A DNA stretch of 35,192 bases from a virus, in IMG/VR virus record IMGVR_UViG_3300045950_000162, positions 1 through 35,192 of that record. One strand, given 5' to 3'. Under the pieces are notes generated by a model, which was not told the origin of the DNA, ran no database searches, and was given only the letters and a program-made list of their open reading frames with translations. Below, piece by piece: positions 1-35,192 of the stretch (position 1 is its first letter; each line of letters starts with the position of its first letter). Made by a program: the position numbers and the translations under genes.

Positions 1-409
1 ACACGACACCCCATACTCTCTGGGCCCTCCGCAAAAAGTTCACCAGCCTTGCAGATCCGGCATGAGTGCCTTTCCCGACACGGCAGCCGTAAGAATCGAA
101 AATGAACCGTCTCTCAAAGAGAGGTTCAATAATAGAGTGGATTGCATGATGAACCACCCGGTCCCTGAACGGTAGCGCTGAAATCTCCCGTTTCTTTGGC
201 TCAAATACCAGAAATCTCCTATACCGGCCAGTCGTATAGGTGCCTGAGCTTATCTCTTTTTGAAGAGTCAATAACTCCTCCTCGATATTACGGGAGAATA
301 TAAGAACTTCTTTCCGGTAGCGCTTGCACCGTCGTGCCTTGAGATATGCGCCGTAGAGATTTTCAAAATCTACTATTTTTTCAAAGAGACTATTATATGT
401 TTTTGGCAT
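1..409 (-). CDS. DGR reverse transcriptase, N-terminal part (cut by window edge)
   Basis: Translation from the ATG at 409 gives 136 residues that run off base 1. They contain a basic N-terminus and then a segment typical of group-II-intron/DGR reverse transcriptases: FEPKKREISALPFRDRVVHH followed by a region with PLFERRFIFDSYGCRVGKG, i.e. RT motifs 0 to 2. The catalytic YxDD box and the DGR-type (I/V)GxxxSQ motif would lie in the missing part. In DGRs this enzyme copies the template-repeat RNA into adenine-mutated cDNA. Its place directly after a TR, an avd-like gene and a VR-bearing gene makes the assignment firm. The ribosome site before the ATG is weak, and the upstream small ORF ends only 14 bases away, so translation is probably coupled. 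Confidence 0.93.
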   Translation of the reverse strand, partial: MPKTYNSLFEKIVDFENLYGAYLKARRCKRYRKEVLIFSRNIEEELLTLQKEISSGTYTTGRYRRFLVFEPKKREISALPFRDRVVHHAIHSIIEPLFERRFIFDSYGCRVGKGTHAGSARLVNFLRRAQRVWGVV

Positions 410-423
410 TGCATCACCACTAA

Positions 424-609
424 TCACTTAAATTTCCTTTTCACAGATACATCTAAATCTGTGATACCTCCCTGACTCATATTCAGATCAAGGATGAGCC
501 TGCCAGTCAGGGTTTTCACATCCTGCGGGATAATCCCTTCCTTGCCCAACTCTTCCAGACATTTCACTAATATTCTTTTCCACTCTTTACCGTCTTTTTT
601 CTCGCCCAT
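424..609 (-). CDS. 61-residue unknown protein between TR and RT
   Basis: Small charged, mostly helical protein beginning MGEKKDGKEWKRILVKCLEE. The ATG at 609 has a strong ribosome-binding site (AGGAGG, 7 bases upstream), which supports a real gene. I do not recognise a family. It sits inside the DGR between the structured non-coding stretch and the reverse transcriptase and ends 14 bases before the RT start, so the two are probably translated together. It could be a small DGR accessory factor or an unrelated passenger; nothing in the sequence decides this. Confidence 0.7.
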   Translation of the reverse strand: MGEKKDGKEWKRILVKCLEELGKEGIIPQDVKTLTGRLILDLNMSQGGITDLDVSVKRKFK

Positions 610-928
610 CGGTCAGCCTCCTAAACAAAAAACCCGAAATCTTTAAACCGTAAAACGGTTTTTAATGGGCTTGGCAGCTCTCCCTGAGGAGTTACCAACT
701 AACCGACCGTTTTTACGATCTCGAGATTTCGGGTTTAATAGTTCTCTAAAGAGCTATTAAGCGACCGAGTTATGCGGCCTGTGCGATTTTATGGGGAACC
801 CGTACTCACCACACAAAGCCTCTGCAATTTTTGCCTCCGGGCATTAAGCCCTTCGACAGGGATTAGAGACCTGTCTGTGACACTGGAGGCGCTCAGTAGA
901 GACATCCTCTCTAAAAACATTACACAGG
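610..928 (-). other. Non-coding region downstream of TR
   Basis: No convincing gene in 319 bases. Read on the minus strand it continues from TR toward the RT and is rich in inverted repeats: GACAGG/CCTGTC near 855-875, an AATAG/CTATT hairpin at 737-758, and the long structure at 630-736. In the Bordetella phage BPP-1 DGR, sequence downstream of TR is part of the RNA needed for cDNA synthesis. The same role here is an inference. Confidence 0.55.
630..736 (-). ncRNA. Long structured RNA element between TR and orf61
   Basis: The outer arms are a perfect 13-bp inverted repeat (AAACCCGAAATCT at 736-724 and its complement at 642-630 on the minus strand). Inside is a second stem, CGTAAAAACGG against CCGTTTTACG, with one bulge. 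The top carries TTGG/CCAA and CTCC/GGAG pairings. The 3' outer arm runs into a T-rich tract, so it could act as a terminator or attenuator in front of orf61 and RT. It could instead be the structured part of the DGR template RNA. I do not recognise a known riboswitch class. Confidence 0.5.
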
Positions 929-1036
929 CACAGGCGGGCCGGAACCCCACATTGTTGTTCACGATTGAGCGTGCATTATTCAGATTAAGCGCGAACACAC
1001 CCGCATTGGATGTATTGTCCCAGTTGCCGCCGCGAA
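929..1036 (-). repeat. DGR template repeat (TR)
   Basis: This 108-bp stretch aligns without gaps to 1487-1594 at a constant offset of 558 bases. It differs at nine positions (plus-strand 952, 956, 959, 977, 979, 980, 985, 986, 1025). All nine are T on the plus strand, i.e. A in the minus-strand template; none of the 84 non-A template positions differs. Read in the VR frame, seven AAC/AAT codons lie at the residues that vary. It lies 6 bases after the avd stop, as TR does in BPP-1. The sequence happens to be open in one frame but is a template, not a gene. Confidence 0.96.
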
Positions 1037-1041
1037 CGTCC

Positions 1042-1373
1042 CTAACCCACATTTGAAACACTTTTAATCCACCCTCCCAACAGTCTTCCTATCTCAGCTA
1101 CAAGCTTTCCGCTGTGCTCGTAACTCTTATGAGATAGATATTTCCTATCATGAGCCAGCCTGAGCAAAAATTTCAGTTCTTCTATCCTTACATCAATGTC
1201 ATACAGGATTGGCTTTTTATTCCTGCTTTTATTGGCTCTAATAACCTCCCTTGCAATGTCCAGCACGCATGACTTAACATGCGTGCAGAGAATAAATTCG
1301 GAAACTTGTCCACAATAGGGAATAGATATAATGTAAAATCATAAATTTTCTGATATATGACCAGATTATCCAT
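1042..1373 (-). pseudogene. avd: DGR accessory variability determinant (Avd), frameshifted
   Basis: Avd is a small four-helix protein that binds the DGR reverse transcriptase and template RNA. The first frame (ATG at 1373) reads MDNLVIYQKIYDFTLYLFPI then VDKFP. The rest of the family pattern (SEFILCTHVK, a conserved helix, FLLRLAHDRKYLSHKSYEH, IGRLLGGWIKSV) continues in another frame to the stop at 1042. The switch falls near 1300, around the codons after DKFP. One indel explains it. It may be a true inactivating mutation, a sequencing error, or less likely a recoding site. A TATAAT string lies about 15 bases before the ATG, but no matching -35 box was found. Confidence 0.85.
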
Positions 1374-1419
1374 GCCGACATTATATTATATCTACCCCCT
1401 TCTTTAAAAATTTTCCCGC

Positions 1420-1443
1420 GGAGGCGGGCGTTAGCCCGCCTCC
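1420..1443. other. Perfect 10-bp hairpin downstream of VR
   Basis: GGAGGCGGGC and GCCCGCCTCC flank a four-base loop (GTTA on the plus strand), beginning 43 bases after the VR end. No T-run directly follows the stem on either strand, so a simple intrinsic terminator is less likely. In BPP-1 and other DGRs, a DNA hairpin or cruciform just downstream of VR helps target recognition during retrohoming. The position and shape fit that role. Confidence 0.6.
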
Positions 1444-1478
1444 AAAAAACAGATTAACAGATTTCAGAGAGCAGATGA

Positions 1479-2594
1479 TCATAAGACACAGGCGGGCCGG
1501 AACCCCACACTGTGGTACACGATTGAGCGTGCATAAGACAGAAAAAGCGCGAACACACCCGCATTGGATGTATTGTCCCAGTGGCCGCCGCGAAGGGGAA
1601 GCCGCTCGTTATAGTTCATTGCCCACATGCCATCATCGCCCAGTCCTGTAGTGGCAATCGGGAAAAGGGCGAGTGCTTTTAGTATTACAGGTGGTGTGAT
1701 TCCTGTGTCAGCAGCAAGACTCTGGAATGCGTTATACGTGTATCCATCGTCTCCGGATGCCGGGGCATTGGAATTGTCCCTTACATCATCAAGTTGTGCA
1801 GCGCCTACCTGACCTGTAGTTCCTACATTCACCGAATCATATTTGCACGTGCCTATTGTTCCGGGAGCAACAAGAGAGCCATTGCTTGCCAGTATCGCCT
1901 TCCAGAGGGTTGATGAGGCGCTCTGATCCTTTGTATTGTCTGCAGCGTTGTTGTTCTCAAGGATCTGGATCTCTCCATTATTGAGTCTCATACCTCCGAC
2001 CCATTCCCATACATTGCCGTTCAAATCCGCTATGCCGAAAAGGCTGTTATCGTGACACCAGCTTGCGGGTCCTGTGCCTGTGAGACTTCTTCCATCCGTG
2101 CCAGTCGTGGCTTTCACAGATCTCTCGTAGGCTGCGGAGTAGTCTTTAGGGTCTTTATATGTCGATCCATCCCATACGGCATTATTGTTGCCTCTCGGCA
2201 TAAAGCCGTTTTTCCAGCACCACAGGGCAATGGCTGCCCATTCTGCGTTGGTCATCAGATGCCAGCCGTCGCCTTTTGCCTTGCAGTAACCCAATGCCTG
2301 ATCGAAGGTGTAACTATTTGCGGGATCCTGCGCTGGCAGGCTCAATGCATTGCCATCGTGTACTATTGCCTGAAACTTTCCGATGAATATCTCGGACTTC
2401 TCCACTCCGTTCACGATGAAGGCCGGGTGGACGCCTGAGCCAAGAGAGGCATCGATATCCTGCAGATTGAACTTTGGTATCCTTACCATAATGCTCGGAT
2501 ATCCTTTACTGTCATAAAGCACTGTGTTTTTGCCACCGCTGGCAGCCTCGACCGACTGCCTTAATGCATCAGGGACTGATATTGTTATAGCCAT
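1479..2594 (-). CDS. DGR target: FGE/C-type-lectin-fold tail-tip protein
   Basis: This 371-residue protein has an N-terminal region (1-65) that I do not recognise. It is followed by a formylglycine-generating-enzyme/C-type-lectin-like fold with the family motif GIADLNGNVWEWVGG at 187-201. The last 38 residues are encoded by the VR. Residues that vary relative to TR are H338, F351, S353, Y354, Y360, H361 and S362, all on AAY template codons. BPP-1 Mtd uses the same fold and the same C-terminal diversification to switch host receptors. As the last gene of the fibre cluster, it is most likely the receptor-binding tip. The start has a strong AAGGAGGT site. Confidence 0.95.
   Translation of the reverse strand: MAITISVPDALRQSVEAASGGKNTVLYDSKGYPSIMVRIPKFNLQDIDASLGSGVHPAFIVNGVEKSEIFIGKFQAIVHDGNALSLPAQDPANSYTFDQALGYCKAKGDGWHLMTNAEWAAIALWCWKNGFMPRGNNNAVWDGSTYKDPKDYSAAYERSVKATTGTDGRSLTGTGPASWCHDNSLFGIADLNGNVWEWVGGMRLNNGEIQILENNNAADNTKDQSASSTLWKAILASNGSLVAPGTIGTCKYDSVNVGTTGQVGAAQLDDVRDNSNAPASGDDGYTYNAFQSLAADTGITPPVILKALALFPIATTGLGDDGMWAMNYNERLPLRGGHWDNTSNAGVFALFLSYARSIVYHSVGFRPACVL
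1487..1594 (-). repeat. DGR variable repeat (VR)
   Basis: It covers the 3' end of the target gene, up to 8 bases before its stop. It is identical to TR except at nine template-adenine positions. The 3' end is a GC-rich block with GGGGTTCCGGCCCGCC and no changes, which fits an initiation-of-mutagenic-homing segment. Beyond both ends the similarity to TR stops abruptly. Confidence 0.96.
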
Positions 2595-2595
2595 T

Positions 2596-2949
2596 TTACA
2601 TACCTCCTTCTATTTTTTCCGGGATTCCCCAGAGTTGTAATGCAACTGCGCCCACATCTACTGATACAGGCTCTTTCTGAGTGATGACAATGTCATTGCC
2701 CTGCATATCCTTGCTGTTAACCAGTGTTTCCTTATACCTTCTCGGCGGTATAAGTATATTTGCAGCATAGTGTCTGCCTGAATCCTCGCTCAACATGCCG
2801 GCATCAAAATAGACATCTATAGCAACCGCTACATCCTTCTGCCTCTGGTCGAGGTTTATCTCTATCTCATTATTGTCTCCAAGATAGAGGATATTGCCCT
2901 CAAGCCTATAAGCTATCTTTTTGCTCTCTGTCATTTCTTTAATCAGCAT
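2596..2949 (-). CDS. Unknown protein upstream of the DGR target
   Basis: A 117-residue protein with alternating beta-type and charged segments and no signal peptide or membrane span. It starts at ATG 2949 behind GGAGGGA and ends one base before the DGR-target gene, so the two are co-translated. The position between the fibre gene and the receptor-binding tip suggests a fibre adaptor or assembly chaperone. I see no motif that proves either. Confidence 0.75.
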   Translation of the reverse strand: MLIKEMTESKKIAYRLEGNILYLGDNNEIEINLDQRQKDVAVAIDVYFDAGMLSEDSGRHYAANILIPPRRYKETLVNSKDMQGNDIVITQKEPVSVDVGAVALQLWGIPEKIEGGM

Positions 2950-2963
2950 ATAATTGTCCCTCC

Positions 2964-3884
2964 TTATGTGTAGTTAATGTTTAGGAGCGTCCATCTCATC
3001 CTGATATTGTCTGCGCTCCCTGATATTTTGACCTTGAACCCGTTTGTCGCTTTGTCATAGACAGTCACAGCGCCTACTGCCGTTACATCCGTTGCAGACT
3101 CCACCTCTACATCCACCCCATAATCAGCGGACGGAAGGGTATACGGGAGTGCAACATACACATACGGCTCTGAATTGACTGTCCATCCGCTATCAGCCTG
3201 AATGACTCTATTATCTGTGAGCGTTACACTGTTCAGATTATTAGCAGAGTCATTCGCAGGGATGCTTAATGTGTATAGGAGCTGTCCGTCATAAGGAACT
3301 TCTTCCGCGATATCAACCCGATAAGAGCCGTTTGTCTGCTTTTTTAGATATGCATAATATGTTTTTGCAACCGACTCAGAGTTCGTCGGAACAGAGACAT
3401 GATAATCATCATCCGATAGGCTTATATTCTGACCGTTGATTTTTGCCTTGTTCGTTCCTGTCCCGACCGTCCCGGTTTGGCTCAAATGAAGCGCACGAAT
3501 GTCTGACTTTGTCAGTATAAATCCCTGTATCACATATTTGTTTTTTACATAGGCGACCCCTTGAGCAAAAACCCTCTTTCGGATGTTTTCAATCTCTTTT
3601 GATAGAACGCCTCCAAGCCCTAATGCAGACATTATCCCTGCAACTATATCGGACTGGTTGTCAGGGCTAAAGGCGTCATACTGAGAAACCCTCTCTCCGA
3701 TAGTTGTTTTTCCGCCCCTTGCAGCGATTACCTCGTCTGCAATAGCTTTCAGCCATTTCGTCCTATTCGCAAGCTGTTTCGCCTGCAAATTTGAAATGCC
3801 GTCAGTTCCTCCAACTACCGGATCGGTCGTTTCGATCTGGTATATCCCCGCCTCAAATGCTTGGCTTTCAGGTAAGTTTGCCAT
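2964..3884 (-). CDS. Tail fibre-like protein
   Basis: This 306-residue protein starts with a pattern common at the N-termini of phage tail fibres and collar proteins: ETTDPVVGGTDGISNLQAKQ followed by LANRTKWLK, which anchors the fibre to the baseplate. The middle and C-terminal parts are rich in Ser, Thr, Asn and short beta strands. There is no enzyme motif. It lies between the tail-protein-I region and the DGR target, which fits a short fibre carrying the variable tip. The ribosome site is AGGAGGAG. Confidence 0.82.
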   Translation of the reverse strand: MANLPESQAFEAGIYQIETTDPVVGGTDGISNLQAKQLANRTKWLKAIADEVIAARGGKTTIGERVSQYDAFSPDNQSDIVAGIMSALGLGGVLSKEIENIRKRVFAQGVAYVKNKYVIQGFILTKSDIRALHLSQTGTVGTGTNKAKINGQNISLSDDDYHVSVPTNSESVAKTYYAYLKKQTNGSYRVDIAEEVPYDGQLLYTLSIPANDSANNLNSVTLTDNRVIQADSGWTVNSEPYVYVALPYTLPSADYGVDVEVESATDVTAVGAVTVYDKATNGFKVKISGSADNIRMRWTLLNINYT

Positions 3885-3901
3885 TGTCTATCTCCTCCTT
3901 T

Positions 3902-4339
3902 TTAAAATATTATTGTCCACGAGCCATCGAGACTTATATCGCTTGCCTTTTCAATTTGCCCTCTGGTTTTTCTCGAGAAGATCGTATTGTCTGAACATAT
4001 AAGCCCAAACTCTCTGACACTCATTCCGTTTGCCTCTGTGGTACCGAGGCTCCATGTGAACTTGACATGCCCTGCCTGAGGGTATGTATGCCCTGAAAGA
4101 GGTTTCGTAAACGCGTCCGTCAGTGCCGTATCATCAGGCGTAGGGCCTGAGCCGTTTGTTCCAAAGCCTATTTTTGTGATGGTCTTCCCTGCCCCGTCGC
4201 CTCCAATAAGCCTCGCTAACGCATCTTTCGCTACATTCACGATCATGTTCTTGTCGCTGTATTCCTCAATAACCTGTCCATCGCGTAAAACCCTCAACTC
4301 GAATATGCCTTTTACTTTTTCCATATCTAAAATCTTCAT
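3902..4339 (-). CDS. Baseplate/fibre-associated structural protein
   Basis: A 145-residue protein. The N-terminus (IFELRVLRDGQVIEEYSDKN then MIVNVAKDALARLIGG) and the later KIGFGTNGSGPTPDDTALTD match a widespread phage structural protein found between tail protein I and the fibre genes. Its exact role is not established. The start overlaps the stop of the upstream gene by four bases (ATGA), which shows translational coupling. Similarity is recognised by pattern only. Confidence 0.75.
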   Translation of the reverse strand: MKILDMEKVKGIFELRVLRDGQVIEEYSDKNMIVNVAKDALARLIGGDGAGKTITKIGFGTNGSGPTPDDTALTDAFTKPLSGHTYPQAGHVKFTWSLGTTEANGMSVREFGLICSDNTIFSRKTRGQIEKASDISLDGSWTIIF

Positions 4340-5367
4340 ATGAGCGCCTCCTGCGTTTTAATATTGCCGCTATAATAAATACCTCCGAAGTATGACTTTG
4401 AGGAGTCATGCTTAAATGCGCCATTATAATAGATGCCTCCATAGTTGTATCTGCTGTCATGCCTGATGTGCTTAGTGATTGATAGCGGCATTGCAGCATC
4501 AACTGCGAATGGCGCATCAGAGCCATATGTAAAACCTGAATACTGAAATCTGCCGTCATAAAGTGGAGATGCCTTGACTTCATCGGATGCCACAGAGCCA
4601 ATATCAATTGCCGACATGATATCCCACTCATTGTCGTATAACTTGCCGTGCGCGAGCCATTCATTATAGAGTGCATGAGAGTTATGCCTTAATCTGCCGT
4701 CATAACAGCGCCTCTCTGCCTGATTATGCTGTATAGAGCCGTCGTATCTTATTCCCCATGGCTTTATATCTTCGTATGCTATAGAGATAAGAGATGAAAG
4801 CGAATCAATTAAGGCATCAAAATGATCTTCAACCGTGCATTTAAATACAATATCTCTAAGATGACTCCTCGCATTTTTGTATTCATTAACTAAGGCGACA
4901 AGTCCTTCAATATCTGTTTTTGTCAGACTTTTTGACTCGCCAATATCGAGGATTACCCTGAAGAGCGCCCACCTGACGCCGCCCATATAATCTTCAGACC
5001 CCGAGTATGTGTATGCGCCGTCATATTTCACTGTCGGCAGGCCTTCAATAATTTCAGCATCAGTATATCCAACTGATTTTATAGCCTGCTTAACCGCCCA
5101 CGGTGTGCCTTTGTACCGGTGAAGCTCAAAGGACTTTTTGATTAGGCTGCGTTTTTCTTCATCTGTCTGCGCGAGATCATAGCCTTCTACATGAAACTGC
5201 CATGCAAGATAAGGCAGCGCCTCGGCAGGCACATCATCAATAATATATACGAGAAGTTTATTGAGTTCATTCTCTATGGAGAATATCTTGTCTGCCGCAG
5301 CGCAAAGCCCCTCAAGGTTTTTATCGCCTTGCAGATTTGGAGACAATAATTCTTTCGTCTTAACCAT
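4336..5367 (-). CDS. Phage tail protein I (gpI) with repetitive C-terminus
   Basis: Baseplate wedge protein of the P2 gpI/Mu gp48 group. The N-terminal 100 residues carry the family pattern: EALPYLAWQFHVEGYDL, then SFELHRYKGTPWAVKQAIKS. From about residue 215 the protein changes to repeated YDG/YxYSG/GGIYYNG units, an unusual extension rich in Tyr, Gly and Asn and probably a beta-rich fibre-docking domain. The gene overlaps both neighbours by a few bases, as expected in a tightly coupled baseplate operon. Confidence 0.88.
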   Translation of the reverse strand: MVKTKELLSPNLQGDKNLEGLCAAADKIFSIENELNKLLVYIIDDVPAEALPYLAWQFHVEGYDLAQTDEEKRSLIKKSFELHRYKGTPWAVKQAIKSVGYTDAEIIEGLPTVKYDGAYTYSGSEDYMGGVRWALFRVILDIGESKSLTKTDIEGLVALVNEYKNARSHLRDIVFKCTVEDHFDALIDSLSSLISIAYEDIKPWGIRYDGSIQHNQAERRCYDGRLRHNSHALYNEWLAHGKLYDNEWDIMSAIDIGSVASDEVKASPLYDGRFQYSGFTYGSDAPFAVDAAMPLSITKHIRHDSRYNYGGIYYNGAFKHDSSKSYFGGIYYSGNIKTQEALI

Positions 5368-6487
5368 CTACGCTCCCTGCAATTGCTACGGTTATGCCTG
5401 TGCAAATTGCAACTTCATTTTGTGCAAGCTGAATATATGCAGGCTGCGCAACCACTGCCCTGTATACTCCGACTATTTTCTGAAGTATTCCCACTATCTG
5501 CTCAGGAACGATATCTACTCCGAGCCGCTCTTTTACAGAGTCAGCATAGCTCTGGAGGCTTTCTTTCGCCTTTGTAAGGATCACATCCGAAAGCATCGAG
5601 GATGAGCTATAGATATACAGTTGAACATCAATGCTGTAATTTACAATCACAGGAGCCTCGACGATTACGCTGTCGGTCAAGGGTCTGCGTTTTTCGTGAT
5701 TCAGCGTCTCCGAGACAAGCGCAAGCATATCGGCATCGGGGATGCCGCCGTTTTTCAGCAAAGGCGCAACTTTTACTTTTCCGGGTTCCGGACTCCAGAC
5801 AGCCGCATCAACAATATCCTGATGCGCTGTTTTCGTCCAGTATTCGTATGCTCCTTCCGGCCCTGCCGTGCTGAAAGACTCAGGAGCGATCTGTATCCGC
5901 ATCCGCAGATGATCATCGCTCTCGATGTCGGCGCCGCCGTATGTCAGAGTCGTATTTTCGACTTTCTGCACATATGGCAAAGGATCTATAAGCTGGTTAA
6001 TCTCTCCGGCGAGATAGCCGTTCCCTGTTTGGCCTGTCTCTGTGCATGATGCTCCTGCATCAATATATGCGCTGCCTGCGCCGGCATTAGCATCCTCTGA
6101 GGTTGCAAAAACGACTTTATTGTCCTTGCTCATTACCCTTGTGCCTGCCGGGATAAGCAGAGGCGCTGTTAATGCAGTCTCAAAAGTAAAGCGTAATGTC
6201 GTAATTGCCGCTGCCGCAGGAAGCCTCGTTACACCCGGAAATACGCCGAGGTGATCCAGCATCTCGCCCCGCGCATAAGCTAAAAGATTCTGCTTTGCAG
6301 TATCGTTTATAGCAATACGGATGAGGTTTTCACGATAGGCAAATGTGGCAATAATCAAGGATTCTACCTGGCCTTTCGATAAAGGAATTCCGACTATCTG
6401 CTCGTAAGATTTTACGAGCTCTGCATACTGCCGATTCCAATCAACAGTAACAAACTCAGGCTCAGGCAATGTCTTCAGGTCTATCAT
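5360..6487 (-). CDS. Baseplate J-like protein
   Basis: This 375-residue protein belongs to the P2 gpJ/Mu gp47/T4 gp6 family, which forms the baseplate periphery. Visible signals are the N-terminal YAYRENLIRIAINDTAKQNL pattern (as FAYRENL), GEMLDHLGVFPGVTRLPAA, the middle ETGQTGNGYLAGEINQLIDP segment and RMRIQIAPESFSTAGPEGAY. The only good purine-rich ribosome site (AGGAGGAG) is about 17 bases before the ATG, which is long. A copy of the putative late-promoter motif lies just upstream, in the end of the W gene. Confidence 0.93.
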   Translation of the reverse strand: MIDLKTLPEPEFVTVDWNRQYAELVKSYEQIVGIPLSKGQVESLIIATFAYRENLIRIAINDTAKQNLLAYARGEMLDHLGVFPGVTRLPAAAAITTLRFTFETALTAPLLIPAGTRVMSKDNKVVFATSEDANAGAGSAYIDAGASCTETGQTGNGYLAGEINQLIDPLPYVQKVENTTLTYGGADIESDDHLRMRIQIAPESFSTAGPEGAYEYWTKTAHQDIVDAAVWSPEPGKVKVAPLLKNGGIPDADMLALVSETLNHEKRRPLTDSVIVEAPVIVNYSIDVQLYIYSSSSMLSDVILTKAKESLQSYADSVKERLGVDIVPEQIVGILQKIVGVYRAVVAQPAYIQLAQNEVAICTGITVAIAGSVDG

Positions 6488-6495
6488 ATTGAGAT

Positions 6496-6539
6496 ATTAC
6501 AATCTCCTCCTGTCTCATCCTGTAAAATCTGCTAAAACA
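6496..6539 (-). promoter_or_regulatory. Putative late promoter before baseplate J (PP-like)
   Basis: On the minus strand the motif TTTTAGCAGATTTTACA (6537-6521) is followed 19 bases later by TGTAAT. It differs by one base from each of the two intergenic copies at 18681 and 25441. This copy overlaps the last codons of the W gene, so part of the match could be coding constraint. Mu has a late promoter at the start of its comparable tail segment. Confidence 0.5.
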
Positions 6540-6865
6540 TTGAGAATAACTTCTTTGTCTGTCTGGGCGTCGGTCGGAAGGCCCGAAATTTTAAACACCA
6601 TCTTTCCGGTCGGTGATGCGCTCATGAGCTTGACGCTTGACGGCTTAAACCTCGTTGAATTTTTCTTTATCCCCCTGTAAGCCTCTGCTATTATCAAAGG
6701 CCGCGCTATATTCTGAGGCTTGTCGAGATAATAAGGGATTCTACTGCCGAACTCCGGCAGATGAGGAATGCTGCCTAACGGAGTGGAGAGAATAAGTCCT
6801 ATCTCCTGATTAATGTCCTCGATGCCTTCAACTGTTAAGCCTATAGTTCCAATTTTGATCTGCAT
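6515..6865 (-). CDS. Baseplate wedge protein W (gp25-like)
   Basis: A 116-residue protein of the P2 gpW/Mu gp46/T4 gp25 family. The pattern EDINQEIGLILSTPLGSIPH, then LPEFGSRIPYYLDKP, is the characteristic gp25 core (STPLGS...PEFGS). It forms part of the baseplate ring that triggers sheath contraction. The start at 6865 is preceded by AGGAG. The gene order V-spike-W-J-I is standard for P2- and Mu-type baseplates. Confidence 0.94.
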   Translation of the reverse strand: MQIKIGTIGLTVEGIEDINQEIGLILSTPLGSIPHLPEFGSRIPYYLDKPQNIARPLIIAEAYRGIKKNSTRFKPSSVKLMSASPTGKMVFKISGLPTDAQTDKEVILNVLADFTG

Positions 6866-6873
6866 GTTTGCTC

Positions 6874-7071
6874 CTAATGACTGTGATGATTTGTATTGCC
6901 GCCATCGTCAATAATTGTGCCTGTCGCATAGATATTACCATTCACATTCAAATTGCCCGCAACACTGATCTCCGGAGCCGTTATCGTAATCGGGCCATCG
7001 CAGGTGATAGTTATAAACCCGTCCTCGCCCTGCGTTACATTGATATTCAGTCCCTTTACTGTCAGCTTCAT
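6874..7071 (-). CDS. Separate spike-tip protein with C-terminal HxH motif
   Basis: This 65-residue beta-strand-repeat protein ends in GGNTNHHSH. The apex of P2 gpV and Mu gp45 central spikes is a small beta-helix in which a C-terminal His-x-His binds iron, and this protein looks like only that part. Its start overlaps the gpV stop by four bases (ATGA), so it is made with gpV and probably caps it. A separately encoded tip is less usual than one fused gpV chain. Confidence 0.75.
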   Translation of the reverse strand: MKLTVKGLNINVTQGEDGFITITCDGPITITAPEISVAGNLNVNGNIYATGTIIDDGGNTNHHSH

Positions 7072-7571
7072 ATTGTTCCTCCTCCGTGCTTGTCGCAGCT
7101 AAAGCTTATGCAGCTGCCTGAGCTTATATCCGTATGCCCGTCAGTCCTTACTGTCGTATTGCCGTTGACCGTAATATTTGCATTGCCTGATACCTTGATT
7201 TCTGTATCACCCTTCACATCAACAGTAAACTTGTGCGCTGCCCTGTCATACTCAATCACCGTGCCATCCTCAAAGACCTTATGCCACTTATCATTGCTGT
7301 TTACAGGCACTTTGTCGGCATCGCTGTAGATCGCACCAAGCACAAAGCCCTGTTCAAGTCCCTGCCCTGAGAAAAGGCAAACCACATGCTCATTGACATC
7401 AGGCATCCAGTAATCCTTGTCTTTAAGGGTCTTTCTGTATATCACCGGCAGTTCATACGAAACCTGTTCGTCCACATCAACAAGCTGCACCCTGACCGTG
7501 CCTCGCTCCGGATACCGCTGAGTAACAATGCCTGCTCTTACAAGCTCGTTTATCATGCCTGCAACGCCCAT
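7068..7571 (-). CDS. Baseplate assembly/central spike protein V
   Basis: A 167-residue protein of the P2 gpV/Mu gp45 family. Residues 1-100 form an OB-fold domain with the pattern YPERGTVRVQLVDVDEQVSY, then DYWMPDVNEHVVCLFSGQGL and FVLGAIYSDAD. Residues 100-165 are the beta-helix stem. The C-terminal HxH tip is absent and is supplied by the next gene. The first 19 bases overlap the D gene. The start could be ATG 7571 or ATG 7556; neither has a clear ribosome site. Confidence 0.92.
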   Translation of the reverse strand: MGVAGMINELVRAGIVTQRYPERGTVRVQLVDVDEQVSYELPVIYRKTLKDKDYWMPDVNEHVVCLFSGQGLEQGFVLGAIYSDADKVPVNSNDKWHKVFEDGTVIEYDRAAHKFTVDVKGDTEIKVSGNANITVNGNTTVRTDGHTDISSGSCISFSCDKHGGGTI

Positions 7572-8626
7572 CCTTTAGGCCTCGACTGTCCTTGTTTTTT
7601 AGCCTTCATTTTATAAATCTCCTCATGCCTTTCAACGCTTCTGATCTTGCATGATGTTGTGTATCCGCTTCCTTTGCTCAACGAATGCACAGCCTCCTCG
7701 ATAAGATACTGCCCGTCAAGGCTTCCAAAGCCCTCGGCGATTACGGTTGCACCTGCTGCAAGATACGGCTCTCCCATCACTGTGATTTCCGATTCACACT
7801 CCCATTTATTCTTTTTCTTCAGTTCCGCCTTTGCCCTCTCAATGGCCTGCTGCTTGTTCTCGCACCTTTCGGAAATTTTCAGCACGCTTCCCGACGCAGC
7901 CTTTTTTGCTGTCTCTGTATGCTTGACCTCTTTCTTTGACGCTGGATCCCAGTATCTGACTTCGCACGCCTTATATATCTCGCAGGTCTTTGTTGAAAAT
8001 CTGTAAGAGATAACGTTATGCCTACCTCTGCGGATGATATACACCGGCTCTGACTCTTCCAGTTCATCAGGCTTCACACAGATAAGCCTTTCAGAGTCAA
8101 CCTTGACATTGTATCCATATTTCTCACAAATGCCCCTTACAAAACCAAGGTCGTTTTCGTCTTTCTGATCTATCCGTTTCAGCTTAATGTCTGGGTTTAT
8201 CTTGATCTGTGGCTTTAACTTATTGCGCCTTGCAATATCCAGGATAACCTTTGACAGATTCACATTCTCCCACGCATGAGTCCTTTTCTGCCTGTATGCC
8301 TCTGTGATATAAGTAGCAAGCCCCTTCACGGTGATTGCGTCAGGCGGTCCGCCGAACTCAATCTCATCTATCTGAAACGTCCCGGCATTAAGCCATCTTT
8401 CGGAGTCCTCTTTAATGCCTATTTTTACTTTTACTACATCACCTTTTGTCGGATACCATGAGGACTTCCATCTGTCATCTCTGTCTTCAAATGTCATCTG
8501 TATCTCATCGCTTTTGCCGTGCAAATGGTCTGTATAAGTCAGATTAGTCAGATACGGCGAGACATCCTTGCTCACATCCCTGCCTGCCCATGTAATGCTG
8601 TATAGCGGCTCTCTTATCTTTTCCAC
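7553..8626 (-). CDS. Baseplate hub protein D (gpD/gp44-like)
   Basis: A 357-residue protein of the P2 gpD/Mu gp44 hub family. It starts SITWAGRDVSKDVSPYLTNL, then has QMTFEDRDDRWKSSWYPTKG DVVKVKIG. The middle segment KLKRIDQKDENDLGFVRGIC EKYGY is typical of this fold. It joins the tail tube to the spike. The start codon is GTG at 8626, behind GGAGGAG with 8-base spacing and inside the end of gene X. Confidence 0.94.
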   Translation of the reverse strand: MEKIREPLYSITWAGRDVSKDVSPYLTNLTYTDHLHGKSDEIQMTFEDRDDRWKSSWYPTKGDVVKVKIGIKEDSERWLNAGTFQIDEIEFGGPPDAITVKGLATYITEAYRQKRTHAWENVNLSKVILDIARRNKLKPQIKINPDIKLKRIDQKDENDLGFVRGICEKYGYNVKVDSERLICVKPDELEESEPVYIIRRGRHNVISYRFSTKTCEIYKACEVRYWDPASKKEVKHTETAKKAASGSVLKISERCENKQQAIERAKAELKKKNKWECESEITVMGEPYLAAGATVIAEGFGSLDGQYLIEEAVHSLSKGSGYTTSCKIRSVERHEEIYKMKAKKQGQSRPKGWALQA

Positions 8627-8829
8627 GGCGGCAGCTCCTCCGGATATACAGGCTCTATTTCAAGCTCCGGTATTTCAAGCTCGACTCCTGCGGGAAGCAG
8701 GGGACTCCTCTTTATCTCGTCAGAGAGATACGGATTTGCCTTTATAACCTCTTTGTAATAGTCAGGGTGGCCGTAAAACCTCATTGAAATCTGATCCCAC
8801 CTGTCATTCTGAATTGTCCTGTATTTCAT
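8614..8829 (-). CDS. Tail protein X (LysM-like)
   Basis: A 71-residue protein of the P2 gpX family. It contains a LysM-like module: RTIQNDRWDQISMRFYGHPD, then a hydrophobic helix, NPYL and PLLPAGVELEIPEL. In P2-type phages it is an essential tail protein that may contact peptidoglycan or the hub. It starts at ATG 8829, overlapping the U stop, with GGAG just upstream, and overlaps D by 13 bases. Confidence 0.93.
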   Translation of the reverse strand: MKYRTIQNDRWDQISMRFYGHPDYYKEVIKANPYLSDEIKRSPLLPAGVELEIPELEIEPVYPEELPPWKR

Positions 8830-9212
8830 CAGTTATACTCCTTCAAAGACACTTCAAACTCTATTACGCGCGGATTGCCGCTTCCGTCCACATCTCTCCA
8901 TGTCTCAGAGATGCTCTCTATTACGAACTCTCCGAATGTCTCATCGCCAAGCACAAGAACAAGAGGCTCGCCTTTTTCCGCTTCTGCCTCAAGCCTATGC
9001 ATCTCATCGAGTGGATAACAGAAATAATCAACAAACCTTCCGCTGAAAGAGACTGTGTCAAGCTGCCTGCCGAGTCCCTGAAGTTTGGATTTGCCTTTGA
9101 CGATCTCATGCTCTGCATATTTCCATGAGCGGCCGCGCTTCAACTCGTCAATACTGTTTGCATATCGCTCTGAAAACTCAAAGGCTATGTCTCCGAGAGC
9201 GCCTATCTTCAT
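8829..9212 (-). CDS. Tail protein U
   Basis: A protein of about 127 residues of the P2 gpU family, with IGALGDIAFEFSERYANSID, ...LGRQLDTVSFSGRFVDYFC and the C-terminal VIESISETWRDVDGSGNPRV. In P2 gpU is needed for tail assembly next to the tape measure. I place the start at ATG 9212 rather than at the GTG six bases upstream. AAGGAG is well spaced to that ATG, and it overlaps the tape-measure stop as TAATG. Confidence 0.92.
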   Translation of the reverse strand: MKIGALGDIAFEFSERYANSIDELKRGRSWKYAEHEIVKGKSKLQGLGRQLDTVSFSGRFVDYFCYPLDEMHRLEAEAEKGEPLVLVLGDETFGEFVIESISETWRDVDGSGNPRVIEFEVSLKEYN

Positions 9213-11785
9213 TACCACTCCTTCCTTGCCTTATTCGTAAAGTATTTCTCGATCACACGCATAATTGCATCCTCGCTCGCCGTATATGTCTGAGAAGCGA
9301 TCTTCTTGATTGCTGTATCATCAGGGCTGCCCTGAATATAAAATTGCTGAGTAATCTGTATTGCAGGCATTGCCGGACCTCCATATCCTGTCGCCATCGC
9401 TGGCATAAGACCTGAGGGCTGCGCTATTGGCTGCAAAACCGCCTTTGCGCTGCTCATTACATTGCTCATAGCAGATACCACAGGCGCAGGTTTTATCGTC
9501 TCTGCGATAGTCCCTCCAATATTCACCTTATTGAGGTCTCTGAAGGGTCCTTCCTTTGCAGGCGAAAACGGCAGGAGATTACGCATCTTGCCAACAATGT
9601 TTTTTACGGCGCCCACCGGCTTTTCAGCCATTGATACAATGCCCTCCCAGAGAGAGCCTATGATCTTCTGACCTGCCTGAAAGAGATTTATGCTCGATAC
9701 AAACTGGACAAGCTTGTTAAGCGCCATTATCGGCATTGTGATTGGATTGACCCAGAGAAATGCATTCAGCACAGTTTTCCACTTCTGACCAAGCCAGTCA
9801 ATTGCGCTTCCGACCCATCCGACTGCCGCGCTCCATATTGTTTTTATGCCCTCCCAGAATGTCCCTAAAAATGCCTTTACCTTGCTCCAATTCATAATGA
9901 TAAGGGTCGCCCCTACTGCCAGAGCCGTAATAGCAAGCCCTATTGGATTTGATATAATTGCAGCGCCCATAAATCTGGATGCGATTGTAACTGCCCTCAT
10001 AGCTCTTACCACAAGCGTAGAGCCAATTGCATATGCCTTTAATGCAGACCCGGCTGTCCACACTGCTGCCGACCTTGCTTTTATAGCTATTGCCGAGCCT
10101 ATAGCGGCAGCCTTTTGTCTGTGCATCTCAACAGTTGCCATAAACACAGAAGGCCTGAGCATCGTCATTGCCCTGTATGCCATGCCTGCCCCGTCCGCTA
10201 TCCATGAAAAACCCCACCTGACGCCCATTGACGCTATCTTTAATCCTATGAACCCGATTGCGAGACCTCCGACAACTTTTGTTATAGTCGGAAATTTCTC
10301 TGCCACCTTGCCCATCGCTCCAAGCACAGGAGTTACGGCTCCAACAACGGAATTTACGGCAGGCAAAAACACATTGCCTATGCTTATAGCCGATGCGGTG
10401 AGATTGTTTTTGAGAAGTTGCAGTTGATTTGCTGTTGTCTTTGCCCTGTTTTCAAACTCCTTTTGCATCGCCCCTGCAAATCTCGTTTCATCCTGCGTCT
10501 CTTTTAATGCCCTCTTATACTGGTCAAGACCGGATACCAGAAGGGCTAAATCATCGCTGTACTGCATTCCGACGAGGTCGCTCAGTATTCCTGCAAGCTC
10601 CTCTTTTTTGACGCCCTTCAGTCTCTCAAGAAATTTGATCAATGCGCCCTCCGCATCCTTTTCTATATCTGCCTTTAACTGTTCTGCCGAATACCCGATT
10701 GCATTGAGTGCCGCCTGAAACTCCTTCCCCTGCCTGTCTGCTGTTTTGAGCTTCATAAGCATTGCATTAATTCCTGTGGCCGCAACCTCAGGCGACCTTC
10801 CCAGAGACAGCATTGCAGAGCCCAAAGCAGCGGCAGACTTGCCCGCCAGCCCGAATACCCTTGCTGTGCCGCCAACACGGGCAAGCACATTGACAATATC
10901 CCTCTCCCTCGCCGCAGAGGTATTGCCGAGCTGGTTTATAGCGTCTCCAAGCTTCTCAGCTCTTTCGACGTTGAGCTCGTAGATATTCATTATCTTTGCC
11001 ATCGACTCTCCAGCATCTCCAGCAGACATATCAAATGCTGTGGACATCCTTGCCACAACATCCGTGAAATCCAGTAGTTGATCCTTTGCTATGCCCAACT
11101 GCCCGCCTGCAGCGGCTATCTCTCCGAGTCCGGTTGCAGATACAGGCGTTATCCTGGACTTTTCGAGTATCCTGCCTGCAAAGAGCTTCTTTTCAGCCTC
11201 TCCGGTAAAGTCAACCACCTTTGCCACATCAGCCATTACTGACTCAAACTCTATGGCCTTCTTTATTGGAGATGCCAGTGTTGCGCCCATTGCGACAAGG
11301 CCGATGACATTGCCCTGTATCTCTTTTCTCATGTCAGAGCGGGATTTGGCTCCGGCAAGGGAACCCTCTATCTTCTCTATAGAGCCTCCGACCTTTATCA
11401 GTTCTTTATTGAGCGCACCGGCAGAGGACTTTGATTTTTCAAGTTCTGCTCCGAGGACAAGCTTTCTCTGATTGAGCCTTTCAACTGTAGAGCCTATCTG
11501 ATTAATTTTCTGCGTGATAACATCTGCCTGATGCGGGAATTTGACGAGATTCTGCTCAAGGAGTATTTTCCGCTGATTGAGCTTTTCTATTGCCGAGCCT
11601 ATGCGCGTTACTTTTTGCTCTGCCATTAGCGATGCCTTTTCAAGCCCTATAAGCTTCTCTCCAAGATTTACCTTTTTCTGCTTCAAAGATTCCAGCGCAG
11701 AGCCCACTTTCCCTATGCCTGCTATTGCAGAGCCTACCTGCGCTGTTGCGCCTATGACCATGCCTATGACGAATGCCTTGTCCAT
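9212..11785 (-). CDS. Tail tape measure protein
   Basis: This 857-residue protein sets tail length. Residues 20-145 carry four degenerate repeats about 35 residues apart (starts near 26, 60, 96 and 131) with the pattern (K/R/Q)(V/I)GS.(I/V/L)E.LNQ(R/K)K, probably coiled coil. Residues 155-460 have the TP901-type tape-measure core (ALGSAMLSLGRSPEVAATGI and GMQYSDDLALLVSGLDQYK). Several hydrophobic segments follow (500-650). The C-terminus has MRNLLPFSPAKEGPFRDLNK, common in tape-measure proteins. No Shine-Dalgarno precedes ATG 11785, and an in-frame TAA lies 9 bases upstream, so this is the first usable start. Confidence 0.95.
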   Translation of the reverse strand: MDKAFVIGMVIGATAQVGSAIAGIGKVGSALESLKQKKVNLGEKLIGLEKASLMAEQKVTRIGSAIEKLNQRKILLEQNLVKFPHQADVITQKINQIGSTVERLNQRKLVLGAELEKSKSSAGALNKELIKVGGSIEKIEGSLAGAKSRSDMRKEIQGNVIGLVAMGATLASPIKKAIEFESVMADVAKVVDFTGEAEKKLFAGRILEKSRITPVSATGLGEIAAAGGQLGIAKDQLLDFTDVVARMSTAFDMSAGDAGESMAKIMNIYELNVERAEKLGDAINQLGNTSAARERDIVNVLARVGGTARVFGLAGKSAAALGSAMLSLGRSPEVAATGINAMLMKLKTADRQGKEFQAALNAIGYSAEQLKADIEKDAEGALIKFLERLKGVKKEELAGILSDLVGMQYSDDLALLVSGLDQYKRALKETQDETRFAGAMQKEFENRAKTTANQLQLLKNNLTASAISIGNVFLPAVNSVVGAVTPVLGAMGKVAEKFPTITKVVGGLAIGFIGLKIASMGVRWGFSWIADGAGMAYRAMTMLRPSVFMATVEMHRQKAAAIGSAIAIKARSAAVWTAGSALKAYAIGSTLVVRAMRAVTIASRFMGAAIISNPIGLAITALAVGATLIIMNWSKVKAFLGTFWEGIKTIWSAAVGWVGSAIDWLGQKWKTVLNAFLWVNPITMPIMALNKLVQFVSSINLFQAGQKIIGSLWEGIVSMAEKPVGAVKNIVGKMRNLLPFSPAKEGPFRDLNKVNIGGTIAETIKPAPVVSAMSNVMSSAKAVLQPIAQPSGLMPAMATGYGGPAMPAIQITQQFYIQGSPDDTAIKKIASQTYTASEDAIMRVIEKYFTNKARKEW

Positions 11786-11795
11786 TTTTTTGTGT

Positions 11796-11801
11796 TATAA
11801 T
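11796..11801 (+). promoter_or_regulatory. TATAAT box for an opposing leaderless gene
   Basis: A perfect -10 hexamer. The expected transcription start, 7 bases past its end, is base 11808, the A of an ATG. No good -35 box is visible at 16-18 bases, so promoter strength is uncertain. Confidence 0.4.
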
Positions 11802-11807
11802 ATGTTT

Positions 11808-12041
11808 ATGCGTGAGAAGATTTTTTTCATAATAAGTTTTTTACTTTCATTCATTGTCATTACAGCCTTTTCAATGACTGTAACCTCATTTATCTATGCC
11901 GTGATTATCGGACTGCTTGCAACCCTGCTGGGAGGCTTTTTTATAGCCTCCCTTGCGGTTGCCGGTTTATCTCTGATTATTGAGTGGGCGGCTTATATAG
12001 CTCGTTCAGTATTTTTACGGATTCGTCAAGCCAGAGCTTGA
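11808..12041 (+). CDS. Small membrane protein encoded against the tail operon
   Basis: This 77-residue, very hydrophobic protein begins MREKIFFIISFLLSFIVITA and has a second long apolar stretch (about 28-60), giving two or three membrane spans and a short basic tail (RIRQARA). It lies on the plus strand between the tape measure and the tail chaperone, and no minus-strand gene occupies 11786-11976. Its last 65 bases are antisense to the E' extension. It has no Shine-Dalgarno; the TATAAT box suggests a leaderless message starting on the ATG. It could be a prophage-expressed accessory gene such as superinfection exclusion, but the function is unknown. Chance openness is possible. Confidence 0.5.
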   Translation: MREKIFFIISFLLSFIVITAFSMTVTSFIYAVIIGLLATLLGGFFIASLAVAGLSLIIEWAAYIARSVFLRIRQARA

Positions 12042-12386
12042 GTTCGTCAATATCGAATTCCTTTATCTCATTCAGTCCAAAATGCAACGCATGAGCTACT
12101 TTTGCCGCCGCTTCCCGCACATCGATTACGACAAAAAATCCCCGTACTCCTTCTGTATCTGCTTGTAATCTGCAAGATCGATTTCCTCTATCAGTTCCAT
12201 CGGGACATTGCAGAGACGGGCAAACAACCTTACTTCTCTTTCTGCCTCGCTTATCTTTTCTTTCTCGACTGCAAGCTGATCTTTGACTTTTGACCTCCTC
12301 ATCGTGAGCTCTTTTACTTCCCTGCCGTCAAACTGCACGGGATGCTTCAGCGTAATTTTTACCTGTTCTTTTTTCTGTTCTGGCAT
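11977..12386 (-). CDS. Tail assembly chaperone E-E' fusion by -1 frameshift
   Basis: After the 0-frame gene E, a -1 shift at the slippery heptamer TTTTTTG (12138-12132; codons TTT TTG) opens a second frame. It reads VVIDVREAAAKVAHALHFGL, then a segment ending FDIDELKLWLDESVKILNEL, to the TAA at 11977. Many long-tailed phages make a gpE/gpE-E' (or lambda gpG/gpGT) pair this way, between tail tube and tape measure. The shifted product is about 136 residues and should bind the tape measure. Position, heptamer and coding character of the extension all agree. Confidence 0.85.
12126..12386 (-). CDS. Tail assembly chaperone E (0-frame product)
   Basis: An 86-residue protein with VKITLKHPVQFDGREVKELT and RRSKVKDQL, then EREVRLFARLCNVPMELIEE IDLADY. 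This is the phage tail assembly protein pattern seen in P2 gpE and Mu gp41 relatives. It terminates at TAA 12126, six bases after the slip site. I prefer ATG 12386 to ATG 12401 because GGAGGA lies just before the former, though the spacing is short. Confidence 0.88.
   Translation of the reverse strand: MPEQKKEQVKITLKHPVQFDGREVKELTMRRSKVKDQLAVEKEKISEAEREVRLFARLCNVPMELIEEIDLADYKQIQKEYGDFLS
12132..12138 (-). promoter_or_regulatory. -1 ribosomal slippery site in gene E
   Basis: T TTT TTG in the E frame is a canonical X XXY YYZ heptamer. A -1 slip re-pairs on TTT TTT and continues into the E' frame. The 0-frame TAA follows at once. Confidence 0.8.
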
Positions 12387-12404
12387 TGCTCCTCCCGTCA
12401 TGTT

Positions 12405-12929
12405 TTATGTCCCCAGATGCTGCCTTACCTCGGCAAGCACATCAACGCCGTTTACCTTGTAGATGTAGTTGAACTGGTCTATCTCCAGCACTTCCTCTCC
12501 GTCTATCTCAAGCTTCATGTAGTGCGCTGCGAATTTCGCCTCTCCTCCTGAATCCGCCCCCTGCTTAAACTCAGGCGCTTTCAGTTCTGTAAAAAACGCC
12601 CTGAACGTAAATTTGCATGGGAACTGCTTCATCTCGCCGGTGGCAGGGTCGTATTTCTGGACCGACCCTCTTGCGTCAAGGAGCGGCGCCATCTTGGGAT
12701 TGTAAAGCGCCTTTGCAGCATCTTTTGTCATAGACTTAAACTTTATAGTTCCCTCAAGCTTGTCAACATGGCCAACAACAGGGATGTCAATCTCACCTGC
12801 CACTCCAAATGCCTGATACCCCTGCGTCTTGTGTTTTACAGGCGGAAGCTCCACCTCTGCCTTTCCGAGCCAGTTAGCGCCGTCAACATAGATGTTTGCG
12901 TCATTGATGATATTCGGTATCTCTGCCAT
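12405..12929 (-). CDS. Major tail tube protein
   Basis: A 174-residue protein of the P2 FII/Mu gp40 family. It begins EIPNIINDANIYVDGANWLG, then KAEVELPPVKHKTQ, with a GEIDIPVVGHVDKLEGTIKF segment, the family signature. It forms the inner tube around which the sheath contracts. Its ATG overlaps the stop of the sheath gene by one base, with GGAGGT upstream. Confidence 0.95.
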   Translation of the reverse strand: MAEIPNIINDANIYVDGANWLGKAEVELPPVKHKTQGYQAFGVAGEIDIPVVGHVDKLEGTIKFKSMTKDAAKALYNPKMAPLLDARGSVQKYDPATGEMKQFPCKFTFRAFFTELKAPEFKQGADSGGEAKFAAHYMKLEIDGEEVLEIDQFNYIYKVNGVDVLAEVRQHLGT

Positions 12930-14350
12930 TATTCACCTCCGAAAAGATTATTGAAATATGTCACATCCACTTCGAGGATGTGCTCTGTCGTCTCTGCAGG
13001 CGGCGGGGCGAGATAGGTGATGTAGAATCTGATTATGCCGTTTGCGAGATCAGTGAGCGGATTGTCCTCTTTCCTGAAATACACCTTGGCGCCGATAAGG
13101 AAGCTCCTTCCCACAAGGCCATTGAGCCAGATATTCACCGTGCTTACGACCGTCTCGATGAGCCTCTTGTTCATCGGATCGTCAACCTTCTGCCATGTCA
13201 AAAGCACAAGATTGTTCTCTATCCAGTTTGCCATCCTTCTGCATGGTATGAAGGTATCCTTGATGTCCGTATTTTCCGGAAATGCCGCTGTGCGGTTGCC
13301 CCAGAGCTTCCAGCCGGTCGCAAAGCGGAACACTGTAGCAATGCCCTGCTCATTGAGATAGTTCGCCTCCTGTATAGTAAGTATCTTTGCGGGTCCGTCT
13401 ATCCTCAGCTCTTTGTTCGATGGAGATTCATAAGGCACGCCTGTGTTCTTCTCGTCCACCTTTGCGGTCAACCCTGCGGCATGCGCTGAAAGCCAGTGGC
13501 TCTCACTTCCGTACTTGACCTGCGGCCAGAAGACAGCGACATGAGGAGACCCAAAGGTCGCCTTAAATGTAAGGGCATCAGCAGGTTTTCCCACTGTGGG
13601 CGGCACATCGATATATGCCTCTGCCTTGAAATGGCTGCTGACTTTTTCGGCCTTTGCTATCAGAGCGTTTCCTACATTGGACAAATATGAAAACCCCGGA
13701 GCAAGCACCGTGCCGATCACCTTGCCGAAGCTGGTAAAGGCCTCATCTATCAGCTCAAGGCCTGTCCTTTTGCCTGTCCCTGCATCAACGCCGCCGATGA
13801 TATCCGTTGCTACGACTTTGGTGATATCGCCATAGTCATAATTAACCTTCACCGCCTGACCGGCAGTAATAGCACCGGTCGTCTTCCTTGTGATCACGCC
13901 CGTTACATAGTCGATGGTGTAATCTGTATCCTTCACATAGGTGACCGTACCGCCTTCATTTTTCACCACTTCGTTCATCACCCCTACATGTGCGAGAGTG
14001 ATCGTATCAGTAGTAAAAGTCTTTGCCTCAGCCGCCACAGCGGTCTTATGCGTGGAAGGATTAAATACATTAACGAAGATTGCCGGGCTCATTCCGTAGA
14101 GCGTAAAGTATATCCTCGCAAACTGAGAGAGCGTGTATCCCGCTTCGACCTCCCCTGCGGGCACTTCGCCGAAGGTCTCTACGAACTCCTTGTAGTTGAA
14201 GATGAGCTTCGCCGAATTGACCGGCTTATCACCGGCGAGTTTGTGCACCGGAGCAATGCCGACAATAAAAGGCAATGCGCTGTCGCATGTCCTGACTCCT
14301 AAAATCTTCGTATCCAGTTCCTGAATATATACGCCGTGTTGAAATGCCAT
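12929..14350 (-). CDS. Contractile tail sheath protein
   Basis: This 473-residue sheath protein of the P2 FI/Mu gp39 family starts FQHGVYIQELDTKILGVRTC and has PFIVGIAPVHKL. The C-terminal sheath core includes the stretches GWKLWGNRTAAFPENTDIKD, then FIPCRRMANWIENNL, and GLVGRSFLIGAKVYFRKEDN. Residues about 120-175 hold an inserted beta domain (YTIDYVTGVITRKTTGAITA) that is probably exposed on the sheath surface. The ribosome site is GGAGG. Confidence 0.95.
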   Translation of the reverse strand: MAFQHGVYIQELDTKILGVRTCDSALPFIVGIAPVHKLAGDKPVNSAKLIFNYKEFVETFGEVPAGEVEAGYTLSQFARIYFTLYGMSPAIFVNVFNPSTHKTAVAAEAKTFTTDTITLAHVGVMNEVVKNEGGTVTYVKDTDYTIDYVTGVITRKTTGAITAGQAVKVNYDYGDITKVVATDIIGGVDAGTGKRTGLELIDEAFTSFGKVIGTVLAPGFSYLSNVGNALIAKAEKVSSHFKAEAYIDVPPTVGKPADALTFKATFGSPHVAVFWPQVKYGSESHWLSAHAAGLTAKVDEKNTGVPYESPSNKELRIDGPAKILTIQEANYLNEQGIATVFRFATGWKLWGNRTAAFPENTDIKDTFIPCRRMANWIENNLVLLTWQKVDDPMNKRLIETVVSTVNIWLNGLVGRSFLIGAKVYFRKEDNPLTDLANGIIRFYITYLAPPPAETTEHILEVDVTYFNNLFGGE

Positions 14351-14367
14351 TTTTCAGTCCTCCTTTC

Positions 14368-14616
14368 TTAGACTTCAACAAGTTCTTTATTTTCGATCAG
14401 CCTCTTGACCTGCTCTGCGTCAGCGGGCAGATTCAGATATACGCTGTTAGGCATGATCTGATACATCTTACCGTTGTGGTCAAAATGCTTGATCGTCTTG
14501 CCGACATACCTGAGCTGAGAGATCTGGGTTTTGGATTCGGAATTTTCAGTTGTCTCCTGAACTTCCGGCTCCTGACTCTCCGCCCCCTTTTCTTCTGTCT
14601 GATTTTTCTTTGCCAT
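14368..14616 (-). CDS. Small tail-region protein (DUF2635-like position)
   Basis: An 82-residue protein with an acidic, disordered N-terminus (residues 1-32, rich in E, Q and S) and a C-terminal part, KHFDHNGKMYQIMPNSVYLN, then LPADAEQVKRLIENKELVEV. It lies directly before the sheath gene. Mu has gp38 (DUF2635) in this place, and the similarity is mainly positional. It has a strong ribosome site (AAAGGAGG). Function unknown, probably tail assembly. Confidence 0.75.
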   Translation of the reverse strand: MAKKNQTEEKGAESQEPEVQETTENSESKTQISQLRYVGKTIKHFDHNGKMYQIMPNSVYLNLPADAEQVKRLIENKELVEV

Positions 14617-14630
14617 TTTTAAAACCTCCT

Positions 14631-15134
14631 TTATTGGTTTTCAGTCAATTCCGCATACGGGAAATATATGCTCACTTCAAAATTCTCCTCATAGAGATAC
14701 GGCTTTTCGCCTTTAGCCTCATCCTCGTTTTTAAAGTGCTGGCCTCCGTGCTTCCTCTGGCCGGTTACTGTTATACTTCCGGCGCCGGATGCCTTCCATG
14801 CGCCTTTTACAAGCGAGACTATAGGTATACCAACTGGATCGCGAAAATAACGGTTGACCTTAAACGAAGCATTTAAGCATTCGCCCAGATAGACATCAGG
14901 CCCATCGCCGTAGGCTGTCAATGTTACAAGCGCATCGAGCTTCACGGTGTAGAGCTTGGCAGTCTCATTTGTCGTCCAGTCCTCAAACCTGCAATCCCAT
15001 CCTGTCGGCGCCATGATTCTCAAGTGCGGCTCGTGCAGCTTCACCGGCTGAGGCTCAAGCAGAGCCTTTACGCCCGTTGTCTTGGCGATGTGATCTCTGA
15101 ATGCTTCAAGAACAGCTATTTCTTCTTTAGCCAT
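14631..15134 (-). CDS. Tail terminator/neck protein (Mu gp37-like)
   Basis: A 167-residue protein in the gp37 position, between the virion morphogenesis protein and the small protein ahead of the sheath. Mixed alpha/beta, no membrane span, with LEAFRDHIAKTTGVKALLEP at the start and a beta-rich centre. Proteins at this locus are small neck or tail-terminator factors. Assignment is by gene order and size. The start overlaps the upstream gene by 19 bases. Confidence 0.7.
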   Translation of the reverse strand: MAKEEIAVLEAFRDHIAKTTGVKALLEPQPVKLHEPHLRIMAPTGWDCRFEDWTTNETAKLYTVKLDALVTLTAYGDGPDVYLGECLNASFKVNRYFRDPVGIPIVSLVKGAWKASGAGSITVTGQRKHGGQHFKNEDEAKGEKPYLYEENFEVSIYFPYAELTENQ

Positions 15135-15733
15135 GTTACCGCCTTCTCTGTGATAACCTGTTTGTCAACGCTGTCTATAAAAAAATGTTTTCTTGCCGGT
15201 ATCGTTACGCGATCTTTCAAGATAAATAAAACGAACGGCTCTGCCTTTTTCCCTTTCGCTCCCTTCAAAGCGGCCATCATCGCCTTTCCGCTCTTTGACT
15301 TCCATATGCTGTATCCGGCCCGCTTCATGCCCTCGATGCACTTGCCCGGAGTCAATCCGAACTTGCGCATCATCTGCCGCGCCTTCCATCCGGCAGGGAT
15401 ATAGAGCTTCTTTGCCTTTTTGGGCTTGACTGTCCCGCCCTGATGAATAAGCGGCCCCTGAATCGCCTTCGTGCCGATAACAGCCTTGTTGTTGTCGGAT
15501 TTGTAGTTGATGGAGGACATATATTTGCCGGTATCTCTCAAAGCTAATCCGCCTTTTTTCCATGCCCTTGTAAGCGGGGCATTCTCAGGCTGTATGCCTT
15601 TTTCGATCTTGCGCTGGGTTGAAGATGTCATGTATTGCCCGACCTCGGACATCAGTCCGCGAGCGTCTTTAATGCCGTTGATAAGCACTCTGAGCCTCTG
15701 CAAGTCTTTCTGGTCGATCTTTACTGAAAGCAT
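15116..15733 (-). CDS. Phage virion morphogenesis (tail completion) protein
   Basis: A 205-residue protein of the P2 gpS/Mu gpG group. It contains LMSEVGQYMTSSTQRKIEKG, then a basic stretch WKKGGLALRDTGKYMSSI, and AVIGTKAIQGPLIHQGGTVK. The pattern 'RDTG.Y..S....IGT....HQ.G' is the hallmark. It acts at the head-tail joining region. The C-terminus is Lys-rich. Overlaps both neighbours. Confidence 0.87.
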   Translation of the reverse strand: MLSVKIDQKDLQRLRVLINGIKDARGLMSEVGQYMTSSTQRKIEKGIQPENAPLTRAWKKGGLALRDTGKYMSSINYKSDNNKAVIGTKAIQGPLIHQGGTVKPKKAKKLYIPAGWKARQMMRKFGLTPGKCIEGMKRAGYSIWKSKSGKAMMAALKGAKGKKAEPFVLFILKDRVTIPARKHFFIDSVDKQVITEKAVTWLKKK

Positions 15734-16122
15734 TACTTAAACCCCTGCCAGTTATCAGTTCCGGCCTTTACTGCCCCTACAGGATCGCCTGCTGTTTTCT
15801 GTCCGCCTGTCTGCTGCGACAGGTCTTTATCTATGCAGTTTCCGTATTTCGCCCTCAGCAGGTCGTAGGCGTCCTGCTTTTTGTCCTTTGCTATATCCTC
15901 ATTTTCCGCAAAGCTGTAAAGCTCGTATAATGCCCGCTTGGTCAGGGCCTCTTTGTCTATTTCGTCTGTAAAGTCAGGCTCTACCCCGCATTTCCTGAGC
16001 TTTGCCCTTATCCAGACCTCTGCCTTTCGGATGCACTCGGCAGCTACCGGGTCATCCCCTCCGGTGAGGGTCTCGAAGTTATATCCCTTGATTTGGGTTT
16101 TCAGATAGTCAACGGTTATCAT
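15733..16122 (-). CDS. Head-tail connector protein (Mu gp36/DUF1320-like)
   Basis: A 129-residue protein with an all-helical connector pattern: VDYLKTQIKGYNFETLTGGD, then IRKAEVWIRAKLRKCG and ALTKRALYELYSFAENEDIA. It lies next to the virion morphogenesis gene, as gp36 does in Mu. There is no Shine-Dalgarno before ATG 16122, which directly follows a palindrome-rich spacer. A transcript processing or initiation point there is conceivable. Confidence 0.78.
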   Translation of the reverse strand: MITVDYLKTQIKGYNFETLTGGDDPVAAECIRKAEVWIRAKLRKCGVEPDFTDEIDKEALTKRALYELYSFAENEDIAKDKKQDAYDLLRAKYGNCIDKDLSQQTGGQKTAGDPVGAVKAGTDNWQGFK

Positions 16123-16138
16123 TTTTTTCGCTTTAAAC

Positions 16139-16237
16139 GGCTTTATAAACCTTTATAAAGCCCCTTTCTCTGCCTCCCTTGATTCAGGGGCTTGCCCCTG
16201 CGCCCAAAGAGGCAGGGGAGGGATTGCCCTCCCCTGC
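16139..16237. repeat. Three palindromes in the capsid-connector spacer
   Basis: The 119-bp spacer holds three inverted repeats: GGCTTTATAAA/TTTATAAAGCC (16139-16162, 2-base gap), CAGGGGC/GCCCCTG around 16186-16201, and GCAGGGGAGGG/CCCTCCCCTGC (16212-16237, 4-base loop). The last lies 4 bases beyond the capsid stop and could act as a terminator or mRNA-3'-end stabiliser for the abundant capsid message. No T-run follows it. Confidence 0.7.
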
Positions 16238-16241
16238 GAAA

Positions 16242-17219
16242 CTATGGCAGCATCTGCGCCCAGCATATAGCCTTTGGCACAGGCACAGGCAGCGGTTTTG
16301 ACTTGCCTACCACCTCGATACCTGATGGATTCTTCTTCTTCTCCGGGGACGCATAGAACGGCATCGGCAAAAGCCCCGCGTCAATGTCGTCAATCGCCAG
16401 ATAGTAGAAGCTGAACGGAGCGTCTATTGCCACGGCGCATACCTTCTTGGCATTAACAACAGCAGTGGAAGCCCCCGTCTGCGGGTTCTGATATGTCCCG
16501 TTAAAGAGCCTCAGCGTAAATGACGCTACCTGTATGCCGTCAGGCATGATCCTTGCCGCAACCGTGCCGGAATCCTGAAGCGCCAGCACCTTTGATGCGA
16601 CCTTTACATACACATCCTTGCCGACTAAAAACTCGACCTTTGAACCGAAGCCCTGCTCTATGACCAGAGTGCTCATGTTTATAAGGTCCAAAAGTATCTC
16701 TTCCAGAGTTGCCGTATCCCATGTTTTGGCAAGAACAAACTCCAGAGTGGCCCCGAAGCTGATGTTATAGGAGTCCCATCCGCTCTTTGTCTTCATCGGA
16801 TATGATATTGCCCCTGTAAGAGACTGCGCGGACAGCGCCTCGGATGTCTTCCTTACTGTCTTGCGCATCCGGTCTATCCGGTTATTGATATACTGTTGAA
16901 TGCCCTCTTCTTTTAGGAGCTTGAGGTTATTAAGAGATGCCGCGTCAATAAAGGTCTCGGTATCAACAGGCTGCGCCTCTATGTAGGTAATGCTCTCGCC
17001 TCCGCCGTCTATCGAGACAGCGGGAGATCCGCGCTTTACTACGGGGACATTCTTGATTACCGCTGTGATCTCGTCCACTCCTATCACCGGCAGAGGGTGA
17101 TTAGTCCTCACCGACTCCGGGTAGATCAAGTCCATTACAGGCGTATTCAGCGGCGGCAGCGCGGCAAGCGTCTTTGCCACTGATGCCGGCGTGAAATATT
17201 TTCTGAGATCTATTTCCAT
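16242..17219 (-). CDS. Major capsid protein (lambda gpE-like family)
   Basis: A 325-residue capsid protein of the phage major capsid protein E family. Recognised from YFTPASVAKTLAALPPLNTP (start), the middle ESITYIEAQPVDTETFIDAA segment, the RIDRMRKTVRKTSEALSAQS LTGAI helix and the C-terminal IDAPFSFYYLAIDDIDAGLL P. It lies after protease/scaffold and decoration genes, the usual order. Ribosome site is GGAGG. Mu itself uses another capsid subtype, so this head may be a mosaic replacement. Confidence 0.88.
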   Translation of the reverse strand: MEIDLRKYFTPASVAKTLAALPPLNTPVMDLIYPESVRTNHPLPVIGVDEITAVIKNVPVVKRGSPAVSIDGGGESITYIEAQPVDTETFIDAASLNNLKLLKEEGIQQYINNRIDRMRKTVRKTSEALSAQSLTGAISYPMKTKSGWDSYNISFGATLEFVLAKTWDTATLEEILLDLINMSTLVIEQGFGSKVEFLVGKDVYVKVASKVLALQDSGTVAARIMPDGIQVASFTLRLFNGTYQNPQTGASTAVVNAKKVCAVAIDAPFSFYYLAIDDIDAGLLPMPFYASPEKKKNPSGIEVVGKSKPLPVPVPKAICWAQMLP

Positions 17220-17231
17220 AGCTTTTCCTCC

Positions 17232-17807
17232 TTACCAAGCAAAAATAGCGGGCTCAAGTTTTTTGAGGTCCGCGTCGGCGGGAGTGCCAGCGCCCACCTT
17301 GAGATTTGACTTAACAACTACGCCATGACAAAGCACCTCGCCTGCCGTGTCCTTTGCCGTGTCAACGCCCCGCGTAAGCACGCCTACGGGCTTATTTGCA
17401 TAGGCAGCCGTAACATTGACTGCATTTGCAGGTGCGGCGGTGAAGGTTACATTGATATCGCCAGTCTTATAGTTCACATATCCGGAGCCGCCTGTACCTT
17501 TGAGGTTGCCGTTTTCGTCATCGCTGAGCGTCACAGTGCCCGCTGTAACGGTCACGCTACCAGGACATACAGGTTTATCTGTAAGCGTGCCGCTGAACGA
17601 TGTGGCGGTACCATTACCAGTGCCAATCACCTGAGAGTAATCTTTTTTATACGGTACTTTGTCGCCGTTTGAGTCCTCCGCAAGGATCAACCCTGCTGCA
17701 AGCTCTCCCTGATTGGCCTTGAGTTTCTCGGTTACTATCAGGGGAGGGTGCGCCGGATTTATTACCTGCACCTCTATAAATGTCTGTTTCCCTAATACTG
17801 CGTCCAT
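17232..17807 (-). CDS. Head decoration protein with inserted beta domain
   Basis: This 191-residue protein lies between the scaffold and capsid genes. The ends fit a lambda gpD-like decoration protein: LKANQGELAAGLILAEDSNG near the start and PVGVLTRGVDTAKDTAGEVL CHGVVV near the end. Between them, about residues 55-140 form a Gly/Thr-rich beta insert (GSGYVNYKTGDINVTFTAAP) like the repeat domains on phage surfaces. The insert resembles in pattern the one in the tail sheath. Ribosome site AAGGAGG. Confidence 0.8.
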   Translation of the reverse strand: MDAVLGKQTFIEVQVINPAHPPLIVTEKLKANQGELAAGLILAEDSNGDKVPYKKDYSQVIGTGNGTATSFSGTLTDKPVCPGSVTVTAGTVTLSDDENGNLKGTGGSGYVNYKTGDINVTFTAAPANAVNVTAAYANKPVGVLTRGVDTAKDTAGEVLCHGVVVKSNLKVGAGTPADADLKKLEPAIFAW

Positions 17808-17819
17808 ATTGTTCCCTCC

Positions 17820-18182
17820 TTACATGCTTTTTATCATCGCTGCGGCATCCACCGAGCTGCCGCCCGTATCCGGCGCATCGCCCATATCCACACTTCCGGG
17901 TTTGACCGGCAGCGGGATCAAGGCGAATATCTCGCTCAGGATATCGAATGCAGACACCTTCCTCTTGCCGGCATCATCGCTCAACTCGATAGTCTCATCG
18001 AGCGAGAGATGATCTGCAAGCTCCATTACCAGAGCAGCCTTTGCAGCAGGGACTTTCCCTGCAATCGCGTTTTTGAGCGCATCCTTCTTTGCATTCCTGA
18101 GCGCTGTCTCAAGATCGCTCGCCTTCTTTTTGGCGTCGGCAAGCTCAAGGTCCTTGCCTTCATCCTTTGGTTCATCAGGCAT
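17820..18182 (-). CDS. Nested scaffold protein (internal start)
   Basis: Inside the protease gene, ATG at codon 150 has its own strong ribosome site (AAAAGGAGG, 8-base spacing, 18199-18191). It would give a free 120-residue scaffold beginning MPDEPKDEGKDLELADAKKK. Mu makes gpZ from within gene I, and lambda Nu3 arises within C, in the same way. The independent site supports real expression. Confidence 0.8.
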   Translation of the reverse strand: MPDEPKDEGKDLELADAKKKASDLETALRNAKKDALKNAIAGKVPAAKAALVMELADHLSLDETIELSDDAGKRKVSAFDILSEIFALIPLPVKPGSVDMGDAPDTGGSSVDAAAMIKSM

Positions 18183-18629
18183 AGTCTTTACCTCCTTTTG
18201 TTTAGATTCATCAGGGAATGTCCATGTCTCCTGAACATCGGACATATTGATTACTTTGCTGTCCATGATTTTAAGATCCTTGATTTTTGGCGGCACTGCG
18301 CCGAGGAATGCGAGATGATGAAGAAACCGTTTTCCGTCAGATGCCCGTTTATGAATACCTACAGACCACTTCTTATAGAGTCCCTGTTCAAAGGCCTCTT
18401 TTAAGACATCCGAAAGTTCTACATCTCCGTAAAGGATTTTCTCGGGCTCTGAATACTCGACCGATTTCACCCATCCAAACGCAGGCATAAAATCGGCAAG
18501 ATGATGTCCAAGCGTTACAGGGACCTCGGACTCAAAAGTCTCTACCGCATCACTGAGAGCCTGTTCTGTAACAACGGTTCCGTCTATTCCAAACTTCCCC
18601 GGCTTTGCGAGTTGAAGCCTTAATGCCAT
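17820..18629 (-). CDS. Prohead protease-scaffold protein (Mu I-like)
   Basis: This 269-residue protein has an N-terminal protease-type domain (1-125), with the His pair at 42-43 (TLGHHLADFMPAFGW) and S89 (KKWSVGIHK) as possible catalytic residues, and the FLHHLAFLGAVPPKIKDL motif seen in Mu I proteins. A charged helical C-terminal half (150-270, ELADAKKKASDLETALRNAK) fits a scaffold. It digests the scaffold during head maturation. The gene has AAAGGAGG at the start, and one putative late promoter lies just upstream. Confidence 0.86.
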   Translation of the reverse strand: MALRLQLAKPGKFGIDGTVVTEQALSDAVETFESEVPVTLGHHLADFMPAFGWVKSVEYSEPEKILYGDVELSDVLKEAFEQGLYKKWSVGIHKRASDGKRFLHHLAFLGAVPPKIKDLKIMDSKVINMSDVQETWTFPDESKQKEVKTMPDEPKDEGKDLELADAKKKASDLETALRNAKKDALKNAIAGKVPAAKAALVMELADHLSLDETIELSDDAGKRKVSAFDILSEIFALIPLPVKPGSVDMGDAPDTGGSSVDAAAMIKSM

Positions 18630-18656
18630 AAACTACACCTCCTTTTACTGCGTAGA

Positions 18657-18697
18657 CTATCAGGAAACAAAGGCGGGCATTGTAAAATCTGATAAAA
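18657..18697 (-). promoter_or_regulatory. Putative late promoter before protease (PI-like)
   Basis: On the minus strand, TTTTATCAGATTTTACA (18697-18681) is followed 18 bases later by TGATAG. It lies in the 74-bp gap between MuF and the protease, 28 bases before the protease ATG counted from the -10. It matches the copies before holin and baseplate J at 15-16 of 17 positions. Confidence 0.6.
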
Positions 18698-18703
18698 TAT
18701 AAA

Positions 18704-19735
18704 TTAATAATTCACCGATAATTTTTTAGCAGCCTCTTTGATTTCGTCCTCGACGCCGTATTGCCTTGCCCGCTTTTTCATCTCAGGGGTCATGCGATAG
18801 AATGACTCTGTCTCAAGCGGATCTCCGCCGAAGCCCTTTTGCACCGGCTCGAACTTTTTCAATTCTTTTGACGGCGTAACCGGCAGATCCAATACCTTTG
18901 CCTCTGCAGCATCAATGCCGCGCACAGTTGACCGGCACGCGAAATGAAGCGGCGGCCAGTTTGAAGACCACCATGAGTCCTTTGCCGGTCTTCGCACTCC
19001 CGATCTCTGTCTGCATATCAGGGACTGACGGCTATCCACGATGCCTACGAACTCAAGCATCTTTGGAGGGTTCTGTCTGAACTGCATCAAACGACCGGCG
19101 TTATAGTTAGTCTGGATGTTTGTTCTAAAAACCGTCTCCCAGTACCACGGGTCAGACTTGTGAAACCCCGCTTTTTTGAGAATCTCGTCTTTTCCGGCTT
19201 CTTCCCAAAATTGAGCGAGTGTCTTCCCTTCGTCCTGCGCCCTGATAAGCTGCTGCCTTATCGCCTCGATAGCATCGTATTGCGCGAGCCTTGCCACGCT
19301 GAATGCCCTGAATCGAAGCTTTGATTCCAAATCTTTATAAGCCTTTTTTGATATAGGTATTCGGGCTTTCAGGAAGTTCATAACCTGTTCAAAAGGCACA
19401 GGCTCAGGAAAAGCATCAAGCTCTATATCCTCGCTGTTGTCTGATAATTCTATATCACTGCCTGCGTGATCCATGCCGAGCATGAATGAAAATATAAATG
19501 CGTCTCTCAGCTTCTCTGCCAGTTCCTTCGACGCCGGAACTTGTAAAGCATTATCCTGTAAAGGGGACTGTCCCGGAATTACGGACGCTGGAAGGCGTCG
19601 TAGATTCGGGACTGTCCCCGTGATAAAGGTATCAGCGAAAATGTCTGTGATGTCATTCAGGAGCTTGCCTGCGACCCTGTCGAGCTCTTCTGCCTTTGCT
19701 ATTTCCTGCCTTAGATAGTCCGGCGTGTCCGCAAA
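18704..19735 (-). CDS. MuF head morphogenesis domain, joined to portal by a frame change
   Basis: The frame is open from inside the portal end (T-run 19741-19733) to the stop at 18704. The MuF core is clear: DPWYWETVFRTNIQTNYNAG RLMQFR, VDSRQSLICRQRSG and LHFACRSTVRG. No ATG, GTG or TTG occurs before ATG 19483, and that ATG has no ribosome site. Yet the 84 codons before it look coding (FADTPDYLRQEIAKAEELDR, then ELAEKLRDAFIFSFMLGMD) and resemble the C-terminal helical domain of portals. Either ribosomes slip -1 on the T9 run to make a portal-MuF fusion, or a T is miscounted. One copy of the palindromic element is inserted in frame. Confidence 0.82.
   Translation of the reverse strand, partial: FADTPDYLRQEIAKAEELDRVAGKLLNDITDIFADTFITGTVPNLRRLPASVIPGQSPLQDNALQVPASKELAEKLRDAFIFSFMLGMDHAGSDIELSDNSEDIELDAFPEPVPFEQVMNFLKARIPISKKAYKDLESKLRFRAFSVARLAQYDAIEAIRQQLIRAQDEGKTLAQFWEEAGKDEILKKAGFHKSDPWYWETVFRTNIQTNYNAGRLMQFRQNPPKMLEFVGIVDSRQSLICRQRSGVRRPAKDSWWSSNWPPLHFACRSTVRGIDAAEAKVLDLPVTPSKELKKFEPVQKGFGGDPLETESFYRMTPEMKKRARQYGVEDEIKEAAKKLSVNY
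19563..19619. repeat. Palindromic element, copy 1 (57 bp)
   Basis: The ends are GGGGACTGTCCC and GGGACTGTCCCC, with an inner ACGC/GGCGT hairpin. It is inserted in the portal/MuF coding frame, adding 19 codons (read as TGTVPNLRRLPASVIPGQSP) without a stop. Confidence 0.92.
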
Positions 19736-20982
19736 AAAAAACCGTCGCTCAACTCTGCTGCGCTGCTATTTTGCGCTGCCGTTGAGCTTGCAGACTTCCT
19801 AAACTCCGGGCTGATGATGAATACATCCGCATCATTCGCCGGTTTCGGAATGTTGTATTTCGTGTAGAGCGCGCTCTGTGAGATAGGCACTCCCCTGTCA
19901 ATCGCATCCTTAACTATCTCCCAAGAGGCATAATCATCCGTATCAAACTCGAGGATCGGCTTGGGCGCATCTGGGCCGTAATTCAACTCGACGATCCACG
20001 CTATCAGAGTCTTATTGAGGGTATAAGCAAGCTGTTTTGCATCACCGGCAGCAAGAGTCTTTTCCATCTTCTCATGCACTTCTGCCTGTGAGCGTGTGCC
20101 GTATTGCCCTTCACCGCTTGCCAGCGACTGGCCCGTGATGGCATAAGAGATCTGCACATCGCAAGCCTCTATGAGCGTTTTGAACGACGATAGGTCTCCC
20201 TTAACCTCCAGCGTAGTTACTTCTTTGACATTTGCCAATGCCACAGCCGCATCGCTCTGGATGCCGGAGAGCATCTCTGCAAGCATCTTTGCGCGCTCTC
20301 TGGCCTTATCTTCATCATCCGTTTCAAAAAGAGCAAGCACAGTAGGAACTCCGAACTTTTCTGCGGCAGTAAGCCAAAACCTCCATCCTGCCTTTTTGAA
20401 CATCCACGGCCAGTAGCACTGCTTCAGAACCGCATTGCCGTAAGGATTCTCCGCGCCTGAGTTATGAGTGTGGACGATGTATTTATACGGCTCATCGAGC
20501 GGCGTCTTCTGTCCCTGATTCAATAACACCGGCGTTCCGTCAGGCTTGAACATAAAGCGTTCCGCCTTCCTGTTTTTAAGCGCGGCGGGCTTCCATTTGC
20601 CATCCTGCAATGACCATATGATCTCTGAGAGAGAAAAGCCGAAATCGAGAGCGGACAAGAGCTCCTTCATCTCCTGATAGAGGTTCATAGCTTTAATTGT
20701 CTTGCTTACGAAATCTGATATTTCCTGCGCTAAAGGAGTCTCGCCGCCCGGAACGAGATAATACGGATAATTCAGCACATCGGCTTTCCTGATATCCAAC
20801 AACGATGATATCCGGGCGTCGAGCTTCATCTTTTCATATATCTCAAGGTTCTGCCCCGTATCCTGAAGGAGCTCATCAGGATTCGGCATGAGTTCCGTGA
20901 ATGCGCCGAGTTTTGCCGCAAACGGACTGATTACCTCCGCTGCCAGAACATTCTTATCTGCTGTCTTTTTATCATCAGGCAT
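19711..20982 (-). CDS. Portal protein (Mu gp29/DUF935-like)
   Basis: A 423-residue protein of the Mu portal family: EIYEKMKLDARISSLLDIRK ADVL near the start, DFGFSLSEIIWSLQDGKWKP, GNAVLKQCYWPWMFKKAGWR FWLTAAEKFGVP and TGQSLASGEGQYGTRSQAEVH. It forms the DNA gate. I prefer ATG 20982 to ATG 20988 because GAGGAGGT is then well spaced. The frame stops at 19711, seven codons after a nine-T run, which truncates the usual helical C-terminus; that domain continues in the -1 frame. Confidence 0.93.
   Translation of the reverse strand: MPDDKKTADKNVLAAEVISPFAAKLGAFTELMPNPDELLQDTGQNLEIYEKMKLDARISSLLDIRKADVLNYPYYLVPGGETPLAQEISDFVSKTIKAMNLYQEMKELLSALDFGFSLSEIIWSLQDGKWKPAALKNRKAERFMFKPDGTPVLLNQGQKTPLDEPYKYIVHTHNSGAENPYGNAVLKQCYWPWMFKKAGWRFWLTAAEKFGVPTVLALFETDDEDKARERAKMLAEMLSGIQSDAAVALANVKEVTTLEVKGDLSSFKTLIEACDVQISYAITGQSLASGEGQYGTRSQAEVHEKMEKTLAAGDAKQLAYTLNKTLIAWIVELNYGPDAPKPILEFDTDDYASWEIVKDAIDRGVPISQSALYTKYNIPKPANDADVFIISPEFRKSASSTAAQNSSAAELSDGFFLRTRRTI
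19733..19741 (-). promoter_or_regulatory. Nine-T run: possible -1 slip site, portal to MuF
   Basis: In the portal frame the run reads GGT TTT TTT TTG, which contains T TTT TTT and T TTT TTG heptamers. A -1 slip yields TTT TTT TTT GCG and enters the MuF frame. Homopolymer miscounting is the alternative. Confidence 0.55.
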
Positions 20983-22501
20983 TGCCATACCTCCTCAAAA
21001 CAAGAGAGCTTTCCCGCTTTATGCCGAGCCCCTGCACATAAGGCTCAGGCTTTTTCTCTACAATCAACTCCGATACAGCCATCTCCAATGCATCCGGCAG
21101 GTCGTCATTACCTTTCGGGAATTCCTCCAGTTGTTCAATAAGCAGCTTCTGCCGGTCTTTCTGAAATACTATTATTCCGGCTTCAACCAGCGGCGACAGC
21201 TTACTGATCCGGAACTCTTTATTGCCGGTCTGTTTAATGCCTTTTACAGGCAGCACAAGCCCTTCGCGGGTGGCTTCACGCAAAAGCTGATTCTTGTATA
21301 TCTCCTGAAACGCCTGTATCTCAAAGACTATCTTCGATGGCTTCCATGCCCGATATTTGGCGATGATCCTGGCTATAAGCTTCATGTCCGATACTTTCTC
21401 GCCGTCCGCATCGAGCACATATATCTGGCCGTTTTCCGCCCTGCCCGCAACAACGATTGCGGAGTAGTCTCCGGTTGCCTTGCCTGTGGCAGGGTCCACA
21501 GCCATAATGATCTTGAGCTTAGTGTTTCTTATGTCCTGCGTCTCATACCCCTGAAACCATTCTTTTCTGAATTTACGCTCCTCATCAGGAAGCGGATCAT
21601 TCTCCCATTCGGTTGCGAATATATGAGAGCCTAAGTCTATTCTCTTTTTTTCGATGTCTTTAAGGCTCCAACGCTGCGGCCACAGCGGATTGCCTTCAGG
21701 CGTAATAGCAGAGAACCTGAGACCTACCCAGTTCTTTAACTTTGCACCGTCCTTGATCTCGCCGAGGAGGCGGCTCGGCAGATCGTCCGGGTGCATTATC
21801 GTATTGACTATGACGATCAAAGAGTCTTTCCCTAAGTTCATAATGACGCGCTTGAACCACTTGTAAAGGTTCTCTCTCGATGTCTTGCTGTTGACCTCTT
21901 TATCTTTCAAAAGGTCGTCGCAGATTATATGCGTGGGCCGCATAGTGCGGCTCGCCATGCCTCTGATAGCCTCTCCGGCGCCGACAGCTCCTACGGTATT
22001 GCCGTTTCTGAGAACGATCTTATTTTTCTTCCAGATGCGGCCCTTCATATCTCCGAAGTCTTCATATATGCGCTCATTGTTCTCTATCTCGTATTTGATG
22101 TAATCGAGAAAGTCGCAGGCCTTTTCTTTTGAGGCGCCCGCTATCACAGGGAAAACCTTTTGCTTTGTAAGGACAAGCCATAGAGGAAATGCCTTGCTCA
22201 TCCTCGTGGATTTGCCGTGATCCCTCGGCTCTATGTCGAGGATACCGCCGGGCTTCTTTACCGGTCTCAAATATCCGTGATGCTCTGTCTTAATAAACCG
22301 CTTCAATGATTTTATATGCGGCGGCGCAACGGCCTGCTTATTTACTATGTCAATAACTGATTTCTGATACTCGCCGAACGGCAGCGGAAAAGCGTCTTTG
22401 AGATAGTATGAACAAAAAAATGCAAAGTCAGCCTTAGCCCTCGAAAGCCGCTTTTCCTTTTCCCTGTCTATATCTCCGACCAGTTCCTTGAGTATGCTCA
22501 T
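20975..22501 (-). CDS. Terminase large subunit (Mu gp28-like)
   Basis: A 508-residue DNA-packaging motor. The ATPase domain has a Walker A variant PRDHGKS (92-98), Walker B THIICDDL (190-197) and coupling segment VIVNTIMHPDDLPSR. The nuclease domain has AVDPATGKATGDYSAIVV (334-351, D336) and a C-terminal GNDDLPDALEMAV. These define a headful-type terminase. The start overlaps the DUF3486 stop (ATGA) and the end overlaps the portal. Confidence 0.96.
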   Translation of the reverse strand: MSILKELVGDIDREKEKRLSRAKADFAFFCSYYLKDAFPLPFGEYQKSVIDIVNKQAVAPPHIKSLKRFIKTEHHGYLRPVKKPGGILDIEPRDHGKSTRMSKAFPLWLVLTKQKVFPVIAGASKEKACDFLDYIKYEIENNERIYEDFGDMKGRIWKKNKIVLRNGNTVGAVGAGEAIRGMASRTMRPTHIICDDLLKDKEVNSKTSRENLYKWFKRVIMNLGKDSLIVIVNTIMHPDDLPSRLLGEIKDGAKLKNWVGLRFSAITPEGNPLWPQRWSLKDIEKKRIDLGSHIFATEWENDPLPDEERKFRKEWFQGYETQDIRNTKLKIIMAVDPATGKATGDYSAIVVAGRAENGQIYVLDADGEKVSDMKLIARIIAKYRAWKPSKIVFEIQAFQEIYKNQLLREATREGLVLPVKGIKQTGNKEFRISKLSPLVEAGIIVFQKDRQKLLIEQLEEFPKGNDDLPDALEMAVSELIVEKKPEPYVQGLGIKRESSLVLRRYGNA

Positions 22502-23019
22502 TTTTCAGCCTTAATGCCCTCTATTATCTCTGCAAGTCGGCGCTTTAAATCGGGATGCTTGCTTAATTCCGCTTCTACAGCCTGCATGATCTCCCTCTTT
22601 GCAGCCTCAAAGCCCTTCTGAAAATCGAGCCTGAGTTTCGAGACCTTTACCTGCGCTTCTGACAGTTTCCTTACTGCCTCGATGAATTTCAAAGGGTCGT
22701 CAAAGTTAATGCTGTCCACCTCTTTGCTGAAATTCATAATGTTGTGCGCTATCAAAGATGTGGCAACCTCGATGACATCCGTGTTGGGATTCTCTCTGAC
22801 GGCATCAACAAGCACTTTAGCCTCTTGCACCGATTTCTTATACAGTTCCGCTATATCCTTTGTGCTCTTGAGTTTCCTGCGGATGCTCTCGCGGCTTATG
22901 TCATAGCCCTCTGCCTTGAGTGTCTGTTCTATCTCATGTATTGTCTTTTGCTCTTTGTTGTAAAGCTCAAGTATCCTCTCCACAAGCCCGTATATGTCAA
23001 TTTTTGATCGCTGTCCCAT
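22498..23019 (-). CDS. DUF3486 protein (Mu gp27-like, small-terminase position)
   Basis: A 173-residue helical protein: RSKIDIYGLVERILELYNKE, then HEIEQTLKAEGYDISRESIR RKLK gives an N-terminal HTH, and SEAQVKVSKLRLDFQKGFEA is the conserved helical tail. This is the DUF3486 pattern found directly upstream of Mu-type large terminases, and it probably serves as the DNA-recognition subunit. Start overlaps the upstream stop (TAATG). Confidence 0.92.
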   Translation of the reverse strand: MGQRSKIDIYGLVERILELYNKEQKTIHEIEQTLKAEGYDISRESIRRKLKSTKDIAELYKKSVQEAKVLVDAVRENPNTDVIEVATSLIAHNIMNFSKEVDSINFDDPLKFIEAVRKLSEAQVKVSKLRLDFQKGFEAAKREIMQAVEAELSKHPDLKRRLAEIIEGIKAEK

Positions 23020-23309
23020 TATTCCCTTTCCTCCAATAATATGCCGTTGTCGTTCTCTGTCCCGTCAAGAAGGTCAATGCCCTTGGGAGTGATCTTGTAA
23101 AAGACATTCTCTTCATATCTCCTGACAGGATGCGGCTTCTTTATAGCCTCAACATAGCCTTTGTCAACAAGGTATGAAAGGGTTTTGCGAATATGACTAT
23201 CCCTGTAGTCCCTATAAAAAACTCCTATAACATCGAGTTCAAGCACCATGCTTGGATATACTTTGTTTAAAAATTCCAGCATCATGCCGCGCAAAGATTT
23301 AAGATGCAT
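23019..23309 (-). CDS. Winged-helix phage protein (VpaChn25_0724-like)
   Basis: A 96-residue protein with a winged-helix pattern: HIRKTLSYLVDKGYVEAIKK, then RRYEENVFYKITPKGIDLLD. It fits the small DNA-binding family that precedes DUF3486 in Mu-like phages (about Mu gp26 position). Its role is not known. Ribosome site AGGAGGAG. Confidence 0.85.
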   Translation of the reverse strand: MHLKSLRGMMLEFLNKVYPSMVLELDVIGVFYRDYRDSHIRKTLSYLVDKGYVEAIKKPHPVRRYEENVFYKITPKGIDLLDGTENDNGILLEERE

Positions 23310-23311
23310 GA

Positions 23312-23599
23312 TTACTCCTCCTTAAGCTCATCATACCTGCCCTTGAGATAAAAAAAGTCCTCTCGCAGCTTATCCACTTTGTCGGTTAAAATTCTTAAGT
23401 CTCCACGCCAGCCTGAAATATCGCTGTAGAGCTCGCCCTTCTGCGCATATTTCTCGACAAGCTCGCTTTGTATTGAATCCATCCTTTCGTGAAGCCTTGT
23501 CATTGCCTTCTCAAGCCTGAAAAACAAAAAAGCCAGAAATGCGATTAATGCTATAGCCCCTCCTTGCTCAATCAGCTTGAGAATGCCTATGCCGTCCAT
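23312..23599 (-). CDS. DUF2730-like membrane/coiled-coil protein (Mu gp25 position)
   Basis: A 95-residue protein with one N-terminal membrane span (about 9-27, GGAIALIAFLAFLFFRLEK) and a long coiled coil (28-92). It matches in layout the Mu gp25 protein that lies between the spanins and the terminase block. Function unknown. It starts at ATG 23599 behind GAGGT. Confidence 0.83.
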   Translation of the reverse strand: MDGIGILKLIEQGGAIALIAFLAFLFFRLEKAMTRLHERMDSIQSELVEKYAQKGELYSDISGWRGDLRILTDKVDKLREDFFYLKGRYDELKEE

Positions 23600-24271
23600 T
23601 TACCTCAGTCCCTCCAGTATCGTCCTCATCTCGTCAGAATATGCCTTGTCAAGCTCTCTGTTTTTGAGAAGGTTCTTTACATTCTCGGCATCGAGGCAAT
23701 AGAGCCTTACTGCTTCTGTATGTCCACTGGCTGCCATCTGACAGGATAATACTGCGGTCTCTCTGGCGGCTCCGGTATCTGTTGCTTTATGTATTCCGTC
23801 TTTACCACCTGCGGCTGGCTCGTTGAACAGGCCATCAAGCTCGTTAAGCAGAGCATCACCAGTAACAATGCTATTAGCTTTTTCATCTTTACCTCCGTCT
23901 TTTTTAATGTCTGCCTGCGGCACATAAGGCTTTAGTTCCTCAATCTGTCTGATCTTGCCCGCCTTGCGGCTGTTGATTTTCAACCGCGCAGCGCAAAGCC
24001 TGTCCGCCTGCGCAACTTCGTCTTTCAGTTTACCTATCGTCTCCTGATTCGTCTTATTCGCATCCTGACAATCCAACAGGTCTTTCTTAATAGCCGTGAT
24101 CTCAACTTTTTTCTTCTGCAGCCCGGCTTCTTTCATGTCAACGCGCACGCCCTGAATAAACCACGCGGCTCCGAAGCCGACAGTTAGAGCCGCAAGAGAC
24201 GAGACAATAAGCTTCCAGTTCTTCAAAACAAATACGACAGTCTTCAGGCTTGAAAGGGATTCCAATATCAT
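23600..24271 (-). CDS. Inner-membrane spanin (Rz-like)
   Basis: This 223-residue protein has one N-terminal membrane span (about 20-40, LIVSSLAALTVGFGAAWFIQ), then a coiled coil (45-110) and a long hydrophilic periplasmic tail. This is the i-spanin plan, somewhat longer than usual. The o-spanin gene lies inside it in another frame, the classic Rz/Rz1 arrangement. It fuses inner and outer membranes in the last step of lysis. The ATG overlaps the previous stop. Confidence 0.88.
   Translation of the reverse strand: MILESLSSLKTVVFVLKNWKLIVSSLAALTVGFGAAWFIQGVRVDMKEAGLQKKKVEITAIKKDLLDCQDANKTNQETIGKLKDEVAQADRLCAARLKINSRKAGKIRQIEELKPYVPQADIKKDGGKDEKANSIVTGDALLNELDGLFNEPAAGGKDGIHKATDTGAARETAVLSCQMAASGHTEAVRLYCLDAENVKNLLKNRELDKAYSDEMRTILEGLR
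23707..23886 (-). CDS. Outer-membrane lipoprotein spanin (Rz1-like), nested
   Basis: A 59-residue lipoprotein, MKKLIALLLVMLCLTSLMAC then STSQPQVVK. The lipobox LMAC puts the lipidated Cys at residue 20. The mature part is Pro-rich (IPEPPERPQYYPVRWQP), typical of Rz1. It is wholly embedded in the i-spanin gene in another frame and has its own strong GGAGGT ribosome site, which fixes the start at 23886. It implies an outer membrane in the host. Confidence 0.93.
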   Translation of the reverse strand: MKKLIALLLVMLCLTSLMACSTSQPQVVKTEYIKQQIPEPPERPQYYPVRWQPVDIQKQ

Positions 24272-24429
24272 TTAACGCTTCCTCTCACTGTCCACTCCAC
24301 ATAAGCCGCAAAACATTCCATGCACTCATCCCGGCATTTTTCCGGCTCTCCAATTTCGCAGTTAGGGCATGAGTGCTTCTTGCTGCACGCAACAAACTCT
24401 GCCCATGTGATACGGTTACCAGTATTCAT
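24268..24429 (-). CDS. 53-residue Cys-rich protein in the lysis cassette
   Basis: Starts MNTGNRITWAEFVACSKKHS and has six Cys (15, 21, 24, 32, 36, 39), suggesting a zinc knuckle or two CxxC-type sites. No signal peptide. It starts inside the end of the lysin gene (14-base overlap) and ends with a four-base overlap onto the i-spanin, so it is translated within the lysis operon. GGAGG lies only two bases before the ATG, so initiation may depend on coupling. Function unknown. Confidence 0.65.
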   Translation of the reverse strand: MNTGNRITWAEFVACSKKHSCPNCEIGEPEKCRDECMECFAAYVEWTVRGSVK

Positions 24430-25072
24430 AACCTCCGCTTTTCCTCGAGGGGACTGTCCCGGAATTACGGGCGAAGCCCCCGTATTTAACGGGGCAGGCT
24501 CCGATTCGGGACTGTCCCCGATAGTAGCCTTCTGCAATCTCATATATCTTCTTTGAATACTCGTAGTTAATATCACAGGCATTGCGCCTCTGCCCATTGC
24601 CGAAAACAATATCTTTTCTTTTGCAAGTTCTATAAGCCTTGTTCCAGTCGCATACGCCTGCCCTTGAGATTTCAGCATTCACAAGAGTCCCGCCGTTATA
24701 TATCTGATACATCACCCAGAGCTTTTTGCAGGCTGCATTGTTATAGCTGACACGATTGATATATGCCTGCGCTCTTAGGTGATTCGAAATCGTCTTGACC
24801 TCATGTATGCCCTCGTCTTCCAACTGACTTTTCCAGAGCCGGAAGGTGATCTGTGCAGGACCTTCGGAGCCGATGCCGTCTGAACTCAAGATGTGATTCC
24901 TGCAAAGGCTTTCTTTGTGAAGCTGAGCGACCGAGTATTCAAAAGGGAAGTCTATGCCGAAATACCAGTTGTGAAATCGCTTCACATCATGAGCATATTG
25001 CTTGCAGCGCTGTAGTGCAAGCGCATCAGAGCAACAGAGCAGCAGAGCAACAGCCAGAATTATTAGCCTCAC
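24416..25072 (-). CDS. Secreted transglycosylase-like endolysin
   Basis: This 218-residue protein has a signal peptide (MRLIILAVALLLCCSDALA) and a lysozyme/SLT-type fold: AQLHKESLCRNHILSSDGIG, then SEGPAQITFRLW, with E in KES as the likely catalytic acid. It degrades peptidoglycan; the signal suggests Sec export. It starts at GTG 25072 behind GGAGGG. Its last 30 residues (GQSRIGACPVKYGGFARNSG then TVPSRK) come from a palindromic-element insertion, so the original C-terminus has been replaced or interrupted. Confidence 0.85.
   Translation of the reverse strand: MRLIILAVALLLCCSDALALQRCKQYAHDVKRFHNWYFGIDFPFEYSVAQLHKESLCRNHILSSDGIGSEGPAQITFRLWKSQLEDEGIHEVKTISNHLRAQAYINRVSYNNAACKKLWVMYQIYNGGTLVNAEISRAGVCDWNKAYRTCKRKDIVFGNGQRRNACDINYEYSKKIYEIAEGYYRGQSRIGACPVKYGGFARNSGTVPSRKSGGYEYW
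24449..24519. repeat. Palindromic element, copy 2 (71 bp)
   Basis: Same flanks as copy 1 (GGGGACTGTCCC, GGGACTGTCCCC) with a longer, different central hairpin (GGGCGAAGCCC and neighbours). It lies in the 3' end of the endolysin gene and is translated without a stop. Confidence 0.9.
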
Positions 25073-25075
25073 TTT

Positions 25076-25381
25076 TTACCCTCCCTGCGCGTAAGCGTAA
25101 ATGAATATCACATACAGAGCGATCACGAGCAGCTTTTTCATATCGTTGTCTCTTGAGCTATCCCAGTTCACAGACGGAAATGCGATCTTCCGGGTGATGT
25201 GCGCATGAATAAATCCGGCGCTCACGAGAATTATCTTTGAGATCAGCGTTTGAAGCGGATTTGGCAGGAATTTGTAAAAGCCTGTCAATAGCGCTATTAC
25301 AAGTATCAGAAGTATTATGCTGTCAGGCAGTACCCTTTTAACCGATGAGGCTGCTTCGGAAAGTTTTTCTAACAGTTTCAT
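25076..25381 (-). CDS. Holin
   Basis: A 101-residue protein with three hydrophobic spans (about 21-37, 46-62, 82-98) and the pattern SIILLILVIALLTGFYKFLP, then LISKIILVSAGFIHAHITRK, typical of the putative 2/3-transmembrane holin family. It precedes the endolysin and spanins. It forms the timed membrane lesion. Ribosome site GGAGGG; a late-promoter motif lies 36 bases before the gene start, measured from its -10. Confidence 0.85.
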   Translation of the reverse strand: MKLLEKLSEAASSVKRVLPDSIILLILVIALLTGFYKFLPNPLQTLISKIILVSAGFIHAHITRKIAFPSVNWDSSRDNDMKKLLVIALYVIFIYAYAQGG

Positions 25382-25416
25382 CTGAATGCCCTCCTTTGAT
25401 GCTTTTACCTCAGAGG

Positions 25417-25459
25417 GTATCAGATGATGCTACTGATGGCTGTAAAATGTGCTAAAACA
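25417..25459 (-). promoter_or_regulatory. Putative late promoter before lysis genes (Plys-like)
   Basis: On the minus strand, TTTTAGCACATTTTACA (25457-25441) is followed after 18 bases by TGATAC (25422-25417). It lies in the intergenic gap between the HTH gene and holin, where Mu has Plys. Two TTTTA units start 10 bases apart, which would suit an activator bound to one DNA face. Confidence 0.6.
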
Positions 25460-25473
25460 AAGGAAGGATTTTT

Positions 25474-25731
25474 TTAATCATCCGGCATATTGAACGGATG
25501 CCGGGATTCGAGGTAGTTTTGCAAAGCAATTGAAGGGATCCTCCAGCATCCGGCCACCATCGAGGCTGCGATGTCGCCGACATTCACAAGGCGGTAAACA
25601 GTGATGTAGTGAACTTTCAGCATATCAGCAGCCTCCTGAATTGTGTAAAACTCAGGCCCCTTCTTGAGCTCATTCCTGATCTCTTCGATCTCAAAAAGCT
25701 CCATCTGCCTTATGCCGCCGATATTATTCAT
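25474..25731 (-). CDS. Excisionase-type HTH protein (possible late activator)
   Basis: An 85-residue protein with a MerR/excisionase-like helix-turn-helix: FYTIQEAADMLKVHYITVYR, then a wing with GCWRIPSIALQNYLESR. The start at ATG 25731 overlaps the upstream stop (ATGA), which makes it preferable to the GTG/ATG starts further up. In Mu the late activator C sits just before the lysis promoter; this gene takes that place, but it is not a visible Mor/C family member. Activator role is inferred from position only. Confidence 0.75.
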   Translation of the reverse strand: MNNIGGIRQMELFEIEEIRNELKKGPEFYTIQEAADMLKVHYITVYRLVNVGDIAASMVAGCWRIPSIALQNYLESRHPFNMPDD

Positions 25732-25931
25732 CGCTCCAATTTCTTCCCGCAAACAAAACAATAGTTTATATTGAGCCTGACAATGCCTAATTCAGGCCCC
25801 GTGCAGTAATGCATCTTTTTGACATGCTTGCAGCATAGAGGCTCGTCGTCAGTCCTGATAACCGGCTTATCACCACCGTAGCTGATGACGGTCTCAAAGT
25901 ATTTGCCGAGTTGAAGGAGAAAGTTTTTCAT
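25728..25931 (-). CDS. Small Cys-rich protein
   Basis: A 67-residue protein with C33, C34, C43 and C58-x2-C61 (INYCFVCGKKLER at the end), consistent with a zinc finger. Starts MKNFLLQLGKYFETVISYGG. The gene overlaps both neighbours by four bases, so it belongs to the same middle operon. Function unknown; possibly DNA- or protein-binding. Confidence 0.72.
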   Translation of the reverse strand: MKNFLLQLGKYFETVISYGGDKPVIRTDDEPLCCKHVKKMHYCTGPELGIVRLNINYCFVCGKKLER

Positions 25932-26287
25932 GGCTGTTCCTGAAACTCCATCCTGCTTTGATTAAATATCTCCTCAACGCTTGTCTTTTGCAGACGGGCT
26001 GCGCGGACAAGGATTGATATGCCTCGATGCCGGAGGCTCTTTGTCGCCTCGCTAATCTCATCAGCCGTAACCGGCACATAATAGCCCTTAGAATTGCTTG
26101 CAATCAGATAGCCGTGATCATTGACCAGATGCGAGATCACAGCCCGCAGCCTGTCGTATTCGATGCCGGTGATGCTTTCTATTGTCTTTCCCAAAATAGC
26201 GCTCCCCTTGCCTCTGCGCTGCTCGATGATCCTCAGCACAGCCGCTTCCTCATTCGTCAGATCAAAGTTAAAAGTCGCCTGCTGCAT
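25928..26287 (-). CDS. Winged-helix regulator-like protein
   Basis: A 119-residue protein. Residues 10-75 look like a winged helix (LTNEEAAVLRIIEQRRGKGS, then TGIEYDRLRAVISHLVNDHG YLIASNSKGYYVP), followed by a helical tail. Similar small proteins appear in the middle region of Mu-like phages. It could be a transcriptional regulator. Not recognised to family level. Confidence 0.72.
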   Translation of the reverse strand: MQQATFNFDLTNEEAAVLRIIEQRRGKGSAILGKTIESITGIEYDRLRAVISHLVNDHGYLIASNSKGYYVPVTADEISEATKSLRHRGISILVRAARLQKTSVEEIFNQSRMEFQEQP

Positions 26288-26499
26288 TTTTTTCTCTCAT
26301 AGCCTCATCAGTGAGCGCCTTACGCTCAGACGCCCCGCCCTTTTTGACATGCTCTTGGCGGAGCGTTTCGGCCTTACCGCGCAGGAGAAACTCCAAGGCC
26401 TGTGCGCCTCTTCAATGTTACGAGGGCATCGTCAGCTAAGTTCGCCTTGTTCGACCTTCCAACCACCGCAGAGTTCTTCACTCCAGCCCTCTCATGCAT
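26268..26499 (-). pseudogene. Small middle-region gene split by a frame change
   Basis: From ATG 26499 (GGAGG 12 bases upstream) the sequence encodes MHERAGVKNSAVVGRSNKAN then LADDALVTLK before reaching a stop at 26374. A coding-like stretch continues in the +1 frame (GAQALEFLLRGKAETLRQEH, then GASERKALTDEAMREKNAAG) to 26268, overlapping the next gene. One indel near 26410 would make a single gene of about 76 codons. It may be a real mutation or a sequence error. No family recognised. Confidence 0.45.
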
Positions 26500-26501
26500 T
26501 C

Positions 26502-26771
26502 TTACAGCGCCTCCTTTAACTCTTTCGCCGCCGAGAAGGAAACCTTCCGGCTTGCCGGTATATCCACTTCCTCGCCGGTCTTAGGATTGCGGCCCTTCCG
26601 TGCTGCCCGCTCCTTGACCTTGAATGTGCCGAGGCCGTGGATGCGGACATCCTCGCCTTTTTTGAGAGTCCCTTTAATGCTCTCGATTGCGATGTCCATA
26701 GCCCTTCCTGCATCTGCCTTTGTAAGATGCGCTCCTACTGCCACCTGCTCAATCAACTCTGCCTTGTTCAT
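26502..26771 (-). CDS. HU-family DNA-binding protein
   Basis: An 89-residue HU/IHF-type protein: MNKAELIEQVAVGAHLTKAD, then DVRIHGLGTFKVKERAARKG RNPKTGEEVDIPASRKVSFS. The GTF..(R)..A.RKGRNP.TG arm that bends DNA is complete. In transposable phages HU or IHF shapes the transpososome, and carrying its own copy frees the phage from the host supply. Strong ribosome site (AGGAGG). Confidence 0.96.
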   Translation of the reverse strand: MNKAELIEQVAVGAHLTKADAGRAMDIAIESIKGTLKKGEDVRIHGLGTFKVKERAARKGRNPKTGEEVDIPASRKVSFSAAKELKEAL

Positions 26772-26801
26772 GCTCCTGTCCTCCTTTTGATTTTCCAGCG
26801 G

Positions 26802-27257
26802 CTATGCCGCCTCATCAAATCTTATGCTTGGCGTTTTCTCCTTGACTGTCAGACATGCAGCCAGAGCCTTGCCGCTGTCGCCGTCAGCAGCCATGTCTAT
26901 AAGCTTCGTTGTGCCGTTATAAACGGTCTTTACCTTTACCAAGTCTTCAAACCTGTTGCCGAGGATCCTTCTGACCTCGGAGACTTTCTCTTCCAATATC
27001 ACGCACTCATAGCCGAATGTAACCCGGCAGTAAACGCCGTCCACTATGAATGTGAGCGTGCCGGATGCGTCAATGTAGTCCCTTGCCGCAAGAGCTATCT
27101 GCTCCTTATATTCTTTGAGCGCAGGCTCCAGAGCCTTCATCTCGATGTTAAGCCTCTGCGCCGCCATGATGATCTCTGCGAGCTTGGGACTATTCAGCGA
27201 AGAGGTCTCTCTGCCTTTTTTGATAATCACTTCATCGTGCATTGTCGCTGTCCCCAT
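26802..27257 (-). CDS. Unknown middle-region protein
   Basis: A 151-residue protein, helical in residues 20-70 (AEIIMAAQRLNIEMKALEPA, then LKEYKEQIALAARDYI) with a beta-rich centre. I set the start at ATG 27257 because AGGAGGG precedes it; more upstream starts are inside the neighbouring gene. The shape recalls phage nuclease-inhibitor or recombination helpers of the Mu semi-essential region, but I see no decisive motif. Confidence 0.72.
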   Translation of the reverse strand: MGTATMHDEVIIKKGRETSSLNSPKLAEIIMAAQRLNIEMKALEPALKEYKEQIALAARDYIDASGTLTFIVDGVYCRVTFGYECVILEEKVSEVRRILGNRFEDLVKVKTVYNGTTKLIDMAADGDSGKALAACLTVKEKTPSIRFDEAA

Positions 27258-27259
27258 GA

Positions 27260-27577
27260 TTATTTTCCCTCCTTTCCGGGCAAATCTTTTGCCCTCTTTT
27301 TCATCTCCTGAAACTCCTTTCGCTCTTTGCGTTTGATCTCTTTCAGCTCCTTGTCTGCTTCGTTGACGCACACATCGAGGAGCTTTTTCATCTCCGCTGC
27401 CGCATATGCCTCGCCGATCATGAGCTCACGGATAGGAGCGTAAAGGCTTGCCATCGAAGCCTTTATTGGATGTCCTCCCTGTTCTTTTGCAATCGCTTTG
27501 ATCGTCTTGATCTCAGGCGTGAGATTTCTGATCACCTCCGTGCCTTTGCTTTTTAATTTTGCCGCCATTGTCGTCAT
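27260..27577 (-). CDS. Unknown coiled-coil protein
   Basis: A 105-residue, Lys/Glu-rich, almost entirely helical protein (EMKKLLDVCVNEADKELKEI then KRKERKEFQEMKKRAKD at the end). No membrane segment. It follows GGAGG by 10 bases. It is co-transcribed with the unknown protein below it (2-base gap). Function unknown. Confidence 0.68.
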   Translation of the reverse strand: MTTMAAKLKSKGTEVIRNLTPEIKTIKAIAKEQGGHPIKASMASLYAPIRELMIGEAYAAAEMKKLLDVCVNEADKELKEIKRKERKEFQEMKKRAKDLPGKEGK

Positions 27578-27601
27578 CGCTTTTGATCCTCCTTTCTTGC
27601 T

Positions 27602-27841
27602 TTATTTATGCCCCTTAAAGTCTCGGCCAGAAATTTGCCGGTAGTCCTCGACTCTGTTCTGCGTTGATGAGTCTTCCTTATTCCATGCGATTTTCCCGAT
27701 AATCGGCTCAACAATCTCTATCTCGTTGACTGCATTAATGCTCAACTCTTGCCCTTTGTCGTCGTAATATGTAATCCAAAAAGCATTTGGATTAAGCTGT
27801 TGATCCAGACAGCCTATGCCTTGTTTGATTACCGCTTTCAT
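27602..27841 (-). CDS. Unknown 79-residue protein
   Basis: Starts MKAVIKQGIGCLDQQLNPNA; mixed beta and acidic segments, Asn/Gln-rich. Ribosome site GGAGG at good spacing. It overlaps the upstream membrane protein stop by four bases. I see no family signature. Confidence 0.65.
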   Translation of the reverse strand: MKAVIKQGIGCLDQQLNPNAFWITYYDDKGQELSINAVNEIEIVEPIIGKIAWNKEDSSTQNRVEDYRQISGRDFKGHK

Positions 27842-28098
27842 TGCCTTATCCTCCTTGTCTTATCTGTAGCATCTGCAATGGCTGCATTGACTGCGCCGTC
27901 TTTGCGAGGTATAAATTTGAGGTCTCCGAAGATAAACGGCCTGCCATCTTCAACTGCGACGCGCATCTCTTTTTTTACATCCTCGATGCCAAACTGATAC
28001 CAGTCTCCGCACTTATCCGAATTGCCTATGCTGTAGCCGATAAGCGCCAGCAATATCATCACTGCGATATAGCCTATTGCTCTGATAAACTTTTTCAT
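27838..28098 (-). CDS. Single-span membrane-anchored protein
   Basis: An 86-residue protein with one N-terminal hydrophobic segment (about 8-26, AIGYIAVMILLALIGYSIG) and a hydrophilic remainder. Signal anchor rather than cleaved signal, since no clear cleavage site. Ribosome site GGAGGAG. Function unknown. Confidence 0.68.
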   Translation of the reverse strand: MKKFIRAIGYIAVMILLALIGYSIGNSDKCGDWYQFGIEDVKKEMRVAVEDGRPFIFGDLKFIPRKDGAVNAAIADATDKTRRIRQ

Positions 28099-28107
28099 AT
28101 CTCCTCC

Positions 28108-28743
28108 TTAAAACGGCTCGGTCTCCTGCTTTACTTTATGCAGAAATCCGAAGACCGCCCTTAATTGTTTAGGCGTGAGAAAATACGCGCTGTCCACGCC
28201 GAATGCTTTTTTGATCCATCCGTTGAGCCTTGCCTCCCAATGCCTGCCGAGCACAAGCCTTGCTTTCTCCTCTGCCTTCTTTGCCATGCCCTTTTTGTTA
28301 TAGTTACCTGCCCTGCTTATGTGCGTCCTCTTAGTGTCAACGAAGCCTGCGCTGCGCAATGCAAAGAGAACAGACTCGAGCTCAAATTTGTTCATGTCAG
28401 CGCAGCTCGTCTTGCCTGTCAGCCGCCTGAGAAATGCCCTGTAATCAAGCTCCGTGATCTGTCGCCTTATTTTTGAGCCGCACTGCGGGCATCCCCACGG
28501 CTCTATATATGAATACGAGAGCCACGGACAGGCAGTGCAGACCATCAGGTCTTTTTTTGCGATATGGATTTTTGCAAGCATCGCCTTGCGATGCGGGAAA
28601 TCAGGCCGTTTTGCAAGGGCAGGGCGAGTCTTGCAACGGGCATAGGGGACTGTCCCGGAATTACGGACGCCGTCAGGCGTCGTAGATTCGGGACTGTCCC
28701 CATGTGTTGCCCACGGTCCCTGCACAACCTTACCCAAGTTCAT
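28108..28743 (-). CDS. GemA-like regulator (gp16/DUF1018) with zinc ribbon and inserted element
   Basis: A 211-residue protein. The GemA pattern is LAKIHIAKKDL (57-66) and YRAFLRRLTGKTSCADMNKF (101-120), ending in a helical domain with LTPKQLRAVFGFLHKV. Between the first two elements lies a four-Cys zinc ribbon (C69, C72, C85, C88) that the usual family form lacks. Residues 14-33 (HGDSPESTTPDGVRNSGTVP) are the translated palindromic element, copy 3. In Mu, GemA affects host DNA topology and early gene expression. Start ATG 28743 overlaps the upstream stop; an initiation at M55 is also possible. Confidence 0.82.
   Translation of the reverse strand: MNLGKVVQGPWATHGDSPESTTPDGVRNSGTVPYARCKTRPALAKRPDFPHRKAMLAKIHIAKKDLMVCTACPWLSYSYIEPWGCPQCGSKIRRQITELDYRAFLRRLTGKTSCADMNKFELESVLFALRSAGFVDTKRTHISRAGNYNKKGMAKKAEEKARLVLGRHWEARLNGWIKKAFGVDSAYFLTPKQLRAVFGFLHKVKQETEPF
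28645..28701. repeat. Palindromic element, copy 3 (57 bp)
   Basis: Nearly identical to copy 1, with inner hairpin ACGCC/GGCGT. Inserted in frame in the N-terminal part of the GemA-like gene, adding 19 codons. Confidence 0.92.
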
Positions 28744-29240
28744 TCCTCCGAGGGGACTGTCCCAGAATTACGGACTCCGAAGGAGTCATAGATTCGGGAC
28801 TGTCCCTGTCTCAGTATCGGGCGTTCACGCAGGTCTCTATTCAGCAGTGTGTAGAGCATCTCAAGCCCGCCTCTATGTTTCCGCTTTCTCTGCCCTGCCT
28901 TAGCGACATATCCGGCATTTTTATATCTCTTGATAATGTCGGTTACATACTCTGTTTCGACTTTTGCGAGCATTGCGATTTCATTTGCGCTAAAGACCGG
29001 CAGATACCGCATCGCCCTCCACACCCTATCGGACTTTGTTATTGTCTCTTTCCTGCCTACATATTCGTAAATCGTATCTGGAGACTCAAGCTTCCGTATC
29101 TCTCCTCTCTTCAGGAAGTCCTTCAGGGCATCGCGAATTGCAGCGTTGTCATAAGGCATGTCGGCTCTTAGTTCAGAAAGGCTGCATCTGCCTTTTTTCC
29201 GCAGATACTCTCTTATTGCCTGCGCTACCCCTTTGTTCAT
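28740..29240 (-). CDS. Winged-helix DNA-binding protein
   Basis: A 166-residue protein with two HTH-type regions: AIREYLRKKGRCSLSELRAD, then AAIRDALKDFLKRGEIRKLE, and later VFSANEIAMLAKVETEYVTD. ATG 29240 overlaps the B stop (ATGA). The C-terminal 18 residues (GQSRIYDSFGVRNSGTVPSE) come from palindromic element copy 4, which has replaced the original end. Probably a regulator of the middle operon. Confidence 0.78.
   Translation of the reverse strand: MNKGVAQAIREYLRKKGRCSLSELRADMPYDNAAIRDALKDFLKRGEIRKLESPDTIYEYVGRKETITKSDRVWRAMRYLPVFSANEIAMLAKVETEYVTDIIKRYKNAGYVAKAGQRKRKHRGGLEMLYTLLNRDLRERPILRQGQSRIYDSFGVRNSGTVPSEE
28752..28807. repeat. Palindromic element, copy 4 (56 bp)
   Basis: Flanks GGGGACTGTCCC and GGGACTGTCCCT, inner hairpin ACTCC/GGAGT. 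It forms the 3' end of the winged-helix gene. It lies only 50 bp from copy 3, across the overlapping stop/start. Confidence 0.9.
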
Positions 29241-30115
29241 AGCGCCTTTACCACATCCATCGTCAGTGTCTGCAGTTTGCTTGCGTTCATGACTCTTATG
29301 ATCGAAAGCGCATCCCGAACGACTATCCTGAAGTCGCCTTCCGAGCGTTTCCATAATGCCCTTGCGCACTCGGCGTCAAGCTCAAGCCTCACTGCCATGC
29401 GGTAAAAAGCCGAGACATCAGGCACTGTAACTTCATCGAAAATTACCGTCTGCCTGACTCTGCTTTTAAGCCGTCTCTCCTGACTTACAGTATTTGTAAG
29501 CGTTTCCTCGCCCACAAGGACTATCGGACATCTGCATTGCTCGTTGACGCCCCTGAGCATCTCTATGCTCTTCTTCGGCATTTTGTCTGCCTCGTCAATG
29601 ATCACGAGCCGCCTGCGAGATGCGGTCTCCTTGCCGATTATTTCAAGACACCCCTCAAATGTATGAGGCTTCAGACCTGAAAATTCGTATGCGATCTTCC
29701 TTGCCACGCTCGGCAATGTCATCCCGTCAATGTATATCGCATATACTGCGTTGGGATTATTGACCGCGTAATGCAGAGATGCCTTGGACTTGCCCCTGCC
29801 TGCCCTGCCGATAATGATGCCGAATGACGATGTGAGGTCTCCGGCAGGGTCTATCAGCTCATCGCACAGAGAGTTCAGCCGTTTAACATTTTCGGTCATG
29901 ATGAAAATATCGGGCCTAACTGTGAGCCTGCTGCCGTCTTGCATTTTGTAGCCGTGTTCTGCTAATTTTGAGATGATGTCCGCTTCGAGCTTGGCGGTAT
30001 CGCCGTTGTATTTGCCTCTGACCAAGAGGCTGATCGTGGACTCATCATAGCCTGTGAGTTTGGCGACTTTGGCGTTGATGAGTCCATTTTCATCCATCAG
30101 TTTTTTAAGCTTCAT
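29237..30115 (-). CDS. Mu B-like AAA+ ATPase, transposition target protein
   Basis: A 292-residue protein. Residues 1-60 form an HTH (MDENGLINAKVAKLTGYDES then TISLLVRGKYNG), as in MuB. The AAA+ core has Walker A GRAGRGKS (103-110), Walker B LVIIDEAD (170-177) and sensor IVLVGEE (198-204). MuB coats target DNA, activates transposase A and provides target immunity. The gene lies directly after A, as in Mu. Ribosome site GGAGGT. Confidence 0.95.
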   Translation of the reverse strand: MKLKKLMDENGLINAKVAKLTGYDESTISLLVRGKYNGDTAKLEADIISKLAEHGYKMQDGSRLTVRPDIFIMTENVKRLNSLCDELIDPAGDLTSSFGIIIGRAGRGKSKASLHYAVNNPNAVYAIYIDGMTLPSVARKIAYEFSGLKPHTFEGCLEIIGKETASRRRLVIIDEADKMPKKSIEMLRGVNEQCRCPIVLVGEETLTNTVSQERRLKSRVRQTVIFDEVTVPDVSAFYRMAVRLELDAECARALWKRSEGDFRIVVRDALSIIRVMNASKLQTLTMDVVKAL

Positions 30116-30133
30116 TCAATGACCTCCTTTGTT

Positions 30134-30169
30134 TTGAACTGCTTAAACTGTTTGAACCGCTTGAACTGC
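30134..30169. repeat. Four tandem 9-bp repeats between A and B
   Basis: TTGAACTGC, TTAAACTGT, TTGAACCGC and TTGAACTGC follow each other without gaps on the plus strand, filling most of the 62-bp spacer. It may be a protein-binding array or simple slippage. Confidence 0.85.
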
Positions 30170-30177
30170 CCTATTTC

Positions 30178-32601
30178 TCACCTCCTTTCATTCACTGCCT
30201 CTGTATCTAAGTGATAGAACTTCCTGAATTCTTCCCAGTGGATCCGCTCTGATTCTTCCATCTTTGCCTCATACGCGCCCATGAATTTAATGTCCTGCTC
30301 AGGCAGGGCATAGCCGTTAAGCTCAGCCTCTACACACCACTTGTAATAATCGTGCTCCGCTGTAAATACAGGCCTCTTGAGCATCATCGGCTTTGGCCTT
30401 ACCGGCTGCGACGATTCTGCTACGATCCTGTCAACGCTTTCCCTGTATTCCCGATCTGTCATCTTAGGCTCGGCCTTCTTAACCGCCTTTTTCAGATTCA
30501 GCGCAGCCTTTGTGTGAGCGCTGTATTCGATGATGCCGGGTATCGGTGCGGTGAGCTTTTTGTATTGCTCTTTGACCTTGGCTATCATCTCTCGCTTCCA
30601 TTGCATGAGCTCTGATGTGAGATTTTTATCTTTCATGGATGATTCAGGCACACGCCTGAGCTGCACGGCAGCGCCGTCAGGCCTGATTGCGATTACATTG
30701 TCTTCATATATGTCGAACCTAACCTCCACCCTCGTGCCGTCCTTTATATCCCATAGGCCGTGGTCGAGGCTTATGCCCTCGTAAAGCTCATTGTTGATAT
30801 GTATCCTGCCTCTGTTTACAGACCTCGTATCCCTTGCCATAAGCACAAAGTCAAGCTCTGATTCAACCATCATCCGAGGCGTGAAGCCTTCGTTTTTCAC
30901 TGCATAAAGGATTTCATCCATGGGCGATCTTTTCAACGCAGAGTGCCGCCTGTGAAGATACATGTCTATAGAATCAAAGACCTTGAGCGTGAATTCTTCG
31001 GGGGTGAGAAGCTTGTTTTCTTCTTTAAGCCTCTTTAGTCTTTTATCCGAGAGAGCCTTTTCTTCTGATGTGCCTTTCAATTCCCTGACAAGACCCGGAA
31101 CGCCGAGGTCTAAAAGGATGCGCTCGATGGTCTGGAAGAACCTTTCTATGAGCTTTGCCTTTGCGTTGTAAGGTCTCGCATGCCTGTGCCATGCCTGCGA
31201 AGTGGAGACAACATCAATAACCTCGCATTCCTCGTTTCCTTCGATTGCATATCCGTCATTTGTCTTGTAAAGCTCTGAAATATCCAGTTCCTGCATGCCG
31301 TATGCGCGGAGATCATTGAGTATGGAGTTTGTATATTTCGATGTCTCAGGCTTGCCGTTATCGGTATAGGCGGTCTGAAATTTGCCCCAGTGCTTTATGC
31401 CCATTCGCATGGCAAGCCCTATCATGTAAGAGTTGTAGCGATCAGCTATGCTGATGCCGTAAGGAGCGCGTGTGCGGAGGTCAAGCCAGAAATAGCCTTC
31501 CATCCTGAGAACCCTGTCAAGCTCCCTGTCATGCACCCAGAAATCAAACCTGTGCTGGTCGCCAACAATGCACTCAAAAGGCTCAAGGTCTTTATATTGA
31601 CGAAGGATGTAAAAGACATTATCCAATGCACGGTTGCCGCCCCGTGCGTATTTTTCAAGGAGGGCATTAAGTTTGCCTAAATGCTCGTAGGCAGAGCTTG
31701 ACGAGCCGACCCTCCAGCCCGTCTCTTTAGCCTTTGCAATTACAGCTTGATATGCAAAGACCTTTGACGCATCTCCGCCCTCGCGGATTGCCTTAATATA
31801 AATGCCTGACATGTATTCCAGCGCCTCGGGATCCCATGCCGTGGGACCCTTTTTCTCTCTCGGTTTTACAAGAGCCTCTATGCCGCCTTCCTTGTATATC
31901 TTGATGTCCCGATAAAGCGATTGCTTTGTAAGGCCTGCATCCTCCGCAACCTTTTCAACCCACCTACTCTTTTTCCATCCTGCCGGGACAAAGAGCGCCT
32001 TTTGGACAAGCTCTATCTTTGTAGAAAGCCGTTCCTTTGCTGGTTCGTTTAAAAGGATTTCCTTGCTCACCGCTACTACAGGCGCAGTCAGCTTTGTTAT
32101 CTCCCACTGCGCCTGCGGAGCGAGCTTATCCTTTATATGCCCGGCCATGTCCCTCGCCGCATCTGGGTTTGTTTGAATCCATTTGACCTGAGCAGCAGGG
32201 GGAATTGATGGGTCGGTAATATGAATAAGCGGCCTTTTGCCACCTGCGCCTCCGCGAGATTCGACGTATTTTATGACCGTAAACTTACCCCGTTGAACAT
32301 CCTTTGTACATGCGCTGTAGCTCTTTCCGGTAAGAGTCGAAAGCCCATCTAAATCCAGCCATTCGGGGCCGATTTCTTGTCCACCAATCGCCAGTTTTTC
32401 GGCGTTTTGACCGGAAAAATTGTCCACCAATCCCGTCTTTTGTCCAGCAATCTGTCCATCAATAGCCGATGATTGGTGGACAAGGCAGCAACCTTCCGTC
32501 AAATCCATCTCACCGTTTTGACTGTTCTGTGCTATAATTTCCCCATGCCCGGCGTCTTCAGTCATAGAGAAATCTTTTTGAACTGGCTCTATCTCTGTCA
32601 T
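30178..32601 (-). CDS. Mu A-like DDE transposase
   Basis: An 807-residue transposase from ATG 32601 (AGGAG upstream). Residues 80-145 are a MuA-type N-terminal DNA-binding domain (WLDLDGLSTLTGKSYSACTK), and 195-250 a second HTH region. The catalytic core has D348 (CIVGDQHRFDFW), D414 (AYTDNGKPETSK) and E486 (PYNAKAKLIERFF), the DDE triad. A C-terminal region for MuB contact follows. Residues 1-75 are Gln/Asp/Gly-rich and probably unstructured. It performs integration and replicative transposition. Confidence 0.96.
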   Translation of the reverse strand: MTEIEPVQKDFSMTEDAGHGEIIAQNSQNGEMDLTEGCCLVHQSSAIDGQIAGQKTGLVDNFSGQNAEKLAIGGQEIGPEWLDLDGLSTLTGKSYSACTKDVQRGKFTVIKYVESRGGAGGKRPLIHITDPSIPPAAQVKWIQTNPDAARDMAGHIKDKLAPQAQWEITKLTAPVVAVSKEILLNEPAKERLSTKIELVQKALFVPAGWKKSRWVEKVAEDAGLTKQSLYRDIKIYKEGGIEALVKPREKKGPTAWDPEALEYMSGIYIKAIREGGDASKVFAYQAVIAKAKETGWRVGSSSSAYEHLGKLNALLEKYARGGNRALDNVFYILRQYKDLEPFECIVGDQHRFDFWVHDRELDRVLRMEGYFWLDLRTRAPYGISIADRYNSYMIGLAMRMGIKHWGKFQTAYTDNGKPETSKYTNSILNDLRAYGMQELDISELYKTNDGYAIEGNEECEVIDVVSTSQAWHRHARPYNAKAKLIERFFQTIERILLDLGVPGLVRELKGTSEEKALSDKRLKRLKEENKLLTPEEFTLKVFDSIDMYLHRRHSALKRSPMDEILYAVKNEGFTPRMMVESELDFVLMARDTRSVNRGRIHINNELYEGISLDHGLWDIKDGTRVEVRFDIYEDNVIAIRPDGAAVQLRRVPESSMKDKNLTSELMQWKREMIAKVKEQYKKLTAPIPGIIEYSAHTKAALNLKKAVKKAEPKMTDREYRESVDRIVAESSQPVRPKPMMLKRPVFTAEHDYYKWCVEAELNGYALPEQDIKFMGAYEAKMEESERIHWEEFRKFYHLDTEAVNERR

Positions 32602-32635
32602 GATCTCCTCTTTCCGCCTCATTTCTATGAAAAAT

Positions 32636-32926
32636 TCACTCCTTTCCATAAGATGACGCTTCTGGATAAACATCTGCTGAGGCTCCTTGAGACACACAAG
32701 GCTGATCTTCGGCATTTGATATTGAATATTTTTGATTGTAAAGCTCCTGAATGCGTCGAGAAACTCTTAAAACAAACTCCTCCTGAGTTAATATTTCTGT
32801 ATTCCAGCCGTATCGAATGCGTAACCACAGCTTTAAAAGAAGAAGCCGAATCCGAGAAAGGACTTTTGACCCTCCTTGTCCCCGATTTAAAAACCTTTTA
32901 CCTTCAACTACTTTTAACTTTTCCAT
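32636..32926 (-). CDS. Unknown small basic early protein
   Basis: A 96-residue protein starting MEKLKVVEGKRFLNRGQGGS; basic and Leu-rich in its first half (LSRIRLLLLKLWLRIR), polar at the end. I accept it because AGGAG precedes ATG 32926 by 8 bases and it fills the gap between two early genes with a 4-base spacing. An antisense ORF on the plus strand (32473-32928) lacks such a site. Function unknown. Confidence 0.62.
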   Translation of the reverse strand: MEKLKVVEGKRFLNRGQGGSKVLSRIRLLLLKLWLRIRYGWNTEILTQEEFVLRVSRRIQELYNQKYSISNAEDQPCVSQGASADVYPEASSYGKE

Positions 32927-32930
32927 AGCT

Positions 32931-33422
32931 CTACTCCTCACTTGTCTCTAATAGTTTTTTCTCAAGTTCTTTAAGCTCATGCGCCTTTTTAGTGATCTCC
33001 TCTTTCAAAAGTCCCATCCTCGCCCTGACAACATCTTTGCCCTTCAATGCCTTGTAATTGCCTGCTTCTGCCTGTATAAAAAGGACTTCCCAGTCATCGC
33101 ATATATGACAGAAGGCTGGGGCGATCTCCACAGGCATACCCCACCGTTTATTGCCATTGTGGTCAATTAAATCGCTTGAACGATCACGGCTCTCTGCGGA
33201 CCAGCCATCAAGAGTGGATTTAGGCACTTCAATGCCAGTGAGCTTATATATCTCAGCGCAGATGTCTATTCTGTCTTTGCCTGACTTCCTGATCGCATTT
33301 GAGACCGCCTGCCGTATCCGGATGCTGATATTCATGCTGCCCGGAGACGGAGGAGCCTCGGGTCGGAGATACGCAAAAATGCTCATCTGGCTGTCGTCAA
33401 TCGGTTTTCTCTTATTTGACAT
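32931..33422 (-). CDS. Early DNA-binding-like protein
   Basis: A 163-residue protein. Residues 30-80 suggest an HTH (ISIRIRQAVSNAIRKSGKDR, then YKLTGIEVPKSTLDGWSAES), and the last 35 residues form a coiled coil (GLLKEEITKKAHELKELEKK). Similar proteins occur in the early region of Mu-like prophages. The likely role is early regulation. Weak ribosome site (GGGGG). Confidence 0.75.
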   Translation of the reverse strand: MSNKRKPIDDSQMSIFAYLRPEAPPSPGSMNISIRIRQAVSNAIRKSGKDRIDICAEIYKLTGIEVPKSTLDGWSAESRDRSSDLIDHNGNKRWGMPVEIAPAFCHICDDWEVLFIQAEAGNYKALKGKDVVRARMGLLKEEITKKAHELKELEKKLLETSEE

Positions 33423-33450
33423 TGAATTCCCCCGAAAAACCCTTTAAAAT
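33422..33450 (+). promoter_or_regulatory. Promoter for the opposing zinc-ribbon gene
   Basis: TTGAAT (33422-33427), a 17-base spacer and TAAAAT (33445-33450) lie 34 bases before the start codon of the plus-strand gene at 33484. Fits a housekeeping sigma promoter. Confidence 0.5.
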
Positions 33451-33483
33451 AAGAGCAGATTTTAAACAGAGGGAGGCTGCTAT

Positions 33484-33867
33484 ATGCATACGGAGGACTT
33501 TAGATGTATCCTTTGCGGCTACACCGAGACTTATGAGGTGGAGGATCATATTGACTGGTCTGAAATCACCAGAGCACATGCCCAACAGCATTATCACCTT
33601 AAATGCCCGTGCTGCGGCGCCTTTATGTATCCGTCCGTTATGCATACATCATTACAAATGCCGTACAAAAGGGAATTTCTCCTGTTTGCAGGCTGTAAAA
33701 ACGCCTTCTTTTGCAGGAACTATCAGCCTGATTGTGAGCAGTCCCGTTTAAAGCCTGACTGCCTGACCGATTTTCATTGGGAACTGCGAGACTTAAGCTT
33801 TCGTCTTGGTAAGATTGAGAAGCTTTTATCTGCTCTGCATAATAACAGGGAGAACAAATGCTCTTAA
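33484..33867 (+). CDS. Opposing-strand zinc-ribbon protein
   Basis: A 127-residue protein with CxxC at 8-11 (FRCILCGYTE), CPCCG at 41-45 and four further Cys (71, 77, 84, 93), suggesting one or two zinc sites. A helical tail ends the chain. It is oriented against the early operon and has its own promoter and a strong ribosome site (GGGAGG, 7-base spacing). It could be expressed from the resident prophage. The function is not recognisable; a cargo (moron) gene is the simplest reading. Confidence 0.78.
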   Translation: MHTEDFRCILCGYTETYEVEDHIDWSEITRAHAQQHYHLKCPCCGAFMYPSVMHTSLQMPYKREFLLFAGCKNAFFCRNYQPDCEQSRLKPDCLTDFHWELRDLSFRLGKIEKLLSALHNNRENKCS

Positions 33868-33916
33868 ATTGCCCTGAACTAAGCCTTTCAAACTCTTTGC
33901 AATGCCAGAATTCCAT

Positions 33917-34144
33917 TTACGCTGCCTCCTTTTCCCAGAGTTCCTCATATGCCACGCCGAGGGCGTCGGCTATTGCCTTGCGAAGCCTATGGGATTTGAT
34001 ATTGCCGTCTATAGTCTTGTATATAGCCGTCCTGTCAACGCCCTCTTTACGGGCGACATCAAACCAGTTAATGCCTTTAAGAGCGCCCAGCGCTCTTATT
34101 TTTTTTGGCAGAGGGGCGTCTTTAATGGATATTAGATTTCTCAT
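33917..34144 (-). CDS. Ner-like HTH regulator
   Basis: A 75-residue protein with the Ner plan: KIRALGALKGINWFDVARKE, then GVDRTAIYKTIDGNIKSHRL RKAIADALGV. Mu Ner is the same length and turns down early transcription. Start ATG 34144 overlaps the Bro-N gene by 23 bases. The helix-turn-helix is clear; assignment to Ner comes from length, composition and place. Confidence 0.85.
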   Translation of the reverse strand: MRNLISIKDAPLPKKIRALGALKGINWFDVARKEGVDRTAIYKTIDGNIKSHRLRKAIADALGVAYEELWEKEAA

Positions 34145-34670
34145 CTTGCTTTTCCTTATATACAGGCTCTCCCGCTTTCAGGCGGCCAAGCTGCCTGTAT
34201 ATGGTCTGCTTGGTGCAACCCCTTTCCTCTGCAAGCCTCTCTACAGCCTTGTTTATACCCTTGCTGCGAGGTATGCCCATAATGCCCTCAAGCCCCTCAA
34301 AGCAGGTAAGAGGCACAAGCTCGCCCTTCATATAGGCCAAAACCATGTGGGCAACTGCGATCTGAAAGGCAAGAGCCTTGGGCTGGTTGGATTTATTGAT
34401 AATGAGTTGAAGCCCGATAGGATCGTAGACTTCCAAGTCTCTGGACACCTCTCTACCACCCTCAACTGTTACCAATTTGGTAACAGTTGCGAACTGCCTG
34501 ATGTGAGGATTGCGGTCAACGATTTTTGCGATGGCTACATCAGGGCGTGGCTTAACATACTCCAGCCACTCCCCTATAGCTTTTCGGGTAAAATACGGCT
34601 TGCCCTCAAGCCAGCACGCCTCTTTGAGTTTAACGCCCTGAAATCTAAACGGAATCAACGCATTATTCAT
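34122..34670 (-). CDS. Bro-N-type phage regulator/antirepressor
   Basis: A 182-residue protein. Residues 5-110 match the Bro-N pattern (EGKPYFTRKAIGEWLEYVKP, ...YDPIGLQLIINKSNQPKAL AFQIAVAHMVLAYM). The C-terminus has an HTH (RLAEERGCTKQTIYRQLGRL). Such proteins act as antirepressors or regulators. It is the second gene after the early promoter. Ribosome site weak (GGTGAT). Confidence 0.87.
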   Translation of the reverse strand: MNNALIPFRFQGVKLKEACWLEGKPYFTRKAIGEWLEYVKPRPDVAIAKIVDRNPHIRQFATVTKLVTVEGGREVSRDLEVYDPIGLQLIINKSNQPKALAFQIAVAHMVLAYMKGELVPLTCFEGLEGIMGIPRSKGINKAVERLAEERGCTKQTIYRQLGRLKAGEPVYKEKQDEKSNIH

Positions 34671-34720
34671 ACATCACCCCATAAAAGGAGGATTTTCTTA
34701 TGCCTAAAAACAATGTCCCT

Positions 34721-34933
34721 TTAGCGGCCGTCAATGCGGCAACCACTGTGAACTATATTCAAATGCTGACAAGTGCGTGTTTTATGCAATTGTCGATCTT
34801 TTGCATATGCTTTTACAGCAGTCTCAAAAACACTGAGGTATTCGCCCATGGAACAACCTCCAGTAGGCACTGGCATTACAATGAAATCCCTATTGCAGTC
34901 AGGGCATGTGTACACAAATGAACCGTTGCTCAT
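34721..34933 (-). CDS. Small zinc-ribbon-like early protein
   Basis: A 70-residue protein with C10-x2-C13 (YTCPDCNRDF) and further Cys at 27, 55 and 65. It is the first gene after the early promoter and has a near-perfect ribosome site (AAAGGAGGT). Function unknown. An antisense ORF (34700-34921, plus) also has a good Shine-Dalgarno, but its protein looks less natural. Confidence 0.75.
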   Translation of the reverse strand: MSNGSFVYTCPDCNRDFIVMPVPTGGCSMGEYLSVFETAVKAYAKDRQLHKTRTCQHLNIVHSGCRIDGR

Positions 34934-34967
34934 ATATTTTTTTACCTCCTTTAATCAGCATGAGGAG

Positions 34968-34997
34968 AGTATACATACGAATGTATGTAGATGTCAA
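34968..34997 (-). promoter_or_regulatory. Early lytic promoter
   Basis: On the minus strand TTGACA (34997-34992), an 18-base spacer and TATACT (34973-34968). It drives the leftward early genes, the first ATG being at 34933. Confidence 0.8.
34972..34989. promoter_or_regulatory. Palindromic operator inside the early promoter
   Basis: TACATAC-GAAT-GTATGTA, 7-bp arms, fills the spacer between -35 and -10. A bound repressor would block RNA polymerase. The TACATACGA half recurs at 35006-35014. Confidence 0.75.
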
Positions 34998-35005
34998 GAG
35001 GAGAA

Positions 35006-35014
35006 TACATACGA
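35006..35014. promoter_or_regulatory. Second operator half-site
   Basis: TACATACGA repeats the left half of the operator 34 bases away, just before the repressor gene. Likely repressor autoregulation or cooperative binding. Confidence 0.5.
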
Positions 35015-35023
35015 TTATTTTTT

Positions 35024-35192
35024 ATGGAAAAATATATTGATATAGGTAAAAGGCTCAAAGAACTCAGAGGCTCCGTCTCTCAAAAAGAGTTTGCTAAAAG
35101 GCTTGGTATTTCTTATATTGCATACCAAAACTATGAATACGGCAAAAGGGTACCGCCCGGGACTGTGCTTACGAAAATTGCGGATATATGCA
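35024..35192 (+). CDS. XRE-family phage repressor (cut by window edge)
   Basis: The first 56 residues contain an XRE helix-turn-helix: IDIGKRLKELRGSVSQKEFA, then KRLGISYIAYQNYEYGKRVP. It diverges from the lytic genes and is the immunity repressor by position (Mu c). The nearest purine-rich site (AGAGGAG) is over 20 bases upstream, so translation may be weak or leaderless. The rest is outside the window. Confidence 0.9.
   Translation, partial: MEKYIDIGKRLKELRGSVSQKEFAKRLGISYIAYQNYEYGKRVPPGTVLTKIADIC

Follow-up and report, generated by a model that had tools for sequence, protein, structure and literature searches.

The window analysed here, a viral DNA stretch of 35,192 nucleotides (IMG/VR record IMGVR_UViG_3300045950_000162), contains two repeats near one end. 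They raise the question of whether a diversity-generating retroelement (DGR) has rewritten a tail protein gene of a transposable phage, and whether this copy can still do so. The repeats, delimited by an ungapped alignment, lie at the following positions.

929–1036, minus strand: template repeat (TR)
1487–1594, minus strand: variable repeat (VR)

The TR and VR align over 108 bp with no gaps, and their similarity ends at these limits. All nine mismatches are at T on the plus strand, corresponding to A on the coding strand. A occupies 24 of the 108 template positions, and the hypergeometric probability that all nine mismatches fall at A is 3.3e-7. The preliminary description of this DNA, which reported a gapless 108-bp pair with nine differences at template A, was exact to the base. 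Its seven amino-acid changes, all at AAY codons of the TR, were likewise confirmed codon by codon (N338H, N351F, N353S, N354Y, N360Y, N361H, and N362S). Asn341 and Asn344 also correspond to AAY codons and are unchanged in the VR.

The same pattern was found in related cassettes. The sister contig L001 has its own 108-bp TR/VR pair, with all nine differences at A, and the adenine counts are 11 of 11 in L055 and 12 of 12 in L083. Rescoring of 102 distinct relatives placed 1285 of 1429 TR/VR mismatches at A, which makes up 22% of the template; this rescoring used no template-base weighting, but the pairs had first been picked by an A-weighted score and are therefore not fully independent. An ordinary duplication, with differences produced by normal mutation and selection, would be compatible with the short open frame in which the TR sits in the same register (ORF 789–1061). 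This explanation has almost no probability, given that all of the differences are confined to fewer than a quarter of the positions, that the pattern recurs in L001, L055, and L083, and that RT and Avd genes adjoin the repeats. Chance or ordinary duplication as the origin of the TR/VR pair is ruled out by the adenine pattern. The element is a genuine DGR, and the confirmed adenine-only pattern supports the past adenine-specific mutagenic retrohoming that had been proposed for it.

The sister contig also gives a relative date. Between the window and L001, there are 7 differing sites in the TR and 22 in the VR, 17 of the latter at template adenines. These differences indicate that the VR has been rewritten since the two phages split, in one lineage at minimum and most probably in both.

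The reverse transcriptase (RT) gene runs off the contig.

2–412, minus strand: DGR reverse transcriptase, N-terminal 137 codons (phrog_1423 RT, E 4.4e-54)

The identity of this fragment is settled by the PHROG match. The Pfam RVT_1 model gave no match at E ≤ 0.001 in the window and a weak match at E 0.038, because the gene is cut by the contig end. The fragment is 95% identical to the RT of L001, which is complete and matches the RT of the solved RT-Avd complex 8ub7 (E 8e-71). Of the expectation that the RT carries a YxDD motif, the part concerning the family stood, since the complete L001 enzyme has YMDD; the window RT lacks the C-terminal half and ends before the motif. The synonymous divergence (dS) between the window and L001 is 0.16 for the RT fragment, 0.85 for avd, 0.60 for the target, and 3.0 (saturated) for a 61-aa ORF between TR and RT. 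The low value of the RT fragment relative to its neighbours suggests recombination near the RT start.

The VR forms the end of the target gene.

1479–2594, minus strand: target (variable) protein of 371 aa, FGE-type C-type-lectin fold, TaqVP family, VR at the C-terminus (PF03781, E 1.4e-6)

Its best solved homologue is TaqVP (PDB 5vf4, E 4.7e-98). The AF2 model (pLDDT 93) has a C-type-lectin fold with the VR at the C-terminus, and its best PDB match is again 5vf4 (TM 0.92, 46% identity in the structural alignment), followed weakly by Treponema TvpA and Bordetella Mtd. TaqVP is the protein varied by the DGR of a Thermus aquaticus prophage, and its nine solvent-exposed variable residues lie in the same C-terminal region (PMC6328139). 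The match to TaqVP by both sequence and fold therefore indicates that the VR forms the known variable face. The target was probably varied to change host attachment; homology and gene position point to a receptor-binding role. ORF53 of YPCBV-1, which was described in print as a non-heme iron enzyme with an auxiliary metabolic role (PMC9769972), is probably also a DGR target of this kind; what resembles SUMF1 in it is the variable-protein fold.

The remainder of the window identifies the phage.

2596–6487, minus strand: baseplate J, tail protein I, and tail-fibre genes leading to the DGR target (PF04865, PF09684; phrog_6, 48, 3100)
19711–20988, minus strand: Mu-type portal protein (PF06074 Portal_Mu, E 1.2e-88)
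29237–30115, minus strand: MuB-like AAA ATPase, transposition (AAA_22 and TniB matches)
30178–32715, minus strand: Mu-type transposase A (PF09299, E 2.2e-5; phrog_310 transposase, E 2.4e-58)

Mu-type head and contractile tail genes (Portal_Mu, sheath, and baseplate J) are present. Together with transposase A, the MuB-like ATPase, and the tail genes, they assign the window by gene content to a contractile Mu-like transposable phage, in agreement with the preliminary description. The order of baseplate J and tail genes also bears out the claim that the target is the last gene of the tail cluster. The term prophage is not supported by the window itself, which has a repressor-like HTH gene at one end and the RT at the other and contains no DNA of a host. 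A host-type gene flanks L001 only, the contig with a transposase 94% identical to that of the window; past its RT lies a D12 adenine methylase, followed by a nucleotidyltransferase gene that resembles host DNA and adjoins the one junction seen in L001. A Mu-type transposase scored above the cut-off in 12 of 50 related contigs sampled.

The preliminary description implied that a DGR in a transposable phage was new. Several have already been published, and this type of system is not new; the window adds one more transposable phage with a DGR directed at a tail protein, and its target belongs to a family whose structure is known. Mushu (PMC5883640), YPCBV-1 (PMC9769972), BalMu-1, and the Mu-like Firmicutes phages of Toussaint 2013, as cited in PMC5883640 (reference 30), are transposable phages with DGRs, but they have other hosts and more distant cassettes. 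The Bacteroides hankyphage is Mu-like and transposable and carries a DGR acting on its tail fibre (PMC6199706), with demonstrated activity (PMC12135933); it differs from the window phage in host and phage lineage. The Thermus aquaticus prophage DGR (TaqVP, PDB 5VF4) shares the order target, avd, TR, and RT (PMC6328139), and genes of that prophage are annotated as Mu-like (PMC4605624); its variable residues are others, and its avd is intact as published. Pseudomonas phage Bise (OR683401) is likewise contractile with Ner/repressor genes and has the same gene order (baseplate J, tail genes, target, four-helix-bundle Avd, RT, and adenine methylase). The Bise target is 56% identical to that of the window; however, its RT is only 41% identical and its host is different. 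Bordetella phage BPP-1 is not known to be Mu-like. Its DGR has the same parts and mechanism, with an RT identity of 41% and matches of the RT to 8ub7 and of Avd to 4dwl, whereas the fold of its target, Mtd, has only a distant similarity to that of the window target.

The preliminary description overlooked three features: a frameshift in the accessory gene, a hairpin after the VR, and an insert between TR and RT. Whether the copy can still act depends on that accessory gene, avd, which lies between the VR and TR.

1042–1373, minus strand: avd, split by a frameshift into an N-part (ORF 1188–1373) and a C-part (ORF 1042–1266) (bAvd PF22296, E 1.6e-19 and 0.018)

Alignment with L001, L055, and L083 revealed a 10-nt deletion around position 1297; the reading frame is lost some 25 codons into the gene, which is intact in the sister L001. 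An avd match between the VR and TR was obtained in 102 DGRs, of which 101 have a full-length gene; the window has the sole split copy. In the reconstituted BPP-1 DGR, inactivation of Avd abolished activity (PMC12875486); the DGR as assembled should therefore be dead. With a dN/dS of 0.04, the downstream part of avd is still strongly constrained; the deletion must therefore have arisen recently or be an assembly error. In the latter case, the DGR would be fully active and the frameshift would be an assembly or sequencing error in the metagenomic contig. We give this reading slightly less than an even chance. It accords with the purifying selection on the C-part, the intact state of the adjacent target, tail, and small ORF genes, the full-length avd in all 101 other cassettes, and the fact that the split gene is known from one contig only. 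On the other hand, a clean 10-nt deletion next to GAAA repeats is atypical of short-read error, and exact-sequence scans of IMG/VR found neither a second copy of this phage nor a version with intact avd. The window copy is thus probably unable to retrohome now, unless the deletion is an assembly error. The claim that the phage now diversifies its host-binding tip is not supported by this contig, in which avd is frameshifted and the RT gene is incomplete at the contig border. The split avd bears on present activity, not on kinship with DGRs. If real, the broken gene offers a natural case for asking whether transposable phages freeze or lose diversification.

We consider it very probable that the element is a classical phage DGR at the right end of a Mu-like phage, in which adenine-error cDNA rewrote the VR of a TaqVP-like tail protein after the split from L001, the avd-deleted copy being probably inactive unless the deletion is an assembly error. 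The sequence anatomy, the adenine-only pattern, the protein families, the fold, and the VR divergence between the sisters are direct observations. The cassette runs in the order target with VR, hairpin, avd, TR, 3′ spacer (Sp), and RT. In the proposed mechanism, reverse transcription of TR-RNA would have introduced errors at adenines, and the resulting cDNA would have replaced the VR at the 3′ end of the gene for the C-type-lectin tail protein. Seven surface positions would thereby have been varied, probably altering host attachment. The replacement would postdate the split from L001. With the 10-nt avd deletion, if it is real, retrohoming would probably have been lost.

A hairpin follows the VR at the position expected for a DGR target site.

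1420–1443, minus strand: probable DGR target-site hairpin/cruciform, a GC-rich 10-bp inverted repeat with a 4-nt loop, TAAC, 43 nt after the VR

Its DNA fold has a z-score of −4.0. In BPP-1, a hairpin after the VR, with loop consensus GRNA, is needed for efficient homing, which was almost eliminated when GAAA was replaced by CTTT or the loop was made larger (PMC3240598). Among the relatives, 32 of 46 hairpins with a stem of at least 7 at the equivalent site have a GRNA loop, in contrast to TAAC in the window and TAAT in L001. Since the VR appears to have been rewritten after the phages with TAAC and TAAT loops diverged, the requirement on the loop may be less strict than it is in BPP-1, as judged from these two related sequences.

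The stretch between TR and RT contains the only part of the element with a claim to novelty.

780–928, minus strand: core of the TR-RNA 3′ spacer (Sp), common to L002, which lacks the insert (alignments)
630–736, minus strand: long branched RNA hairpin with a 13-bp closing stem (630–642/724–736), then a T-run; part of a clade-specific insert
424–609, minus strand: conserved 61-aa ORF with a ribosome-binding-site-like AGGAGG, of no known family (alignment)

The spacer of BPP-1 folds and recruits RT and Avd (PMC12875486). An nhmmer search matched L002 to the first ~149 spacer positions (E 1e-25). The TR–RT distance is 78–256 bases (median 152) in 42 other DGRs, compared with 516 in the window and 509–558 in L001, L055, L056, and L083. 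The window and these four relatives have about 350 extra bases, which comprise the T-tailed hairpin and the 61-aa ORF. The ORF has a dN/dS of 0.04 against L001. It had no match in Pfam, PHROG, or NCBIfam and was not found in phage or plasmid records, including Bise; among other IMG/VR contigs, it was found only in L001, and of 396 genomes searched in the L055 host phylum, 395 lack it and only that of L055 itself carries it. The AF2 model of the protein is unreliable (pLDDT 62). Rfam searches gave no match for the insert RNA of the window, where the one sub-threshold snoRNA match lies elsewhere, and nothing in four relatives. RNAalifold found no favourable covariation term for the hairpin in the five sequences. 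Pair counts for helix 1 showed two compensated pairs, with 98.5% of cells paired, and the whole structure outscored slid versions and shuffles on some measures only. These results are suggestive of a real RNA structure.

In the window and L001, the insert accompanies a target of the TaqVP type; in L055, a phage that has a lambda-J-like tail protein, it accompanies a target with an Mtd second domain. Related cassettes thus serve different targets and phage types, and the insert travels with the cassette, not the phage. At 7865–8947 of L055, the cassette of a Nitrospirae MAG diversifies the Mtd-second-domain target beside the lambda-J-like tail protein.

Two explanations of the insert can be weighed. 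The hairpin and the ORF may be unrelated to the DGR, that is, a terminator and a phage cargo gene inserted by chance. We judge this somewhat favoured, given the T-run that ends the hairpin and the 42 other DGRs, with TR–RT distances of at most 256 bases, that manage without the insert. However, its position is constant in five cassettes with different phage types and target families, and the ORF is strongly constrained. A less likely proposal, to which we attach perhaps a modest chance, is that the 61-aa protein and the T-tailed hairpin form an unrecognised DGR module, with the hairpin as an attenuator ending TR-RNA before the RT message and the protein as a small accessory acting with the RT or RNA, and that the TAAY loop is a working alternative to GRNA. 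The insert and the off-rule loop are small, concrete leads on undescribed DGR parts.

Four cassettes, which belong to different phages, have a D12-type adenine DNA methylase gene after the DGR RT: L001 (7171–7938), L055 (11044–11853), L056 (11039–11818), and Bise (OR683401, 37001–37825).
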